A stretch of DNA of 64,000 bases from Gordonia sp. PDNC005 (lineage in GTDB: Bacteria; Actinomycetota; Actinomycetes; Mycobacteriales; Mycobacteriaceae). The notes beneath the pieces are model-generated. The model was not told the origin of the DNA, searched no databases, and saw only the letters and a program-made list of their open reading frames with translations. Positions 1 through 64,000 of the stretch are shown piece by piece (position 1 is the stretch's first letter; the number at the start of each line of letters is the position of its first letter). The DNA lies in NCBI RefSeq assembly GCF_016919385.1, contig NZ_CP070351.1, positions 248,001 to 312,000 of the forward strand, given 5' to 3'. The position numbers were made by a program, and so were the translations under genes.

Positions 1-69
1 GACGAGTCCCGCTACGTGACGGGAACCCAGATCGTCGTCGACGCGGGCCTGACCCAGAAAGTGATCTGA
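1..69 (+). CDS. C-terminal end of a short-chain dehydrogenase (partial)
   Basis: The frame is open from the first base to a TGA at 67-69 and gives 22 residues, including SRYVTGTQIVVDAG. This is the usual C-terminal signature of classical short-chain dehydrogenases (xxTGxxxxVDGG-like). The gene begins left of the window. It ends one base before the next SDR, so the two are probably co-transcribed. The substrate cannot be read from this fragment. Confidence 0.8.
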   Translation, partial: DESRYVTGTQIVVDAGLTQKVI

Positions 70-70
70 C

Positions 71-904
71 ATGAGTGGACGTCTAGAAGGAAAGGTCGCG
101 CTGATCACCGGCGCGGCACGCGGCATTGGACGCGCGCAGGCGGTGCGCTTCGCGCAGGAGGGCGCCGACGTGATCGGCGTCGACCTGTGCGGTCCCGTCG
201 ACACGGTCTCCATCCCGCATGCGACGCGCGACGACCTCGCTGAGACCGCGGCGGCTGTCCGCGCGGAGGGACGACGGTTCGTCGAGGGCGTCGTCGATGT
301 CCGCGACGGCACCGCCTTGCGCGCTGCCGTCGACGCCGGCGTCGCCGAACTCGGCGGGCTCGACACCGTGTGCGCGACCGCGGGAATCACGTCGCGCGGC
401 ATGACGTCGGAGATGACCGACGATCAATGGCGCACCATGATCGACGTCAACCTGACCGGCGTCTGGCAGACGACGAAGGCCGCCGTGCCGCACCTGATCA
501 CGCGGGGTGGCGGATCGATCACGTTGATCAGTTCCATCGCAGGTCTGCGCGGACTGTACGGAGTCGGCCATTACGTGGCGGCCAAGCACGGTGTGGTCGG
601 TCTGATGCGCTCACTTGCGCAGGAGACGGCCGAGTATGGGATCCGAGTGAACACCGTGCATCCGACCAACGTGAACACGCCGATGATCCGGAACGACGTC
701 GTCGCTCGCGGGTTCCGGCCCGACCTCGACCGGAGTCCCACCGAGGAAGAGTTCGCGGCATCGGCCAGGACGATGAACATGCTCGACATCCCGTGGATCG
801 AGCCGGTCGACGTCGCCAACGCATGCCTGTTCCTGGCCTCCGATGAGGCCCGCTACATCACCGCGGTGACTCTCCCCGTCGACGCGGGCAGCACTCAGCG
901 GTGA
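71..904 (+). CDS. Mycofactocin-type SDR family oxidoreductase
   Basis: A 277-residue NAD-dependent short-chain dehydrogenase. The N-terminal glycine motif is TGAARGIG. The catalytic Ser is in ISSIAG, and the Tyr and Lys are in YVAAK. After beta-strand 2 (the DLCG region) there is an insertion of about 20 residues before the next helix. That insertion is typical of SDRs that use mycofactocin to recycle a tightly held NAD, so I favour that subgroup. The start ATG is one base after the stop of the preceding SDR, which suggests coupled translation. Position beside a steroid block hints at a hydroxysteroid or alcohol substrate, but this is inference. No mycofactocin biosynthesis gene is in the window. 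Confidence 0.85.
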   Translation: MSGRLEGKVALITGAARGIGRAQAVRFAQEGADVIGVDLCGPVDTVSIPHATRDDLAETAAAVRAEGRRFVEGVVDVRDGTALRAAVDAGVAELGGLDTVCATAGITSRGMTSEMTDDQWRTMIDVNLTGVWQTTKAAVPHLITRGGGSITLISSIAGLRGLYGVGHYVAAKHGVVGLMRSLAQETAEYGIRVNTVHPTNVNTPMIRNDVVARGFRPDLDRSPTEEEFAASARTMNMLDIPWIEPVDVANACLFLASDEARYITAVTLPVDAGSTQR

Positions 905-935
905 GGTCACGGCCTTTCGGCTCGTTTCGCGGATC

Positions 936-960
936 CTGAGCGAAGCGCAGCGAGACGAAG
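936..960. repeat. GAGCGAAGCG-type short dispersed repeat
   Basis: The intergenic segment carries gagcgaagcgcagcgag. It resembles the in-gene copies at 19733-19792, 44928-44954 and 60224-60250. This copy is the most diverged of the group. Confidence 0.35.
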
Positions 961-997
961 GGCGGTCAAGGAGCAGTAGGAAGCTCGGAGCAGTGAA

Positions 998-1035
998 AAC
1001 TCCGCTCGAGGAACGCACGTTCCTCGAGCGGAGTT
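998..1035. terminator. Bidirectional hairpin terminator
   Basis: A perfect 17-bp inverted repeat, 998-1014 and 1019-1035, surrounds a 4-nt loop. It lies between the plus-strand SDR and the minus-strand hsaD-like gene, so it can serve both converging transcripts. There is no strong T-run, as is common in GC-rich actinomycetes. Confidence 0.75.
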
Positions 1036-1064
1036 CGCTTCTGCGTCGAAAGGTCAGTTACTGA

Positions 1065-1922
1065 TCAGGACTCGAGCAGGAAGCCCATCACGGTGCGTTC
1101 GAATGCCGCTTTTGCCTCGATCATCGCCCAGTGTCCGCAGTTCGGGAACACGTGGAGCTCGGCGTCGGGGATGGTGCGCATCGGCACGAGGGCCATGTCG
1201 AGTGGGCTCACACGATCGTCTCGACCCCAGGTCAGAAGGGTCTTCGCCGACACTTTGTGCATCATCGCCCATTGCGGGGGCGCGTCCGAGGCGTTCATCG
1301 CCTGGATCATCGCGGCGAACGCGGCCTTGCCGTACATGCGGCGCGCGCTCTCCAGCGTGCCGGGTTCGGTCGCGAGCGCCCAGCGCTCCTCGATGAGCTG
1401 GTCCGTGACGACAGCTGGGTCGTAGACCATCGAATGCAGCCACTGGATCAGGCCCTCGCGGGTGGGGTTCTCAGTGAACTCCTGCAGGAGCTTGATGCCC
1501 TCACCGGGACCCGGGCTGAAGATGTTCCGCCCGATGCCGCCGATGGTGACGAGCCGTCGGATGCGGCCCGGGTTCGCGATGTCGTAGCCGATGCCGACGC
1601 CTCCGCCCATCGAATTGCCGACGACGTCGAACGTGTCCAACCCGAGCGCATCGACGAACGCGCCGAGCGCCGCTCCGGCGGTGACCATGGGATGGCCGCC
1701 CCAGTCGTCACTCACGCCGAAGCCGGGGAACTCGAGGACGAGGCACCGGAAGTGCTCGCCGAACAGGCCGAGGTTGCCGCGGTAGTTGCGCCAGCCGGTC
1801 ACGCCGGGGCCCGAGCCGTGCAGCAGCACGAGGGGAGGGCCGTCGCCGTACTCGTGATAGCGCAGCACACCCTGAGGCGTCTGCAGTTCACGAAGAGTGG
1901 CGTCGTAGTCGACGTCCGTCAT
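1065..1922 (-). CDS. hsaD: HsaD-type meta-cleavage product hydrolase
   Basis: A 285-residue alpha/beta hydrolase of the carbon-carbon bond hydrolase group. The oxyanion region is LLHGSGPG (residues 34-41) and the nucleophile Ser104 is in GNSMGG. Asp236 is in GRDDRV and His264 in NCGHW, with spacing as in mycobacterial HsaD. HsaD hydrolyses 4,9-DSHA, made by HsaC, to HIP (9,17-dioxo-1,2,3,4,10,19-hexanorandrostan-5-oic acid) and HHD. The RBS AGGAG precedes the ATG. It is the last gene of the operon that starts at 6364. It is the only HsaD-like gene in the window: the hsaA-hsaC-hsaB operon at 40-43 kb lacks one, so this copy may serve both sets. Confidence 0.88.
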   Translation of the reverse strand: MTDVDYDATLRELQTPQGVLRYHEYGDGPPLVLLHGSGPGVTGWRNYRGNLGLFGEHFRCLVLEFPGFGVSDDWGGHPMVTAGAALGAFVDALGLDTFDVVGNSMGGGVGIGYDIANPGRIRRLVTIGGIGRNIFSPGPGEGIKLLQEFTENPTREGLIQWLHSMVYDPAVVTDQLIEERWALATEPGTLESARRMYGKAAFAAMIQAMNASDAPPQWAMMHKVSAKTLLTWGRDDRVSPLDMALVPMRTIPDAELHVFPNCGHWAMIEAKAAFERTVMGFLLES

Positions 1923-1952
1923 GTTTCTACTCCTGAAGTGGATGTTCTGGTG

Positions 1953-2210
1953 TCAGCCGATGAGGCCGGGTACGGGCTCCCGACGGAGGTCGGCGGTGCC
2001 GAGCCTGCCGTCGCGGACGGCCCCCTCGATGGCGTCGCGCAAGGCGATGCACGTGGGGATGTTCTGAGTCTTCTCGCCGCGCGCCACCCGCTCTGCGAAC
2101 TCGTGGCATGCGTTCTGCGAATCGTCGAGCCACTGCACGCTCGTGTGCGTCGGGCTGAACTTCTCAACCAGGACCCTATTTGTGCAGGTCCCGCAACTTA
2201 TCTCGTGCAT
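1953..2210 (-). CDS. Small four-cysteine protein, paralog of the KshA-linked protein at 38452-38826
   Basis: An 85-residue soluble protein with RBS AGAAGG. Cys6 and Cys9 form a CxxC near the N-terminus; Cys35 and Cys54 follow. It aligns without gaps over the first 54 residues with the protein at 38452-38826: both share ...C-x2-C...SPxHTSVQW...C...PTC. The C-x2-C-x25-C-x18-C spacing would suit a Zn or Fe-S site, but this is not shown. No signal peptide or membrane segment is seen. It lies between the hsaD-like and ketosteroid isomerase genes. The family recalls the uncharacterised KstR-regulated neighbour of kshA in Mycobacterium (Rv3527), from memory only. Function unknown. Confidence 0.75.
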   Translation of the reverse strand: MHEISCGTCTNRVLVEKFSPTHTSVQWLDDSQNACHEFAERVARGEKTQNIPTCIALRDAIEGAVRDGRLGTADLRREPVPGLIG

Positions 2211-2228
2211 GTTTCACACCTTCTCTGC

Positions 2229-2597
2229 TCAGGCGACGGTCATGTCGGACGGCGCCCAGAAGGCACGCATCGACGTGATGAGGCCGTCGGCGTCGAACGT
2301 CATGACGTCGATCGGTTCGACGACGTACTTCGCATCGCCTGCGGTCGTGACGACGCGGAATGCGAATGCGGCCTGCAGTCCGCAGACACGCGCGGTCAGC
2401 AGCTCTGTGGTGAGTTCGGCGCCTGCGAGGCCGCCGTAGAACTCGGCGATCGCGTCGCGGCCACGCCGGACGTCGGAGCCGACCGGGTCTTCGAGGGTGG
2501 CGTCGGGTGCGTAGAGCGCGGCGACGGCCGCAGCGTCGCCGGTGGCGACGGTGTCCAGGTAGGTGCGGATGGTGGCGTGGATGTCGGGTTCGGACAT
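2229..2597 (-). CDS. Ketosteroid delta5-isomerase (KSI, SnoaL/NTF2-like fold)
   Basis: A 122-residue protein closely patterned on Comamonas testosteroni KSI, which moves the double bond of delta5-3-ketosteroids to delta4. The three catalytic residues are visible: Tyr13 (KSI Tyr14), Asp37 in LEDPVGSD (KSI Asp38) and Asp97 in EPID (KSI Asp99). A longer reading from 2639 is possible. I chose the ATG at 2597 because AGGAG lies about 6 nt upstream and residues then align one-to-one with known KSIs. It sits in the operon with two KstD-type dehydrogenases, consistent with processing 3-keto-5-ene steroids before ring A desaturation. Confidence 0.88.
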   Translation of the reverse strand: MSEPDIHATIRTYLDTVATGDAAAVAALYAPDATLEDPVGSDVRRGRDAIAEFYGGLAGAELTTELLTARVCGLQAAFAFRVVTTAGDAKYVVEPIDVMTFDADGLITSMRAFWAPSDMTVA

Positions 2598-2625
2598 GTG
2601 GCTCTCCTGTGTGGTTGGGCTTGGG

Positions 2626-3135
2626 TCAGCCGAGTTCACGGACGGGATCGGTCCCGTCCCAGTGGCGGGCGGCGGCGACGCCCGCGGCGATCAGTTCGCG
2701 CATCATGCCGCCCTCGATGTACTCCACGACCAGACCCGGCTGGTCAGCGGATTCCAGGTAGGCGACGCGTGTCATCTCGTTGCCTGCGCGGAACAGGACG
2801 GACAGTCCGCTGCGTTCCGCGGCGGCGATGGAGGCGTCGAGGTCGTCGGTGATCCAGGCGACGTGGTGGAGCCCGAGCAGGGGAGACCCGTCGTCATCGG
2901 CGTACGGAGAAGGGGTCGACGACGTGATCTGCATCAGCTCGACCTGCAGCTCGCCGCTGTAGCCCATCGCGACGTTCATCGTCACTGTTGTGGTCTCACC
3001 GCGAAACTCGCCGTCGAGTGTGACGTTGCGGAACACTGTCCACGGTCCGATTCCGGTGGTCCGGATCCAGTGTTCGACGGCAGCGTCGAGATCGTCGACG
3101 ACGTATCCGTTCTGGACGATGTTTCCGGTGGTCAT
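2626..3135 (-). CDS. VOC (glyoxalase/bleomycin-resistance) family protein
   Basis: A 169-residue protein of the vicinal-oxygen-chelate fold. Two beta-alpha-beta-beta-beta modules are recognisable, one around VVDDLDAAVEHW and one around LHHVAWITDDLDAS. It resembles the glyoxalase_4 / methylmalonyl-CoA epimerase group rather than the extradiol dioxygenases. I chose the ATG at 3135 because it overlaps the stop of the upstream KstD-like gene (ATGA), indicating translational coupling. Its place between KstD and KSI genes suggests work on a steroid or a ring fragment. The reaction is unknown. Confidence 0.8.
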   Translation of the reverse strand: MTTGNIVQNGYVVDDLDAAVEHWIRTTGIGPWTVFRNVTLDGEFRGETTTVTMNVAMGYSGELQVELMQITSSTPSPYADDDGSPLLGLHHVAWITDDLDASIAAAERSGLSVLFRAGNEMTRVAYLESADQPGLVVEYIEGGMMRELIAAGVAAARHWDGTDPVRELG

Positions 3136-4808
3136 TCGGAGACCGCCGGCTGTGCGGTCCGCTGCTCGGCGGGCTTGTCGGCGGCGTGATTGGCTGCGAT
3201 CCACCCGAATGTCATCGCGGGTCCGATCGTGGCGCCGGGGCCCGCGTATTCGTTGCCCATCACCGCGGCGGATGTGTTGCCGACGGCGTACAGGCCGTCG
3301 ATGATCGAGCCGTCTGCACGCGTGACCTGTGCGTTCTCGTCATAGACGAGGCCACCCTTGGTGCCGAGATCCCCGACCCGCATGCGCATCGCGTAGTACG
3401 GCGCACGATCGACCGAGTCGAGCACGGGATGTGGGAGCGAGGGGTCGCCGTAGTACCGGTCGTACGCGCTGTCGCCCCGGCCGAAGTCGTCGTCGTGACC
3501 GCGGTCGGCGAGTTCGTTGATGCGGGTCACCTCGGCGCCCAGACCCTCCGGGTCGACGCCGATCGACTGTGCGAGTTCGGTGACGGTGTCGGCGGCGTGG
3601 ATGAGGCCGTCCTCGATCCACGACGCCGGGAACTTCTGGCCGGGCATGATGCCGCCGACCGGGTAGCGGTTCTTCGCCCGCGAGTCGAAGACGAACCACG
3701 CGTCGACGTGTCCGCCTTCGAGCTGCGCGTGAGTGAACGTGACGTACGGGGACGCCTCGTTGGTGAATCGACGGCCGGAGGTGTCGACGATCAGCGAGCG
3801 GGGGATCGACCTCTCGGCGACCAAGACCTGCATCACGCCGTTCGGAAGCTGCATCGACGGCATCCACCAGGCGTCGTCCATCAGATCGACTGCGGCGCCG
3901 ACCGCCTGCCCCGCGCGGATTCCGTCTCCGGTGTTGTCCTTCGACGCCGCACTGTAGTTCGGCCCGGCTCCGTCGGGGAGGTACTGATCGCGCATCTCCT
4001 GGTTGTGTTCAAACCCGCCGGTCGCGAGGATCACGCCACGACGTGCGGTGAGGGTTAGACGAGAGCCGTCGCGCGTCACCTCGACACCCGTGACGGCTCC
4101 GGTCTCATCGGTGACGAGAGACTCCATCGGAGTGCTCAACCACAAGGGGATGTGGGCGTCCTTGACCGCCAGCCGCAGTCGGGCCGCAAGCGCCCGACCG
4201 AGCGTCTCCATGCGGGCTTTGCGGGCTACGGCGATGACGGCGGCGACGCCGGTCTTCAGCGCCTGCCGCCTCGCCTTCCACGTGCGCGTCACCATGTTGA
4301 GCTGCACGAAATCCTTCTGCGTGATGTACAGCCCCGGGGGAGTGGCGAGGGCCGCCGAACGCAGTAGGTCGGCGTCCTCGCCGAGTGCCCGGATGTCGAA
4401 CGGCAGCGGCTCCACCGAACGACCTTCGGGCCTGCCGCCGGGATTCTCCGGGTGGTAGTCGCTATAGCCGGTGCACCACTGGAACTTCAGGTGCGGACTG
4501 CGGTCGAGGAAGGCCATCATCTTCGGGCCTTCGTCGATGAACGCGTCGAGATTCGCCGACGGGACGTGATCTCCGACGATGGAGTCGAGGTAGCCGCGCA
4601 CGCTCTCCCGGCTGTCGACGATGCCGATGCGCTCCAGTTGGGGGCTGTTCGGGATCCACACGCCGCCGCCCGACAGCGCCGTGCTGCCGCCGTAGACGTC
4701 GGCCTTCTCGATGATGAGCGTCGACAGACCCCGGTCCGCGGCGGCCAAGGCCGCAGTCAGTCCGCCCGCACCACTGCCGACGACGATGACGTCGTATTCG
4801 GTCTTCAT
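3132..4808 (-). CDS. 3-ketosteroid-delta1-dehydrogenase family flavoprotein (KstD3-like)
   Basis: A 558-residue FAD enzyme. The N-terminal dinucleotide motif is GSGAGG and a second FAD segment is STALSGGGVW. KstD active-site equivalents are present: Tyr in GYSDY, Tyr in NEASPY, and the Tyr-x3-Gly pair in EYAGPGATIG. These enzymes remove hydrogens from C1 and C2 of 3-ketosteroids, using FAD, to give 1,4-diene-3-ones. The start ATG overlaps the upstream stop (ATGA), and the next gene overlaps in the same way. It is about as close to the bona fide kstD at 32863-34560 as to the neighbouring 519-residue paralog. A 5-alpha-saturated substrate is possible but not readable here. Confidence 0.85.
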   Translation of the reverse strand: MKTEYDVIVVGSGAGGLTAALAAADRGLSTLIIEKADVYGGSTALSGGGVWIPNSPQLERIGIVDSRESVRGYLDSIVGDHVPSANLDAFIDEGPKMMAFLDRSPHLKFQWCTGYSDYHPENPGGRPEGRSVEPLPFDIRALGEDADLLRSAALATPPGLYITQKDFVQLNMVTRTWKARRQALKTGVAAVIAVARKARMETLGRALAARLRLAVKDAHIPLWLSTPMESLVTDETGAVTGVEVTRDGSRLTLTARRGVILATGGFEHNQEMRDQYLPDGAGPNYSAASKDNTGDGIRAGQAVGAAVDLMDDAWWMPSMQLPNGVMQVLVAERSIPRSLIVDTSGRRFTNEASPYVTFTHAQLEGGHVDAWFVFDSRAKNRYPVGGIMPGQKFPASWIEDGLIHAADTVTELAQSIGVDPEGLGAEVTRINELADRGHDDDFGRGDSAYDRYYGDPSLPHPVLDSVDRAPYYAMRMRVGDLGTKGGLVYDENAQVTRADGSIIDGLYAVGNTSAAVMGNEYAGPGATIGPAMTFGWIAANHAADKPAEQRTAQPAVSE

Positions 4809-6364
4809 GCCGAAACCTCCTGCTTCGCGTCGGCCATCGCACGAACGGCCAGGTGGCTGAACAGCATCGACGTGCCGATGGGGTTGCCGCCACCGGGGTA
4901 GACGGTGCCGCTGGGCGCGGCCATCGTGTTGCCCGCCGCGTACAGGCCCTTGATCGCGGAACCGTCGGCGCGGAGCACGTTGCCCGTGACGTCGGTTGTG
5001 AGCCCGCCCTTCGTCCCCAGGTCAGAGACGCCGAACGCCGCAGCGTGGAACGGCCCCTGGTCCACAGTCACCAGAGGCGGTTCGCCGCCGGAGAAGGCTC
5101 GGTCGTAGGCCTCGTCGCCGCGCCCGAAGTCGGGATCGACACCGGTCGGGACGTGGCCGTTGTACTTCTCGACGGTGGCGACGAGAGCATCAGCGGGGAC
5201 GCCGATCTTCGCGGCGAGCTCCTCAAGGGTGTCCGCCGTGTGCCACAGGCCCGCGTCGACGTACTCCTGGGTGGGTGAGAACGACACGTTCGGCGCCTTG
5301 CACGGCGGCACCACGCCCTCCTTGTCGTCGTAGATCATCCAGAACGGGAGCGTCACCTCGCCGGCGGCCATCTGATCGAGGACGTCGCGGCCGAGGCGAT
5401 CGTACGGCGCGGACTCGTTCACAAAACGTTCGCCGTTCTGGTTGACGAAGATGCCGCCGGTGAACCACAGCGCGAACGCCGACCGGCCGTCCGGGTGCGT
5501 CAGACCGGGTGACCACCACGCCTGATCCATGAGGTCGGTGTCTGCACCAGCGGCGATGCCGGCCCGGTGGGCCTGTCCGGTGTTGGTCGCCGGACCCATC
5601 GTGTCGCGGGCGACGCCGGGCACACCGTACTCGGCGCGCATGGTGTCGTTGCTCTCGAACCCGCCGGTCGCGAGCAGCACGCCGCGGCGAGCGCGGATCG
5701 CCTCACGCTTTCCGTCGCGCTCGACGATCACGCCGGTCACTTCGCCGTTCTCGGTCACGAGGTCGACGAGAGCCGTGTTGAGCTGCAGCGTCGCGTTGTG
5801 GCGGGGTTCGAGAGCCATCAGGAAGCGGGCGACCAGAGCGCGTCCGCCGATGTAGTAGTCGGGGGTCGGAGCCCCGAGCCGGTCGACATCGAGCGGCCCG
5901 CGCACCACGTCTTTGTAGGCAGGTGCATCGGAGACGGGGAACGGCGTCGGCATCGTGTGGCGCTGCCCGTCGAGGCGGGCTTTCGGCGCCTTGCCGAAGT
6001 AGTCGGGCCACGGCAGCATCTCGAACTTCAGGTTGTCGTCCTGTTCGAGGTAGTCGATGAGCGGCGCGCCGCCGCGGACGTAGGTCTCCTGAAGGTCGGC
6101 CGGGGTGCGGTCGCCGACCACCGATCGGTAGTAGGTGAGGGCGTCGTCGATCGTGTCGTCGGTTCCCGCCCGCATCAACACTGGATTGCACGGGAACCAC
6201 ACGCCTCCGCCTCCCGAGTAGGCGGTGGTTCCGCCGAATTTGTCGGACGCCTCCACCAGGAGGACCGACAGGCCCTCACGCGCGGCCGTGTAGGCGCCGC
6301 ACATGCCGCCGCCTCCCGATCCGGCCACGATCACGTCGTACTCCTGCGTCCAGTCCACGCTCAA
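4805..6364 (-). CDS. kstD: 3-ketosteroid-delta1-dehydrogenase (KstD1-like)
   Basis: A 519-residue flavoprotein resembling Rhodococcus KstD1 along its length. It has the FAD motif GSGGGG, catalytic-position Tyr in WPDYF, Tyr in NESAPY, and Tyr-x3-Gly in VYPGGGNPIG. It introduces the C1-C2 double bond in androstenedione-type steroids, the step that combines with KshA 9-alpha-hydroxylation to break ring B. The first codon is probably TTG at 6364: an AGGAG lies 7 nt upstream of it, while the in-frame GTG at 6358 is 13 nt away. It is the first gene of a six-gene minus-strand operon ending with the hsaD-like gene. The promoter region holds a tandem palindrome (6442-6475). Confidence 0.88.
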   Translation of the reverse strand: MSVDWTQEYDVIVAGSGGGGMCGAYTAAREGLSVLLVEASDKFGGTTAYSGGGGVWFPCNPVLMRAGTDDTIDDALTYYRSVVGDRTPADLQETYVRGGAPLIDYLEQDDNLKFEMLPWPDYFGKAPKARLDGQRHTMPTPFPVSDAPAYKDVVRGPLDVDRLGAPTPDYYIGGRALVARFLMALEPRHNATLQLNTALVDLVTENGEVTGVIVERDGKREAIRARRGVLLATGGFESNDTMRAEYGVPGVARDTMGPATNTGQAHRAGIAAGADTDLMDQAWWSPGLTHPDGRSAFALWFTGGIFVNQNGERFVNESAPYDRLGRDVLDQMAAGEVTLPFWMIYDDKEGVVPPCKAPNVSFSPTQEYVDAGLWHTADTLEELAAKIGVPADALVATVEKYNGHVPTGVDPDFGRGDEAYDRAFSGGEPPLVTVDQGPFHAAAFGVSDLGTKGGLTTDVTGNVLRADGSAIKGLYAAGNTMAAPSGTVYPGGGNPIGTSMLFSHLAVRAMADAKQEVSA

Positions 6365-6441
6365 CGGTCCACTCCTGACTCATGACGAAAATGTCGTTCG
6401 ACGCCGACGTTAAGCCGCACGGCTACACCGGAGGCCGCGGA

Positions 6442-6475
6442 TTCCCGGTGACCGGGACGTACCGGTGAGCGGGAA
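6442..6475. promoter_or_regulatory. Tandem 17-bp palindromic operator candidate between kstD and BVMO genes
   Basis: Two adjoining 17-mers, TTCCCGGTGACCGGGAC (6442-6458) and GTACCGGTGAGCGGGAA (6459-6475), fit an inverted pattern TTCCCG-n5-CGGGAA. A perfect-arm copy is upstream of the kshA-type gene at 13546-13562. The divergent intergenic position suits control of both the minus-strand dehydrogenase operon and the plus-strand monooxygenase. It is not a KstR box. The cognate regulator is unknown; the IclR gene at 9079-9879 is a nearby candidate. Confidence 0.55.
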
Positions 6476-6558
6476 CGACGCTGTCGTCTCGGCGGTGAGG
6501 GTCCTAGCGTCGTGGCTGTTGATCGGGGAAGTCCCGGCACAGTGACGAGAGGCGCAGC

Positions 6559-8169
6559 GTGAGTGAGACTGTGGAGTCCGTAGACGTCGACGTGGTGGTT
6601 GTCGGTGCAGGTTTCGGTGGGCTGTACGCTCTGCACCGCCTGCGTTCGGACGGCAAGAGCGTCCGGCTCTTCGAGGCGGGCGGCGGCATCGGCGGCGTCT
6701 GGTACTGGAACCGTTACCCCGGCGCACGCTGCGACGTCGAGAGCGTCGACTATTCGTACTCGTTCGACGAGGACCTCCAGCAGGAGTGGGACTGGAGTGA
6801 GAAGTACGCGACCCAGCCCGAGATCCTCCGATACGTCGATCACGTCGCGACACGTTTTGACCTGTACCGCGATATCAGCCTCAACACCAGGGTGGAGCAG
6901 ATCGCCCTCGATGAGGACACGCTGACGTGGACGGTGGAGACCGACACCGGTGAGACTGTGACCGCTCGGTGGGTCGTCCTGGCACTCGGGCCGCTGTCGA
7001 ACTCGAACATCCCCGCCATCGACGGGATCAACGACTTCGCCGGGCCTGTTCTGCACACGGGACGCTGGCCGCACGAAGAAGTCGACTTCACCGGGCAGCG
7101 TGTCGGTGTCATCGGAACCGGATCGTCCGGAATACAGTCGATTCCCGAGATCGCCAAACAGGCCGATCACCTCACGGTGTTCCAGCGCACCGCAAACTAC
7201 AGCATCCCCGCCGGGAACCGCCCGCTGTCGGACGCGGATCGCGCCGCGCAGAAGGCCGACTACGCGGAGCGGCGTCGACTGTCGATGGCCAGCGGCGGCG
7301 GCTCGCCCCACATGGCGTTCCCCAAGAACACGCTCGAGGCCACCGATCAGGAGCGGCAGTCCGCGTACGAGGAACGTTGGGAGTTGGGCGGCGTGCTGTT
7401 CAGCAAGACGTTCCCCGACCAGCTGACGTCCCTCGAAGCCAACGGTCCCGCCCGCGAGTTCTGGGAGTCGAAGGTCCGCGCGGTGATCGACGACCCCGAT
7501 GTCGCGGCCGACCTGATCCCGTCGGATCATCCGATCGGCACCAAGCGGATCTGCACCGACAGCGGCTACTTCGAGACGTACAACCGCGACAACGTCGAAC
7601 TGGTGAACCTGCGGAAGGCCCCCATCGAACGGATCGACGCGACGGGTGTGGTCACCGCCGACGGACGGCATCACGACCTCGATGCGCTCGTCCTTGCAAC
7701 CGGCTTCGACGCGATGACCGGCTCGGTCGCCAAGATCAACATCGTCGGACGCGGCGGTCGGACCTTGAACGACGAGTGGGCTGCCGGGCCACGCACATAT
7801 CTCGGGCTCGGCATCTCCGGGTTCCCGAACCTGTTCAACCTGACCGGGCCCGGCAGTCCGTCGGTGTTGGCGAACATGGTGCTGCACTCGGAACTGCACG
7901 TCGACTGGATCTCCGACGCGATCGCTCATGTCGACGAGGCCGGTGCCGCGGGCTTCGAAGCCCGCGCCGAGGCGGTCGACGAGTGGGTCGCCGAGTGCAG
8001 GCGTCGCGCCGAGGGGTCGCTCATGGTGCAGGCCAATTCCTGGTATCTCGGGGCCAACATCCCCGGTCGTCCGCGAGTGTTCATGCCGTTCGTCGGCGGG
8101 TTCGGAGCGTACGGCGACATCATCGCGAAAGTCGCAGCAAACGACTACGACGGCTTCCAACTCCTCTGA
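6559..8169 (+). CDS. Flavin-dependent Baeyer-Villiger monooxygenase
   Basis: A 536-residue class B flavoprotein. Residues 16-21 (GAGFGG) bind FAD and 186-191 (GTGSSG) form the NADPH Rossmann motif. Residues 160-171 match the Baeyer-Villiger fingerprint FxGxxxHxxxWP (FAGPVLHTGRWP). Such enzymes insert oxygen next to a ketone using NADPH and O2, making esters or lactones; the cyclohexanone/steroid monooxygenase branch is the nearest. Start GTG with upstream GAGAGG. It diverges from the KstD operon and is followed by a hairpin and a PadR gene. A steroid ketone substrate is inferred from context only. Confidence 0.87.
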   Translation: MSETVESVDVDVVVVGAGFGGLYALHRLRSDGKSVRLFEAGGGIGGVWYWNRYPGARCDVESVDYSYSFDEDLQQEWDWSEKYATQPEILRYVDHVATRFDLYRDISLNTRVEQIALDEDTLTWTVETDTGETVTARWVVLALGPLSNSNIPAIDGINDFAGPVLHTGRWPHEEVDFTGQRVGVIGTGSSGIQSIPEIAKQADHLTVFQRTANYSIPAGNRPLSDADRAAQKADYAERRRLSMASGGGSPHMAFPKNTLEATDQERQSAYEERWELGGVLFSKTFPDQLTSLEANGPAREFWESKVRAVIDDPDVAADLIPSDHPIGTKRICTDSGYFETYNRDNVELVNLRKAPIERIDATGVVTADGRHHDLDALVLATGFDAMTGSVAKINIVGRGGRTLNDEWAAGPRTYLGLGISGFPNLFNLTGPGSPSVLANMVLHSELHVDWISDAIAHVDEAGAAGFEARAEAVDEWVAECRRRAEGSLMVQANSWYLGANIPGRPRVFMPFVGGFGAYGDIIAKVAANDYDGFQLL

Positions 8170-8197
8170 CCAATGTGAGACTGTTCGTCCCCTAAAC

Positions 8198-8237
8198 TCG
8201 GCACCCGCCGCCGCTCGATGCGGTCGACGGGTGCCGA
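8198..8237. terminator. Hairpin terminator after the monooxygenase gene
   Basis: TCGGCACCCG (8198-8207) pairs perfectly with CGGGTGCCGA (8228-8237) across a 20-nt loop, 28 bases downstream of the monooxygenase stop. It separates that gene from the PadR gene. Confidence 0.6.
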
Positions 8238-8321
8238 AGTCGTCTGCAAGCTGGGACGACGGGCCTCCCGGTCACTGGTTGCAGCCACGAGCGCGCGTCG
8301 CTGCGTTGTTACGATTGGGAA

Positions 8322-9032
8322 GTGCAGGATGAATCCGACGGCGAGAGCCGGCCTCTCCCCGACATTCCGCCAACCGGGTGGGCGGTCCTCGGTTTGCTCA
8401 GCTCCAACGAGAGCGGATCAGGCTACGACGTGAAGAAGTGGGCCGACTGGTCGATCGGCCACTTCTACTGGAGCCCGTCGTTCAGCCAGGTGTACAGCGA
8501 GATGAAGCGCCTCGAGAAGCTGGGCTTGGCGAGGTCGTGGACGGAGAAGAGCGCAGGCGAGCGGTCGCGTCGGTTGTACGCGGTCACTGAGGAAGGTCAC
8601 CGAGCGCTCGAAGCGTGGGTGATGACGGGGCCGGTAGACCTGCCGATTCTGAAGCACCCGGTCCTGATGCGCATCTGGCTCGGGCACCTGAGCTCTCCGG
8701 ACCGTCTGAAGGCGATTCTGACCGATTACATGGATCAGCTTCGTGACCTGATCAAGACGGCCGAGAACGACGGCGAGTTGGCGACGATCGAGCCCTCGTG
8801 GGCGTATCCGAGGCTTGCGCTTCGCTGGGCGCATCGGCACTACCAGGCGGAACTGGAACTGGCGCAGGACCTCTACGGCGAGATCGACGCGACGTACGAG
8901 GCGTTGACGCCTGCGCTCGATGAGAACGGGCGCCTCATTCCGCCTGCCCCGGACCGCTGGCGTGAGGTGGACGCGATGGCACGAGCCGCCGCAGAGGCCT
9001 CGACATCGACGAACGACGCCGCCCCCGAGTGA
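8322..9032 (+). CDS. PadR family transcriptional regulator
   Basis: A 236-residue protein. The N-terminal winged helix (about residues 15-95) reads GWAVLGLLS...YDVKKW...SFSQVYSEMKRLEKLGL...RRLYAVTEEG, the standard PadR pattern. A C-terminal helical dimerisation region follows (PadR C-terminal type). Start taken as the GTG at 8322; no strong RBS is visible, so the true start could differ slightly. It is a candidate regulator of the adjacent monooxygenase. PadR sites usually contain ATGT/ACAT arms, which I do not see clearly upstream. Confidence 0.85.
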   Translation: MQDESDGESRPLPDIPPTGWAVLGLLSSNESGSGYDVKKWADWSIGHFYWSPSFSQVYSEMKRLEKLGLARSWTEKSAGERSRRLYAVTEEGHRALEAWVMTGPVDLPILKHPVLMRIWLGHLSSPDRLKAILTDYMDQLRDLIKTAENDGELATIEPSWAYPRLALRWAHRHYQAELELAQDLYGEIDATYEALTPALDENGRLIPPAPDRWREVDAMARAAAEASTSTNDAAPE

Positions 9033-9046
9033 TCGGGAGCGGCGTC
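9015..9046. terminator. Hairpin terminator spanning the PadR stop codon
   Basis: Arms 9015-9028 and 9033-9046 match at 13 of 14 positions with a 4-nt loop that includes the end of the stop codon. It lies between two convergent genes (PadR and IclR) and can act in both directions. Confidence 0.65.
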
Positions 9047-9078
9047 GGATTGATCTGATCGAATACGGGCCGTCGCGG

Positions 9079-9879
9079 TCAGGCGACGGGTCGCTGGGCT
9101 GCGGGGAGGAAACCGCGCCGTTGCTGAAGCGTCGGCGTGATGCGGACCGCGTCGTCCGCGGTGTTCCGCCAGATGCCGAGGGCTGCCATTCGCAGGGGTG
9201 ACGCGAGACGATTGTCGAAGGTCATCTTCTCGATCGGACCGCACATCGAGATCGCGGCGACGGCCTGTCCGGGTTCGCCGATCGGCACGGCGACGCAGCC
9301 GAATCGTGCGACGGCCTCTTCCCGCTCGAAGGCGACGCCGTGCGCGCGGACCTTCGCGAGTTCAGCAGTGAGTGCCGACGACGATGCGATCGAGAAGCGT
9401 GTGCGGCGTTCCAGCGGTGCGCTCTGGTCGATGTCGTCCGTGTGCGCGAGCAGTGCCTTGCCGATGGCCGTGCAGTGTGCGGGCTGGCGACCGCCGACAC
9501 GGGTCGGGAGCGCCTTGCCGAGACCTTCGCCGATCTTCTCGAGGTACACCACGTCGCTGCCCTGCAGGACTGCGAGGTGGATGACGAAGCCCGTCATCCG
9601 GTGGAGCTCGTGCAGGAACGGCATCGCGGCCGAGTGCAGGCGGTCCTGGTGCACGGCGAGCGAACCCAGTTCCACCAGGCGCATGCCGAGTTCGTAGTCG
9701 CGGCCGTCGCGGCGTAGCCAGCGGAGTGCAACGAGACGTTCGAGCATGCGGTGGGCGGACGACCGGGGCAGTCCGGTGCGGCGGACGATCTCGGCGAGGT
9801 TCTGCCGGGCATGTCCTTCGAAGGCGTCGAGGACGAGGGAGACGCGGTCGAGGACGGCGTTGGGAGTGTTGTCGGTCAT
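9079..9879 (-). CDS. IclR family transcriptional regulator
   Basis: A 266-residue regulator. An N-terminal winged helix-turn-helix (about residues 8-65; LAEIVRRTGLPRSSAHRMLERL) is followed by an IclR ligand-binding GAF-like domain with the typical stretches PTRVGGRQPAHCTAIGKALLA and AVPIGEPG. RBS GGAGAG just precedes the ATG. It lies alone between the two minus-strand steroid operons, so it is a reasonable candidate to read a steroid metabolite and bind the TTCCCG palindromes at 6442-6475 and 13546-13562. That link is inference. Confidence 0.87.
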   Translation of the reverse strand: MTDNTPNAVLDRVSLVLDAFEGHARQNLAEIVRRTGLPRSSAHRMLERLVALRWLRRDGRDYELGMRLVELGSLAVHQDRLHSAAMPFLHELHRMTGFVIHLAVLQGSDVVYLEKIGEGLGKALPTRVGGRQPAHCTAIGKALLAHTDDIDQSAPLERRTRFSIASSSALTAELAKVRAHGVAFEREEAVARFGCVAVPIGEPGQAVAAISMCGPIEKMTFDNRLASPLRMAALGIWRNTADDAVRITPTLQQRRGFLPAAQRPVA

Positions 9880-10064
9880 GACTCTCCAGGAGGGTGGGGG
9901 CTGAGTGTCATTGCCTACTCGACCGCAGTCAAGGCTGTGACCTCGGTATTTCGATTAGGCATATTGAGAATAGCGCTCGATGAGGCCTGTGTCACTTTTT
10001 TCTTCGAATATGGCGTGGGCATCACCGAAAGCGCAGGTCAGCGCCGTTGTCCGGATATGAGAAA

Positions 10065-10103
10065 GGAGCCGTGCTCCCCTCGTGGGGTGAGAAGCACGGC
10101 TCC
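10065..10103 (-). terminator. Terminator of the kshA-hsaA-hsaC type operon
   Basis: GGAGCCGTGCT (10065-10075) pairs perfectly with AGCACGGCTCC (10093-10103). On the minus strand the stem is followed by a short T-rich tract (TTTCT), giving a standard intrinsic terminator 38 bases after the HsaC-type stop. Confidence 0.8.
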
Positions 10104-10140
10104 CTTGCGCGTCATGACTCACGACGTGTGAGTCGCGCCG

Positions 10141-11046
10141 TCACATCGCTGCGAGCGGCTCGCTTCCGGACCAGTCGTGGCCCCAGTAGCTGTCTGCGGT
10201 GATCTCTTCCGACGTGTAGTGGGCCTCGTCGACCTTCATGCCCTCACAGCCGAACTCGATGTCCCAGCCGCCGGGTGCGCGGACGTAGAACGACACCATC
10301 TTGTCGTTCGTGTGGCGGCCCAGCGTCGACGACAGGGAGAACCCGTCCTTGACGACGCGGTCGAGTGCCTGGCCGACGGCGTCGAGGGTGTCGACCTCGA
10401 CCATCACGTGGATGAGGCCGGGTGCGCCGCCGTGCGGTGCCGGGCACAGCGCGAGGCTGTGGTGACGCTCGTTGACGCCCATGAACCGGATGCGGACCGG
10501 TCCGAACTCCGGCGGCGCCGGGATGCGCATGGCGCCGCGGGGGAGGAAGCCGAGCACGTCCTGGTAGAACTCGAATGCACCGTTCAGATCCATCACCGGG
10601 AGCACGACGTGGCCGAGACCCTGCCCGCCGGTCACAAATGTGGAACCGAACGGGGTCACGATCGGGCTGTGATCGAGGATTGGTCCGTGGAAGACCTCGA
10701 GAGTCGCGCCGGCGGGGTCGGTGAACGAGATGCCGGCTTCGATGCGGCGGGCATCCGCCTCCTCGCCTGACAGGTCGGTGACGCTCACGCCTGCTGCGGT
10801 GACGGCGTCGCGGACGCGTGCGAGCGCCTTGCCGTCGCGGACCTCCCAGCCGATGGTGACGATCTCGTCGGTCTCGCCCTCGACGATGACGATGCGCGCT
10901 GCACGCTCGTCCATCCGCAGGTACAGAGCGTTCTCGTCGGGGCCGGAGCCCTTCGCGAAGCCGAGGACGTCGAACGCGAAAGTGCGCCAGCGGTCCATGT
11001 CGTGGGTCTGGACCTTGATGTAGCCAAGGCTCTTGATGTCGGTCAT
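10141..11046 (-). CDS. HsaC-type extradiol dioxygenase (second copy)
   Basis: A 301-residue type I extradiol dioxygenase with two VOC modules. The Fe(II) ligands are His146 (GLGHVV), His213 (LIHVMVEV) and Glu264 (IEFGCEG); the acid-base region HHSLAL is also present. It would cleave the catechol ring A of 3,4-DHSA-like secosteroids meta to the hydroxyls. It is clearly diverged from the copy at 41352-42266, which is closer to mycobacterial HsaC, suggesting a different steroid intermediate such as one from bile acids. Last gene of the 13454-10141 operon. Confidence 0.87.
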   Translation of the reverse strand: MTDIKSLGYIKVQTHDMDRWRTFAFDVLGFAKGSGPDENALYLRMDERAARIVIVEGETDEIVTIGWEVRDGKALARVRDAVTAAGVSVTDLSGEEADARRIEAGISFTDPAGATLEVFHGPILDHSPIVTPFGSTFVTGGQGLGHVVLPVMDLNGAFEFYQDVLGFLPRGAMRIPAPPEFGPVRIRFMGVNERHHSLALCPAPHGGAPGLIHVMVEVDTLDAVGQALDRVVKDGFSLSSTLGRHTNDKMVSFYVRAPGGWDIEFGCEGMKVDEAHYTSEEITADSYWGHDWSGSEPLAAM

Positions 11047-11074
11047 GTTGCGGTCTTTCTGTGCGGGGAGGGAG

Positions 11075-12253
11075 TCAGATCATCGAGCGGAGGTTGTCTG
11101 GAACCTCCAGGCCCATCGAGGCCAGGGCGGACGCGTGGTAGGGGGTGCTCGGCACGTGAATCGCGTGGTTCAGACCCGCGTGCACATCGCGCCAGAAGCG
11201 CTGGAGCGGCTTGTCCATGCGGAGTGCGTTGCCCCCGGATCGCGCGTAGATCTGGTCGACGGCCATCACTGCGCGCCAGGCGGCCCGGATCTGAGTGCGT
11301 CGACCTGCTGCGCGATCGGCGAAGGTGATCTCTTCGCCTGCCTCGACCATGTCGAAGATCCGGTCCACGTTCGCCAACAGTTCCTGGCGGGCGGCGTTGA
11401 TGTCGGCCGCCGCCTCGCCGATGGCGAAGAGGTTGTACGGATCGTCCTTGACCGCGACTCCCTGCGCACCGACACGGTCGCGCTGGTAGTCGAGGTGGCA
11501 GGCGAGGGCGCCTTCGGCGATGCCGATGACGGCGGAGGTGATGCCGAGCGGGAACATCGACGACCACGGCATCTTGAACAGGGTCTTCGTCATGCCCGCC
11601 TGAGCCTGCGCGGTTCCGTCGATGACGTGGTCGCCGTTCATCACGCGGTATGACGGGACGAACGCGTCCTTGACGATGATGTCTTTGGAGCCGGTGCCCT
11701 TGAGGCCGACGACGTTCCACGAGTCCTCGACGATCGTGTAGTCGCTGCGCGGCAGGATCATGTGCAGCATGGTCGGCGGCAGCGCCATGTCGCCCTCGGG
11801 AGTGCCGAGCATCGCTCCGAGGAAGATCCAGTCGCAATGGTCGGTGCCGGAGCTGAACTGCCACCGACCGTTGAAGATGTAGCCGCCGTCGACCGGGCGT
11901 GCGATGCCGGTCGGCGCGTACGGCGAGGCGATCCAGGTGTTGTCGTCCTCACCCCACACCTCCTCCTGCACCTTGGGGTCGGCGAACGCCATCTGCCACG
12001 GGTGGACGCCGACGATGCCGCACACCCATCCGGTGGCGCCGTCGAGGCTCGCGGCCTTCATGACGGTCTCGGCGAACTCGCGCGGATGTGCTTCGAGGCC
12101 GCCGTACTGTGCGGGCGCGAGCAGCTTCATCACGCCGGATGCCTTCAGCTTCTTCGCGGTCTCGTCGGGCAGCTGGCCGAGTTCTTCGGCCTCGGGGCCC
12201 TGATCGCGGATCTGATCGGCGATCGCTTCGATGTTCTCTATGGGTCGGGTCAT
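11075..12253 (-). CDS. HsaA-type flavin-dependent monooxygenase, oxygenase component (second copy)
   Basis: A 392-residue member of the acyl-CoA-dehydrogenase-fold group D monooxygenases. It shares with the copy at 40129-41313 the blocks GATGWVCGIVGVH, WNVVGLKGTGSKD and PLQRFWRDVHAG. HsaA hydroxylates 3-HSA at C4 using reduced FMN supplied by HsaB. The ATG at 12253 has an AGGAA just upstream and gives the usual family length. It sits between the kshA- and hsaC-type genes. No flavin reductase is in this operon; the only hsaB in the window is at 42354-42929. Confidence 0.87.
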   Translation of the reverse strand: MTRPIENIEAIADQIRDQGPEAEELGQLPDETAKKLKASGVMKLLAPAQYGGLEAHPREFAETVMKAASLDGATGWVCGIVGVHPWQMAFADPKVQEEVWGEDDNTWIASPYAPTGIARPVDGGYIFNGRWQFSSGTDHCDWIFLGAMLGTPEGDMALPPTMLHMILPRSDYTIVEDSWNVVGLKGTGSKDIIVKDAFVPSYRVMNGDHVIDGTAQAQAGMTKTLFKMPWSSMFPLGITSAVIGIAEGALACHLDYQRDRVGAQGVAVKDDPYNLFAIGEAAADINAARQELLANVDRIFDMVEAGEEITFADRAAGRRTQIRAAWRAVMAVDQIYARSGGNALRMDKPLQRFWRDVHAGLNHAIHVPSTPYHASALASMGLEVPDNLRSMI

Positions 12254-12299
12254 GATTCCTCGTTCGGATGGAGTGTGAAGAGAGGGAGTGGGGGATCTG

Positions 12300-13454
12300 T
12301 CAGGAGACGGTGTTGACGACACGGCCGGCTGCGATGTTCTCGGCCACTTCCTTCTCCCAGCTCTCGACCGCACGGGTGGTGTCGATCTCGAATTCGAAGC
12401 GGTTGGTCATGTCGTCGGTGATGTCCTCGACGTCGACGTAGAACTGGTTGTACCAACGGCGCATCTGGTAGACGGGGCCGTCCTCCTCCGACAGCAGCGG
12501 GTTGTCGATCGGCGCCTTGTCGCGCCAGATCTCCACATCCTGCTCGAAGCCCACTTTCACGCCTTGGGAGAATTGCGCGGCCATGGCTTCGGCGTCCTCG
12601 GGCGCCATTCCCGCGGGCTTCTTGACGCTCGCGCCGTACATGAGGACGAACGAATTGTTGTCGATCGGGTAGTGGCAGTTGATGAGATTCGTTTCGATCA
12701 CCATGCCGTTGGCGTAGCTGCGGAGCACGTCGATCATGTACGACGGCCCGTAGTAGTACGCCTCGGATTCGAGACGGGAGTCGGGATCGTCGTAGTTGGT
12801 GCCCACCGAGACGTCGTCGCGGGGTACCGAGTGCATGATCTGGCCTGCGACGTGACCTTCGAAGATGTTCTTGAAGAACTTCGGGAACGAGTAGTGGACG
12901 TAGAAGAAGTGAGCCATGTCGACGTTGTTGTCGACGATCTCTCGGCAGTGCGAACCCTCGACGACGATCGAGTTCCAGTCCCAGTCGGTCCACTCGTCGG
13001 TGCCGTAGCCCTCGATGACCGGAATCGTGACGTCGTCAGTCGGCTTGGACCCCTGGGGGTCGTTCCATACGAAGAGCTGGCCGTTGCGTTCAAGCGTCGG
13101 CCACGATCGGGTCTTTGCGACCGGCGGCACGCGGCGTGCGTACGGGATGCCGGTGCAGCGGCCGTTGCCGCCCCACCTCCAGTCGTGGAACGGGCAGGCG
13201 ATCGAGTCGCCCTTCACCTGTCCTTTCGCGAGGTTTCCGCCCATGTGACGGCAGTAGGCGTCGAGCACCTTCAGCGACCCGTCGCTCTCGGTCTGGAAAA
13301 CGACGAGCTGGGTGCCGAACGCCTTGATCTGGTGCGGCTTCCCGTCTCGGAAGTCCTTCAGCAGGCCGAGGCAGTGCCAGCCGCGCGCGAATCGAGTGGG
13401 GGCTCCGGCGGATTCAATCGACCGGAACTCTTCGTCCTGGGTGGGTGCAGACAT
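12300..13454 (-). CDS. KshA-type 3-ketosteroid 9alpha-hydroxylase oxygenase (second copy)
   Basis: A 384-residue Rieske oxygenase. The [2Fe-2S] ligands are Cys68/His70 (CRH) and Cys87/His90 (CPFH). The mononuclear iron is bound by His182, His187 (AHFFYVH) and Asp306 (EQDVEIW). These positions match mycobacterial KshA closely. KshA with the reductase KshB hydroxylates C9, and combined with delta1-dehydrogenation this opens ring B. First gene of the operon ending at 10141. Paralog at 38826-39992. No kshB is present in the window. Confidence 0.88.
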   Translation of the reverse strand: MSAPTQDEEFRSIESAGAPTRFARGWHCLGLLKDFRDGKPHQIKAFGTQLVVFQTESDGSLKVLDAYCRHMGGNLAKGQVKGDSIACPFHDWRWGGNGRCTGIPYARRVPPVAKTRSWPTLERNGQLFVWNDPQGSKPTDDVTIPVIEGYGTDEWTDWDWNSIVVEGSHCREIVDNNVDMAHFFYVHYSFPKFFKNIFEGHVAGQIMHSVPRDDVSVGTNYDDPDSRLESEAYYYGPSYMIDVLRSYANGMVIETNLINCHYPIDNNSFVLMYGASVKKPAGMAPEDAEAMAAQFSQGVKVGFEQDVEIWRDKAPIDNPLLSEEDGPVYQMRRWYNQFYVDVEDITDDMTNRFEFEIDTTRAVESWEKEVAENIAAGRVVNTVS

Positions 13455-13545
13455 GGTGCGTGTCCTCCATCGAGTTCTTCGGCAGGGCCGGGGAGGGCCC
13501 TGATGACTCGATAGTGACCTCGGTCATGTCGCTGGAGGTGACGCG

Positions 13546-13562
13546 TTCCCGTTGAGCGGGAA
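13546..13562. promoter_or_regulatory. 17-bp palindromic operator candidate upstream of the kshA-type operon
   Basis: TTCCCGTTGAGCGGGAA has perfect 6-bp arms around a 5-bp centre. It lies about 90 bp upstream of the kshA-type ATG and 8 bp after the kstR stop. The same pattern occurs in tandem at 6442-6475, upstream of the other ring-degrading operon of this block. Confidence 0.55.
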
Positions 13563-13569
13563 GCCTGCT

Positions 13570-14229
13570 CTATTTGTCGAGCAGGAGGCGGATCGTCAAT
13601 GCCATGCGGGTGGTGACATCGGTCGCCGACGCGCGACGGGTGAGCCACTGCACAAGATTCGACATCCACACGTCGGAGATGACTCGTGCGATCGCGAGGT
13701 CGTGTTCGGACGGCTCGGCCTCGGCGTCGGCCGGGTCGAGCATCGCGCCCGCGAGGAGGCGGTCGATGGTGTTGGCGACTCGGTCGACCTCGCTGGTGGC
13801 CGATGCGTCGGCGAACATGAAGGCCCGCGTCATCGCCTCGGTGAGCAGGGGATCACGCTGCATCGCGTAGGTGATCATGTCGAGCACGTGGCGCAGTCGA
13901 GCCATCGGGTCGTCGCCTGGGAGCTGTGTCCGGTCGACGCGACCCTCCACTCGTTCCAGTTCGCGCGCGAGCGCGGTGACGAGAAGGTGGACCTTCGACG
14001 GGAAGTAGCGGTACAGGGTGCCGACGGCGACGTCGGCCTTCTCGGCGACGGTGCGCATCTGCACCGCGTCGTAGCCGCCCTTGGAGGCGAGTGCGAGTGT
14101 GGCGTCGAGAATCCGCCTGCGCCGTTCGCGCTGCGCAGCCGATCCGACCTCGGCGCCCGAGGTGGGTGCCGGAGTGGGCGGCGGTGTCGGTGCTTCGACG
14201 TCGCTTGTGCTGGTGGCCGGGCCTGCCAT
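13570..14229 (-). CDS. kstR: KstR, TetR-family repressor of steroid catabolism
   Basis: A 219-residue TetR-family protein very similar to mycobacterial KstR. The DNA-binding helix region ends with VAVGTLYRYFPSKVHLL. The C-terminal half has the conserved blocks PLLTEAMTR, FADAS-SEVD and RVISDVW-SNL--WLTRRASATDV. KstR is released from DNA by 3-oxo-cholestenoyl-CoA-type ligands. The N-terminus is Pro/Ala/Thr rich. The ATG at 14229 has a GAGGGGGAA RBS, so I prefer it to the longer reading. It diverges from fadE34 with a perfect KstR box between them, the same arrangement as in Mycobacterium tuberculosis. A kstR paralog dedicated to bile acids cannot be excluded. Confidence 0.88.
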   Translation of the reverse strand: MAGPATSTSDVEAPTPPPTPAPTSGAEVGSAAQRERRRRILDATLALASKGGYDAVQMRTVAEKADVAVGTLYRYFPSKVHLLVTALARELERVEGRVDRTQLPGDDPMARLRHVLDMITYAMQRDPLLTEAMTRAFMFADASATSEVDRVANTIDRLLAGAMLDPADAEAEPSEHDLAIARVISDVWMSNLVQWLTRRASATDVTTRMALTIRLLLDK

Positions 14230-14304
14230 GTGCGGATTCCCCCTCGATATCGGGCGGCCGCTGGTTGGCAGCGGCACTTCGATGGTGTACACCCTAGGTG
14301 TCAT

Positions 14305-14318
14305 TAGAACAGGTTCTA
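14305..14318. promoter_or_regulatory. KstR box, kstR/fadE34 divergent promoter
   Basis: TAGAACAGGTTCTA matches the KstR consensus TnnAACnnGTTnnA exactly and extends to an 18-bp near-perfect palindrome (14303-14320). Placed between the two divergent starts, it should give KstR autoregulation and fadE34 control. Confidence 0.85.
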
Positions 14319-14354
14319 ATTGCTTGCAACAACCGAAACGCAGAGGAAACTCCC

Positions 14355-16490
14355 GTGAGTATCGCCACGTCATCCGACCAACGAGTGGTAGCCGACAGCG
14401 TGACCGATTGGGCGGCGGCCCGATCCGTCGCCGAGGCCGTCCGAGCCGACATCGACGGCGGGGGCGCTTCGTGGCGCGAGTTCTTCGGTCAGATCGGTGA
14501 ACTCGGTGTGTTCATGGCCGGTGTCGCCGAGGATGCGGGCGGCGCCGGCGGCAGCCTGGAAGACGTCGCCGTGATGCTGGAAGCGTGCGGATCGTCGCTG
14601 GTCCCGGGGCCGTTGGCGCAGACCGTCGCAGGCGCGTACGTCCTCGCCGCGCAGGGTTCCGAGGCCGCCGAAGCGCTCATGACGGGGGAGCGGCCCGTGG
14701 TGATCCCGGCATCGGCGATCACCGGGACGGCGCCGTTGCCGCTGACCGACGGATCGGTTGACCTCGGTCCGGTGCCCGCATGGGTTGACGGCGCCCTCGT
14801 GCTGGCCCCGCTCGTCGTCGACGACACGAGCGGCTGGTTCGCCATCGAGCCCGCAGACGTCGACGCCGCCACCATGGACGGTCCGCTCGACGGCACGGCG
14901 ATCCCGCATCGAGTGCGCCTCTCCGGCCTGACGGATGCGTCGCTCACCCGGATCGACGACGCAGAGCTCCTCGTCGACTTGCTCGTCCTCGGCTTCACCG
15001 CCTATCAGTCCGGCGTCGCACGGCACGTCCTCGACGTGGCAGTCGACTATGCGAAGGTCCGCACTCAGTTCGGGGCGCCGATCGGATCGTTCCAAGCCGT
15101 CAAGCAGATCTGCGCCGACATGCTGTGCCGCAGCGAGCAGCTGACCGCGGCCGCCTGGGATCTGGCGTCGGCGATCGACGACGGGGACCGTGCGCAGGCG
15201 GCCTTGAGTCGACTGGCCGCGTCGGTGCTCGTCGCCGATCTGGCACCCGCCAACGCGAAGGACGCCATCCAGATCCTCGGCGGTATCGGCTTCACGTTCG
15301 AGCACAACGCGCACCTGTACCTGCGGTCGGCGCTCGCCACCCGCATGCTGCTCGGTCAGGGATCGGCCGCACGTGCCGAACTCGCCCGCCTTGGGCGGGA
15401 GGGGTCGCGACGCGAGTTCTCGCTCGACCTCGAGTCCGTGCAGGATCGTCGGCCGTCGATCGCCGCGGCGGCCGACGAGGTCGCGGCCGCGCCGGAGTCG
15501 GAGCGTCGTGCAGCGCTCGCCCGGACCGGACTGCTCGCACCGCATTGGCCGGAGCCGTACGGCCTGGCCGCCGATCCGGCACTCCAGTTGCTCATCGACG
15601 CAGAACTCGACAGGGTGGGCGTCGCCCGTCCCGATCTGGTGATCGCGGGCTGGGCGTTGCCGACGATTCTCGAGCACGGCACCGACACTCAGCGCGAGAA
15701 GTTCGTCGCGCCGACCCTCGCGGGCGACATCCGGTGGTGCCAACTGTTCAGTGAGCCTGAAGCGGGCTCGGACCTGGCGTCGCTGCGCACCAAGGCGGTC
15801 CGCGCCGACGGCGGGTGGCGTCTCACCGGTCAGAAGATCTGGACTTCAGAGGCGCACATGTCGCAGTGGGCCGTCTGCCTGGCCCGCACCAACCCCGATG
15901 TGCCGAAGCACAAGGGCATCACATACTTCCTCGTCGACATGGCCGGCGCGGGGATCGACATCCGCCCGCTGCGTGAGCTGACCGGTCGAGCGATGTTCAA
16001 CGAAGTGTTCCTCGACGACGTGTTCGTTCCGGACGAGATGGTCGTCGGACCCGTTGACGGCGGCTGGCGACTCGCGCGCACAACACTCGCGAACGAGCGC
16101 GTCGCCATGGGCGGTTCGGGTCTCGGCAAGGAGGTCGACGCCCTGCTGCGTCAGATCGACGGTGTGGAGCTCAGTGCGGAGCAATCACGTGAACTCGGTC
16201 GGATCGTCGCCGACGCGCACATCGGACGAGTGCTCGACGCGCGATCCGTGGTGCAGCGGCTGTCCGGAACCGATCCCGGCGCGACCTCGAGCGTCCGGAA
16301 GCTGATCGGAGTTGTGCATCGCCAATCGGTCCCGGAGTTCGCGACCGATCTGCTCGGTGTCGAGGCTCTGTCGAGTTCGTCTGCGACCGAGTTGCTGCTG
16401 CTCAACCGTTGCCTCTCGATCGCGGGCGGAACCACTCAGATCCTCAAGAATGCGGCCGCGGAACGCATTCTCGGCCTCCCACGAGGCTGA
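14355..16490 (+). CDS. fadE34: FadE34-type two-domain steroid acyl-CoA dehydrogenase
   Basis: A 711-residue protein made of two fused acyl-CoA dehydrogenase domains, roughly 1-330 and 360-711. The length equals M. tuberculosis FadE34 (ChsE3). The first domain shows the Arg-Gln-Phe-Gly-like motif (VRTQFGAPIGSFQAVKQ) and the LGGIGFTFEHNAHLYLR end. The second has the substrate/FAD blocks CQLFSEPEAGSDLASL and GQKIWTSEAHMSQWAV and ends with IAGGTTQILKN. Such enzymes form the alpha,beta double bond of steroid-CoA side chains, in this group C24-type acyls as in cholate degradation (CasC). Start GTG at 14355 with AGAGGAAA upstream. Divergent from kstR. Confidence 0.85.
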   Translation: MSIATSSDQRVVADSVTDWAAARSVAEAVRADIDGGGASWREFFGQIGELGVFMAGVAEDAGGAGGSLEDVAVMLEACGSSLVPGPLAQTVAGAYVLAAQGSEAAEALMTGERPVVIPASAITGTAPLPLTDGSVDLGPVPAWVDGALVLAPLVVDDTSGWFAIEPADVDAATMDGPLDGTAIPHRVRLSGLTDASLTRIDDAELLVDLLVLGFTAYQSGVARHVLDVAVDYAKVRTQFGAPIGSFQAVKQICADMLCRSEQLTAAAWDLASAIDDGDRAQAALSRLAASVLVADLAPANAKDAIQILGGIGFTFEHNAHLYLRSALATRMLLGQGSAARAELARLGREGSRREFSLDLESVQDRRPSIAAAADEVAAAPESERRAALARTGLLAPHWPEPYGLAADPALQLLIDAELDRVGVARPDLVIAGWALPTILEHGTDTQREKFVAPTLAGDIRWCQLFSEPEAGSDLASLRTKAVRADGGWRLTGQKIWTSEAHMSQWAVCLARTNPDVPKHKGITYFLVDMAGAGIDIRPLRELTGRAMFNEVFLDDVFVPDEMVVGPVDGGWRLARTTLANERVAMGGSGLGKEVDALLRQIDGVELSAEQSRELGRIVADAHIGRVLDARSVVQRLSGTDPGATSSVRKLIGVVHRQSVPEFATDLLGVEALSSSSATELLLLNRCLSIAGGTTQILKNAAAERILGLPRG

Positions 16491-16504
16491 GTGCACGCGA
16501 ACCA

Positions 16505-16518
16505 AGCAAGTGCTAGGT
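16505..16518. promoter_or_regulatory. KstR2-like half-degenerate box
   Basis: AGCAAGTGCTAGGT differs at one base from the KstR2 consensus AnCAAGnnCTTGnT. It lies 14 bp after fadE34 and about 26 bp ahead of a KstR box. A perfect relative is at 51737-51750. Function is uncertain because of the mismatch. Confidence 0.4.
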
Positions 16519-16543
16519 AGAGGCCTTCGCCATCTGCTACAAA

Positions 16544-16557
16544 TGGAACACGTTCTA
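16544..16557. promoter_or_regulatory. KstR box upstream of chsE1-chsE2
   Basis: TGGAACACGTTCTA matches TnnAACnnGTTnnA exactly. It lies 22 bp before the start codon of the fused dehydrogenase, positioned to block the promoter of the side-chain operon. Confidence 0.82.
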
Positions 16558-16579
16558 ATTTACCTTCAGGAGGTGCCGG

Positions 16580-18787
16580 GTGGACTTCACTCTGGACCCC
16601 GCGGCCGCAGCCGTGTCCGACGTCGCCGACGACGTCGTCAAGCGCTTGCAGCCGGACTGGGAGACAAAATTCGCCGACGGCGGTTTCGACGCTGCGGCAT
16701 GGCGTGGCTTCGTCGACGCCGGCGTCACCGCGATGCCGCTCAGTGAGGAGTTCGGCGGTGACGGCCTCGGTGTCGACGCGCTCCGTCCGCTCGTTGTGCG
16801 TGCAGGTCGCGACGCCGTCGTCACACCGCTGATCGGCACACTCGCCGCTGGCCTCGTGGGGGCGTCGACCGATCCGGCGGGTCGGTTCGCGGCTGCGGTC
16901 GGTGAACAGGGCCGAGCTCTCGGTGAGGAACTGTCGACGACGCTTGTCGACGGGGTTCTGTCCGGTGTCAAGACGGGCGTACTGCACGCCGACGGGGCCA
17001 CCGCGCTGGTCGTCGCCGCAGCCGGCGGCATCGCCGTCATCGATCCGGCAGCCGACGGCGTCACCGTCACCCGGACCACCGCATCGTCCGGCTGGGGCGA
17101 GTACACAGTGCGGTTCGCGGGTGCTCGCGCCGACCGGGTGGTCTCCGACGATCCGCAGCCGCTTGTCGACGTCTACCGAGCGCTGCTGACCGCCTACGCC
17201 GACGGTCTGCTGGCTGGTGCGATCGCTCGCACGGCCGAGCATGTGTCCACGCGGCATCAGTTCGGCAAACCGATCGCCACGTTCCAGGCAGTCGGGCAGC
17301 AGTTGGCCGACGTCTACGTCATCTCTGCGACCCTCGGGCTGGTGAGCACGGCTGCCGCCTGGGAACTGTCGCAGAGCCGCGACGCACAGGGCGATCTCGC
17401 GACGGCGATGTACTGGATCGCGTCCGAGCTCCCGGCGACGATGCGGACCATGACACACCTGCACGGCGGGATCGGCGTGGACGTCACATACCCGCTGCAT
17501 CGCTACTTCTCCATCACCAAGGACCTCGGTCGTCTAGTCGGCGGGGCCGATCGCACACTCGTGGTCCTCGCCGACACCGACTCGGCAGGATCGAACACCG
17601 GGGCCGACACCGGCGACGGCATGTTCATCGCGTTCACTGAGGCTCAGCTCGCTCTCCGCGACGAACTGCGCACCTATTTCTCCACCCTGATCTCCGACGA
17701 CGATGCGCGCACCATGCGCGTGGAGCGGCACGGCCCCGCGTACCGCAAGGTGATCAAGCAGATGGGCGCCGACGGCTGGCTCGGCGTCGGCTGGTCCGCG
17801 GAGTTCGGCGGAAAGGGCTTCGGTGAGATCGAACAGCAGATCTTCACCAACGAGGCCGTCCGCGCGGACGTCCCGCTGCCGTCGGTCACCCTGCAGACTG
17901 TGGGGCCGACGCTGCAGAAGTACGGCACGCAGGAGCAGAAGGACCTGTTCCTTCCGCGGATCCTCGCGGGCGACGTGCATTTTGCGATCGGCTACACCGA
18001 ACCCGACGCCGGCACCGACCTCGCGTCGTTGACCACGAAGGCGACGCTGGATGAGACCGGCGAGAACTACATCGTCAACGGTCAGAAGATCTTCACCACG
18101 GGTGGACACGACGCCGACTACATCTGGCTCGCCTGCCGGACTGATCAGGACGCCCCCAAACACAAGGGCATCACGATTCTGATCCTGGATACCCGTGATC
18201 CCGGTTTCACGTGGACCCCGATCATCACCGCGGACGGTGCGCATCACGTGAACGCGACGTACTACAGCGACGTGAAGGTTCCCGTCTCGATGCGGGTCGG
18301 CGAGGAGGGTGACGGCTGGAAACTGATCACCACCCAGCTCAATCACGAACGTGTCATGCTCGGCCCGTCGGGTCGCATCGGTGGCGTCGCCGACCGGGTC
18401 CGCGACTGGGCCGCCAGCGCGCAGGTCGACGGTGAGCCGGTCACCAGCCGTGACGACGTCCGGCGCACTCTCGCCACGATCGGCGCCTACGAGCGTCTGA
18501 ACGAACTGCTCAACTGGCAGGTCGCATCGAGCGGTGAGATCTCGATGGCGTCGGCCGCGGCGACCAAGGTGTTCGCCACCGAGCGTGTGCAGACGATCCA
18601 CCGGATGGCCGACGAGATCGTCGGACGATACGGCGACTTCACCGACGAGGCGACGGCCGACCTCGTCGACTGGCTCGATATGACGGCCAAACGCAACGCC
18701 GTGATCACGTTCGGCGGCGGCGTTAACGAAGTGATGCGAGACATGATCGGCACCGCCGGTCTCGGTCTGCCGAGGGTGAAGCGATGA
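16580..18787 (+). CDS. Fused ChsE1-ChsE2 steroid acyl-CoA dehydrogenase
   Basis: A 735-residue fusion of what are two genes (fadE28, fadE29) in M. tuberculosis. Residues 1 to about 335 resemble FadE28/ChsE1 (HLHGGIGVDVTYPLHRYF). Residues 336-347 are a Gly/Thr/Asp linker. Residues 348-735, beginning MFIAFTEAQ, follow FadE29/ChsE2 closely (IEQQIF-NEA-RADVPLP, FAIGYTEPDAGTDLASL, ITFGGGVNEVMRDMI). The pair dehydrogenates the three-carbon side chain of 3-OPC-CoA (3-oxo-pregn-4-ene-20-carboxyl-CoA). Start GTG with AGGAGG 7 nt upstream. It is followed with ATGA overlap by chsH2, in the order of the mycobacterial igr operon. A KstR box precedes it. Confidence 0.87.
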   Translation: MDFTLDPAAAAVSDVADDVVKRLQPDWETKFADGGFDAAAWRGFVDAGVTAMPLSEEFGGDGLGVDALRPLVVRAGRDAVVTPLIGTLAAGLVGASTDPAGRFAAAVGEQGRALGEELSTTLVDGVLSGVKTGVLHADGATALVVAAAGGIAVIDPAADGVTVTRTTASSGWGEYTVRFAGARADRVVSDDPQPLVDVYRALLTAYADGLLAGAIARTAEHVSTRHQFGKPIATFQAVGQQLADVYVISATLGLVSTAAAWELSQSRDAQGDLATAMYWIASELPATMRTMTHLHGGIGVDVTYPLHRYFSITKDLGRLVGGADRTLVVLADTDSAGSNTGADTGDGMFIAFTEAQLALRDELRTYFSTLISDDDARTMRVERHGPAYRKVIKQMGADGWLGVGWSAEFGGKGFGEIEQQIFTNEAVRADVPLPSVTLQTVGPTLQKYGTQEQKDLFLPRILAGDVHFAIGYTEPDAGTDLASLTTKATLDETGENYIVNGQKIFTTGGHDADYIWLACRTDQDAPKHKGITILILDTRDPGFTWTPIITADGAHHVNATYYSDVKVPVSMRVGEEGDGWKLITTQLNHERVMLGPSGRIGGVADRVRDWAASAQVDGEPVTSRDDVRRTLATIGAYERLNELLNWQVASSGEISMASAAATKVFATERVQTIHRMADEIVGRYGDFTDEATADLVDWLDMTAKRNAVITFGGGVNEVMRDMIGTAGLGLPRVKR

Positions 18788-19857
18788 CGATGACGCACGA
18801 CGAGATCCGCGCCGCAGCGGATGCGATCAAGGCCAAGGGCGCGAGTGCCCCGAAGAAGGGCCGCGATCCGATCAACCAGCCGATGATCCACAACTGGGTC
18901 GAGGCGATGGGCGACGACAATCCGATCTACGTCGACGCCGACGCGGCCCGCGCGGCAGGTCACGACGGAATCGTGGCCCCGCCCGCGATGGCTCAGGTGT
19001 GGACCATGCGCGGGCTGCACGGCGTCCGCGCCGACGACGATCCGCTGGGTCTGGCGACGGAGCTGTTCGACGAGGCCGGCTACACCTCGGTGGTCGCGAC
19101 CAACTGCGACACCGTCTACCACCGCTACACCTCGCCCGGCGAAGAGGTCACGATCTCGTCAGAGCTCGTCGACGTCGTCGGCCCCAAGAACACAGCTCTC
19201 GGCGAGGGGTGGTTCTTCACGACGAAGAACAACTGGTGGGTGAGCGGAGCGAAGGGAAATGGCGAGGTGGGTGACGAACTCGTCGCGGAGATGCACTTCC
19301 GTATCCTCAAGTTCCGGCCTGCCGCGAAGAGCGAACCGGTGAGCGCGACGCCCGACCTGGATCCGGCCAAGCTCATCAAGCCGTCTAAGTCCCGCGACAC
19401 GGCCTTCTTCTGGGACGGTGTCGCAGCCCATGAGCTGCGCATTCAGAAGCTCGACGACGGGTCGCTGCGTCATCCGCCGATCCCCGCCACGTGGAAGCCG
19501 CGCGGCGAGGACGGTGAGTTCGGGACCACCGACTACGTCGTGTCTTCGGGCCGCGGAACCGTGTACAGCCACGTGATCCATCACGCGCCGAAGGTGCCGG
19601 GCCGCTCACTGCCGTTCGCGGTGGCGCTGGTGGAACTCGAGGAGGGCGTCCGAATGCTCGGTGAACTCCGCGGGATCGACCCCGCCGACGTTCGCATAGG
19701 GCTCGAGGTCGAGGTGACGTTCCTGGACTTCCCTGCGGGCGAGCGAAGCGACGGGGGATCCACTGCGGGCGAGCGAAGCGACGGGGGACCCACCACTGAC
19801 GGAGGCACCGACGCGTGGACTCTGTACGCCTTCACTCCGGCAGGAGCAGCCAAGTGA
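18784..19857 (+). CDS. chsH2: ChsH2, MaoC/DUF35 steroid enoyl-CoA hydratase subunit
   Basis: A 357-residue protein. The N-terminal half is a MaoC-like hot-dog domain (DNPIYVDADAARAAGHDGIVAPPAMAQVW). The C-terminal half is a DUF35-type OB fold (AFFWDGVAAHELRIQKLDDGSLRHPP) lacking most of the zinc-binding cysteines. With ChsH1 it hydrates the C22 steroid enoyl-CoA, and its DUF35 part partners with Ltp2. It is about 45 residues longer than M. tuberculosis ChsH2. Much of the excess is a low-complexity stretch near the C-terminus encoded by a tandem 30-bp repeat (19733-19792). Its ATG overlaps the chsE stop, and chsH1 overlaps its end (GTGA). Confidence 0.87.
   Translation: MTMTHDEIRAAADAIKAKGASAPKKGRDPINQPMIHNWVEAMGDDNPIYVDADAARAAGHDGIVAPPAMAQVWTMRGLHGVRADDDPLGLATELFDEAGYTSVVATNCDTVYHRYTSPGEEVTISSELVDVVGPKNTALGEGWFFTTKNNWWVSGAKGNGEVGDELVAEMHFRILKFRPAAKSEPVSATPDLDPAKLIKPSKSRDTAFFWDGVAAHELRIQKLDDGSLRHPPIPATWKPRGEDGEFGTTDYVVSSGRGTVYSHVIHHAPKVPGRSLPFAVALVELEEGVRMLGELRGIDPADVRIGLEVEVTFLDFPAGERSDGGSTAGERSDGGPTTDGGTDAWTLYAFTPAGAAK
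19733..19792. repeat. Tandem 30-bp duplication inside chsH2
   Basis: Two consecutive 30-bp units (19733-19762 and 19763-19792) differ at one base. Each contains gcgggcgagcgaagcgacgg and adds ten codons in frame (AGERSDGG-type peptide). Related GAGCGAAGCGA cores occur at 936-960, 44928-44954 and 60224-60250. Confidence 0.8.
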
Positions 19858-20249
19858 CCACGATCGCCGTCGGCGCCGCGCTGCCGCCGCTGACAATCGA
19901 CGCCACCCCGACGTTTGTGGTGGCGACGGCCCTCGCGACCCGTGACTTCCAGGACGTGCATCACGACCGGGACCTCGCGCATCAGAAGGGCTCGAAGGAC
20001 ATCTTCGTCAACATCCTCACCGACACCGGGCTGGTCGAGCGGTTCGTCACCGACTGGGCGGGACCGTCGGCGCGGATCGGGTCGATCAACTTGAAGTTGG
20101 GCGTGCCCTGGTACGCCTACGACTCGTTGACGTTCACCGGCGAGGTCACCGCTGTCGAGGGCGATCGGGTGACAGTCGCCGTCACGGGCACCAACTCGCT
20201 CGGCAAGCACGTCATCTCGACTGTCGTCTTCACCAGAGCGGAGGCGTGA
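19854..20249 (+). CDS. chsH1: ChsH1, MaoC-like steroid enoyl-CoA hydratase subunit
   Basis: A 131-residue single hot-dog-domain protein, similar in length to M. tuberculosis ChsH1 (129). The hydratase motif region reads ATRDFQDVHHDRDLAHQKGSKDIFVN, carrying the catalytic Asp/His pair. It forms an alpha2beta2 complex with ChsH2 and hydrates the unsaturated three-carbon side chain of the steroid-CoA. The GTG start overlaps the chsH2 stop by GTGA, and GGAG lies upstream. The ltp2 ATG overlaps its own stop (TGATG). Confidence 0.87.
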   Translation: MTTIAVGAALPPLTIDATPTFVVATALATRDFQDVHHDRDLAHQKGSKDIFVNILTDTGLVERFVTDWAGPSARIGSINLKLGVPWYAYDSLTFTGEVTAVEGDRVTVAVTGTNSLGKHVISTVVFTRAEA

Positions 20250-21424
20250 TGAGCAGGACTCTCTCCGGTAAGGCTTCGATCGCGGGCATCGGAGCCACCG
20301 ACTTCTCGAAGAACTCCGGTCGCAGTGAGCTGCGGCTGGCGGCCGAAGCCATCAATGCCGCATTGGCCGACGCCGGCCTGACCGCCGACGACGTCGACGG
20401 CCTGGTCACTTTCACGATGGACACCAACACCGAGATCGCCGTCGCTCGCGCGGTGGGGATCCCGGAGCTCAAGTACTTCTCCCGCATCCACTACGGAGGC
20501 GGTGCGGCGTGCTCCACGGTCCAGCAGGCGGCGATGGCGGTGGCAACCGGCGTGTGCGACGTCGCGGTGGCCTACCGCGCGTTCAATGAGCGGTCGGGAA
20601 ACAGGTTCGGCCAGGTCAGTGCTGCTGTCGCCAACCAGGAGAACTCCTCGGGCACCGACAACGCTTTCTCGTACCCGCACGGTCTGTCGACGCCCGCGGC
20701 GTTCGTCGCGATGACGGCTCAGCGGTACATGCACGAGTACGGAGCGACGAGTGAGGACTTCGGCCGCGTCGCCGTCGTCGACCGCAAGCACGCAGCGGTG
20801 AACCCGAACGCGTTCTTCTACGGCAAGCCCATCACCCTGGAGGACCATCAGGCGTCGCGGTACATCGCCGAGCCCCTCCATCTGCTCGACTGCTGCCAGG
20901 AGTCGGACGGCGGTGTTGCGATCGTCGTCGTGTCCCCTGAGCGCGCCAAAGACCTCAGACGCAAGCCGGTGTCGATTGCGGGCGCGGCGTCCGGCAGTGG
21001 CCGCGACCAGTTCATCATGACCAGTTACTACCGCGACGATCTGCCCGCTCTGGAGGAGATGGGCCTTGTCGGACAGCAGTTGTGGGCGCAGTCCGGACTC
21101 CGGCCTGACGACATGGACATGGCGGTTCTGTACGACCACTTCACCCCGTACGCGCTGATCCAGCTCGAGGAGCTCGGATTCTGCGGGCGCGGTGAGGCCA
21201 AGGACTTCGTCCGTGAACCCGGAGCCCTCGAAGTCGGCGGCCGACTGCCCTTGAACACACACGGCGGTCAGCTCGGTGAGGCCTACATCCACGGGATGAA
21301 CGGCATCGCCGAGGCCGTCCGCCAGTTGCGAGGCGACTCCGTCAACCAGGTCGAGGGCGCATCGCAGGTCCTCGTCACCGCAGGCACGGGTGTTCCGACG
21401 TCCGGCCTCGTCCTCACCGCTTGA
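20249..21424 (+). CDS. ltp2: Ltp2, thiolase-fold steroid side-chain aldolase
   Basis: A 391-residue thiolase-superfamily protein of the SCP-x/Ltp2 branch (M. tuberculosis Ltp2 is 386). Typical blocks are GGGAACSTVQQAAMAVATGVCDVA, DCCQESDGGVAIVVVSPERA and LPLNTHGGQLGEAYIHGMNGIAEAVRQ. Ltp2 with the DUF35 part of ChsH2 performs the retro-aldol cleavage that releases propionyl-CoA and androstenedione. An ATG at 20249 shares one base with the chsH1 stop, and GGAGG lies just upstream. Gene order chsE-chsH2-chsH1-ltp2 supports the call. Confidence 0.88.
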   Translation: MSRTLSGKASIAGIGATDFSKNSGRSELRLAAEAINAALADAGLTADDVDGLVTFTMDTNTEIAVARAVGIPELKYFSRIHYGGGAACSTVQQAAMAVATGVCDVAVAYRAFNERSGNRFGQVSAAVANQENSSGTDNAFSYPHGLSTPAAFVAMTAQRYMHEYGATSEDFGRVAVVDRKHAAVNPNAFFYGKPITLEDHQASRYIAEPLHLLDCCQESDGGVAIVVVSPERAKDLRRKPVSIAGAASGSGRDQFIMTSYYRDDLPALEEMGLVGQQLWAQSGLRPDDMDMAVLYDHFTPYALIQLEELGFCGRGEAKDFVREPGALEVGGRLPLNTHGGQLGEAYIHGMNGIAEAVRQLRGDSVNQVEGASQVLVTAGTGVPTSGLVLTA

Positions 21425-21467
21425 CCACCACCCGAATTGCTCGGCCCTCCCAAGGAGATCTAGAAAG

Positions 21468-23093
21468 ATGAAGTTCAACCTCGCAGACGTCTTCGAGACC
21501 GTTGCGGACGCCGTTCCCGAGCGTGTGGTCCTCACGTGGGACGGCACCGACATCACCTACGCGGAGCTGGACGGGCTGGCCAACCAGGTGGCGCACAACT
21601 TCGCCGCACACGGTGTCGGCAAGGACGACAACGTCGCCCTGTACCTGAAGAACAGCGTCGAGCACGTGACGTCGCTGCTCGGTCTGATCAAGATCCGCGC
21701 AGTGCCGGTGAACGTGAACTACCGCTACACCGACGCCGAACTCGAGTACATCTTCGACAACTCCGACTCGGCGGCGATCGTCGTTGAACTTCCGGAGCAC
21801 CAGCGCAGTGTCGCCGAGCTGATGGTGAAGCTGCCGCTGCTGCGCACGGTGTTCGTGATCGGCGACGTCGTCGACGAACTGACCGAGGCCGCCGCCGCCC
21901 TCGAGGGTCGCACTGTTGAGATCGTCGACTTCGACGGCTACAAGAACCAGCAGTCCGCGCGCGATTTCGACGCCCGCAACGGCGAAGAGATCTACATGAT
22001 CTACACGGGTGGCACCACCGGGTATCCGAAGGGTGTCATGTGGCAGCACGACGACTTCTTCCGCAAGCCGATCTCGGGTGGCAACCCGTACGGTCCGCCG
22101 CGCGCCGACTTGGAAGAACTCGCGCGTGAGGTGCAGAACTTCCCGTCGATGTCGTTCCTCATCGCCGCCCCGCTCATGCACGGCGCAGCGTCGTACTCGC
22201 TGTTCACGTTCATCTCGCTCGGCAGCCGCCTGATCCTCGAGCGCGACTTCGACGCCGAGAAGATGATCCGCAACATCGGCCGAGACAAGACTCAGATGAT
22301 CCTCATCGTGGGCGACGCGATGGGCATGCCGCTCGCCGACGAGATGGAGAAGCAGAAGGACACCGCCGACTTCTCGACGCTGTTCTCGATCACCTCGGGT
22401 GGCGCGCTGTGGAGCCAGAGCGTCCGCGACCGCATGCTGGCCGTGAAGCCGGAACTGCTGCTGCGCGACAACTTCGGAGCGTCGGAGTCGGGCAACGACG
22501 GCGAGATCAAGATGGACGAGAACGGCAACCTCATGGTGCCGCCGACCGACCGCATGATGGTCGTCGACGAGCAGTTCAACCGGATCACCACACCCGGCGA
22601 GGTCGGCCACATCGCCCGCATCGGCAACATCCCGCTCGGGTACTACAAGGACCCGGAGAAGACCGCCCGCACGTTCCCGACCCTCGAGGACGGCACACGC
22701 ATCTCGGTGCTCGGCGACATGGGTTATGTCCGGGAGGACGGCAGCATCATCTTCCTCGGTCGTGGCAGCCAGTGCATCAACACCGGTGGTGAGAAGGTGT
22801 ACGCCGAAGAGGTCGAGGGTGCGCTGCACGGTCACCCGGCGATCGCCGACGCGCTCGTCGTCCCGGCGCCCGACCCGAAGTACGGCCAGCGAGTGGCGGC
22901 TGTCGCGTCGCTGAACCCCGGCTTCGACGAGCCGACCCTGGAGGACGTGCAGGAGCACTGCCGTCAGACACTGGCCCGATACAAGGTTCCGCGCACGGTG
23001 GTCTTCGTCGACGAGGTCAAGCGCACCCCGGCGGGCAAGGCCGACTACAAGTGGGCCAAGGCCACGGCGGCTGACGCGGTCCCGGTGTCCTGA
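21468..23093 (+). CDS. Steroid acyl-CoA ligase (FadD19/CasI-type)
   Basis: A 541-residue adenylate-forming ligase. The AMP-binding P-loop YTGGTTGYPKG starts at residue 179. Later motifs are DNFGASESGNDG, GYYKDPEKTARTF, LGDMGYVREDG and the C-terminal KVPRTVVFVDEVKRTPAGKADYKWAK. It would activate a steroid side-chain carboxylate with ATP and CoA. It resembles mycobacterial FadD19, but the operon with chsE-chsH-ltp2 suggests a short-chain (C22) acid, as for CasI in cholate degradation. RBS AAGGAG about 10 nt before the ATG. Last gene of the side-chain operon. Confidence 0.83.
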   Translation: MKFNLADVFETVADAVPERVVLTWDGTDITYAELDGLANQVAHNFAAHGVGKDDNVALYLKNSVEHVTSLLGLIKIRAVPVNVNYRYTDAELEYIFDNSDSAAIVVELPEHQRSVAELMVKLPLLRTVFVIGDVVDELTEAAAALEGRTVEIVDFDGYKNQQSARDFDARNGEEIYMIYTGGTTGYPKGVMWQHDDFFRKPISGGNPYGPPRADLEELAREVQNFPSMSFLIAAPLMHGAASYSLFTFISLGSRLILERDFDAEKMIRNIGRDKTQMILIVGDAMGMPLADEMEKQKDTADFSTLFSITSGGALWSQSVRDRMLAVKPELLLRDNFGASESGNDGEIKMDENGNLMVPPTDRMMVVDEQFNRITTPGEVGHIARIGNIPLGYYKDPEKTARTFPTLEDGTRISVLGDMGYVREDGSIIFLGRGSQCINTGGEKVYAEEVEGALHGHPAIADALVVPAPDPKYGQRVAAVASLNPGFDEPTLEDVQEHCRQTLARYKVPRTVVFVDEVKRTPAGKADYKWAKATAADAVPVS

Positions 23094-23141
23094 CCGGCGC
23101 CCGGTACTCTCGTCACGCCTCCTACAGATCGGACAACCTCC

Positions 23142-23492
23142 ATGCGTGCACGACTGCTCTTCATCGCCCCGGTGATCGCCGGAGCGGCGTTTCTCGGAGC
23201 GTGCGGTGACGACGGTTCGTCGTCGGACTCGACCGAGCGCGCCGCGTACCTCAAGGCGCTCGAGGCTTCCAACATCACCTTCTCCAACGACGACGAAGCC
23301 GTCGCCGTGGGCGAGCAGGCATGTGCGGACCTCAAGGCGGGCAAGTCCGTTCTCGAGGTGGCTCAGCACATCGAAGGCAAGGATGCCGGGCAGGGCGCGA
23401 TCATCGTCGGCGCCGCGACCGGCTCGTTCTGCCGCGATCAGATCGGGATGAACCTTCCGGAGTTGTCGACCATCCCCGGTCTTCCCGGCTGA
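23142..23492 (+). CDS. DUF732-like lipoprotein
   Basis: A 116-residue secreted protein. It has a signal peptide with a hydrophobic stretch and lipobox LGAC (cleavage before Cys at about residue 21), then a Ser/Asp-rich linker. The mature part has two further Cys (EQACADLKAG and GSFCRDQ) that probably form a disulfide, as in the small helical DUF732 family of Mycobacteriales. Function unknown. It starts 48 bases after the ligase gene and could be read from the same transcript; a strong hairpin follows it. Confidence 0.75.
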   Translation: MRARLLFIAPVIAGAAFLGACGDDGSSSDSTERAAYLKALEASNITFSNDDEAVAVGEQACADLKAGKSVLEVAQHIEGKDAGQGAIIVGAATGSFCRDQIGMNLPELSTIPGLPG

Positions 23493-23510
23493 CACCGCTT
23501 TCACGCCCCA

Positions 23511-23557
23511 GGCGTCGATTCCCGCTCGCAGATATCTCGTGAGCGGGAATCGACGCC
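23511..23557. terminator. Bidirectional hairpin terminator
   Basis: A perfect 17-bp inverted repeat (23511-23527 and 23541-23557) with a 13-nt loop sits between the plus-strand lipoprotein and the minus-strand ABC-F gene, which converge here. Confidence 0.8.
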
Positions 23558-23579
23558 TGATGCGTTTGTGCCTCGAGAA

Positions 23580-25205
23580 CTACTCGGGGAGCTCCGCGCG
23601 CTGGGTGAGTGAGCCGTCGAGTCCAAGCTCGATGACGGTGTCGACGCCGATTCGTCGGAGGAAACCGACGTCGTGGCTCACGACGATCAGCGCCCCGCGG
23701 TAGGCGTCGAGGGCCTCCGCCAGGTGTTCGACGCTCGCGACGTCGAGGTTGTTGGTCGGCTCGTCGAAGATCAACAGCTGACTCGGCGGTTCGGCGAACA
23801 ACAGAGTCGCGAGCGACGCCCGGAATCGTTCTCCTCCGGAGAGCGTGGACACGGGCCGGTCGACGGCCGCGCCTCGGATGAGCAGCCGAGCGAGACGGTT
23901 TCGGACGTCCCCCGGTTCAACGCCCGGGGCCACCGCTTGGACGTTCGCCATCGCGCTCGCCGCATCGTCGAGGCCGTCGAGCCGCTGCGGAAGGTAGCCG
24001 AACGACGACGTGAGCAGTCGCCCCGACGCACGTCCGCCGTCGGGTTCGGCACCCGAGACCAATTGGGTGAGCAGCGTGGTCTTGCCGGAGCCGTTCGGCC
24101 CGACGATCGCAACACGCTCGGGGCCCGCGATGACAACCGTCCCGGAAGCGGTGGAGTCGGCGCCGGTGAACTCGGCCAGACGTCGGCTCCGTGGCAGATC
24201 CGGGGCGGGCAGCACCAGTGAGATGTGGTCGTCGTCGCGAATGCGGGCGTCGGCGGAGTCGGCGGCGGCTTGAGCGTCGGCGATCTTGTCGTCCAGGGTC
24301 GTCCGCAATGCACCCGCCGACTCCTGTGCGCGGCGCTTACGGGCACCGGCGAGGATCTTCGGCAGTCCGCCGTCGACCTGCGCCTTCTTGCCGACCTTCG
24401 CGCGGTGAGCCAATCGTGTCTCGGCTTCGACTCTCTGCCGTTTCTCGGCTTTGAGGGTCTGCTGTGCCGTGCGTGCCGCCTGCTCCGCGGCGGCCTGCTC
24501 CGCGTCCAGATGTGCACGCCACTCGCTGTACGGTCCGCCGAAGACGGTCACCTCACCGTTGTAGAGCTCCGCGGTGGAGTCCATGTGGTCGAGGAGTTCC
24601 AGGTCGTGGCTGACGACGATCAGCGTGCCGGGCCAGTCGTCGACCATCGCGGCGAGCTTCGCGCGAGTGGGACGGTCGAGGTTGTTCGTCGGTTCGTCGA
24701 GCAGGGTGATCGGAGTGCGCCGCAGGGCGAGCCCGGTGACCGCGATGAGCATCGCCTCACCTCCCGACACCTCGGCGACTCGGCGGTCGAGGTCATCGGA
24801 GCTGAACCCGATCCGGTCGAGAGCCTGCGCGGCACGGGCCTCGATGTCCCAGTCGTCGCCGACGGTCTCGAAGTGGACCTCGTCGACTTCGCCGGCTTCG
24901 ATGGCCCGCAGCGCGGCGAGCGTGCGGTTGATGCCGAGGAGCTCGGCCACGGTCGTCTCCGTGGTGAGTGTGAGGGTCTGGGGCAGATAGCCGACGTCGC
25001 CCGCGGTGTCGATGCGCCCGGCTGTCGGAGTGAGCAGCCCGGCGATCAGCCGGAGCAGCGTGGACTTGCCGGAGCCGTTGCGGCCGACGAGGCCGGTGCG
25101 GCCTTGGGCGAACGTCCCGTCGACGTGCGACAGGGCGATGGCGCCGTCCGGCCATGCGAAGGAGAGATCACGCAGGGTGACGGCAGAATTCTGGGGTGCA
25201 GACAT
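23580..25205 (-). CDS. ABC-F family ATP-binding protein
   Basis: A 541-residue soluble protein with two ABC cassettes and no membrane segment. The first has Walker A at residues 41-49 (GRNGSGKST), signature VSGGE and Walker B TLLDEPTNNLD. The second has GPNGSGKTT, LSGGE and LLIFDEPTNNLD. An Arg/Ala/Glu-rich interdomain linker of about 80 residues separates them. ABC-F proteins act on the ribosome, as translation factors or for protection from antibiotics. I chose the ATG at 25205 because residues align from there; an upstream ATG at 25316 would add 37 weakly conserved-looking residues. The long structured leader suggests conditional expression. Confidence 0.87.
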   Translation of the reverse strand: MSAPQNSAVTLRDLSFAWPDGAIALSHVDGTFAQGRTGLVGRNGSGKSTLLRLIAGLLTPTAGRIDTAGDVGYLPQTLTLTTETTVAELLGINRTLAALRAIEAGEVDEVHFETVGDDWDIEARAAQALDRIGFSSDDLDRRVAEVSGGEAMLIAVTGLALRRTPITLLDEPTNNLDRPTRAKLAAMVDDWPGTLIVVSHDLELLDHMDSTAELYNGEVTVFGGPYSEWRAHLDAEQAAAEQAARTAQQTLKAEKRQRVEAETRLAHRAKVGKKAQVDGGLPKILAGARKRRAQESAGALRTTLDDKIADAQAAADSADARIRDDDHISLVLPAPDLPRSRRLAEFTGADSTASGTVVIAGPERVAIVGPNGSGKTTLLTQLVSGAEPDGGRASGRLLTSSFGYLPQRLDGLDDAASAMANVQAVAPGVEPGDVRNRLARLLIRGAAVDRPVSTLSGGERFRASLATLLFAEPPSQLLIFDEPTNNLDVASVEHLAEALDAYRGALIVVSHDVGFLRRIGVDTVIELGLDGSLTQRAELPE

Positions 25206-25545
25206 GTGGAGACGACTCGATTCGTCGAGCGCCGGAGGGGCGGCCCTGGGCGCGGATGGAAAGAGAGCATCGGACACACAGCCAGGCGGGCCGTCGACAG
25301 ACGGCCGTTCGTTCATCGGACTGTGGTGTGCCCGCCGGGGTTCGGCGGGCTAGACATCCTCGATCGCAAGCAACTCCACGACCAGTACGGTACCCGGGCT
25401 CCCAGGGCGTCCGCATCTCATTATCTGCGTAGAACCGTCACGGAACCGAATGAGATTCTCGATTGTCATCGGTCGGACGCCCCCCCCTAGTGTTCGATTT
25501 ACGAATTAACGCAAGCATTAGGTGCTATGAGCGCATCATCGGGGA
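25206..25545 (-). promoter_or_regulatory. Long structured leader and promoter region of the ABC-F gene
   Basis: No gene is supported in most of this 340-bp gap. On the minus strand a -10-like AGATAAT lies near 25425-25419, which would give a leader of about 200 nt. The leader holds two perfect stem-loops: GCCCGCCG/CGGCGGGC (25330-25350) and GGCCGTC/GACGGCC (25289-25306). Such leaders control several antibiotic-protection ABC-F genes by attenuation. The distal part (25450-25545) is less GC-rich and contains a run of eight C (25480-25487). Confidence 0.45.
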
Positions 25546-25740
25546 ATGGACTCGGGGGTGGTCAAACGGGGAAGGCTGCTTGATGTCATTGGGCGACGCG
25601 AGCTCGATCGTCTGATCGCAGAAGGTTCACTGCTGCCGATCAGGCACGGCTGGCTGGCGGAGCCCTCCGCTGACTAAGCAGTGGTCAGGGCATTGCGGAT
25701 GGGCGGTGTCCTGAGCTGTGCATCCGCGCTGAGATCCGTC
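25546..25740 (+). pseudogene. Remnant of an AbiEi-antitoxin/DUF559-type gene
   Basis: An ATG at 25546 opens a 43-codon reading with VVKRGRLLDVIGRRELDRLI and IRHGWLAEPSAD, the N-terminal winged-helix pattern of AbiEi-like antitoxin/DUF559 proteins. It stops at TAA 25675-25677. The same frame then continues with AVVRALRMGGVLSCASALR, which is the expected next segment of that family. After about 25740 the similarity is lost as the sequence reaches the end of the convergent VWA gene. So the gene has both an in-frame stop and a missing 3' part. The family assignment is from pattern memory. Confidence 0.6.
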
Positions 25741-25808
25741 ACCGTTTCGCCGAAAGATGGCGCCTGTCAGCCGATGGTCGGATCAATGCGTGACGGATTC
25801 ACGGGCCG

Positions 25809-27401
25809 TCAGGCGCCTTCGACGCGGTACGACACCGCGCGGAGCAGGATGGCGCCGATGTCCTTCGGGTCGAGTGCGATGAAGGAGCTGCCGCCGGTGG
25901 CGTCGGAGATCTTCTTCAGTGCGTTCACGTCGGCGTCCTTCGAGATGCCGACGGTGATGATCGGGATTCGCCTGGCCGGGTTCTTCATGATGTTGAGCTC
26001 GGACACCAGTTGCTCCAGCGTGATGCTGTTGCCGTCCTCGTTCCGGCCGTCGGTCATGAGGATGACGCTGTTCGAGTACGCCGGGTCGTATGTCTCGTAC
26101 ACCTTTTTGAACGATGCGAGCGCGGTGTCGTACAGGCCGGTGCCGCCGTGCAGATTCGACAGACTGTTGTCGATCGCCGCTGCGAGGAGATCCTTGTTCG
26201 ACTTGCCGTCAGTGGTTCCGAGCACCGGACCGATCGGCACGACCTCGCGATAGGGGATGCCTTCGCCGCCGCGGTCACTGCTGAACTCCCAGTAGCCGAG
26301 GGACGTGTTGCGCGGGAACTTCGACAGTCCGAACACCGACGCGTCGCGAAGCAGTTCGGCGCGTGACTTGCCGCCCGCGTCCTGTTTCATCGAGCCGGAC
26401 ACGTCCTGGACCACGAGCGCACGGATCGGCAAGGTCAGCGCGGTCCACTTGCGCTGGATGTTGTCGACGAGCTGGCGGTTCGGCGGAACGATGATGTTGG
26501 CGTTCCCGACACCGCGGTTGTCGGGCAGGGGAGAACTGTCGGCGGGCCTGATGTTCTCGGACTCGCGGATCTTCTTGCCCTCGTCGGTCTGCAAGACAGA
26601 GGTGAGGGCGACGATGGCGTCGTCGGCAGGCGCCTCGCGGTCGCCCTGTGCGACGTTCGCGATGCGGTAGTCGAGGGCCACGGTGCCGGACTGCGGCACA
26701 GCCGCGTTGATCGCGGCGTCGGGCTCTGCCGCTTTGAAGGCCGCGAACACTCGTTCGGTGGTGAGGGCGAGGGACGGTTTGTCACTCGCGGCCATCGCCT
26801 TGAGGTCCGGCGCCCCGTCCTCGTCGTTCATGCGGAGAGCGCGCATCGTCAGGGTGTCGATGAGCTGTTGGTGGGTCATCGAGCCGGATGACATCTCCGC
26901 CAGCGCTCCGACGACGGCGGCGTTGCTGACGTCGCTCTTGGCGGGCGGGTCGACCCGCAATGCGGGCATCGTGAGGACCTTCGACCACGACGGCAGGTCC
27001 GGGAGTTGGTGGCCCGCGATGACGACGGGTGAGGTGCCGAGCGATGGGCCGATGTCCGACCACTTGCGCCCGAGCGTGTTGGCCACCTGGCGGACCCGAG
27101 TCGGCGACTCCGCAACCCAGATGTCAGGCGCTTCGGCCTGAGTGAGCCTGTCGTTGACGTGGCTGGCGGGAACGGCTTCGACGGTGTAATCGATGCAGTT
27201 GTTCTTCTCCGCCTGGTCGGCGAGCTGGGTGACGTATCCCCCGAGGTCGCCCTCGACGATGACCGAGATCGTGCTGACGTCGCCGCACTCGCCGTGCTTG
27301 GCATCCCAGACGGCGTAGGCGCCGCCGCAGAGTCCGACGACGAGCGCGATTGCGAGACCTGCGCGCAACCCTTTCTGGGGTGCGGTGGTGTGTTGGCCCA
27401 T
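25809..27401 (-). CDS. Membrane-anchored VWA domain protein with substrate-binding-like region
   Basis: A 530-residue protein. One membrane anchor or signal segment occupies about residues 11-32 (GLRAGLAIALVVGLCGGAYAVW), so the rest is outside the cell. Residues about 45-310 look like a solute-binding-protein fold. The C-terminal von Willebrand A domain has a MIDAS motif DVSGSM at 333-338 and TDGRNEDG later. VWA domains bind a metal ion and mediate protein contacts. I chose the ATG at 27401 because of a GAGGAG RBS. It seems monocistronic. Ligand and partner are unknown. Confidence 0.8.
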   Translation of the reverse strand: MGQHTTAPQKGLRAGLAIALVVGLCGGAYAVWDAKHGECGDVSTISVIVEGDLGGYVTQLADQAEKNNCIDYTVEAVPASHVNDRLTQAEAPDIWVAESPTRVRQVANTLGRKWSDIGPSLGTSPVVIAGHQLPDLPSWSKVLTMPALRVDPPAKSDVSNAAVVGALAEMSSGSMTHQQLIDTLTMRALRMNDEDGAPDLKAMAASDKPSLALTTERVFAAFKAAEPDAAINAAVPQSGTVALDYRIANVAQGDREAPADDAIVALTSVLQTDEGKKIRESENIRPADSSPLPDNRGVGNANIIVPPNRQLVDNIQRKWTALTLPIRALVVQDVSGSMKQDAGGKSRAELLRDASVFGLSKFPRNTSLGYWEFSSDRGGEGIPYREVVPIGPVLGTTDGKSNKDLLAAAIDNSLSNLHGGTGLYDTALASFKKVYETYDPAYSNSVILMTDGRNEDGNSITLEQLVSELNIMKNPARRIPIITVGISKDADVNALKKISDATGGSSFIALDPKDIGAILLRAVSYRVEGA

Positions 27402-27663
27402 ATTTATGGCTCTCCTCGCAAAAAAACGTCGTGAATGCGAAGAGGCTAGCGTATGCGGGTGAGTCAACGCACATGAGTCACGAGTCGTGGCGCATTTGGT
27501 TGTACTTCGCGTGTCGCCGCACGTCACAGTGTGCGGTCCGATGCACCGGCGAGAACGCCCTCGGTGGGTGGGATGTCCGCTAACCGGGCGTCAACAGCAA
27601 AACTGCTGACAGAATAATATGCAGGTACAAGTAGCAAATATGTCGCGCACGAACTGGTGCGAA

Positions 27664-28515
27664 TCAATCCCGCTGTCTGGTGACGGAGCGTTCGTACGCG
27701 TCCCTCGCGTTGGACCCGGAAACCGCCTCGACCTGATCCGGCACGGCGAAACGCATCATTCGATCGCGCAACGGCTGCGGCAGGATGCCGCTGATCGCGA
27801 TGAGCGGGCTGATCTTCCCCGGCACCCACACGTGGAAGCGGCGGGTGCCGAGAGCTGCGAGCACGGCGTCCGCAACGTCGTCGGGCTGGAGTAGGGCGAC
27901 CGAACCTGTCGCCGCGCCGGTGGCGAGTTCGGTGTCCACGACGGTCGGCATCACGATGGTCAACGTGACGCCACTGCGGCGGAGTTCCTCCCGGACGCCG
28001 GTGAGGTAGCCGAGCACCCCGTGCTTGGTGGCGGCGTAGGTCGACATTCCGGGCGGCGCGAGGCGGGACGCCGACGACGCGATGGTGATGATCTGTCCAC
28101 GGCCTCGGGTCCGCATGGCCGGGGCGGCGAGGCGCACGCCGCGGATCACTCCGAGCAGATTGACTGCGACCATCGCCTCCGATGCGGACGTCGGCTCGTC
28201 GTCGAACGAGCCCACCCACATCACTCCCGCGTTGTTGACGAGCACGTCGACCGGTCCCAGATCGGTGGCGACCGCGGTGAGGAATGCGGCGAACGACTCG
28301 TCGTCGGTCACGTCGAGCCGATAGCCGCGACCTCCGGGCACCGTGGACGCGGCCGCTGTGGCGGAGTCCGCGTCGAGATCACCGATCGCGACTCGCGCTC
28401 CGCCGGCGGCGAGACGCCGGGCCGTCGCGAGCCCGATCCCGCGTGCCGCGCCCGTCACCGCGATCACCAGACCGTCGACATCGGGCTGCTTGGACTTCAG
28501 GAGGGGGATTCGCAC
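27664..28515 (-). CDS. SDR family oxidoreductase
   Basis: A 283-residue classical short-chain dehydrogenase. The NAD(P) motif is TGAARGIG (about residues 21-28), followed by NNAG, catalytic Ser in IASSASR and YAATK. The Asp in GDLDAD after strand 2 points to NAD. A C-terminal extension of about 60 residues (HVWVPGKISPLIAISGILP) resembles those of membrane-associated lipid or steroid SDRs. It is a single gene, divergent from the VOC gene. Substrate unknown. Confidence 0.83.
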   Translation of the reverse strand: MRIPLLKSKQPDVDGLVIAVTGAARGIGLATARRLAAGGARVAIGDLDADSATAAASTVPGGRGYRLDVTDDESFAAFLTAVATDLGPVDVLVNNAGVMWVGSFDDEPTSASEAMVAVNLLGVIRGVRLAAPAMRTRGRGQIITIASSASRLAPPGMSTYAATKHGVLGYLTGVREELRRSGVTLTIVMPTVVDTELATGAATGSVALLQPDDVADAVLAALGTRRFHVWVPGKISPLIAISGILPQPLRDRMMRFAVPDQVEAVSGSNARDAYERSVTRQRD

Positions 28516-28658
28516 TCACTCATCATGTTGCCTCGGGCTGTGGCGCGCAACGGTGCGCAGTTCGCGACGCCGAACTGGAGGAAGATCTCGGCACGATTCG
28601 AAACACGGTGTCCGAAACGTTCATGACAGTCGACGCCGGCGCACATAGCGTGAGTGTC

Positions 28659-29054
28659 ATGACTTCTTCACCGCGACTGAACGCGATCAGCATCGTCTGC
28701 GACGACCTGTTGATCTCTCTCGACTTCTACCGGCTGCTCGGGCTGGACATTCCCGAGACCCCGGCCGATGCGCCGCATGTCGAGGTGGATCTCGGCGGCT
28801 TCCGCGTCCTGTTCGACCCGGTGTCGACGATCATGTCGTTCGATCCGGCGTGGACACGATCGGCGCCGGGGTCGTCGGCGATGAGCCTGGCGTTCGAGTG
28901 CTCGACTCCCGCCGAGGTGGACGCCGTCGCGGCGAAGGCCGCGGAACGCGGTGGTGAGGTGGCCAGGGCGCCGTTCGACGCGCCGTGGGGCCAGCGGTAC
29001 GCCACGGTCCGCGACCCCAACGGCAACGAGGTGGACCTCTACGCCGGCCTCTGA
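28659..29054 (+). CDS. VOC family protein
   Basis: A 131-residue protein with the glyoxalase/bleomycin-resistance pattern: AISIVCDDLLISLDFYRLLGL at the start and WGQRYATVRDPNGNEVDLYAGL at the end. It may bind a metal or sequester a small molecule. The start is uncertain: ATG 28659 is used here, but an in-frame ATG at 28623 would add 12 residues. Its 3' end overlaps the end of the convergent AraC gene by 16 bases. Confidence 0.75.
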   Translation: MTSSPRLNAISIVCDDLLISLDFYRLLGLDIPETPADAPHVEVDLGGFRVLFDPVSTIMSFDPAWTRSAPGSSAMSLAFECSTPAEVDAVAAKAAERGGEVARAPFDAPWGQRYATVRDPNGNEVDLYAGL

Positions 29055-29683
29055 CGAGACTGCCCAGGCCTGAACTGTGCCGGCCGACGACCCGTGAGCC
29101 GGACGATGTCGCGGTACAGGTGCGGGTAGTCGGCGTATCCGGCGGTCGCCGCAGCGTCGGACAGGTCGACGCCGGTCCGCACCAGATCGATGGCGCGGTC
29201 CGCCCGCAGAATCACTTGGAGCCGACGCGGACCGTACCCGAACGCTGCGACGGCTCTCCGGTGCAGCGTCCGTTCGGTGAGTCCTAGGCGATCGGCCACA
29301 TCGGCGACCGAAGCACCCGAGACCAGAGCCTGGACCGTGGGCGTCACCCATCGATCGACGTCCAGCCGTGATGCCGTCAGGCGGGCGCGCTCGGGAGTGC
29401 CGAGCGATCGGACGAGAGACGGCCCGACATCGGCGAGGGGCACCACCGAGTCGGTGAGTTCGTCGGCGGGGACACCGAGCAGCGAGGGCAGCAGCCCTGG
29501 GGCGAAGCGGATGCCGGAGATCTGCGAACCGGCTTTGCGAGTCACGGCCCGAGGGCCGGTGTCGGCGCCGGCAACCCAGACGCCGTCGTCGTCCCACACG
29601 AGGTCCATGCAGCCGTCCGGATAGACGAGGACGGATTCCTCGCCCACGCGGTGCGACCAGGACTCGATGCGGGGCATGGTCAT
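29039..29683 (-). CDS. AraC family transcriptional regulator
   Basis: A 214-residue regulator. The C-terminal AraC-type double helix-turn-helix (about residues 115-205) includes ASVADVADRLGLTERTLHRR and DAAATAGYADYPHLYRDIVRLTGRRPAQF. The N-terminal part (VYPDGCMDLVWDDDGVWVAG) is the effector domain found in many short actinobacterial AraC proteins. The ATG at 29683 overlaps the stop of the MFS gene (ATGA), so the transporter and regulator are translationally coupled and probably regulate one function. Confidence 0.83.
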   Translation of the reverse strand: MTMPRIESWSHRVGEESVLVYPDGCMDLVWDDDGVWVAGADTGPRAVTRKAGSQISGIRFAPGLLPSLLGVPADELTDSVVPLADVGPSLVRSLGTPERARLTASRLDVDRWVTPTVQALVSGASVADVADRLGLTERTLHRRAVAAFGYGPRRLQVILRADRAIDLVRTGVDLSDAAATAGYADYPHLYRDIVRLTGRRPAQFRPGQSRQRPA

Positions 29684-31260
29684 GCCTCGGGCGGGGCTGC
29701 CGCGTCGAGATCGCGCGGTGTGAACCATCCGAGGAACACCGCGCCCGCGGCGAGGACGCCGCCGAGCACCAGACATGCGGTCTGCATCGGTGGCAGGAAC
29801 GCCGCCTGCGCGCCCGACGTGATCGCTTCGGCCAGACGTGCACCTTCAGGCGGCAGGCTCTCGCTCACCTTGACCGCGCCCGCGAGCGACCCGCGGATCG
29901 CCTCCTCGGCGGCACTGGCGGCCGCGGGGTCCTGCATGCCGATCTGGGCCTTCGCTGCGTCTGCCGTCGCGCCGATCCGCTCCTCATAGCCTGCGGCCAT
30001 GATGCTGCCTGCGAGGGCGATGCCGATGGCTGCGCCGAGTTCGCGTGCGGTGTCGTTCACGGCAGAGCCGACGCCCTGATTGTCGAGCGGAGTGTTCGAC
30101 ATGATCGCGGTGGTCGACGGAGCCGTCGCGAGACCGATGCCGATCGCGCAGACGCCGAGCAGTGCGCCGACCTTCCAGTACTCGTCCGTATCGACGATTC
30201 CGAGAAGCAGCACACCGAGCGCGGCGATCGCCACGCCGACGCCGAGCACGAACTTCAGCGAATACCGCACCGCCACCCAGTTGCCGATCATCGCGAAGAC
30301 TCCGACGCCCGCCACCATCGGGAACAGGGCGACGGCGGATTTGAGCGGCGAGTACCCGAACACCAGCTGGAGCTGCTGGAGGACGAGGAAGAATACCCCG
30401 AACGACGCCAGGAACTGCAGGCCCACCGACAGTGAACCGGAGGCGAACGCGCGGTTCCGGAACAGGTCGACGTCGAGCAGGGGATCGGCCCGTCGGTGTT
30501 CGACGACGATGAACACCGCGACGAGTGCGACTCCGCCGATCAGGCAGACGAGGATCAGGGGATCGGCCCATCCGCGGTGCGGTGCTTCGAGAAGACCGAA
30601 CACCACACCCGCGACGGCGGCCATCGAGGTGAGGGAGCCGACGATGTCGAACCGGCCGGGATTCTCGTCTTTGGACGACCCGATGGTGAACGTCAGCGCG
30701 AGGACCGCGGTGGTCGAGATCGCGAACGTGATGAACACGGAGTGCCAGTGGAAGAAGTTGAGCAGCACCCCGGTGACGAAAAAGCCTGCGATCGCGCCCG
30801 CACCCGCGACTGCCGCCCAGATGCTGATTGCGACGGCGCGACGCTCGCGTGGCACACCCGCGGTGATCAGCGACAATGTCGTCGGCATGATGAGGGCGGC
30901 GCCTGCACCTGCGACGATGCGCGTCGCGATCAATTCGGTGGGACTGTCCACCCAGATCGCCGCCAGGGAGCCGATCCCGAAGATCACGAGTCCGACGAGC
31001 AGAACTCCGCGGCGACCGAATCGGTCACCGATCGCGCCTGCCGGAAGCAGGAGGGCGGCGAGCACCAGGGTGTAGCTGTCGAGGATCCACGTCATCTGTG
31101 AATTGGTCGATCCGGTGTCGGCGGCGATGCCGGGCAAGGCGGTGTTGAGGGCGGCCATGGCGGCGACGACCAGGCTCACCGCACTGCAGGCGATCAGGAT
31201 CAGCCACGCAGTCCGGAACGTCATCGACTTGTCATCTGTTCGATCGTCGACACGCACCAT
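29680..31260 (-). CDS. MFS drug transporter, DHA2 (EmrB/QacA, 14-TM) family
   Basis: A 526-residue integral membrane protein with about 14 hydrophobic segments. It has motif A GDRFGRRGVLLVG after TM2 and the TM5 motif C-like run AAVAGAGAIAGFFVTG. Its long loop before the last TM (YEERIGATADAAKA...) is common in actinobacterial QacA-type exporters. It would export hydrophobic compounds using the proton gradient. The ATG at 31260 follows AGGTGAAG. Just upstream, GTAAC direct repeats (about 31273-31300) may be an operator. The coupled AraC gene follows. Confidence 0.85.
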   Translation of the reverse strand: MVRVDDRTDDKSMTFRTAWLILIACSAVSLVVAAMAALNTALPGIAADTGSTNSQMTWILDSYTLVLAALLLPAGAIGDRFGRRGVLLVGLVIFGIGSLAAIWVDSPTELIATRIVAGAGAALIMPTTLSLITAGVPRERRAVAISIWAAVAGAGAIAGFFVTGVLLNFFHWHSVFITFAISTTAVLALTFTIGSSKDENPGRFDIVGSLTSMAAVAGVVFGLLEAPHRGWADPLILVCLIGGVALVAVFIVVEHRRADPLLDVDLFRNRAFASGSLSVGLQFLASFGVFFLVLQQLQLVFGYSPLKSAVALFPMVAGVGVFAMIGNWVAVRYSLKFVLGVGVAIAALGVLLLGIVDTDEYWKVGALLGVCAIGIGLATAPSTTAIMSNTPLDNQGVGSAVNDTARELGAAIGIALAGSIMAAGYEERIGATADAAKAQIGMQDPAAASAAEEAIRGSLAGAVKVSESLPPEGARLAEAITSGAQAAFLPPMQTACLVLGGVLAAGAVFLGWFTPRDLDAAAPPEA

Positions 31261-31341
31261 CACTTCACCTGTTTCATTTGTAACTTGTGTAACTGTAGTA
31301 ACACGGATCGTAGAGCCGAACATGAGTGGAAGTGGATCATC

Positions 31342-31476
31342 ATGGCTGCACAGCAGGTCGCATCATCGGCGCGGATCGAGAATGCGCGTCTCCACATCGG
31401 GCGAGTGTTGATTCTGTTGGCCGGAGTGATCGGCGTGATCGCCGCACTCCTGATCATCGTCACCAGCGCTGCCTGA
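31342..31476 (+). CDS. Small single-pass membrane protein
   Basis: A 44-residue protein: a polar N-terminus with Arg residues, then one hydrophobic helix (VLILLAGVIGVIAALLIIVTSA). The ATG at 31342 follows GGAAGTGGA at a usable distance. It diverges from the MFS gene. The family is not recognised. Gene reality rests on the start context and a following terminator. Confidence 0.5.
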   Translation: MAAQQVASSARIENARLHIGRVLILLAGVIGVIAALLIIVTSAA

Positions 31477-31497
31477 CCATAACTGACATTACGGCAG

Positions 31498-31530
31498 ACG
31501 CCGCCCGAAGCACAGAGCTTCGAGCGGCGC
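31498..31530. terminator. Bidirectional hairpin terminator
   Basis: Arms 31498-31510 and 31518-31530 pair at 11 of 13 positions around a 7-nt loop, between the small plus-strand gene and the convergent minus-strand DUF6918-like gene. Confidence 0.6.
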
Positions 31531-31554
31531 CTGAAACGGGAGTGACCGTGTGGG

Positions 31555-31986
31555 TCAGCCCGCGTACTTCTCGATGACGCCGCCCACCGCGGGGAGCGCC
31601 TCGACCACATAGTTCTTCGCCTTGCCGCGAACGGCCTTGTAAGCCTTCGACAGGGCCGCGGGAGCCGACTCGGTACGGCTGTCGGTCACTGCGAGGAGCG
31701 CCTCGGTGGCGGCGTCGCTGTTCGCCGCCAGATGCGCGCCGAACGCGGTGCCTGCGGGCTTCGAGTCCCACAGCGGTGAGAGCGCCGTCAGGAACTCGGG
31801 GAGCATCTTGTTGGTCGCACCGACCACCACGCCCGGCTTGAACTTCTGCGCCGCACCGTACGCGGCCTTCAGCGTCGTGCCGGACAGGCCCGACTGCTTC
31901 TTCACCTCCGCATCGATCACATCGGCGAAATCGGCGGCCATGGCCTCACGGTTGTCGTCGAGAACAGGAAGCAGAGACGTGGACAT
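31555..31986 (-). CDS. DUF6918-like helical protein
   Basis: A 143-residue protein predicted to be mostly helical, with no signal or membrane segment. Its pattern (VIDAEVKKQSGLSGTTLKAAYG, LTALSPLWD, LLAVTD, LSKAYKAVRGKAKNYVVEALP) recalls an uncharacterised actinobacterial family I know as DUF6918; the name is from memory. It has an AAAGGA RBS and begins 14 bases after hsd4B, so it is probably the last gene of the KstR-controlled kstD operon. Function unknown. Confidence 0.7.
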   Translation of the reverse strand: MSTSLLPVLDDNREAMAADFADVIDAEVKKQSGLSGTTLKAAYGAAQKFKPGVVVGATNKMLPEFLTALSPLWDSKPAGTAFGAHLAANSDAATEALLAVTDSRTESAPAALSKAYKAVRGKAKNYVVEALPAVGGVIEKYAG

Positions 31987-32000
31987 GCAAGTCCTTTCAA

Positions 32001-32861
32001 CTAGACAGTGCTGAAGATGACGTTGCCCAGGGCAGCCGCGCCGTCACGTTCGACGACGCTGGTTGTCGCGAGCAGTCGATCGCCATCTTCCCAGGCTTCG
32101 ATCCGAAGTGTCTCGCCGGGGAACACCACACCCGCGAAGGTCACCGAGTAATCGACCACCTTAGTCGCATCGCCGCCGTACACGGCGTCGATGACGGCGC
32201 GACAAACTGTGCCGTAGGTGCACAGACCGTGCAGGATCGGTCGCGGGAACCCCGCACCTTCGGCGAATGCAGGATCGCTGTGGAGCGGATTCCGGTCGCC
32301 GCACAGGCGGTACAACAGGGCCTGTTGGGGCAGGGTCGGCACGGTGATCACGTGGTCGGGCTCGCGGTCGGGGTAGTCGACCCGGTTCGACGTTCCGCGC
32401 TCGCCGCCGAAGCCGCCCTCACCTTTGGCGAAGATCGACGAACGGGTGGTCCACAAGGGCTCACCGGATTCGTCGACGGTCACGGCCTCCTGAACGATGA
32501 CGGCGGCCGAACCCTTGTCCTGCAGTTCGGAGATCCGAGTGCGGGTGGTCGCGGAGCCTGCCGCGGGGATCGGCCTGTGCACGCGGACCTGCTGGCTGCC
32601 GTGCACGACCTTCGCGAGGTTGATGTCGACGCCCGGGAACACGACCTTCGGCGCCTCGGTGGCGAAGAAGTTCGCGGCGACCGTCGCGAACGACGGCAGC
32701 GACTTGGGGGCCGCGTCGTCCACGTACTGCAGTCCGACGACGTCCATGGGGTCGGCGGCCGCGCCGACGGCGAGGTTGTACGACGCGATCTCACGAGCGG
32801 TCCACGAGAACGACTGCTCGCCGAGATCGGCGCCGAGAGCGATGGAGGGATCGATGGGCAT
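32001..32861 (-). CDS. hsd4B: Hsd4B-type MaoC-like 2-enoyl-CoA hydratase
   Basis: A 286-residue double hot-dog hydratase that closely follows M. tuberculosis Rv3538 (PIDP-ALGA at the start, IFAKGEGGFGGERG, LPQQALLYRLCGDRNPLHSDP). The hydratase-2 motif with catalytic Asp and His is in GDRNPLHSDPAFAEGAGFPRPILHGLCTYG. It hydrates steroid side-chain enoyl-CoAs during beta-oxidation. The start ATG is one base after the kstD stop. The kstD-hsd4B pairing is conserved with mycobacteria. Confidence 0.88.
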   Translation of the reverse strand: MPIDPSIALGADLGEQSFSWTAREIASYNLAVGAAADPMDVVGLQYVDDAAPKSLPSFATVAANFFATEAPKVVFPGVDINLAKVVHGSQQVRVHRPIPAAGSATTRTRISELQDKGSAAVIVQEAVTVDESGEPLWTTRSSIFAKGEGGFGGERGTSNRVDYPDREPDHVITVPTLPQQALLYRLCGDRNPLHSDPAFAEGAGFPRPILHGLCTYGTVCRAVIDAVYGGDATKVVDYSVTFAGVVFPGETLRIEAWEDGDRLLATTSVVERDGAAALGNVIFSTV

Positions 32862-32862
32862 G

Positions 32863-34560
32863 TCAGGCTCCTGCGTGAGTGACGTCGCCCTGGCGCGCCT
32901 TGTCGGCGGCGTCGAGGGCGGCTAGGTATCCGAAGACCATGGCGGGTCCGATGGTGGCGCCGGGGCCGGCGTACGTGTGGCCCATGACCGGCGCGCTGGT
33001 GTTGCCCGCGGCGTACAGGCCGTCGATGACGCTGCCGTCGGCGCGCAGTGCGCGTCCGGCGACGTCGGTGTCGATTCCGCCCTTGGTTCCGAGGTCGCCC
33101 GGAACCATCTTGACGGCGTAGAACGGGGCCTTGTCGACAACGCCGAGGTTCGGGTTCGGCTTGTTGGTCGGGTCGCCGTAGTAGTTGTCGTAACCGCTGA
33201 CGCCGCGACCGAATTCGCTGTCGACACCGCTGCGGGCGAAGCCGTTGAAGCGCTCGGTGGTGGCCGTCAGCGCGTCCACCGGGACGCCCATCTTCTCGGC
33301 CAACTCAGCGATGGTGCTCGCCTTGACGATCACACCCGACTCCAGCCAGCTGCGCGGGATCGGCTGCCGTGCGGGCAGTCCGGCGAAGAGATAGCGGTTG
33401 CGGCAGCGCTGGTCCATCACGAGCCAGGCCGGGATGTTGGCGCCGGGGCCGTCGCCTTGACCGAAGTCGCCGCCGTACATCTGGTGGCCCGCCTCGACGT
33501 AGGGGAGGGACTCGTTCATGAAGCGCACGCCGTGCTCGTTGACCATGAAGGTGCCCGGAACATTGCGCTCGGACAGCGCGAACCACGGGCCCTTGGGCAG
33601 CGGGATGGTCGGGCCCCACCAGGCGTCGTCCATCAGTGACACGTCGGCGCCTGCGTCGAGCGCCGCGCGGATCCCGTCGCCGGTGTTCGACGCGGCGCCC
33701 GTGGTCCACTCGGTGCCGATCGGTGCGCGCTGGTACTGCGCACGCATCTCGGCGTTGTGGTCGAAGCCTCCGCTGGCCATGATCACGCCGTACTTCGCGC
33801 GGATCTCGGCGGGCGCGCCGTCGGACTCGATCTTTGCGCCGACGACCTTCCCGTCCTCGACGATCAGGCCGGTGAGCGGAGTGCTCAGTCGGATGTCGAC
33901 GCCCGCTTTGCGGCAGCCGATCAGGAGCTCGGCGGCGAGCGCCGCGCCCATCGCGATCATCTTCTTGTTGCGGCTCTTGGACCAGGTGAAACGCCCGGCG
34001 ACCTTCGCCATCTTGGCGATGCCGCGCCAGTGGCGCATGCCCACATTCATCCACTTGTAGTCACTCTGCAGCACCACCATGTTGAGGGGCGCCTTGGTGT
34101 ACTGCGGGTGCAGCGTCGCGAGGTCGTCGCCCAGGAGGCGGGCGTCGAACGGGCGCGGCTCCACGCTGCGTCCACCGACGCGTCCGCCAGGCGCCTCCGG
34201 GTAGTAGTCCGAGTATCCCTTGACCCATTCCAGGTTCAGCGGGGAGTTCGCCATCAGATAGTCGAGCGCTTCTGGACCACGGTCGATGTAGGCGTCGATG
34301 CGGTCGGCGGGTGCATGCTCGCCGATGATCGAGTGCACGTAGGTGCGGGCCGCGTCGACGGTGTCCTCGACGCCGTCGCGCTTGAGGACACTGTTGTTCG
34401 GGATCCAGACGCCGCCGCCGGAACGGGAGGTGGAGCCGCCCCAGTACGGCGACTTCTCGATCAGGACGGTCTTGAGGCCCTTCGTCTTCGCGGTGAGCGC
34501 GGCTGCCAAGCCTGCCCCGCCCGCTCCCACGACGATGACGTCGAACTCTTCGGTGGCCAT
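32863..34560 (-). CDS. kstD: 3-ketosteroid-delta1-dehydrogenase
   Basis: A 565-residue flavoprotein closest in this window to M. tuberculosis KstD (Rv3537) and rhodococcal KstD3. It has FAD motif GAGGAG, then STSRSGGGVWIPNN. Catalytic equivalents are Tyr in GYSDYYPEAPGG, Tyr in NESLPYVEAG, and Tyr-x3-Gly in HTYAGPGATIGPAM. It desaturates C1-C2 of ring A, preferring 3-ketosteroids with a saturated or delta4 ring. RBS GAAGGGAA. A KstR box lies 41 bp upstream. First gene of the kstD-hsd4B-DUF6918 operon. Confidence 0.92.
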   Translation of the reverse strand: MATEEFDVIVVGAGGAGLAAALTAKTKGLKTVLIEKSPYWGGSTSRSGGGVWIPNNSVLKRDGVEDTVDAARTYVHSIIGEHAPADRIDAYIDRGPEALDYLMANSPLNLEWVKGYSDYYPEAPGGRVGGRSVEPRPFDARLLGDDLATLHPQYTKAPLNMVVLQSDYKWMNVGMRHWRGIAKMAKVAGRFTWSKSRNKKMIAMGAALAAELLIGCRKAGVDIRLSTPLTGLIVEDGKVVGAKIESDGAPAEIRAKYGVIMASGGFDHNAEMRAQYQRAPIGTEWTTGAASNTGDGIRAALDAGADVSLMDDAWWGPTIPLPKGPWFALSERNVPGTFMVNEHGVRFMNESLPYVEAGHQMYGGDFGQGDGPGANIPAWLVMDQRCRNRYLFAGLPARQPIPRSWLESGVIVKASTIAELAEKMGVPVDALTATTERFNGFARSGVDSEFGRGVSGYDNYYGDPTNKPNPNLGVVDKAPFYAVKMVPGDLGTKGGIDTDVAGRALRADGSVIDGLYAAGNTSAPVMGHTYAGPGATIGPAMVFGYLAALDAADKARQGDVTHAGA

Positions 34561-34601
34561 GTGTTTCCCTTCGACTTCCGTTCGGCGGACGCCGCCAAAA
34601 C

Positions 34602-34615
34602 TAGAACACGTTTCA
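34602..34615. promoter_or_regulatory. KstR box upstream of kstD
   Basis: TAGAACACGTTTCA matches TnnAACnnGTTnnA exactly, 42 bp upstream of the kstD ATG. Expected to repress the kstD-hsd4B operon until a steroid-CoA ligand appears. Confidence 0.82.
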
Positions 34616-34697
34616 GTACAGGGTAAACCACCCCACGGCGGACGCGGAAGGTCGGATGCCCGCCGAGTGGGATCGGCGGACGTTGACCCGGAAGGCC

Positions 34698-34710
34698 TTA
34701 TCTGAGATAA
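34698..34710. promoter_or_regulatory. 13-bp palindrome, candidate Rrf2 operator
   Basis: TTATCTGAGATAA is a perfect odd palindrome 35 bp upstream of the NmrA-like start codon. It stands out in a GC-rich background. The downstream pair NmrA-like/Rrf2 suggests autoregulation by the Rrf2 protein. Confidence 0.6.
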
Positions 34711-34745
34711 CTAGGATGTTAGTAATCCAAGTTGAAGGGAACGGT

Positions 34746-35495
34746 ATGAAGATCGCAGTGATCGGCAACGGATTGATCGGACGACAGCTGGCGACCCGCC
34801 TCGCCGCACGCGGTGTCGACGCCACCGCCTACGGGCGAGACGACGGAATCGACACGACGACGGGTGCGGGTTTGGCGGAGGCGCTCGCCGGCGCCGACGT
34901 GTCGGTCGATCTCACCAATTCGCCGTCGTGGGCGGACGAGGACGTGCTCGCCTTCTTCCGCGACTCGTCGACAAATCTTGTACGGGCAGCCGATGCCGCG
35001 GGAGTCGGCCACCACGTGATCCTGTCGATCGTCGGCGCCGATCGACTCACCGATTCGGGGTACATGCGTGGCAAACTCGCGCAGGAGGCCGCCCTCGAAA
35101 CCGGGACGGTGCCCTACACGATCGTGCGGTCGACGCAGTTCTTCGAATTTGTTCCGGGCATCGCCGATGCTGGAGCCTCCGGCGACGGCGTCCGAGTGAC
35201 CGACGCAGCGCTGCAGCCGCTTGCCTCGTCTGCGGTCGTCGAACGGCTCTCCGACATCGTCGTCGGACCGGCCGCGGACGGTCGGGTGGAGATCGCCGGA
35301 CCCGAACGCATCGGCATCGATCACCTAGTGCGGCGCTACTTCGCGGCCACCGGCGACAGTCGCCGCGTGATCGTGGACCGGGCCGCGGGCTACTTCGGCG
35401 CGCGTTTGGACGACGACGCGCTCACACCTGCACCTTCCGGCGGCGCCTGGCTGTCCGAGCTCACATACGACGATTGGTTGCGCTCTCAAGCCTGA
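34746..35495 (+). CDS. NmrA-like NAD(P)-binding protein
   Basis: A 249-residue atypical SDR. N-terminal motif GNGLIGRQLATRLAARG binds the dinucleotide. It lacks the YxxxK pair, as NmrA-like sensors do, and contains the family blocks HHVILSIVGADRL, YMRGKLAQEAAL and YTIVRSTQFFEF. Such proteins bind NAD(P) and may sense redox state or reduce quinones or aldehydes. ATG at 34746 with AAGGGAA. It is followed after 25 bases by an Rrf2 regulator, similar to the ywnB-ywnA pairing in Bacillus. Confidence 0.8.
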   Translation: MKIAVIGNGLIGRQLATRLAARGVDATAYGRDDGIDTTTGAGLAEALAGADVSVDLTNSPSWADEDVLAFFRDSSTNLVRAADAAGVGHHVILSIVGADRLTDSGYMRGKLAQEAALETGTVPYTIVRSTQFFEFVPGIADAGASGDGVRVTDAALQPLASSAVVERLSDIVVGPAADGRVEIAGPERIGIDHLVRRYFAATGDSRRVIVDRAAGYFGARLDDDALTPAPSGGAWLSELTYDDWLRSQA

Positions 35496-35520
35496 CGAGG
35501 GCTCCGGATAGATTGATGCC

Positions 35521-35982
35521 ATGAAACTGTCGGCAGGCGTCGAGTGGTCTATCCACTGCTGTGTCGTGCTGAGTCAAGCGAACCGGCCGACTCCCGCGGC
35601 GCGGCTCGCCGAACTCCACGGCGTCTCCGCGACGTCGCTCGCCAAACATCTCCAGTCGTTGGCGAAGGCGGGCATCGTGTACCCGGTCGAAGGCCGTGAC
35701 GGCGGCTATGCGTTGACCCGCGCCGCATCCGCCGTCACCGTGCTCGACGTCGTCCAGGCCATCGATGGAGTGCAGCCGGCGTTCCGATGCACCGAGATCC
35801 GGCAGCGGGGAGAGTTGGCCTGCGCGCCCGACGACTGTCGCGCGCCGTGCGGAGTCGCTGCAGTGATGGCGCGCGCGGAGGCGGCCTGGCGAGGAAGTCT
35901 GCAGAGCGTGACCCTGCAGGATCTGGCAGACACCATTGATGTAGACGCGTTGCGTGCGATTCTCGCAAGAACTGGTGAATAA
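35521..35982 (+). CDS. Rrf2 family transcriptional regulator
   Basis: A 153-residue regulator with an N-terminal winged helix (AARLAELHGVSATSLAKHLQSLAKAGIV) and wing GRDGGYALTRAA. A cysteine group, FRC...LAC-x4-C-x3-C, lies after the long helix. It resembles the Fe-S or redox-sensing cluster region of Rrf2 proteins, with spacing unlike the standard C-x8-C-x6-C. It is likely to control its own operon through the palindrome at 34698-34710. Confidence 0.83.
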   Translation: MKLSAGVEWSIHCCVVLSQANRPTPAARLAELHGVSATSLAKHLQSLAKAGIVYPVEGRDGGYALTRAASAVTVLDVVQAIDGVQPAFRCTEIRQRGELACAPDDCRAPCGVAAVMARAEAAWRGSLQSVTLQDLADTIDVDALRAILARTGE

Positions 35983-36014
35983 CTGCTGCTGTACAGCAGA
36001 TATTCACCAGTTCT
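35968..36014. terminator. Strong bidirectional terminator
   Basis: A perfect 14-bp inverted repeat (35968-35981 and 36001-36014) encloses a further CTGCTGTACAGCAG palindrome. The left arm runs into the end of the Rrf2 gene; the right arm is just before the stop of the convergent VOC gene. Confidence 0.8.
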
Positions 36015-36020
36015 CCGCCG

Positions 36021-36803
36021 TCACATGTCAGCGGGTGGCGTGGCGATGCAGATCGCTGCGCCGAGCGGGTCCTTGAAGGACGCGAGAACTCCGAACGGAG
36101 TGTCGTCGGCCGGCATCAGCACGGTGCCCCCGAGTTCGGTGACACGATCGAGTGTCGCGGCGACATCGTCGACGGTGATGTACACCTGCCAGAACGACGG
36201 GTGGTCCTCGCCGAGCATGCCCGCCGCGGCCATGATCCCAGCTTGGGCCTCCCCGTCGATGAGGACCTGCGAGTACTGGTTGGGCCCGCCCTCGGTCCCC
36301 TCTCCGATCTCGACCAGAGACCAACCGAAGACCTTCTCGTAGAACGCTTTGGACGCCGCGTAGTCCATGCTCATCTCGTCGAACCAGTACGGCGCCCCGT
36401 GCTCGCCCATGGTCGCGAAGCCGGTGTGCAGACCCGGCTGCCAGAGACCGAACGCGCCGCCCGCGGGATCGGCGAGGACAGCCATCGACCCGAGGTCGCC
36501 GATCGGCATCTGCGGGGCGAAGACTGTTCCGCCTGCCGACTCGGCGGCTGCGACTGTAGCGGCGAGGTCGTCGGATCGGAAGTACACGGTCCAGACCTCC
36601 GACGGGCTGCCGTCCATCGCCGGGCCGAGGCCCGCGACAGGTTCGCCGTCACGGAGGAAGTTGCGGTACCCGCCGAACTCGGCGGCGGGTTCGTCGGCCG
36701 TCCAGCCGAACAGGGCCGTGTAGAAGCCGGCAGCCCGATCGGGGTCGGACGATGCGAGGTCGAACCAGATGGGCGCTGTGGGGGCGGGCGTGTGAGCAGG
36801 CAT
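36021..36803 (-). CDS. Two-domain VOC protein (CFP32-like)
   Basis: A 260-residue protein with two glyoxalase-fold repeats, each about 120 residues: WFDLASSDPDRAAGFYTALFGW and WFDEMSMDYAASKAFYEKVFGW. The length and repeats match the mycobacterial Rv0577/CFP32 group (glyoxalase-like, implicated in methylglyoxal or oxidoreductive stress). I chose the ATG at 36803 because GAGGAG lies upstream; longer readings run through the divergent intergenic region. Single gene. Confidence 0.82.
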   Translation of the reverse strand: MPAHTPAPTAPIWFDLASSDPDRAAGFYTALFGWTADEPAAEFGGYRNFLRDGEPVAGLGPAMDGSPSEVWTVYFRSDDLAATVAAAESAGGTVFAPQMPIGDLGSMAVLADPAGGAFGLWQPGLHTGFATMGEHGAPYWFDEMSMDYAASKAFYEKVFGWSLVEIGEGTEGGPNQYSQVLIDGEAQAGIMAAAGMLGEDHPSFWQVYITVDDVAATLDRVTELGGTVLMPADDTPFGVLASFKDPLGAAICIATPPADM

Positions 36804-36999
36804 GACGGACTCCTCGTCCAGGGGTGATGGGCACCCTTGATTCTTCGCCCGGTCGGCCGGTATGTCGACTGGTTCGCACATTCGGTTCTCGACGGTTCGG
36901 CAGGCTGCGTCCCACTCGGCGGGACCTGTTGTTGCCGATTCCTTCGGTGCCACAGAGTCTGCAGGTAGGAGTTCGATCGGACGACGGGACGGGTGAACG

Positions 37000-38436
37000 A
37001 TGACGGAGTTCAGTGAACAGTACGACGTGGTGGTGATCGGGTCCGGCGCCGCAGGGTCTGCGGCAGCACTCGAGGCGAAGGCGAACGGCGCGTCCGTGCT
37101 GGTGGTCGAGAAGTCGCCGGAATCGACGGCGGGCGGCAACACGCGAGTGTCCGGCAGCGGATGGTTCGTGAACCGGGACGCCGACCGTGCCGAGGTCTTC
37201 CTGCGCACGTTGAACGGGCCGTTCCCCGTCGCCGACGACGTGGTCGAGGCGTGGGCACAGGCGACGGTCGGACTGTCGGACTGGATGCGTTCGATGGGCG
37301 CCGACGTTGGACGCAGCGGCGACTTCCACACCGAGCCCGAGTATCAGGAGCTCGACGGCAGCGACTGCTACGCCGGTATGGACACGATCGGCGGCCGGAT
37401 GGGCGACGGACTCCTCCACGACTTCCTCCGCCGCGCACTGGACGAACGCGGTGTCGAAGTGCGGTTCGACACTCGCGCGATCGCATTGATCACCGACGGC
37501 GAGGCGGTCGTCGGAGTCGAGGTCGACGGTCCTTCCGGGCGGTCGCGGATCGGCGCAGAGGGCGGTGTGGTGTTGGCGACCGGAGGGTTCTCCGCGAATC
37601 CGCGAATGGTCCGCGACTACCTCCGCGTCGAGGAGCACGTGCTGTGGGGATCACCGGCGTCGACCGGTGACGGCCACGCGATGGCCCAGCAGATCGGTGC
37701 CGATCTGTGGCACATGGACAACATGATGACGATCGCCGGCATTCGCGGCGATGACAAGTTCGGTCATTTCCTCGCGCTGTGGGGCGCGCAGAGTTACTTG
37801 TGGGTCGGCGACGACGGTCGACGCTTCATCGACGAGACCGCAACGCCGAAGCACGGGCACACGGTGCGCAGCGGACGGTACGAGCTGTTCCCGACGAGGG
37901 CGTTCCACTTGATCTTCGATGAGGCCGTCCGCTCCGCCGGACCGCTCAGCCCCACGCCGGACGTGCTGCCGGTGGGCTGGAACATGTTGATGAAGAGCAC
38001 TCGGTGGAGTGCCGACAACAGGGCAGAGATCGAGTCGGGGATGATCGTTCGTGCCGACTCCGTTGCCGAACTGGCGGCCGCGATCGGTCTTGACGCCGAG
38101 GTGCTCGTGCGCAGTGTCGATACGTACAACACTGCGTGCGACGAGGGTGTCGACGACAGTTTCGGCCGTCCGGCGTCGACGCTGGCCGCGGTTCGCCAGG
38201 GCCCCTTCTACGCGCTGCGCGTGACGCCGCTGCTCGGATGGAGCAACGGGGGGCCGCGCCGAGACGGTCGCTCCCGCGTACTGCGGGCCGACGGGTCGGT
38301 GGTCGACGGGCTCTACGCGGCAGGTGAGGTCAGCTCGACGTACAGCTGGCGGAAAGACGGCGGCTTCCACATCGCCGACGCCCTCGCGTTCGGCCGGGTC
38401 TCCGGCCGAGACGCCGCTGCTCGCGCAGCCGACTGA
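37000..38436 (+). CDS. FAD-dependent oxidoreductase of the fumarate reductase/KstD superfamily
   Basis: A 478-residue flavoprotein with N-terminal GSGAAG, the segment AGGNTRVSGSGWF and C-terminal GLYAAGEVSSTYSWRKDGGF. The NTGDG-type loop is STGDGHAM. It lacks the KstD Tyr-x3-Gly signature and the other KstD active-site tyrosines cannot be placed. It is thus probably not a delta1-dehydrogenase. It may be a delta4(5alpha)-dehydrogenase-like or other 3-oxo acid or steroid flavoprotein; I cannot decide. It converges on the small cysteine protein/kshA operon, 15 bp apart. Confidence 0.8.
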   Translation: MTEFSEQYDVVVIGSGAAGSAAALEAKANGASVLVVEKSPESTAGGNTRVSGSGWFVNRDADRAEVFLRTLNGPFPVADDVVEAWAQATVGLSDWMRSMGADVGRSGDFHTEPEYQELDGSDCYAGMDTIGGRMGDGLLHDFLRRALDERGVEVRFDTRAIALITDGEAVVGVEVDGPSGRSRIGAEGGVVLATGGFSANPRMVRDYLRVEEHVLWGSPASTGDGHAMAQQIGADLWHMDNMMTIAGIRGDDKFGHFLALWGAQSYLWVGDDGRRFIDETATPKHGHTVRSGRYELFPTRAFHLIFDEAVRSAGPLSPTPDVLPVGWNMLMKSTRWSADNRAEIESGMIVRADSVAELAAAIGLDAEVLVRSVDTYNTACDEGVDDSFGRPASTLAAVRQGPFYALRVTPLLGWSNGGPRRDGRSRVLRADGSVVDGLYAAGEVSSTYSWRKDGGFHIADALAFGRVSGRDAAARAAD

Positions 38437-38451
38437 CGGCGGGTCGAAGCG

Positions 38452-38826
38452 TCACCAATACCCGTCGGGATCGGTGATCGGCGACTCCTTGGGAATGATC
38501 CCCTCGGAAACGCCGTGGTCGATGCTGGCCGACATGCGCGGGCATGTCGGCAGCATCGCGGGGTTGCCGCCCTCGGCGATGATCGTGGAGATCTCCGAGC
38601 ATCGAGCACGGGCGGCGTCGTTCCACTGGACGCTCGTGTGATGCGGGCTCGTCTTCTTCACGAGCACACACGCGTGACAGGTCCGGCACTCGATCTCCGA
38701 CATCCCGCCTGCAAGATAGTGCTTGCGGTCGCGAGCGGTCGCGTCGGCGATCGACGACAGCCGGGCGGGGTCGTCGGTGTAGTCCGGCGCCTTCGCCCAG
38801 CCGCCGCCGGGTGCCACGGCGGTCAT
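38452..38826 (-). CDS. Small four-cysteine protein coupled to kshA
   Basis: A 124-residue protein: a 41-residue polar N-terminal extension, then a core that aligns gap-free with the protein at 1953-2210. Core cysteines follow C-x2-C-x25-C-x18-C, with shared SPxHTSVQW and PTC. One extra Cys follows the CxxC. Its ATG shares a base with the kshA stop (TGATG), so it is translationally coupled to the Rieske oxygenase. A role in assembling, metallating or feeding electrons to KshA is an attractive guess. An internal Met before SEIEC could be an alternative start. Function unknown. Confidence 0.8.
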   Translation of the reverse strand: MTAVAPGGGWAKAPDYTDDPARLSSIADATARDRKHYLAGGMSEIECRTCHACVLVKKTSPHHTSVQWNDAARARCSEISTIIAEGGNPAMLPTCPRMSASIDHGVSEGIIPKESPITDPDGYW

Positions 38827-39992
38827 CAGACCGACGCGCCCTTGTCGGCTTCGGCGGCCTCGGCTGCCGCCTTCTCGCGCGCCTGGATCTCGAGGTTCTC
38901 CTGAACCTCGATGTTCCAGTTCTCCAAGGCCTTCTCGGTGTCGATCTCGTACTCGAAGCGGCCGACCATCTCGTCGGTCACATCGTCGACGTCGACGTAG
39001 TACTGCTCGTACCAGCGGCGCAGCTGGTACACCGGGCCGTCCTCTTCGACGAGCAGCGGGTTGTCGATGCGGGTCTTGCGCTTCCAGATCTCGACGTCCT
39101 GCATGAAGCCGACCTCAACACCCTGCGTGATCTTCTTCGCCATCTTCGCGCCCTGCTCCGGCGAGAATCCCTCGGGGATCTTCGCCATCACGCCGAACAT
39201 GAGGACGAACGAGTTCGAGTCGATCGGGTAGTGGCAGTTCGTGAGGATGGTCTCGACTGCGTACTCGCCGTAGTACTGGACCATCGGGTTCAGCATGTAA
39301 GACGGTCCGTAGTACGCGGCGATCGACTCGAGGCGGGTGTCGCCGTACGCCGTCGACAACGCGATGTCGGGGCGGCCGTGCGAGTTCATGTACTGCGCGG
39401 CGGTCTGCCCTTCGAAGACGTTCTTGAAGTAGTCCGGCAGGGCGTAGTGCACGTAGAAGAAGTGCGCCATGTCGACCACGTTGTCGATGATCTCGCGGCA
39501 GTTGGAGCCCTCGATGACCAGCTTGTTCCAGGTCCAGCTCGTCCACTGGCCGTCGCCGAATTCGGCGAGCTCGGGGATGATCACGTCCTCCGGCGGCGGA
39601 TTGCCCTCGGGATCGTTGTAGACGAACACCTGGCCGTTGCGGATCATGGTCGGCCAGGTGCGGGTCTTGGCGAGCTTCGGGTGACGCTTGGCGTAGGGGA
39701 CGCCTGCGCAGCGGCCCTTGCCGTTCCACTGCCATCCGTGGAAGGGGCATGCGATGTTGTCGCCGCGAACCTTGCCCTGTGACAGATCGGCGCCCATGTG
39801 GCGGCAGTACGCGTCGAGGCACTTGACCTCGCCGTTGGTGTCGGCCCACACGACGAGCTTGGTGCCGAAGATCTCCAGCGAGTGGGGCTTGCCGTCGGTG
39901 TACTCGTCGACGAGGCCGATGCAGTGCCAGCCGCGGGCGAAGCGGGTGGGCGGGGTGCCGGTGTCGATCTCGCGGATTGCGGTGTCAGTCAT
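38826..39992 (-). CDS. kshA: KshA, 3-ketosteroid 9alpha-hydroxylase oxygenase
   Basis: A 388-residue Rieske oxygenase. [2Fe-2S] ligands are Cys63/His65 and Cys82/His85. Catalytic iron ligands are His177, His182 and Asp299. A C-terminal Ala/Glu/Lys-rich tail follows. It hydroxylates C9 of androstenedione or the 1,4-diene, causing ring B to open. I chose the ATG at 39992 for its GAGGAG RBS. Two KstR boxes lie in the divergent region shared with hsaA. It overlaps the small cysteine protein gene downstream. It differs enough from the copy at 12300-13454 to suggest different steroid preferences. Confidence 0.92.
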   Translation of the reverse strand: MTDTAIREIDTGTPPTRFARGWHCIGLVDEYTDGKPHSLEIFGTKLVVWADTNGEVKCLDAYCRHMGADLSQGKVRGDNIACPFHGWQWNGKGRCAGVPYAKRHPKLAKTRTWPTMIRNGQVFVYNDPEGNPPPEDVIIPELAEFGDGQWTSWTWNKLVIEGSNCREIIDNVVDMAHFFYVHYALPDYFKNVFEGQTAAQYMNSHGRPDIALSTAYGDTRLESIAAYYGPSYMLNPMVQYYGEYAVETILTNCHYPIDSNSFVLMFGVMAKIPEGFSPEQGAKMAKKITQGVEVGFMQDVEIWKRKTRIDNPLLVEEDGPVYQLRRWYEQYYVDVDDVTDEMVGRFEYEIDTEKALENWNIEVQENLEIQAREKAAAEAAEADKGASV

Positions 39993-40044
39993 CTCGTTGC
40001 TCCTCGTCGATGTCTGCTCGTTCAGTGCTCGTATAGATCGATAG

Positions 40045-40080
40045 TAGAACATGTTCCACTCAAAACGAGAACGTGTTCTA
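40045..40080. promoter_or_regulatory. Two KstR boxes in the kshA/hsaA divergent promoter
   Basis: TAGAACATGTTCCA (40045-40058) fits TnnAACnnGTTnnA exactly. GAGAACGTGTTCTA (40067-40080) fits except the first base. One box per direction is a natural arrangement for divergent KstR-controlled operons. Confidence 0.85.
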
Positions 40081-40128
40081 ATATTGGTCATCGACAGGCA
40101 TTCGGCCCGATGGAACAAGGAGAGTCAC

Positions 40129-42266
<2,138 letters not shown>

Positions 42267-42272
42267 CACCCT

Positions 42273-42316
42273 CCCGCTGGGCGGATGACGGACTACCCGC
42301 TCATCCACCCGGCGGG
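42273..42316 (+). terminator. Hairpin with T-rich tail between hsaC and hsaB
   Basis: Arms 42273-42288 and 42301-42316 pair at about 13 of 16 positions and are followed by TCTTCTTTCTTTC. This looks like an intrinsic terminator inside an operon. It may reduce hsaB expression relative to hsaA/hsaC or mark an RNA processing site. Confidence 0.55.
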
Positions 42317-42353
42317 TCTTCTTTCTTTCAGACGACAACACGAAAGAGATCGC

Positions 42354-42929
42354 ATGGCACCGCAATCGCCGTACGGCACCGACGAATTCGATTCCCGACA
42401 GTTCCGGACGGCGATGGGGCAGTTCTGCACCGGCGTCACGGTCATCACGACGCTCGACGCCGACGGCAATCCCGTCGGTTTTGCATGCCAGTCGTTCGCG
42501 GCGTTGTCGCTCGACCCGCCGCTCGTCATCTTCTGTCCGATGAAGACCTCGCGCACGTGGCCGGTCATCGAAGAGCGCGGATCGTTCGTGGTGAACATCC
42601 TGTCGAATCGGCAGCAGGACGTCAGTGCGACGTTCGGCGCTCCCGGCCAGGACAAGTTCTCGAAGATCGAATGGGATCCGTCGCCCGCCGGGCTCCCCGT
42701 TCTGCGGAACAGTCTCACCTGGGTGGAGTGCACGGTCGAGACCGTCAACGACGGCGGCGATCACCACATCGTGATCGGTCGTGCCGACGTCCTCGGCGAG
42801 GTCTTGCAGGACAAGCCGCTGCTGTTCTACCGCGGCGGATACCTGTCCACCGAGCATCCGCGGGTGACACCCGCTCAGGAAGAGCTCGAGAACTTCATCA
42901 CCTGGAACGGCGGGGACACATGGCTGTGA
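42354..42929 (+). CDS. hsaB: HsaB, flavin reductase component
   Basis: A 191-residue flavin reductase-like (FMN-binding split barrel) protein; M. tuberculosis HsaB is 187. Blocks include QFCTGVTVITT, FACQSFAALSLDPPLVIFCP and FVVNILSNRQQDVS, typical of the family. It reduces FMN with NADH and hands it to HsaA. The ATG at 42354 follows GAAAGAGAT. It is the only such reductase in the window and could serve both HsaA-type oxygenases. The next gene begins inside its last codons. Confidence 0.9.
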   Translation: MAPQSPYGTDEFDSRQFRTAMGQFCTGVTVITTLDADGNPVGFACQSFAALSLDPPLVIFCPMKTSRTWPVIEERGSFVVNILSNRQQDVSATFGAPGQDKFSKIEWDPSPAGLPVLRNSLTWVECTVETVNDGGDHHIVIGRADVLGEVLQDKPLLFYRGGYLSTEHPRVTPAQEELENFITWNGGDTWL

Positions 42930-44110
42930 ACGAAACCGTCTCGGTGACCAAGCCGTTCACCGACGCGATCGCCCAGGCCGAGTCGATGGTCGCCTCGGCG
43001 GAGTTCGCCGAGACCGACGCCGACCGCGCCGAGGGGCTCGACTACCTGGCCGGTGGAATCTCGTCGATCCTGCAGCTCGCCCGCTCGCACAGCAGGAGTC
43101 ACCCGTACTTCGTGACGTCGACCGGTCCGTACTCGAAGATGGGCCTGGACAACCCGGACACGCTCTACTACCACGCGACTGTCGAGCCGGACGCCACCTA
43201 CGTGGTGCGTGGAGTTCGTGGCAGCACGGTCGATCTGAGCTTCCAGGTGCTGCGTGGCGACTACACGCCGACGAACGTCCCCGGTGGCGACGACGCGTTC
43301 GACGACCGCCGCATCAACATCGACGACGACGGATCGTTCGAGATCACGTTCGGTCCGGCCCTCGACAGCGCGCCGGACGGATACTTCGTGTTGGGCGACG
43401 GCGCGTCGATGCTCGCGGTGCGTGAGGTGTACGGCGACTGGGCGACCGAGACCAAGGGGTCGGTGACGATCGAGCGCGTCGACACCGTCGGCACCGCGCC
43501 CGAGGAGCCCGACACCGCGAAGGTGGCGCGCCGCTACGCGATCGCCGCGAAGATGCTGACCGCGCGCATCAACACGTGGTTCAACTTTCCGAAGTGGTTC
43601 TACCTCGACGAGCCGGTCAACACGTTCACCGCGCCGCGCACCACACCGGGCGGTCTGTCGACGCAGTACTCCTCCGTCGGGCACTTCGACCTGCCCGCAG
43701 GCAAGGCGATGGTCGTCACTGTCCCGAAGTCGGATGCGCCCTACCAGGGTTTTCAGCTGGGGAGCCTCTGGTACATCTCCCTCGACTACGTCAATCATCA
43801 GACGTCGTTGAACTCGGCGCAGGCGCAGGTCGACCCCGACGGCAACATCCGCCTCGTGATCTCGGCGAACAATCCCGGCGTCGCGAACTGGATCGAGACC
43901 ACCGGCCGCAGGCGTGGCATCCTGCAGTTCCGCTGGCAGCGCACCGATGTGGCGATCGGCCCCGAGCTCGGACCGACGGCGGTGGTCGTCGACGACGCCG
44001 ACGTCGCAGCTCACCTCCCGTTCGCTGACCTGAACCGGATCGACGCGGACGGTTGGGCGCAGCGGATCGCCGTCCGCCAGCGTGCCTTCGCCCGCCGCAT
44101 GCTCGGCTGA
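42920..44110 (+). CDS. DUF1214 domain protein (Rv3531c-like)
   Basis: A 396-residue protein. The C-terminal part (about residues 250-380; FDLPAGKAMVVTVPKSDAPYQGFQLGSLWYISLDY...) is a DUF1214-type beta domain. The N-terminal half contains DNPDTLYYHATVEPDATYVVRGVRG. There is no signal peptide. It corresponds in size and neighbours to M. tuberculosis Rv3531c, a KstR-regulated gene of unknown role. The ATG overlaps the end of hsaB by 10 bases; a GTG two codons later (GTGA overlap) is an alternative start. The genes after it match Rv3530c and Rv3529c. Confidence 0.8.
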   Translation: MAVNETVSVTKPFTDAIAQAESMVASAEFAETDADRAEGLDYLAGGISSILQLARSHSRSHPYFVTSTGPYSKMGLDNPDTLYYHATVEPDATYVVRGVRGSTVDLSFQVLRGDYTPTNVPGGDDAFDDRRINIDDDGSFEITFGPALDSAPDGYFVLGDGASMLAVREVYGDWATETKGSVTIERVDTVGTAPEEPDTAKVARRYAIAAKMLTARINTWFNFPKWFYLDEPVNTFTAPRTTPGGLSTQYSSVGHFDLPAGKAMVVTVPKSDAPYQGFQLGSLWYISLDYVNHQTSLNSAQAQVDPDGNIRLVISANNPGVANWIETTGRRRGILQFRWQRTDVAIGPELGPTAVVVDDADVAAHLPFADLNRIDADGWAQRIAVRQRAFARRMLG

Positions 44111-44142
44111 CCGTAATTTCCGGCCTATCTGAAAGGACCCAC

Positions 44143-44922
44143 ATGTCTCTATTGCAAGACAAAGTCGTCGTAGTCTCCGGAGTCGGGCCGGGTCTCGGTC
44201 GATCGTTGTGCCTACGGGCGGCGACGCACGGAGCTCGAGTGGTCCTCGCCGCACGTACACGGTCCCGCCTGGACGAGGTCGCTGCGCTGGTCCGTGACGC
44301 CGGAGGCGAGGCGCTTGTCGTCCCGACCGACATCACCGACGATGCGGCTGTCGAGTCCCTCGTCGAGGCGGTGACCGCCGAGTACGGCGCCGTCGACGCG
44401 TTGATCAACAATGCGTTCGCGATGCCGTCGATGAAGCCGCTCGCGCGCACCGACTTCGACCAGATCTCGTCGAGCCTGGATCTGACGGTCCTCGGCACGT
44501 TGCGCGTCATCAAGGCGTTCACACCCGCGCTCGAGGCGTCGAAGGGATCGATCGTCAACATCAACTCGATGGTGATCCGGCACTCGGAGCCGCGGTACGG
44601 CAGTTACAAGCTCGCGAAGTCGGCGCTTCTCGCGATGTCGCAGTCGCTGGCCACGGAGCTCGGCCCGAAGGGCATCCGCGTCAACAGCGTCGCTCCCGGC
44701 TACATCTGGGACGACCAGCTCAAGTGGTACTTCGGAGAGATCGCGAAGAAGTACGGGATCACTGCCGAGCAGGTGTACGAGCAGACGGCCTCCAAGAGCG
44801 ACTTGAAGCGACTGCCCGAGCCCGACGAGATCGCGGACGCGGCGGTGTTCCTGGCGTCATCGATGGCGGCCCCGATCACCGGCCACACCTTGGACGTGAA
44901 CTGCGGTGAATACCATGACTGA
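44143..44922 (+). CDS. SDR family oxidoreductase (Rv3530c-like)
   Basis: A 259-residue classical short-chain dehydrogenase. The nucleotide motif is GVGPGLG, an unusual Val-Gly-Pro form. NNAF replaces NNAG, and the catalytic residues are Ser in NINSM and YKLAK. It corresponds to M. tuberculosis Rv3530c by context. RBS AAAGGA. It lies between the DUF1214 gene and a sulfotransferase in the hsa operon, so a hydroxysteroid or side-chain alcohol/ketone substrate is likely. The exact step is unknown. Confidence 0.85.
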   Translation: MSLLQDKVVVVSGVGPGLGRSLCLRAATHGARVVLAARTRSRLDEVAALVRDAGGEALVVPTDITDDAAVESLVEAVTAEYGAVDALINNAFAMPSMKPLARTDFDQISSSLDLTVLGTLRVIKAFTPALEASKGSIVNINSMVIRHSEPRYGSYKLAKSALLAMSQSLATELGPKGIRVNSVAPGYIWDDQLKWYFGEIAKKYGITAEQVYEQTASKSDLKRLPEPDEIADAAVFLASSMAAPITGHTLDVNCGEYHD

Positions 44923-46090
44923 ACCAGGACGCCGGGAGCGGAGCGAACGGGTCCCCTCTCAGGTGCGTACTTCTGTTGGAACAGTCGAGGATCTGCACGC
45001 CGCGGCCACCCGCACCGTTGGACTCGACGACTTCGGCGATCAGGACTACCTGCCTGCACTCGCAAAGCTCCTGGAGTCGTATCGGGTGGACGCCGGTCTC
45101 ACCGAACTCGGCAGCAAGATGTTCCGGTTCTTCCTCAAGGGTGCGCTGATCGCTCGGCTTCTGAGCGAGGCCGGGTGGAAGAACAATCCGCAGTACATCG
45201 ACGTTCCCATCGAGCGGCCGGTGTTCGTCACAGGTCTTCCGCGGACCGGCACGACTGCGCTGCATCGTCTGCTGGCGGCCGACCCGGCTCATCAGGGGCT
45301 CGAGATGTGGCTGACGGAGTTTCCCCAGCCGCGTCCGCCGCGTGACACGTGGGAGGACAATCCCGTCTTCCAGCAGATCGAGGCCGGCCTCAACCAGCAT
45401 CATGTGGAGAATCCCGAGTTCATGGGCCTGCATTACATGAGTGCCGGTGAGGTGGAGGAGTGCTGGCAGCTTCTGCGCCAGTCGGTCATGTCGATCTCGT
45501 ACGAGTCGCTCGCGTACCTTCCGACGTATTCGACCTGGCTGGCCGACCAGGATTGGACACCCGCGTACCAGCGGCATCGTCGAAACCTGCAATTGATCGG
45601 CCTCAACGATCCTGGCCGACGCTGGGTGCTGAAGAACCCGAGCCATCTGTTTGCGCTCGACGCACTGATGGCCGCATATCCGGACGCCCTGATCGTGCAG
45701 ACCCATCGGCCGCCGGAGACGATCATCGCGTCGATGTGCAGCCTCGCCGAGCACGCGACGGAGGGCCATTCGACGGTCTTCACTGGGGACCGCATCGGCC
45801 AGACCCAATTGGACCTGTGGTCGCGTGGGCTGCGGTCGTTCTCGGAAGCGCGGGCCAAGTACAACCCGGCCCAGTTCGTGGACGTTCAGTTCGACGAACT
45901 CCGTGCTGACCCGTTCGCTGCGGTCGGCCGGGTGTACGAGGCTCTCGGCACACCGCTGTCGGCGGAGGGTCGTGCCGCGATGGTGGCGCTCGACGCCGAT
46001 TCCAAGTCGGGCGACCGCAAGCCGCAGCACAAGTACTCGCTCGCCGACTACGGGCTCACCGCCGAGCAGGTGGCCACTGCGTTCGCCTGA
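44915..46090 (+). CDS. Sulfotransferase family protein (Rv3529c-like)
   Basis: A 391-residue protein of the bacterial sulfotransferase superfamily. The 5'-phosphosulfate-binding loop is TGLPRTGTTALHRLL (about residues 97-111). A 3'-phosphate-binding region appears around IVQTHRPPETIIASM. It would use PAPS as sulfuryl donor. In M. tuberculosis the equivalent Rv3529c is also KstR-regulated, with no proven role. The start overlaps the SDR stop by 8 bases. The window also encodes CysD and CysNC, which make PAPS, at 54-57 kb. The N-terminal codons contain a GAGCG-repeat copy. Confidence 0.82.
   Translation: MTEPGRRERSERVPSQVRTSVGTVEDLHAAATRTVGLDDFGDQDYLPALAKLLESYRVDAGLTELGSKMFRFFLKGALIARLLSEAGWKNNPQYIDVPIERPVFVTGLPRTGTTALHRLLAADPAHQGLEMWLTEFPQPRPPRDTWEDNPVFQQIEAGLNQHHVENPEFMGLHYMSAGEVEECWQLLRQSVMSISYESLAYLPTYSTWLADQDWTPAYQRHRRNLQLIGLNDPGRRWVLKNPSHLFALDALMAAYPDALIVQTHRPPETIIASMCSLAEHATEGHSTVFTGDRIGQTQLDLWSRGLRSFSEARAKYNPAQFVDVQFDELRADPFAAVGRVYEALGTPLSAEGRAAMVALDADSKSGDRKPQHKYSLADYGLTAEQVATAFA
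44928..44954. repeat. Dispersed GC repeat in the sulfotransferase N-terminus
   Basis: This 27-bp element begins gacgccgggagcgg and ends acgggtcc. It matches 60224-60250 inside purL at 25 of 27 positions, although the host genes are unrelated. Confidence 0.65.
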
Positions 46091-46100
46091 CCGCTCGTTC

Positions 46101-46164
46101 AACCATTACCGCTCAGCGCCGGAGCCGCTCCCCGGAGGCCTCTCGCCGCTGAGCGGTGATGGTT
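46101..46164. terminator. Hairpin terminator of the hsa operon
   Basis: Arms 46101-46118 and 46147-46164 pair at 17 of 18 positions across a 28-nt loop, 10 bases after the sulfotransferase stop. It closes the hsaA operon before the Nramp gene. Confidence 0.75.
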
Positions 46165-46203
46165 AGACGGCGTCGCCAACGTGGCGGACCTCCCATACTC
46201 AGA

Positions 46204-46219
46204 GTTCGGTTGACCGAAC
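46204..46219 (+). promoter_or_regulatory. Palindrome over the Nramp promoter, candidate MntR/DtxR-type operator
   Basis: GTTCGGTTGACCGAAC has perfect 7-bp arms. It contains a TTGACC that can serve as a -35 box, with a -10-like TCTACC 17 bp downstream. The GTG start follows closely, so the mRNA may be nearly leaderless. The position suits metal-dependent repression; TTnGG/CCnAA arms recall DtxR-family sites. Confidence 0.55.
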
Positions 46220-46245
46220 ATTCTGATTCGATCTACCCTTACCTC

Positions 46246-47478
46246 GTGTTGAAACAACGAACCTCCGGGCGGATGCGATCGGTGGGCCTGCTCGGTCCCG
46301 CGTTTGTCGCGGCGATCGCCTATGTCGACCCAGGAAACGTTGCCGCCAACATCACGGCAGGCGCCAAGTACGGGTACCTGTTGGTCTGGGTGCTGGTCGT
46401 CGCCAACGTGATGGCCGTGATGATCCAGTACCAGTCGGCCAAGCTCGGAGTGGTGACCGGACGGACGCTGCCGGAGACGATCGGAGGCAGACTCGGTCGT
46501 CGTGCGCGCATCGCCTACTGGCTGCAGGCGGAGGCGGTCGCCGGCGCCACCGACATCGCAGAGGTCATCGGTGGCGCCGTCGCCCTGTATCTGCTGTTCG
46601 GCCTGCCGCTGCCGCTCGGTGGAGCCATCGTGGGCGTGGTGTCGATGGTCCTGCTCACGGCCGCCAACCGGAGATTCCAGCGGCGCTTCGAGGCGATCAT
46701 CGTGGTCCTGCTCGCGGTGATCGTCGTCGGGTTCATCGCCGGTCTGCTCGTCGAGCCACCCGCCGCGGGCGACGTGATCGGCGGACTCGTCCCTCGCCTG
46801 CAGGGCACCGAGACCGTCCTGCTCGCCGCGTCGATGCTTGGTGCCACGGTGATGCCGCACGCCATCTATCTGCACTCCTCGCTCGTGGTCGACAGGCACG
46901 GCCGATCGATCAGCGAAGGTCGGATCACGTCGTTGTTGAAGGCCACGCGCGTGGATGTGGTGATCGCGCTGGTCGTCGCGGGCACGGTGAACATCGCGCT
47001 CCTGGTCCTGGCGGCCACCAGCCTGTCCGGGCGGGACGGCACCGACACGATCGAGGGCGCGCACAGCGCAGTGCGCGATGCGCTGGGCCCCGTCGTTGCG
47101 GTGATCTTCGCGGTAGGCCTGCTCGCGTCGGGCATCGCATCGACCTCCGTCGGCGCGTACGCGGGCGGCGCGATCATGTCGGGTCTCATCCGACGTCGCA
47201 TCCCGATGCTGGTCCGCCGGTCGATCACCCTGGTACCGGCGATCATCGTGCTCGCCGCGGGCGTCGATCCGACCATGGCCCTCGTGATCTCGCAGGTGGT
47301 GTTGAGCTTCGGCATCCCGTTCGCGCTCATCCCGCTGCGCCGCTACACCTCCGACAGTGCACTGATGGGCACGTTCGCGGACCGGGCGCCGCTGCGCTGG
47401 GGCTCGTTCGCCTCAGTGGTTGTGATCGTGGTGCTGAACGTCGCGCTTCTGTTCCTTCTCGCCACCGGCGCGGGATGA
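46246..47478 (+). CDS. mntH: Nramp family divalent metal transporter
   Basis: A 410-residue integral membrane protein with about 11 TM segments. The metal-binding TM1 motif DPGN (VDPGNVAANI) and the TM6 motif MPH (GATVMPHAIYLHSSL) are intact. It imports Mn2+ (or Fe2+) with protons. I chose the GTG at 46246 because the upstream palindrome and -35/-10 elements leave little room for a longer protein. Single gene with its own promoter and terminator. Confidence 0.88.
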   Translation: MLKQRTSGRMRSVGLLGPAFVAAIAYVDPGNVAANITAGAKYGYLLVWVLVVANVMAVMIQYQSAKLGVVTGRTLPETIGGRLGRRARIAYWLQAEAVAGATDIAEVIGGAVALYLLFGLPLPLGGAIVGVVSMVLLTAANRRFQRRFEAIIVVLLAVIVVGFIAGLLVEPPAAGDVIGGLVPRLQGTETVLLAASMLGATVMPHAIYLHSSLVVDRHGRSISEGRITSLLKATRVDVVIALVVAGTVNIALLVLAATSLSGRDGTDTIEGAHSAVRDALGPVVAVIFAVGLLASGIASTSVGAYAGGAIMSGLIRRRIPMLVRRSITLVPAIIVLAAGVDPTMALVISQVVLSFGIPFALIPLRRYTSDSALMGTFADRAPLRWGSFASVVVIVVLNVALLFLLATGAG

Positions 47479-47545
47479 GACTCGAGGCGACGGCCTAGTG
47501 TCGCGTGAGCGGGTATACGAGGGGCTGTACGTCCACGTGCATCCG

Positions 47546-47570
47546 CTCACGTGCACATTTCGCACGTGAG
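47546..47570. terminator. Hairpin between converging genes
   Basis: CTCACGTGC (47546-47554) pairs perfectly with GCACGTGAG (47562-47570), loop 7 nt, between the Nramp gene and the end of the acyl-CoA dehydrogenase operon. Confidence 0.6.
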
Positions 47571-47582
47571 GTCGGCCGCTGG

Positions 47583-48671
47583 TCACAAAGTGACGAGCTG
47601 CAGAGCCTCGGTGGGTCGACCGAACAGTTGAGCGTCGGCCTGTGCTCGTTTGAAGAAGAGCCCGATGTCATGTTCCCAGGTGATGCCGATGCCGCCGTGC
47701 AGTTGGATGGCTTCGCCGGTGATGCTCATGTACCGCTCAGAGCAGTAGACGTGAGCGGTGGCGGCCAGTTCGGCCGCGTCCGAGCGGCCGGCGACGAGGG
47801 CGGCGATCGCCGCCGCCGAGATCGATCGCATCGCTTCCACCTCGACATACATGTCGGCCATCCGGTGCTTCAATGCCTGGAACGAGGCGAGGGTGCGTCC
47901 GAACTGCTTGCGGGCCGACGTGTACTCGACAGTCAGAGCGAGAGCGCGTGCAGCACCACCGACCTGCTCTGCCGACAACAGTGCCCAGGCGAGTGTCCGG
48001 ATGCGCTCCGCGATGTCGCCGGGGGCGGTGATCGCAGTCGACGGCGTCTCGTCGAACGAGACTCGGGCGATCGCGCGAGTCGGATCGAGCAGGGGCAACG
48101 GCGTCACGGTGACGCCCGGTGCGGATGAGTCCACTTCGTGCAGTGTCAGGTGCGACGACAGTGCGTCCTCCCGGCCTGCGAGAACGATGAAGGTGTCGGC
48201 GGTCTCTCCGTCGAGCACGTATTCGGCGGTGCCGGACAGCAGTCCGGCCTCGGCGGTCACCCCGGGTGCATCCCATCCGGCGTGCGACGCCCAGCAGAGC
48301 GCCCCGATCGTCTCTCCGGAAGCGAGACCCGGCAGCAGGCGCGTTGCGGCTTCGGCGTCGCCGGACGCCAGCACGGCGCCTGCAGTGAGGACGCCTGACG
48401 AGAACACCGGTACCGGCGAAAGAGTGGCGCCGAGTTCCTCAACTGCCAGGGCGGCCTCGGCCCACGACGCGCCCGCACCGTCGTACTCTTCGGGAACAGC
48501 GAGCGCTGCGACGCCGATCTCGGCGCACAGGGTGCTCCACAGATCTCGGTCGATGCGTCCGTCGGCCTGCATGGCGCGACGGACGGCCTCGGAGTCGGAA
48601 CGCTTCCGCAGCACGTCACGGATCGAATCCGATAGTGCCGCTCGGTCTTCTGCGCTGATCGGGGAGGTCAC
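47583..48671 (-). CDS. Acyl-CoA dehydrogenase subunit (third of three)
   Basis: A 362-residue acyl-CoA dehydrogenase-family protein. C-terminal blocks EYTSARKQFGRTLASFQALKHRMADMYVE and IQLHGGIGITWEHDIGLFFKRA are typical. The central domain is shortened relative to classical enzymes, as in subunits of heteromeric steroid dehydrogenases. The GTG start at 48671 overlaps the upstream stop (GTGA), so it is coupled to its likely partner. Last gene of the KstR2-box operon. The exact CoA ester is unknown. Confidence 0.82.
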   Translation of the reverse strand: MTSPISAEDRAALSDSIRDVLRKRSDSEAVRRAMQADGRIDRDLWSTLCAEIGVAALAVPEEYDGAGASWAEAALAVEELGATLSPVPVFSSGVLTAGAVLASGDAEAATRLLPGLASGETIGALCWASHAGWDAPGVTAEAGLLSGTAEYVLDGETADTFIVLAGREDALSSHLTLHEVDSSAPGVTVTPLPLLDPTRAIARVSFDETPSTAITAPGDIAERIRTLAWALLSAEQVGGAARALALTVEYTSARKQFGRTLASFQALKHRMADMYVEVEAMRSISAAAIAALVAGRSDAAELAATAHVYCSERYMSITGEAIQLHGGIGITWEHDIGLFFKRAQADAQLFGRPTEALQLVTL

Positions 48672-49627
48672 AACGTCTCCAGGATTCGTGCGCGGTGGTA
48701 CGCGGGAGTGCCCCACGCCGACAACAGTGCGCGGGTCTTCGTCAGGTAGAGCGAGAGGTCGTGCTCGGCGGTGTAGCCGATCGCGCCGAGCACCTGAAGA
48801 CCACGGCGTGACGCCAGGTAGGCCGCGTCGCCCGCGGCGACCTTTGCGGCCGCGATGTCGCGCGCGACGTCGGTGCCCTCGGGCGACTGGCCGTCGAGGC
48901 CGACCGCCGCGCCGTGGACGAGTGGGCGGGCCATCTCGATGGCGATCGCCACGTCGGCGAGATGATGCTTCACGGCCTGGAACGAGCCGATCTCGCGCCC
49001 GAACTGCTTGCGCGATTTCGCGTAGTCGGCGGCCATGTCGAGCATCGCCGATCCGAGTCCGAGGAACTGGGCGGCGGTGGCGAGCGCGCCGAGGTCCGCG
49101 GCCGCTGCGGTGTCGGCGTCGCCGACGCGGTCGCCCGCGGTCAGTTCGGCCACTCGTCGGGTCGGGTCCACCGACTCGAGGAGTTCACCGTGCGACGCGG
49201 TGAACACCGCGCCGTCGGCCAGCAGGTACGGCGTCGCGACGTCGGGGTTGGTGGCTCGCGGCGCGACCGGTGCGAGCGCGCACGTCGCAGGCGTTCCGGA
49301 CAGCAGCGCGTCCAGCTGCGACGATGCGCCGAGAGTGGACGGCACGACGGCGAAGGTCTCGGCGACCGGACCCGGCAATGCCGCGCGCCCGATGCGTTCG
49401 AGAGCGACCACCATCTCGGTGGCTCCGGCGCCGCTGCCGCCGATCTCGTCGGGCACGATCAGGCCGGTGATCCCCGCTTCGGCGAGCTGGCGATAGACGG
49501 CGAGCGCCGGAGCGGTGTCGCCGTTGTCGGCCCACGCGCGTGCGACGGTGACGCCGCCCGCACGCTCGAGGATGTCGTCGACCGTCTGGGCGAGATCGGT
49601 GTGGATGTCGTTGAGCAGGAAGTCCAT
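48668..49627 (-). CDS. Acyl-CoA dehydrogenase subunit (second of three)
   Basis: A 319-residue short acyl-CoA dehydrogenase-family protein, about the size of mycobacterial FadE32 and FadE33. It has the block DYAKSRKQFGREIGSFQAVKHHLADVAIA and ends LGAIGYTAEHDLSLYLTKTRAL. Short subunits of this kind form alpha2beta2 enzymes with a neighbouring longer subunit in steroid catabolism. Start ATG 49627, two bases after the upstream stop. Confidence 0.82.
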   Translation of the reverse strand: MDFLLNDIHTDLAQTVDDILERAGGVTVARAWADNGDTAPALAVYRQLAEAGITGLIVPDEIGGSGAGATEMVVALERIGRAALPGPVAETFAVVPSTLGASSQLDALLSGTPATCALAPVAPRATNPDVATPYLLADGAVFTASHGELLESVDPTRRVAELTAGDRVGDADTAAAADLGALATAAQFLGLGSAMLDMAADYAKSRKQFGREIGSFQAVKHHLADVAIAIEMARPLVHGAAVGLDGQSPEGTDVARDIAAAKVAAGDAAYLASRRGLQVLGAIGYTAEHDLSLYLTKTRALLSAWGTPAYHRARILETL

Positions 49628-49629
49628 GA

Positions 49630-50805
49630 CTATCGATCTCCGCGGGGCAGGCCGAGGAGTCGCTCGGCGATCACATTGCGTTGAATCTCGTTGGTGCCGG
49701 CGTAGATCGGGCCCGACAGCGAGAAGAGGTATCCGTCCGACCATGATCCGGCGAGTTCGGCGTCGGCGCCGAGCAGGTCGAGTGCGGTCTCGTGGGCGGC
49801 GATGTCCCACTGCGACCAGAACACCTTGTTGATGGACGACTCGAGGCCGAGCTGTCCGCCTGCGGCCAGTCGGCTGACTGTCTGATATGTGGAGAGCTCG
49901 TAGGCTCGAGCCCCGATCCACGCATCCGCGACAGCGGCGTCGGACGTGGGGACCTCGTCGCGCCGGCTACTCGGGCGGGAGGTGGACTTCCACAATGCGA
50001 CGAGGCGGTCGGTGGCGGCGAGGAAGCGGCCGGGCGAGCGCAGCGAGAGGCCGCGCTCGTTGGCGGCGGTGCTCATCGCAACCTTCCAGCCGTTGTTCAC
50101 ATCGCCGATCACCCCGGACTCGCCGGGGTTGGACGGGTCGTCGGGGACGAACACGTTCTCGAGGAACAGTTCGGCGAAGCCCGCCTCGCCGTCGAGCTGC
50201 GCGATCGGCCGGACGGTGACGCCCGGTGCGCGCAGGTCGAACATGAAGTAGGTGATTCCACGATGACGCTGGGCGTCCTTGTCCGAACGGAACAGGCCGA
50301 AGCCCCAGTCGGCGAAGCTCGACCGCGAGCTCCAGGTCTTCTGGCCGTTGAGCAGCCAGCCGCCTTCGGTGCGGGTGGCAGTGGAGCGCAGCGATGCGAG
50401 GTCGCTGCCCGCTTCGGGTTCGCTCCACGCCTGGCCCCAGATGTCTTCCGACCTGGCCATGCGCGGCATGATTCGAGCGAGCTGCTCGGGGCTCGCGTGC
50501 TCGAACAGCGTCGGCGCCAGCAGGAAGATGCCGTTCTGGCTCACGCGTCCGGGAGCGCCCGAACGGTAGTACTCCTCTTCGAAGATCAACCAGTGCAGCA
50601 GCGGGACGTCTCGGCCGCCGAACTCTTCCGGCCAGGAGACCACCGACAGTCTGGCGTCGGCCATCTTCTGCTCCCACGCGCGGTGGGCTTCGAAACCTTC
50701 CGCGGTGTCCATCGAGGGAAGCGGCTCAGTCGGAACGTTGGCGTCGAGCCACGTCCGGACTTCGGTGCGAAACGCCTGCGCGGCGTCGTCGAACAGCAGA
50801 TCCAT
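49630..50805 (-). CDS. Acyl-CoA dehydrogenase (first of three)
   Basis: A 391-residue acyl-CoA dehydrogenase. The FAD/substrate blocks are GQAWSEPEAGSDLASLRSTA and NGQKTWSSRSSFADWGF, and the C-terminus reads GPIYAGTNEIQRNVIAERLLGLPRG. It is likely to be the full-length partner of the two shorter dehydrogenases that follow. The ATG at 50805 is 5 bases after the enoyl-CoA hydratase stop, with AAGGG upstream. The operon's KstR2-type operator suggests a role in C/D-ring (HIP) or related propionate degradation; the precise step is not readable. Confidence 0.84.
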   Translation of the reverse strand: MDLLFDDAAQAFRTEVRTWLDANVPTEPLPSMDTAEGFEAHRAWEQKMADARLSVVSWPEEFGGRDVPLLHWLIFEEEYYRSGAPGRVSQNGIFLLAPTLFEHASPEQLARIMPRMARSEDIWGQAWSEPEAGSDLASLRSTATRTEGGWLLNGQKTWSSRSSFADWGFGLFRSDKDAQRHRGITYFMFDLRAPGVTVRPIAQLDGEAGFAELFLENVFVPDDPSNPGESGVIGDVNNGWKVAMSTAANERGLSLRSPGRFLAATDRLVALWKSTSRPSSRRDEVPTSDAAVADAWIGARAYELSTYQTVSRLAAGGQLGLESSINKVFWSQWDIAAHETALDLLGADAELAGSWSDGYLFSLSGPIYAGTNEIQRNVIAERLLGLPRGDR

Positions 50806-50810
50806 GACGA

Positions 50811-51719
50811 TCAGCCCTTCTTCTCGGCGCTGGCCTTCATGGACTTCGCGTCCATGCCGCCGAGCGAGTCGCCGGAGTCGGCGTCGTTTGCGGCGTGGGC
50901 GAAGTGATGCCAGCCGAACACGGAGTCCATCGCGTTGCGCATGCCCATCTGGTCTTCGCAGATGTTGACGGCCTTCTTGGACAGGAACAGGCCCTGCATC
51001 GGCATCTCGGTCATCTGCGCGCAGATCTCGTCGACCTTGGCCTGCAGTTCGTCGCGCGGGACGACGTGGTTGACCATGCCCCAGTCGAGCGCCTGCGCCG
51101 CGGTGAACCGCTGGCCGGTGAAGAGGATCTCCTTGGCGCGCCGGGCTCCGAGTACGTAGGCGTGCGCGAAGTACTCGACACCGGGGATGCCCATGCGGGC
51201 GACGGGATCGGAGAAGAACGCGTCGTCGGACGCGACGATGAAGTCGGCGGCCCACGCCAGCATCAGGCCGCCCGCGATGCACGCACCGTGCACCTGGGCG
51301 ATGACCGGCTTGGGGATGTCCCGCCAGCGGCGGCACATGCCCATGTAGACCTCGATCTCGCGAGCGAGTCGCTGGTTGCTGTCGAGCGCGGCGCCGTCCT
51401 GGCGGGTGTGATCCCAGTGCAGCGTCGCGGTGTTCGGGTAGAAGGTGTTGAAGTCGCGTTCCGGCGTGCCGATGTCGTGGCCCGCGGAGAAGTGCTTGCC
51501 GTTGGCGCGGAGCACGATCACCTTGACGGACGTGTCGTCGACGGCCTTGCCGAAGGCGGCGTCGAGGGAGTAGGTCATCACCGAGTTCTGCGCGTTGCGG
51601 TAGTCGGGACGATTCAGCGTCACGTAGGCGACGGCCCCGTCGGTCTCGTATGCGACGGGCGACGTGTCGGGGCCGAGGTCGTCGGGCCCGAGGGCGGGTG
51701 GAATCACGACGTTGGTCAT
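50811..51719 (-). CDS. Enoyl-CoA hydratase/isomerase (crotonase) family protein
   Basis: A 302-residue crotonase-fold protein. The CoA/oxyanion regions are ANGKHFSAGHDIGTPE and VIAQVHGACIAGGLMLAWAADF, and DWGMVNHVVP follows. It is longer than EchA20 (about 247 in mycobacteria), with an insert around FYPNTATLHWDHTRQDGA, so I do not equate them. It would add water to an enoyl-CoA or cleave a ring. First gene of the 51719-47583 operon; a perfect KstR2-type palindrome lies 18 bp upstream. Confidence 0.83.
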   Translation of the reverse strand: MTNVVIPPALGPDDLGPDTSPVAYETDGAVAYVTLNRPDYRNAQNSVMTYSLDAAFGKAVDDTSVKVIVLRANGKHFSAGHDIGTPERDFNTFYPNTATLHWDHTRQDGAALDSNQRLAREIEVYMGMCRRWRDIPKPVIAQVHGACIAGGLMLAWAADFIVASDDAFFSDPVARMGIPGVEYFAHAYVLGARRAKEILFTGQRFTAAQALDWGMVNHVVPRDELQAKVDEICAQMTEMPMQGLFLSKKAVNICEDQMGMRNAMDSVFGWHHFAHAANDADSGDSLGGMDAKSMKASAEKKG

Positions 51720-51736
51720 ACCTGCGACTCTAACCT

Positions 51737-51750
51737 AGCAAGTGCTTGGT
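51737..51750. promoter_or_regulatory. KstR2-type box upstream of the crotonase operon
   Basis: AGCAAGTGCTTGGT fits the KstR2 consensus AnCAAGnnCTTGnT on both strands. KstR2 represses HIP degradation genes and responds to HIP-CoA. No kstR2 gene is in the window. Confidence 0.8.
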
Positions 51751-51826
51751 TGGTAGTCCGGGTGAGTGATGAGTGATGGCTTCGTGTCGGTGGCCGGGAT
51801 CAAATGGGGCCGACGCCGCAGCGGTC

Positions 51827-51858
51827 TATTTGATCTGAGGGGTGCTCCAGATCAAATA
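51827..51858 (+). promoter_or_regulatory. Inverted repeat over the fic promoter
   Basis: TATTTGATCTG (51827-51837) and CAGATCAAATA (51848-51858) form a perfect 11-bp inverted repeat with a 10-bp spacer. A third half-site GATCAAAT is at 51798-51805. A -10-like TACTAT follows at about 51865. Likely operator of the Fic protein, which carries its own winged helix. Confidence 0.65.
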
Positions 51859-51906
51859 CGCGGATACTATAGGCAACGTATCCGGGTTCTCGCGAGAAGG
51901 GACGAG

Positions 51907-53163
51907 ATGGCGTACCGGACGTTGAAGTCGATCTTCCACGAGCGTGATCGCGCCGGGGCGGATGGTGAAGAACGGTCTAGGCGGGACTCGCCCGCGGCGA
52001 TCGAATGGGACCTTCTCATCGGCGAGCACTCGATGTTCGCCCTGATGACGCCTCAGATCGTCGCACTTGTCGAACGAATCATGGCCTATGAACCGCGGAT
52101 CCGACACGAGTGGGATGGGCTTCCCGGGCGCGCGCGGGACGACTACCTGGACGGCATGATCATCGATGAGATCCAGGCGACCAACGAGATCGAGCAGGTG
52201 CGGTCCACTCGGAAGGAGATCAGCGCGGCGCTGAAGGCGCTGGCTGAAGAACAGGCGGTCGGCAGTCGACGATTCGTCGAAATGGTGCGCCTTTATCTCG
52301 GCATCGAAGAGCCGGACACTCGAGGTCCGCAGACGCTTGATGACATCCGGACGGTGTACGACGCGGTGACCGCTGGTGAGATCAGCGCCGACGACGCCCC
52401 TGACGGCGAGAGGTTTCGAGCAGGCCCGGTGTTCATCGAATCGGGGTCGGGGACCGTGCACAGGGGGCTTTCTCCCGAATCCGCGATCAACGACGCCCTG
52501 ACCCTGATGGTGGCTCAAGGGCGGAACGACGAGATTCCGCTGTTGATCCGGGCGGTGGTCGCCCACTTCGTCTTCGAGTACGCACACCCGTTTTATGACG
52601 GCAACGGTCGCACCGGGCGGTACCTGTTGGCGCTGGACCTTCGGCAGGTGCTCGCGCCCTATGCGAGTCTCGCGTTGTCTGCGACGCTCGCGGACAACAA
52701 GGACCGCTATTACCGTGCATTCCTCGATGCCGAGGATCCGCTGAACCGGGGTGATCTCACGCCCTATGTCGCGGTCATGCTCGACCTCATCGCTCAAGCT
52801 CAGCATCGATTGCTCGTCGACCTCGCGGATCGGCGACAACGGATCCAACAACTGGAGAATCGCATTCGGTTCCTGGTGGACGACGACCTCGCTGGAAACC
52901 TCGGCCTGCCAACGCATGCGATGTCGGACGCAGAGGACGTCGGCTCGCTCCTCTACACCCTCGGTCAGGCGTGGCTCTTCGATGTGAACCGTGCCGTCAA
53001 GCTCCAGAGCCTGGCCGATGCCGCGGGTCGGTCCACGCAGTTCATCCGTCCGCGACTGGCACTTCTGGATGAGGCCGGCGTGATCGAGACGGTTACGAGG
53101 AAGCCGCTGCGTTTCCGCCTCTCGAGCCGCGGTGCGGCTCTTCTCGGCGTGGCGCCCGGATAG
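51907..53163 (+). CDS. Fic family protein with C-terminal winged helix
   Basis: A 418-residue protein. The Fic active-site loop HPFYDGNGRTGR occupies residues 227-238, with catalytic His227. It would transfer AMP (or a related group) from a nucleotide to a protein hydroxyl. Upstream, TNEIEQ at 92-97 fits the N-terminal inhibitory helix pattern (S/T)xxxE except for Gln after the Glu. The last about 70 residues (VKLQSLADAAGRSTQFIRPRLALLDEAGVI) form a winged helix-turn-helix. I chose the ATG at 51907 for its AGAAGGGA RBS; longer readings cross the operator. Appears monocistronic with no separate antitoxin. Confidence 0.85.
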   Translation: MAYRTLKSIFHERDRAGADGEERSRRDSPAAIEWDLLIGEHSMFALMTPQIVALVERIMAYEPRIRHEWDGLPGRARDDYLDGMIIDEIQATNEIEQVRSTRKEISAALKALAEEQAVGSRRFVEMVRLYLGIEEPDTRGPQTLDDIRTVYDAVTAGEISADDAPDGERFRAGPVFIESGSGTVHRGLSPESAINDALTLMVAQGRNDEIPLLIRAVVAHFVFEYAHPFYDGNGRTGRYLLALDLRQVLAPYASLALSATLADNKDRYYRAFLDAEDPLNRGDLTPYVAVMLDLIAQAQHRLLVDLADRRQRIQQLENRIRFLVDDDLAGNLGLPTHAMSDAEDVGSLLYTLGQAWLFDVNRAVKLQSLADAAGRSTQFIRPRLALLDEAGVIETVTRKPLRFRLSSRGAALLGVAPG

Positions 53164-53181
53164 CGGTCGGTGGGCGCGGAC

Positions 53182-53541
53182 TCAGTGGTTCGGCGGCGAC
53201 TCGATCGTCAGGGTCGGTTCGCGGTGGTTGTGGATCGTAAGGTAACTGAGGCCGTCGTCACCCGCGGTGATCGATCGGTGTGATCGACGCGGGAGCCACA
53301 GGAGATCTCCCGCGGTCACGTCGAGTTCGCGGTCACCCGATCCGATGCGACCCGATCCGGCGATCACGTGGACGATCACGTCGACTTCGCCGCCGAGATG
53401 TCCGCCGATCTCGCCGTGGGCGGGGAGCCTGATCAGATTCGAGTCGAGGTCGCGGGGCGCTTCGTCGAGCTTCCACGCAACGGTGTTCGCATCAACGGGC
53501 TCACTGGTCATGTCTGCGGTGTTGGTGAGTTTGTGCGGCAT
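53182..53541 (-). CDS. Cupin domain protein
   Basis: A 119-residue single-domain cupin. The first motif is around AHGEIGGHLGGEVDVIVHVIAGSG, and the second around DLLWLPRRSHRSITAG. The usual metal-binding HxH is incomplete, so metal binding is uncertain. It starts 7 bases after the IclR gene stop and is probably its operon partner. Possibly a sensor or an isomerase; function unknown. Confidence 0.75.
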   Translation of the reverse strand: MPHKLTNTADMTSEPVDANTVAWKLDEAPRDLDSNLIRLPAHGEIGGHLGGEVDVIVHVIAGSGRIGSGDRELDVTAGDLLWLPRRSHRSITAGDDGLSYLTIHNHREPTLTIESPPNH

Positions 53542-53548
53542 GGTTCTC

Positions 53549-54448
53549 TTATACGCCGACGGACTCGGCTGCGGCGACCGTCAGCGCTCCCCATTCGCGC
53601 AGCTGGCGGCCCGACATCGTGGTGTGCGGGCACGACACGATCGCGCCGACGACAGCTCCGGACGCGTCCCGTATCGGAGCACCTATGGTGACCGCTCCCG
53701 CTTCGGTGCCGTCGGTCAGCTCGTCGGCGAGGTAGTCGATGGCGGAGAGCTCAGTGAGCAGGCTGCCGACCCGCGCCCGAAGGGCGGTAGGCACCGAGTC
53801 GAGTGCCGACAGCGCGTCGATCACCGCACGATGCCCGTCGGTGATCCGCTCGATCGAGAACCCACGCGATTGGATCTCGGTGAGGGCGGCCCTGAGTCTG
53901 GCCCGGTCGGATTCGGCCGCGGAGGCGATCCAGGCTTCCCGAGTCGCCGGCTCCGACCACGCCACGAACTCGCGGCAGATCGGCGGCCGAAGACGGATCG
54001 GCCGGTTCGGCTTCATCCACTCGACGTCTGCACTGTGCTCGACGAGCACGGACGGGGGCCAGCAGTACTCGATGACGGTGATCGTCTCGTCGTCGATGCG
54101 GCGAGCCAGAAAGCAGGGGGCTCCGGTCTGAGCGACGAGGGTCTCCATAGCGGGGCGGGCGTCCAGCGCGAGGCGATCGGCGCCGACGGCGCGGCGTGCG
54201 GTGTGCAGGAACGCGGGGCCGAGGCCGACTCCGCCGGTGTCGGCCCGGCGTGTGAGCCACCTGGCGTCGACCAGTTCGGCGACGATCGCGTGCACGGTTG
54301 CGCGCGGCAGCTGTGTGTCGCGCACGATGTCGGCCAGAGTGGGAGGGTGACCCGCATGCGCGACGATGTAGTCGAGCACAACGGTCACCCGCCTGGTCGG
54401 TGGGGAAGGTTGACGTGCGCTTCCACTTTCGCTTACCGTCGGTGACAC
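53549..54448 (-). CDS. IclR family transcriptional regulator
   Basis: A 299-residue regulator. The N-terminal helix-turn-helix (LADIVRDTQLPRATVHAIVAELVDARWL) is followed by a ligand-binding domain; the ICREFVAWS stretch and TIGAPIRDASGAVVGAIVSC near the end are IclR-like, but the sequence is diverged. Start GTG at 54448. It diverges from cysD, and an 18-bp palindrome sits between the two. It may regulate itself, the cupin, and possibly sulfate activation. Confidence 0.8.
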   Translation of the reverse strand: MSPTVSESGSARQPSPPTRRVTVVLDYIVAHAGHPPTLADIVRDTQLPRATVHAIVAELVDARWLTRRADTGGVGLGPAFLHTARRAVGADRLALDARPAMETLVAQTGAPCFLARRIDDETITVIEYCWPPSVLVEHSADVEWMKPNRPIRLRPPICREFVAWSEPATREAWIASAAESDRARLRAALTEIQSRGFSIERITDGHRAVIDALSALDSVPTALRARVGSLLTELSAIDYLADELTDGTEAGAVTIGAPIRDASGAVVGAIVSCPHTTMSGRQLREWGALTVAAAESVGV

Positions 54449-54462
54449 ATTTGCAACACTAG

Positions 54463-54480
54463 GTGTCGAATATTCGACAC
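54463..54480. promoter_or_regulatory. 18-bp perfect palindrome between iclR-type gene and cysD
   Basis: GTGTCGAATATTCGACAC is perfectly symmetrical and is 20 bp before the cysD start codon and 15 bp from the IclR start codon. Likely operator for the IclR protein or a sulfur regulator. Confidence 0.65.
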
Positions 54481-54499
54481 GTCAAGGAGGCTTCCCGCA

Positions 54500-55387
54500 G
54501 TGATAGCCGAACTCGAAGCCGAATCGGTGCACATCTTCCGCGAGGTCGCGGCCCAATTCGAGCACCCGGTGATGCTGTTCTCCGGCGGCAAAGACTCCGT
54601 CGTCATGTTCCACCTCGCGCGCAAGGCTTTCTGGCCCGCACCCGTGCCGTTCCCCCTCATGCACATCGACACCGGTCACAACTTCGACGAGGTCATCGAG
54701 TTCCGGGACCGCCTCGTCGAGCAGACCGGGGCGCGACTCGTCGTCAGCAGCGTGCAGGACGACATCGACGCCGGTCGGGTCGTCGAACAGACCGGCCCCG
54801 GCACCTCGCGCAACCGGCTGCAGACTGCGGCACTCCTGCGTGGCATCCGCGACGGCAGGTACGACGCGGTGTTCGGAGGAGCTCGGCGAGACGAGGAGAA
54901 GGCCCGCGCGAAGGAGCGGGTGTTCAGCTTCCGCGACTCGTTCGGCGCGTGGGATCCGCGGAACCAGCGACCAGAATTGTGGAACCTCTACAACGGGCGG
55001 CACGCCCGCGGGGAGCACATCCGTGTGTTCCCGCTGAGCAACTGGACCGAACACGACATCTGGGAGTACATCGCCGCCGAGCAGATCGAGCTCCCGTCGA
55101 TCTACTACGCACACGAGCGGCTGGTGGTACCGCGTGACGGCATGCTGCTCGCAGACACCAGGTTCCTCGAGAAGTACCCCGGTGAGACGGCGCACGTGGA
55201 GCGGGTGCGGTTCCGCACCGTCGGCGACGCCACGTGCACCGGCTGCGTCGAAAGCGCCGCAGACACCCCGGAGAAGGTGATCGACGAGGTCGCCGCCACC
55301 CGCGTGACCGAACGCGGCGCGACCCGCGCCGACGATCGGATCTCCGAAGCCGGCATGGAAGACCGCAAGAAGGAGGGGTACTTCTGA
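54500..55387 (+). CDS. cysD: CysD, sulfate adenylyltransferase subunit 2
   Basis: A 295-residue ATP sulfurylase small subunit. The PP-loop SGGKDSVV (residues 28-35) binds ATP. Further family blocks are HIDTGHNFDEVIEFRD, FGGARRDEEKARAKER and LSNWTEHDIWEYI. With CysN it makes APS from sulfate and ATP. Start GTG with AAGGAGG about 9 nt upstream. It shares one base with cysNC (TGATG). APS feeds cysteine synthesis and PAPS-dependent sulfation. Confidence 0.93.
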   Translation: MIAELEAESVHIFREVAAQFEHPVMLFSGGKDSVVMFHLARKAFWPAPVPFPLMHIDTGHNFDEVIEFRDRLVEQTGARLVVSSVQDDIDAGRVVEQTGPGTSRNRLQTAALLRGIRDGRYDAVFGGARRDEEKARAKERVFSFRDSFGAWDPRNQRPELWNLYNGRHARGEHIRVFPLSNWTEHDIWEYIAAEQIELPSIYYAHERLVVPRDGMLLADTRFLEKYPGETAHVERVRFRTVGDATCTGCVESAADTPEKVIDEVAATRVTERGATRADDRISEAGMEDRKKEGYF

Positions 55388-57252
55388 TGAGCACCGCCCA
55401 CAACGCCGAGCGCGGCCGTGACGATCTGCTGCGCATCGCCACCGCAGGCAGCGTCGACGACGGCAAGTCGACGCTCATCGGACGCCTCCTCTACGACTCG
55501 AAGTCGATCTTCACCGACCAACTCGAAGCGGTCGAGCGGACCAGCGCGCAGCGCGGCGACGAGACCGCCGACCTCTCGTTGCTCACAGATGGTCTCCGCG
55601 CCGAACGTGAGCAGGGCATCACGATCGACGTCGCCTACCGCTACTTCTCCACGCCAGCGCGGAAGTTCATCATCGCCGACTCTCCGGGGCACGTGCAGTA
55701 CACGCGCAACATGGTCACCGGGGCCTCCACCGCGGACCTCGCGATCATCCTCGTCGACGCACGCAAGGGTGTGCTCGAACAGACTCGTCGACACGCGTTC
55801 CTGTCGTCATTGCTCGGAATCCCTCACCTGACGGTGTGTGTCAACAAGATGGATCTCGTCGACTACTCCCAGGGGCGGTACGAGGAGATCGTCGACGAGT
55901 TCACGGCATTCGCGGCGAAGCTCAACGTCACCGATGTCATGTTCATCCCGATCTCCGCGCTCCGCGGTGACAACGTCGTGGACAAGTCGGAAGTCATGGA
56001 CTGGTACACGGGCCGACCGCTCCTCGGGCACTTGGAGACGGTGCACATCGCGTCCGACCGCAATCTCATCGACGCGCGCTTCCCGGTTCAGTACGTGATC
56101 CGCCCACAGCGCGGGGACGGTTTCGACCACCGTGCGTTCGCTGGAACCGTCGCGGGCGGAGCGCTCGCAGTCGGCGACAAGGTGGTCGCACTCCCCGGCG
56201 GCTTCGGTACCGAGGTCGCGAAGATTTGGGGTCCGGGAGGCAGCGAGATGACCGAGGCGGTCGCGGGAGCGGCGGTGTCGATCGAGCTGGCCGACGAGAT
56301 CGACATCGTGCGAGGCGACATGCTGGTCCGTCCGGGCAACCGGCCGCACGTCGGCAGGGACCTGGACGCCATGGTGTGCTGGTTCTCCGAGTCGACGGTT
56401 CTCGCCGAGGGCAACACGTACCTGATGCTGTGCGGAACCAGGGAGACGCGGGTGTCCGTCACCTCGCTGACCTATCGCCTCGACGTCAACACCTTGCATC
56501 GCGATGCCGATGCCGACCTGATTGAGCTCAACGAGATCGCTCGTGTGGAACTCCACTGTCAACATCCGATGATGTTCGACGAGTACCGCCGCAACCGGGC
56601 GACCGGCAGTTTCATTCTGATCGACGAGTCGACGAACGCGACGGTCGCCGCGGGCATGATCGGTGCGCCCGTCAGCCACGACACCAACGTGGTGTGGCAG
56701 GCGACGAAGGTGTCGCGCGAGCACCGCTCCTACCGCGGAGCGACGATCTGGCTCACGGGTCTGTCGGGGTCGGGCAAGTCGACGTTGGCGACCGAACTGG
56801 AGCGACGCTTCGTCGCCGAAGGCCGTCCGGCGTACCTGCTGGACGGTGACAATCTCCGACACGGGCTCAACGCGGATCTCGGATTCGGTGATGACGATCG
56901 GCGCGAGAACATCCGCCGGACAGCGGAGGTCGCCTCACTCTTCGCGGACTCGGGCGCCGTCGCACTGGTGTCGTTGATCAGTCCGTTCGCAGCGGAACGG
57001 CAACGTGCCCGCGAGATCCATGCCGCGCGGGACATTCCGTTCTACGAGGTCTTCGTCGACACGCCGCTCGATGACTGCGAAGCCCGCGATCCCAAGGGGC
57101 TCTATGCGCGGGCTCGTGCGGGTGAGATCACGCAGTTCACCGGCATCGACTCACCGTATGAGCGCCCCGTGACGCCCGAACTGGTGATCCGTCCCTCAGA
57201 CGGCTCCCCGTCCGACATCGCCGACCTCATCCTGGAGAGGCTGGGCCTATAG
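55387..57252 (+). CDS. cysNC: CysNC, sulfate adenylyltransferase GTPase subunit fused to APS kinase
   Basis: A 621-residue bifunctional protein. The N-terminal GTPase domain has G1 GSVDDGKST (residues 21-29), G3 DSPGH and G4 NKMD, followed by two beta-barrel domains. The C-terminal APS kinase domain starts near residue 445, with P-loop GLSGSGKST at 458-466 and LDGDNLRHGL. CysN couples GTP hydrolysis to APS formation; CysC phosphorylates APS to PAPS. The fusion is normal in mycobacteria and relatives. PAPS could supply the sulfotransferase at 44915-46090. Confidence 0.92.
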   Translation: MSTAHNAERGRDDLLRIATAGSVDDGKSTLIGRLLYDSKSIFTDQLEAVERTSAQRGDETADLSLLTDGLRAEREQGITIDVAYRYFSTPARKFIIADSPGHVQYTRNMVTGASTADLAIILVDARKGVLEQTRRHAFLSSLLGIPHLTVCVNKMDLVDYSQGRYEEIVDEFTAFAAKLNVTDVMFIPISALRGDNVVDKSEVMDWYTGRPLLGHLETVHIASDRNLIDARFPVQYVIRPQRGDGFDHRAFAGTVAGGALAVGDKVVALPGGFGTEVAKIWGPGGSEMTEAVAGAAVSIELADEIDIVRGDMLVRPGNRPHVGRDLDAMVCWFSESTVLAEGNTYLMLCGTRETRVSVTSLTYRLDVNTLHRDADADLIELNEIARVELHCQHPMMFDEYRRNRATGSFILIDESTNATVAAGMIGAPVSHDTNVVWQATKVSREHRSYRGATIWLTGLSGSGKSTLATELERRFVAEGRPAYLLDGDNLRHGLNADLGFGDDDRRENIRRTAEVASLFADSGAVALVSLISPFAAERQRAREIHAARDIPFYEVFVDTPLDDCEARDPKGLYARARAGEITQFTGIDSPYERPVTPELVIRPSDGSPSDIADLILERLGL

Positions 57253-57328
57253 GCCGGGAAGGCTCCGACTTGGAAGCGTTGCTCGCTTCTGCGACGGTGA
57301 CGCCGCCGACGGTGTCGTGAGCGATCGG

Positions 57329-57616
57329 TCAGCGCAGACCGTCGAGTGCGCGTGCCTGGGTGCGGAGCACGTGTCCCTTCAAGACCAGGACGAACGCGAT
57401 CGTCGCTGGGATTCCGACAAAGATGAGTCGACCACTGAGATAGCTGGCGAGGTGCTGTCCCGGATCGACGGTCCCGTTCGGTAGGGTCAGAATGTCGGTG
57501 AGTAGGAAGCCGATGGTGGCGCCGAGCACCGTGAACGACGTGATGAGAAGGGCTCTGGCCCGAAATCGAAGCTGTCGAGCCCGGCGGTCGGACTCGGTGT
57601 CGGAACTGGATGCCAT
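57329..57616 (-). CDS. Small two-TM membrane protein
   Basis: A 95-residue protein with a basic N-terminal region and two hydrophobic helices (LLITSFTVLGATIGFLLTDIL and LIFVGIPATIAFVLVLKG). The ATG at 57616 is used; it lies on the edge of an inverted repeat and has no RBS, so translation may be leaderless. A TTG at 57637 would give a longer form. Family not recognised. Confidence 0.6.
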   Translation of the reverse strand: MASSSDTESDRRARQLRFRARALLITSFTVLGATIGFLLTDILTLPNGTVDPGQHLASYLSGRLIFVGIPATIAFVLVLKGHVLRTQARALDGLR

Positions 57617-57646
57617 ACAGCAAATGCTAGCAAACAATTTGCTGTA
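57616..57646. promoter_or_regulatory. Inverted repeat at the start of the small membrane protein gene
   Basis: TACAGCAAAT (57616-57625) and ATTTGCTGTA (57637-57646) are perfect 10-bp arms with an 11-bp spacer. The right-hand end on the minus strand runs directly into the ATG. A further TTTGCTA lies in the spacer. It looks like a repressor site over a leaderless start. Confidence 0.6.
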
Positions 57647-57681
57647 GCAAGCACGCGCGACAGTGGGTGCCGCGCAGTGCT

Positions 57682-59367
57682 TCAGCGACGCGTGGGTGCG
57701 AGACGAGAGAGTGCCGCTCGAACGTCGGATGCGGCGAGGGTCATCAGGTCGATGTCCGTCAAGGTGTCGAGGCTGCCCGACGACGCGAGTCGATGCTCGC
57801 GTTCCTCCTCGGCGGCCTCGATCAGGTTGCGGGCGTGCCTGCCGTTGCCTGCGACGTCGATCGCCGGACGTGATCCGATGCTCGAGGAGCAGAGCAGGCC
57901 GAACGACTCCTCGAGTGCGTGAACTGCACCGGGATCGAGACGCGAGTCGCGCGACAGTGCGATCGACTCGGCGATCTGCACCAACTCAGTCGGTGTGTAG
58001 GAGTCGAACCGGAGGCGGCGGGAGAAGCGCGACGCGAGGCCCTCGTTGGCGGCGAGGAGGCGGTTGATCTCGTCGTCGTACCCGGCGATGATCACCACGA
58101 GCCGGTCGCGGTCGTTCTCCATCCGAGCGAGGAGAGTGTCGACGGCTTCGCGACCGAAGGCGTCGCCGCCGGACAGGCCTTCCTGAATCAGCGTGTACGC
58201 CTCGTCGATCAGCAAGACGCCGCCGACTGCGGAGTCGATGACGGCCGACGTCTTGGGCGCCGTCGAGCCCAGGTGTGTGCCGACGAGATCCTTCCGGCTG
58301 ACTTCGACCACGGTGTCGGAGTCGAGGACGCCGAGTGCCCGGAACAGTCGTGCGATAAGACGCGCGACAGTCGTCTTGCCGGTTCCGGGTGGCCCGGTGA
58401 ACGCCAGATGCAGACTTCGTGACTGGGTGCGCAGTCCTTTCTCTGATCGGACCTGCGCCAGGCGCGATGCCGACCGCAGTCGGTCCACCTGTGCCTTCAC
58501 CGCAACCAGGCCGATCTGCGCGTTGAGTTCGTCGATGACGGCGACCGCTGCAGCGTCGTCCGGCGAGGTCAGCGTCTCGGTCGTACTCGTCTCGGTGCCC
58601 TCGACGGCCAGTCGATACCGGGGATCGGCGAGCGCGTCGGCGGCCTCGGAGAGCATCGGGTCGAGGGCGTACGCCTCTTGAAAGCATGGCAGTGCGGCGT
58701 CCTCGTCGCCTCTGGTCCGCAGGGTCATGCCCATCATGAACAGCGCCTGCGCGCGGGCGTTGACCAGCCCGGAGTCGCGTACCGACATCAGGCGGCGCAG
58801 GCCTTCGTCGAACAACCCGAGATGCGCGCACGCCGTTCCGGCGAGGAAGTCGCAGGCAGCACGCAGGTACTCGTCGGATGACGGCGAGCCGGAGAGCGCT
58901 TCGAGGACGTTCCGCCACTGTCGGCGAGCCAACGCGATCAGCGCCCGGCAATAGGGCGTCGACGGTCCGTCTACGTCGGCGTCGAGGACGTCTGCTGCGC
59001 CGTCCGGGTCACCTCCGGTAAGCAGCGAAGCCGCGTAGACCACTGCGGCGTCGGAAGCCGTCGACACCGGAAGGTCGATGAACATGCCCGTCGGGAGATG
59101 CCCGACTAGATGTCCGGCCGCCAGACCGATACGTCGTTGATCAGCACCGATCCTTGCCCGCGAGCGGTACAGGCCGAGCACGCATGCTCCCGATCGGTCA
59201 CCGGCGGCCGCGCGTCCGAGCCAGGCGTCGCCCATCGTCGGGTCGATGTCGGTGGCGAGTGTGAAGGCCGCCAGCGCTCGATCCCGATCGGGTGGCGTCT
59301 CGGCGACGAGCACGCCGAGTGCTCCGAGGCCCGCTGTGAAATAGTCGCGCGCACTACCGACATTCAT
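57682..59367 (-). CDS. eccA: EccA-type AAA+ ATPase (type VII secretion-like)
   Basis: A 561-residue protein. Residues 1 to about 270 are helical repeats (TPR-like). The C-terminal CbbX/EccA AAA+ domain has Walker A GPPGTGKTT (325-333), Walker B LLIDEA with Asp388-Glu389, and ARMENDRDRLVVIIAGYDDEI. EccA proteins assist ESX substrates in the cytosol. The ATG at 59367 follows GGGGGGA. No other ESX gene (eccB-E, esxA/B, PE/PPE, mycP) is in the window; its neighbours are a small membrane protein and purL. It may serve an ESX locus elsewhere or have another client. Confidence 0.85.
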   Translation of the reverse strand: MNVGSARDYFTAGLGALGVLVAETPPDRDRALAAFTLATDIDPTMGDAWLGRAAAGDRSGACVLGLYRSRARIGADQRRIGLAAGHLVGHLPTGMFIDLPVSTASDAAVVYAASLLTGGDPDGAADVLDADVDGPSTPYCRALIALARRQWRNVLEALSGSPSSDEYLRAACDFLAGTACAHLGLFDEGLRRLMSVRDSGLVNARAQALFMMGMTLRTRGDEDAALPCFQEAYALDPMLSEAADALADPRYRLAVEGTETSTTETLTSPDDAAAVAVIDELNAQIGLVAVKAQVDRLRSASRLAQVRSEKGLRTQSRSLHLAFTGPPGTGKTTVARLIARLFRALGVLDSDTVVEVSRKDLVGTHLGSTAPKTSAVIDSAVGGVLLIDEAYTLIQEGLSGGDAFGREAVDTLLARMENDRDRLVVIIAGYDDEINRLLAANEGLASRFSRRLRFDSYTPTELVQIAESIALSRDSRLDPGAVHALEESFGLLCSSSIGSRPAIDVAGNGRHARNLIEAAEEEREHRLASSGSLDTLTDIDLMTLAASDVRAALSRLAPTRR

Positions 59368-59479
59368 CGTGATCCCCCCGAATCGACTGTCCGATACGAC
59401 TGTAGTGGTGACGCCTTCCCGATGCAGTCGATCGAGCCGTATTGGGTGATGGACCGGAGCACTCGCGCGCTGACATAGA

Positions 59480-61810
59480 ATGTCTGCTGTGAGCGCCCAG
59501 GTAGATACCGTTTCCCACGCCGCCGAGACCCCCGACACACCGCAGCCGTACGCCGAGCTCGGTTTGAAGGACGACGAGTACGCGCGTATCCGCGAGATCC
59601 TGGGCCGTCGTCCCACGGACGCGGAACTCGCGATGTACTCGGTGATGTGGTCCGAGCACTGCAGCTACAAGTCGTCGAAGGTGCACCTGCGTTACTTCGG
59701 TGAGACCACCACCGACGAGATGCGGTCGAGCATGCTCGCGGGCATCGGCGAGAACGCAGGCGTCGTCGACGTGGGTGACGGCTGGGCCGTGACGTTCAAG
59801 GTCGAGTCGCACAATCACCCGAGTTACGTGGAGCCCTACCAGGGCGCGGCCACCGGTGTCGGCGGCATCGTCCGCGACATCATGGCGATGGGCGCCCGCC
59901 CGATCGCAGTGATGGACCAGCTGCGTTTTGGTGCCGCCGATCATCCGGACACCCGTCGCGTGGTCGACGGCGTGGTCCGCGGCGTCGGGGGTTACGGCAA
60001 CTCGCTCGGCCTGCCGAACATCGGCGGCGAGACCGTCTTCGACGCCAGCTACCAGGGCAATCCGCTGGTCAACGCGCTCTGCGCCGGTGTCCTCCGCGCT
60101 GAAGACCTGCACCTCGCTTTCGCGTCGGGTGCGGGCAACAAGATCATCCTGTTCGGTGCCCGCACGGGCCTCGACGGCATCGGCGGCGTGTCGGTCCTCG
60201 CGTCGGAGACCTTCGACGATGCGGACGCCGGGAGCGAAGCGAGCGGGTCCGATGGTTCAGCGGGGAATCGTTCCTCTCGCAAGAAGCTGCCGAGCGTCCA
60301 GGTCGGCGACCCGTTCACCGAGAAGGTGCTCATCGAGTGCTGCCTCGACCTGTACCGCGAGGGCCTCGTCGTCGGCATCCAGGACCTCGGCGGCGCCGGA
60401 CTCTCGTGCGCCACGAGCGAGCTCGCCGCCGCGGGCGACGGCGGCATGCACATCGACCTCGAGAAGGTCCCGATGCGTGCCGTCGGCATGACGCCGGCCG
60501 AGGTGCTGTCGAGCGAGTCGCAGGAGCGCATGTGCGCCGTCGTCACGCCCGAGAACGTCGACAAGTTCATGGAGGTGTGCCGCAAGTGGGACGCCCTGGC
60601 CACCGTGATCGGCGAGGTCACCGACGGTGAGCACCTCCAGATCACCTGGCACGGCGAGACCGTCGTCGACGTGCCGCCGCGCACCGTGGCCCACGACGGC
60701 CCGGTGTACAACCGTCCCGTCGAGCGCCCCGATTGGCAGGACGACGTCATCGCGTCGACCACCGCAGGTCTGAAGCGTCCGGAGACCGGCGACGAGCTGC
60801 GCGAGACGTTCCTGAAGATGGTCGCCAGCCCCGCGTTGTGCAGCCGCAAGTTCATCACTGAGCAGTACGACCGCTACGTCCGTGGCAACACTGTGCTCGC
60901 TGAGCACGCCGACTCCGGCATGGTCCGCATCGACGAGAAGACCGGTCGCGGCGTAGCGATCTCGACCGACGCGTCGGGCCGCTACACCTACCTCGATCCG
61001 TACAACGGCGCGCAACTCGCGCTCGCCGAGGCGTTCCGCAACGTCGCGGTGTCGGGCGCCAAGCCGAGCGCGGTGAGCAACTGCCTCAACTTCGGTTCGC
61101 CCGAGGACCCGGCCGTCATGTGGCAGTTCAGCCAGGCCGTCCGCGGCCTCGCCGACGGCTGCGCCGAACTGGGCATCCCGGTGACCGGCGGCAACGTCAG
61201 CTTCTACAACCAGACCGGCTCGACGGCGATCCTTCCGACCCCGGTGGTCGCTGTGCTGGGTGTGATCGACGACGTCCGTCGTCGCATCCCGAACGGCATC
61301 GGCACGGAGCCGGGTGAGACGCTCATCCTGATGGGCGACACCCTCGACGAGTTCGACGGTTCCATCTGGTCGCAGGTTGAGCACGATCACCTCGGCGGCG
61401 TGCCGCCGAAGGTCGACCTCAAGCGTGAGCGCCTGCTCAGCGACATCCTGATCGCCGCTTCGCGGGACGGTCTTGTGTCGGCCGCGCACGACCTGTCCGA
61501 AGGCGGCCTGATCCAGGCCGTCGCCGAGGCGGCTCTCGCCGGTGAGACGGGCTGCCGCATCCTGCTGCCGGAGGGCGCCGACCCGTTCGTGTGGCTCTTC
61601 TCGGAGTCGACCGGTCGTGTGCTCGTCGCCGTTCCGCGGTCGGAGGAGACCCGATTCACGGGCATGCTGACCGCGCGTCAGATGCCGTGGACGCGCATCG
61701 GCGTCGTCGACCAGGGCAGCGATGAACTCGAGGTCCAGGACCAGTTCTCCGTGAAGCTCACTGAACTGCGGGAAGCGCACGAAGGCACACTGCCGGAGCT
61801 CTTCGGCTGA
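59480..61810 (+). CDS. purL: PurL, phosphoribosylformylglycinamidine synthase II
   Basis: A 776-residue stand-alone PurL of purine synthesis (FGAR to FGAM, ATP and glutamine-derived ammonia from PurQ). Signature blocks are [58 protein letters not shown] and [14 protein letters not shown] 59480 is taken; GTG 59489 is an alternative. An unusual Gly/Ser/Asp stretch of about 14 residues (from residue 249) precedes [13 protein letters not shown] and is encoded by a dispersed repeat. Divergent from eccA. Confidence 0.93.
60224..60250. repeat. Dispersed GC repeat inside purL
   Basis: This 27-bp element matches 44928-44954 at 25 of 27 positions and lies in a loop region where PurL tolerates length change. 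It adds [13 protein letters not shown] residues in frame. Confidence 0.65.
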
Positions 61811-61899
61811 GTCTCCTCGACCTTCGCGCGCTGCCTTCGCCTGCTCGTCGCGCGGCAGACTCCATCGGCTCGCTCCTACGGGTCCCGACAGCGGGACTC

Positions 61900-63531
61900 G
61901 TGGGGGCGACGCTGTTCCTGTGGATGTCGTTGACACCGTCCCTCCTACCGCGGGACTGGATGTTTCAGGGCCTCATCGGCGGGATCAGTGCGGCGATCGG
62001 TCACGGGATCGGGATCGTCGTCGCCGGGGCGGCGCGACGCTGGCTGGTTCCGAGGCTGGGATTCTGGCCGCCGTCGACAATCGTGCAGACGAGGATCCGG
62101 TTGGGGATTCACACGATCTGTGCGGTGGGCACCGTGCTCATGCTGGTCGCGGCGGTGCGGTGGCAGCGCCAGATCGCCGACTACATGGGCACCGTCCCGC
62201 CCACCGTCCTCGGCTACTCCCGGACGATAGTGTTGAGCGCCGTCATCGGCCTGATGATCCTCGCGACGGCCCGTGGCCTTCGCGACGAGAGCAGGTGGGT
62301 TGCCGGGCTGCTCATCAGGCGGTGGCGGTTTCCGCGGCGCGCGGCCGTTGCTGTCGGCGCGGTCGCCGTTGCGCTCGTGACGTACCTTCTTGTCGCCGGT
62401 GTCGGGGTTCGAGTGGGATATGCCGCGTTGAACTGGGCGTTCAGCGCGCAGAACGACACCACTCGCGACGGGGCCGTGCAGCCGACACTGCCGGAGAAGT
62501 CGGGGAGCCCGGCGTCGAGGGCGTCCTGGGAGTCGCTCGGATTCGAGGGCCGGAACTTCGTCTCAGGTGGAGTCCGCGCCGCCGAGTTGAGTCGACTGAC
62601 GGGCCGCCCGGCGAAGGAGCCGATTCGCGTTTACGCAGGCCTGGAGACCGCTGGCGACACCGATGCGCGGATGCGGGTGATCGTCGACGAACTCGAACGC
62701 ACCGGCGCGTTCGACAGGAAGACGCTCGTCGTCATTCCGACGACAGGCACGGGATGGGTCAATCCGACCGCTGCGCAGACGATGGAACTGGTTGCGGACG
62801 GTGACTCGGCCCTCGTGGCCGCGCAGTATTCGTATCTGCCGAGTTGGTTGTCGTTCGTCGCCGACCGGCAGGCCGCCGCCGACGCCGGGCGAGCCTTGGT
62901 GACCGCCGTGCACGATCGGTGGCTCACAAAACCCGCAGGCCACCGCCCGAAGTTGTTCGTCTACGGCGAGAGCTTGGGGACGCAGGCGGGTGAGGGAGCG
63001 TTCGACGGCCTCGCCGAGATCCGGGACACCGTCGACGGTGTGCTGTGGGTGGGTCCGCCGAACTCGAACCCTTTGTGGCGCAGTCTCACCGACAGGCGCG
63101 ATCCGGGGACGCCGGAGACGGAGCCGACGTACGCCGACGGCCTGGTGGTTCGGTTCGCGAACGACGCCGAAGGCATCACACGGAATGCACGAGAGTGGTT
63201 GGCGCCGCGGGTCCTGTATCTCCAGCATCCGTCCGACCCCGTTGTCTGGTGGTCCACTGACCTGCTGTTCTCCGAACCGGACTGGCTCGCCGAACGGACT
63301 GCCGGCAACGCCTCCGCCATGCGGTGGTACCCGATCGTCACGTTCTGGCAGGTCAGTGCCGACCTCGGAAACGCGGCAGGCGTGCCCGACGGTCACGGAC
63401 ACAACTACGGCACACAGATCCTCGACGGTTGGGTCGCGGTGACGAACCCAGACGGTTGGACTGCCGCCGACACCGAACGCATCCGCAACGCGCTCCACGA
63501 ACTCCGGGGGCATGACGGACCGGAGAAGTAG
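61900..63531 (+). CDS. Membrane alpha/beta hydrolase (Abhydrolase_9 type)
   Basis: A 543-residue protein. The N-terminal half has about four TM helices (TLFLWMSLTPSLLPRDW at the start is typical of the family's N-terminal domain). The C-terminal half is an alpha/beta hydrolase with nucleophile motif GESLGTQ and a late His in GHGHNYG. The substrate is unknown; related proteins are widespread in Mycobacteriales. The start is uncertain: GTG 61900 is the only plausible codon, although the open frame extends upstream. It follows purL by about 90 bases. Confidence 0.78.
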   Translation: MGATLFLWMSLTPSLLPRDWMFQGLIGGISAAIGHGIGIVVAGAARRWLVPRLGFWPPSTIVQTRIRLGIHTICAVGTVLMLVAAVRWQRQIADYMGTVPPTVLGYSRTIVLSAVIGLMILATARGLRDESRWVAGLLIRRWRFPRRAAVAVGAVAVALVTYLLVAGVGVRVGYAALNWAFSAQNDTTRDGAVQPTLPEKSGSPASRASWESLGFEGRNFVSGGVRAAELSRLTGRPAKEPIRVYAGLETAGDTDARMRVIVDELERTGAFDRKTLVVIPTTGTGWVNPTAAQTMELVADGDSALVAAQYSYLPSWLSFVADRQAAADAGRALVTAVHDRWLTKPAGHRPKLFVYGESLGTQAGEGAFDGLAEIRDTVDGVLWVGPPNSNPLWRSLTDRRDPGTPETEPTYADGLVVRFANDAEGITRNAREWLAPRVLYLQHPSDPVVWWSTDLLFSEPDWLAERTAGNASAMRWYPIVTFWQVSADLGNAAGVPDGHGHNYGTQILDGWVAVTNPDGWTAADTERIRNALHELRGHDGPEK

Positions 63532-63660
63532 CGATCCCAAACGGTCCATGCCCCGTCGTACGACCGGATGAGGTCAGGGCGCTGAATGGGTAATCTCTGC
63601 TCGACTCGTCAGAGCCAGTTACGATTACGTCTCCATGATCCGAACCGAACAGGACCGACC

Positions 63661-64000
63661 ATGACTTATCCGCCTCAGAACCCCGGCGATCCGAACGCAC
63701 AGCCGGATCCGTTCGGCCAGACTCAGTTCGGGCAGACGCCGAACTTCGACAAGGGACAGCCTCAGACCCCGCCGCCCGCCTACGGTGCGCCCCAAGGCCA
63801 GCCGTCGTACGGGCAGCAGCCCCCGGTGTATGGTCAGCCGGTCGGCGGGTACGACCAGCAGCAGGGCGCCTTTCAGCCGCCGGCCGCGGCACCCCAGAAC
63901 CCGTACGGCGCGCCGAATCAGTTCGCGGGTCAACCGACCCAGGGCGATCCGGGAACTCTCGATCTCCCCTGGTACGGAATCGGTTTCGCCGATGCGGTGC
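63661..64000 (+). CDS. DUF805-type membrane protein (5' part only)
   Basis: An ATG at 63661 opens a frame that runs off the window end (113 codons). The first about 100 residues are rich in Pro, Gln and Gly (repeats like YGQQPPVYGQP). The last visible residues, LDLPWYGIGFADAV, match the start of DUF805 membrane domains, which usually continue with a FATFSGRASR-like stretch and four TM helices. The Pro/Gln-rich tail is typical of actinobacterial members. The preceding 129 bases hold no gene and presumably the promoter. Confidence 0.75.
   Translation, partial: MTYPPQNPGDPNAQPDPFGQTQFGQTPNFDKGQPQTPPPAYGAPQGQPSYGQQPPVYGQPVGGYDQQQGAFQPPAAAPQNPYGAPNQFAGQPTQGDPGTLDLPWYGIGFADAV

Follow-up and report, generated by a model that had tools for sequence, protein, structure and literature searches.

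A small four-cysteine protein that travels with KshA in actinobacteria suggests an uncounted third part of 3-ketosteroid 9alpha-hydroxylase

A family of small four-cysteine proteins that travels with KshA, the oxygenase of 3-ketosteroid 9alpha-hydroxylase (KSH), in actinobacteria suggests that this two-part enzyme has a third part, which has so far gone uncounted. KSH is described as a two-component enzyme and is used for making 9-hydroxyandrostenedione. We consider it highly probable that the family is an accessory protein dedicated to KSH with a predicted Cys4 site, because its genes co-occur with KshA across genomes, lie adjacent to kshA and are found in the order kshA-family-kshB, and because the four cysteines are kept almost without exception. 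The whole explanation that we favour, i.e. a dedicated and uncounted KSH component whose Cys4 metal site would serve to load, protect or repair the centres of KshA, has in our estimate a probability of roughly 0.4.

Two family members are encoded in the window, by which we mean the whole analysed stretch of 64,000 nucleotides from Gordonia sp. PDNC005. The features needed for the argument are the following:

1065 to 1922, minus strand: HsaD-like alpha/beta hydrolase, directly downstream of P0003, scoring below the HsaD equivalog cut-off
1953 to 2210, minus strand: short-form four-cysteine protein P0003 (85 aa; Cys 6, 9, 35 and 54)
3132 to 4808, minus strand: kstD-type flavoprotein, upstream of P0003 with two small genes in between
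12300 to 13454, minus strand: second kshA (kshA2), then hsaA-like and hsaC-like genes, in the steroid block of P0003
38452 to 38826, minus strand: long-form four-cysteine protein P0004 (124 aa; Cys 47, 50, 76 and 95)
38826 to 39992, minus strand: kshA, oxygenase of 3-ketosteroid 9alpha-hydroxylase, with KshA_C and Rieske domains; the start MTDTAIREI was picked by codon use
40045 to 40058, no strand: KstR-type palindrome TnnAACnnGTTnnA, a pattern match between the divergent kshA and hsaA genes, upstream of kshA-P0004

The two open reading frames on which the initial annotation had built its case are both present on the minus strand, and the gap-free alignment claimed for their products is confirmed over 68 residues, of which 29 are identical (43%; BLASTP E 7e-17). 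The pair shares the cysteine spacing C-x2-C-x25-C-x18-C, a stretch SPxHTSVQW (SPTHTSVQW and SPHHTSVQW) and the motif PTC. It had also been claimed that each steroid block holds one such gene, which stands: P0004 lies beside a gene whose product is a KshA (PF19298 at E 2e-84, Rieske domain PF00355 at E 6e-24), and P0003 belongs to a second set for ring-A/B degradation. The overlap proposed for P0004 is real as well, since its ATG and the TGA of kshA have one base in common (TGATG at 38826); such an overlap with kshA holds for P0004 only, and equimolar synthesis, which the initial annotation read from it, would be a possible consequence. P0003 adjoins no Rieske gene and is flanked by a SnoaL-like gene on one side and the hsaD-like gene on the other, in a block with the order hsaD-like, P0003, SnoaL, VOC, kstD, kstD-like and, further on, hsaC-like, hsaA-like and kshA2. 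One family gene accompanies each kshA set of the window: in the first it adjoins kshA, and in the second (kshA2-hsaA2-hsaC2) it lies about 10 kb away. The gene borders of the P0003 block, like those of the Lentzea, Umezawaea and Amycolatopsis genes mentioned below, come from a simple in-house gene caller, which clipped the 5' end of P0003. The source genome, a single contig of 4.26 Mb, possesses two family copies, P0003 and P0004, and two extra matches in it (E 0.07 and 0.26) were taken as chance. The palindrome upstream of kshA was found with what we take to be the KstR consensus; more 14-mers of the window fit the same pattern, at 12439-12452 (inside kshA2), 14305-14318, 16544-16557 and 34602-34615.

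The likeness of P0003 to P0004 is not fortuitous, because database searches at E up to 0.001 yielded 79 and 13 relatives with the single sequences and 837 with a profile (the best 120 listed). Conservation of the four cysteines in homologs, on which the initial annotation had staked its proposal, is found in 266 of 268 distinct relatives. One exception is the metagenomic sequence P0095, in which Cys6 is replaced by Arg and Trp27 by Leu, and which is part of alignment A1 and absent from alignment A3; the other, P0083, is a fragment that stops before Cys35. A second conserved element is the motif T-x-x-Q-W, with Thr23 kept in all 268 sequences and Gln26 and Trp27 in 267 each. The preceding residue 22 is His in 247 sequences, Gln in 20 and Tyr in 1, and a role of His22 as a fixed ligand was rejected, given the Gln or Tyr in 21 of the 268. 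Of the 265 sequences that fit the longer pattern, 248 have C-x2-C as their first cysteine pair and 17 have C-x1-C. Beyond the order, members are found at Actinomadura and Nocardioides loci and among Streptomyces proteins.

The distribution of the family follows that of KshA closely. The order sample comprises 298 genomes; counted without regard to kinship, 100 of them have the family and 104 have KshA_C (E up to 1e-20). No family genome lacks KshA, its match reaching E 4e-80 or better in all 100, and the four genomes with KshA only have weaker KshA_C matches (E 5e-21 to 4e-33). Related genomes differ in both genes together: G160 (genus code g4), G224 (g22) and G158 (g23) have both, and G067, G015 and G016 of the respective genera have neither. 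A sample of 346 genomes from the phylum has the family in ten, which are the ten with strong KshA, and weak KshA_C alone (E 4e-41 or weaker) in nine further genomes; this sample contributes negatives only, because its ten positives recur in the order sample. Joint loss of an operon could by itself produce part of this co-occurrence, and KshA_C matches outnumber family copies in many genomes.

The proposed linkage to Rieske oxygenases in other genomes is thus borne out in 100 of 100 strong-KshA genomes among the 298, and it extends to gene position: 124 of the 147 listed copies adjoin a listed KshA, 123 of them 86-369 bases after the end of KshA_C on the same strand and 1 just upstream. An adjacent kshA/family pair is found in 93 of the 100 family genomes (among the KshA matches listed). 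This tally covers neither G009, G044, G061, G103 and G137, which have no KshA among the matches listed, nor the adjacent pair of the source genome (G000), whose kshA appears in the phylum-sample search, and it counts G052 twice, where contig ends repeat one locus. Family and KshA copies sit on separate contigs in G128. Where no kshA adjoins a copy, one is often found at a distance of 4-13 kb on that contig; for two listed copies the nearest listed KshA is 51 kb and 1.9 Mb away.

Two peptide patterns served to find loci from named organisms; the 80 considered here, the best of 142, are rich in Lentzea and Nocardia strains, and 22 of them display the order kshA-family-kshB. In 6 more kshA lies directly upstream and in 8, mostly Prescottella, directly downstream; in 17 the gene directly upstream is kstD, kshA is elsewhere in the fetched stretch in 18, and 9 have none of these neighbours. 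Twelve named genomes contribute 30 copies, and for 22 of these a Rieske motif falls on the 3.2-kb stretch that carries the copy. A Tsukamurella plasmid, as annotated, carries kstD, kshA (4767-5951), the family gene (5956-6294) and kshB (6291-7379), the last two overlapping by 4 bases, and in Lentzea, Umezawaea and Amycolatopsis the in-house calls place overlaps of 4 bases between kshA and the family gene and of 8 bases between the family gene and kshB. The Nocardioides simplex tags for kshA (KR76_14170) and kshB (KR76_14160), as given in the available part of PMC7593942, leave space for one gene between them. Plasmid records of R. qingshengii and Prescottella sp. R16 contain a KshA relative, and the family is absent from those records.

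The initial annotation knew of no assigned function, and we found none in the libraries and papers searched (Pfam, NCBIfam and the open-licence literature, in which no paper gives the family a function). Its suggestion of a profile search for a known characterised family yielded no match above cut-off, neither P0003 nor P0004 passing the cut-offs of Pfam and NCBIfam. Searches of the PDB by sequence and by profile gave chance matches only (keratin, an Ig chain, a designed protein), Pfam searches with 72 members produced nothing stronger than a weak match at E 0.0027 (25 of the 32 weakly matching families are listed), and a precomputed Pfam domain is absent from all database relatives listed. 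Ligand patterns of known metal proteins were each found in 0 of the 268 sequences: Rieske-type C-x-H...C-x2-H, plant-type [2Fe-2S] (Fer2) C-x4-C-x2-C...C, bacterial [4Fe-4S] C-x2-C-x2-C-x3-C, and the second C-x2-C knuckle of rubredoxins and zinc ribbons. The putative Fe-S cluster domain PF04060 bears a weak local likeness to P0003, limited to 15 residues (13.1 bits, E 0.082, versus a gathering cut-off of 23 bits), and is matched by 8 of the 72 members at E up to 1 (best E 0.061); however, its C-x2-C-x4-C is missing from all 268 family sequences.

Long and short forms differ at the N-terminus. The short form starts directly at the first cysteine segment and lacks the conserved extension WAKAPD...TxRDRxHYLxGG of the kshA-linked long form, which in P0004 comprises residues 1-41, the aligned core beginning at residue 42. 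Copies of the mycobacterial type have in addition a segment PDVDRLARSML and a linker rich in His, Asp and Glu, in which each of the 18 aligned sequences has 2-6 His and 3-8 Asp/Glu; a nineteenth sequence, L017, has like features and differs in one motif residue, so that it falls outside the scripted set. Mycolicibacter sinensis (L152) is a named example of this type, and we infer that the genomes with genus code g2 are Mycobacterium. Changes per codon position amount to 0.29/0.24/0.50 in the mycobacterial-type arm and to 0.21/0.17/0.46 in the core; third positions of the arm vary most, and the arm is therefore translated. In L013-L034 and L152 the His/Asp/Glu-rich linker lies between two conserved segments, an arrangement that both the Gordonia copies and the short form lack.

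How such a protein might serve KSH can be pictured as follows. The four cysteines would hold either an Fe-S cluster or a single Zn or Fe ion, the face formed by TxxQW would dock onto KshA, and either the protein as such or the metal that it binds would aid the loading, protection or repair of the labile mononuclear iron or of the Rieske cluster; in mycobacterial forms the His/Asp-rich N-terminal arm may act as a metal-collecting tail, and in Escherichia coli the general Fe-S machinery may substitute for the family protein. The metal centre of KshA is called labile in a review of KSH, and KshA of R. rhodochrous retained activity only if co-purified with KshB (both from the available part of PMC4064121). 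Upkeep of the metal centres of KshA as the job of the family is a tentative assignment, somewhat short of an even chance. We rank it first, ahead of an electron carrier and then a structural zinc subunit, because a helper of KshA fits both the activity of KSH in vitro without the protein and an arm that, in mycobacterial forms, looks like a metal binder. Slightly better than even, in our judgement, is the broader statement that actinobacterial KSH is a three-protein enzyme in vivo and that the four-cysteine protein is a new metal protein outside all listed families, serving one Rieske oxygenase only, be it as a private factor for iron or Fe-S supply and repair or as a missing small iron-sulphur carrier.

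The reading placed second regards the family as a third redox component, a small Fe-S protein with a new fold, which would pass electrons from KshB to KshA and make KSH a three-component enzyme in vivo. The gene order oxygenase-small protein-reductase and the near-invariance of the four cysteines agree with it, and so does the first KSH preparation, made from Nocardia sp. (Strijewski 1982), which contained two iron-sulphur proteins according to its citation in the review (PMC4064121, available part). The position of a small cysteine protein gene between oxygenase and reductase also resembles that of the ferredoxins of three-component Rieske oxygenases (classes II and III of the Batie scheme); in contrast to these, the family has none of the ferredoxin motifs searched for in the 268 sequences. 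UniRef and NCBI name some members 'Ferredoxin', which would point the same way; we rejected these labels as evidence, their origin being untraced and the motifs absent. An obligatory carrier is unlikely because in E. coli androstenedione is converted by KshA and KshB alone, and the two are active as purified proteins, as reported in the same available part of PMC4064121. KshB moreover brings a Fer2 domain of its own, found together with an NAD-binding domain in the reductases of the four operons tested, and four proteobacterial plasmid records (Sphingobium, Burkholderia, Caballeronia and Cupriavidus) contain a KshA relative of 43-46% identity and are without the family (E up to 1). Obligatory electron delivery by the family is disfavoured on these three counts, and we regard the carrier as a whole as rather improbable.

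A structural role of zinc is a somewhat weaker candidate. The four-cysteine site would then be a treble-clef-like knuckle, and the protein a regulatory or stabilising subunit on KshA or KshB with neither redox nor iron-delivery chemistry. The single C-x2-C-G knuckle, the weak matches to zinc-ribbon and treble-clef Pfam families (16 and 15 of the 72 members, best E 0.003 and 0.01) and the replaceable His22 are consistent with it, as is an AlphaFold model (one prediction of moderate quality, pLDDT 77) in which Cys 35 and Cys 54 are predicted to stand immediately before helices. The family differs from these folds in lacking the second knuckle, and no zinc family exceeds the cut-off for P0003 or P0004.

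That the family serves KstD instead of KshA, e.g. as an electron acceptor of its flavin, is very improbable: kstD lies directly upstream in the 17 named loci counted above and near P0003 in the window, and kstD-kshA-family operons exist, but most listed family copies directly adjoin kshA, and as the main partner across the 298 genomes KstD (NF005882, E up to 1e-150) was rejected for its looser fit, with 93 genomes shared, 11 with KstD only and 7 with the family only, against 100 of 100 for KshA, at thresholds that differ between the two comparisons.

If a dedicated KSH component of the kind that we favour exists, in vitro and heterologous work on KSH has omitted one component, and the family might explain the instability of one KshA purified without KshB. 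To our knowledge, a dedicated metal-centre helper for a Rieske oxygenase would be a new element in this enzyme class. The family gene is also a candidate for the second iron-sulphur protein of the 1982 report, and a KSH of three proteins, if true, would explain why the enzyme was then described as having three components.

In M. tuberculosis, mutants deleted for kshA or kshB are unable to use cholesterol, according to the available part of PMC6429209. Rv3527 is called a 'hypothetical protein' in what is available of PMC6429209 and PMC2905415, and the former states no biochemical role for it within that part. By gene numbering Rv3527 adjoins kshA (Rv3526), as P0004 does, and mycobacterial-type genomes carry the family gene right after kshA; from this synteny we infer that Rv3527 is the family orthologue. 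Word searches found no mention of ferredoxin, a third component or an adjacent or hypothetical gene in PMC8228715, and none of kshA, Rv3526 or Rv3527 in PMC3182942.

Some minor observations concern individual genomes. At locus L164 the family gene, which follows a Rieske gene, reads in frame and stop-free into an SDR frame, possibly as a fusion, unlike in L111, where the family gene and the SDR gene are separate. Plasmid pRHL1 of R. jostii RHA1 encodes a family member (L173, 20766-21044) about 7.7 kb downstream of a KshA copy (12001-13113). Lastly, the source genome of the window has two strong KshA copies versus one clear KshB relative, next to which four other KshB matches are weak; this relative, of 55% identity, is encoded at C1:3023036-3024037, far from the window.
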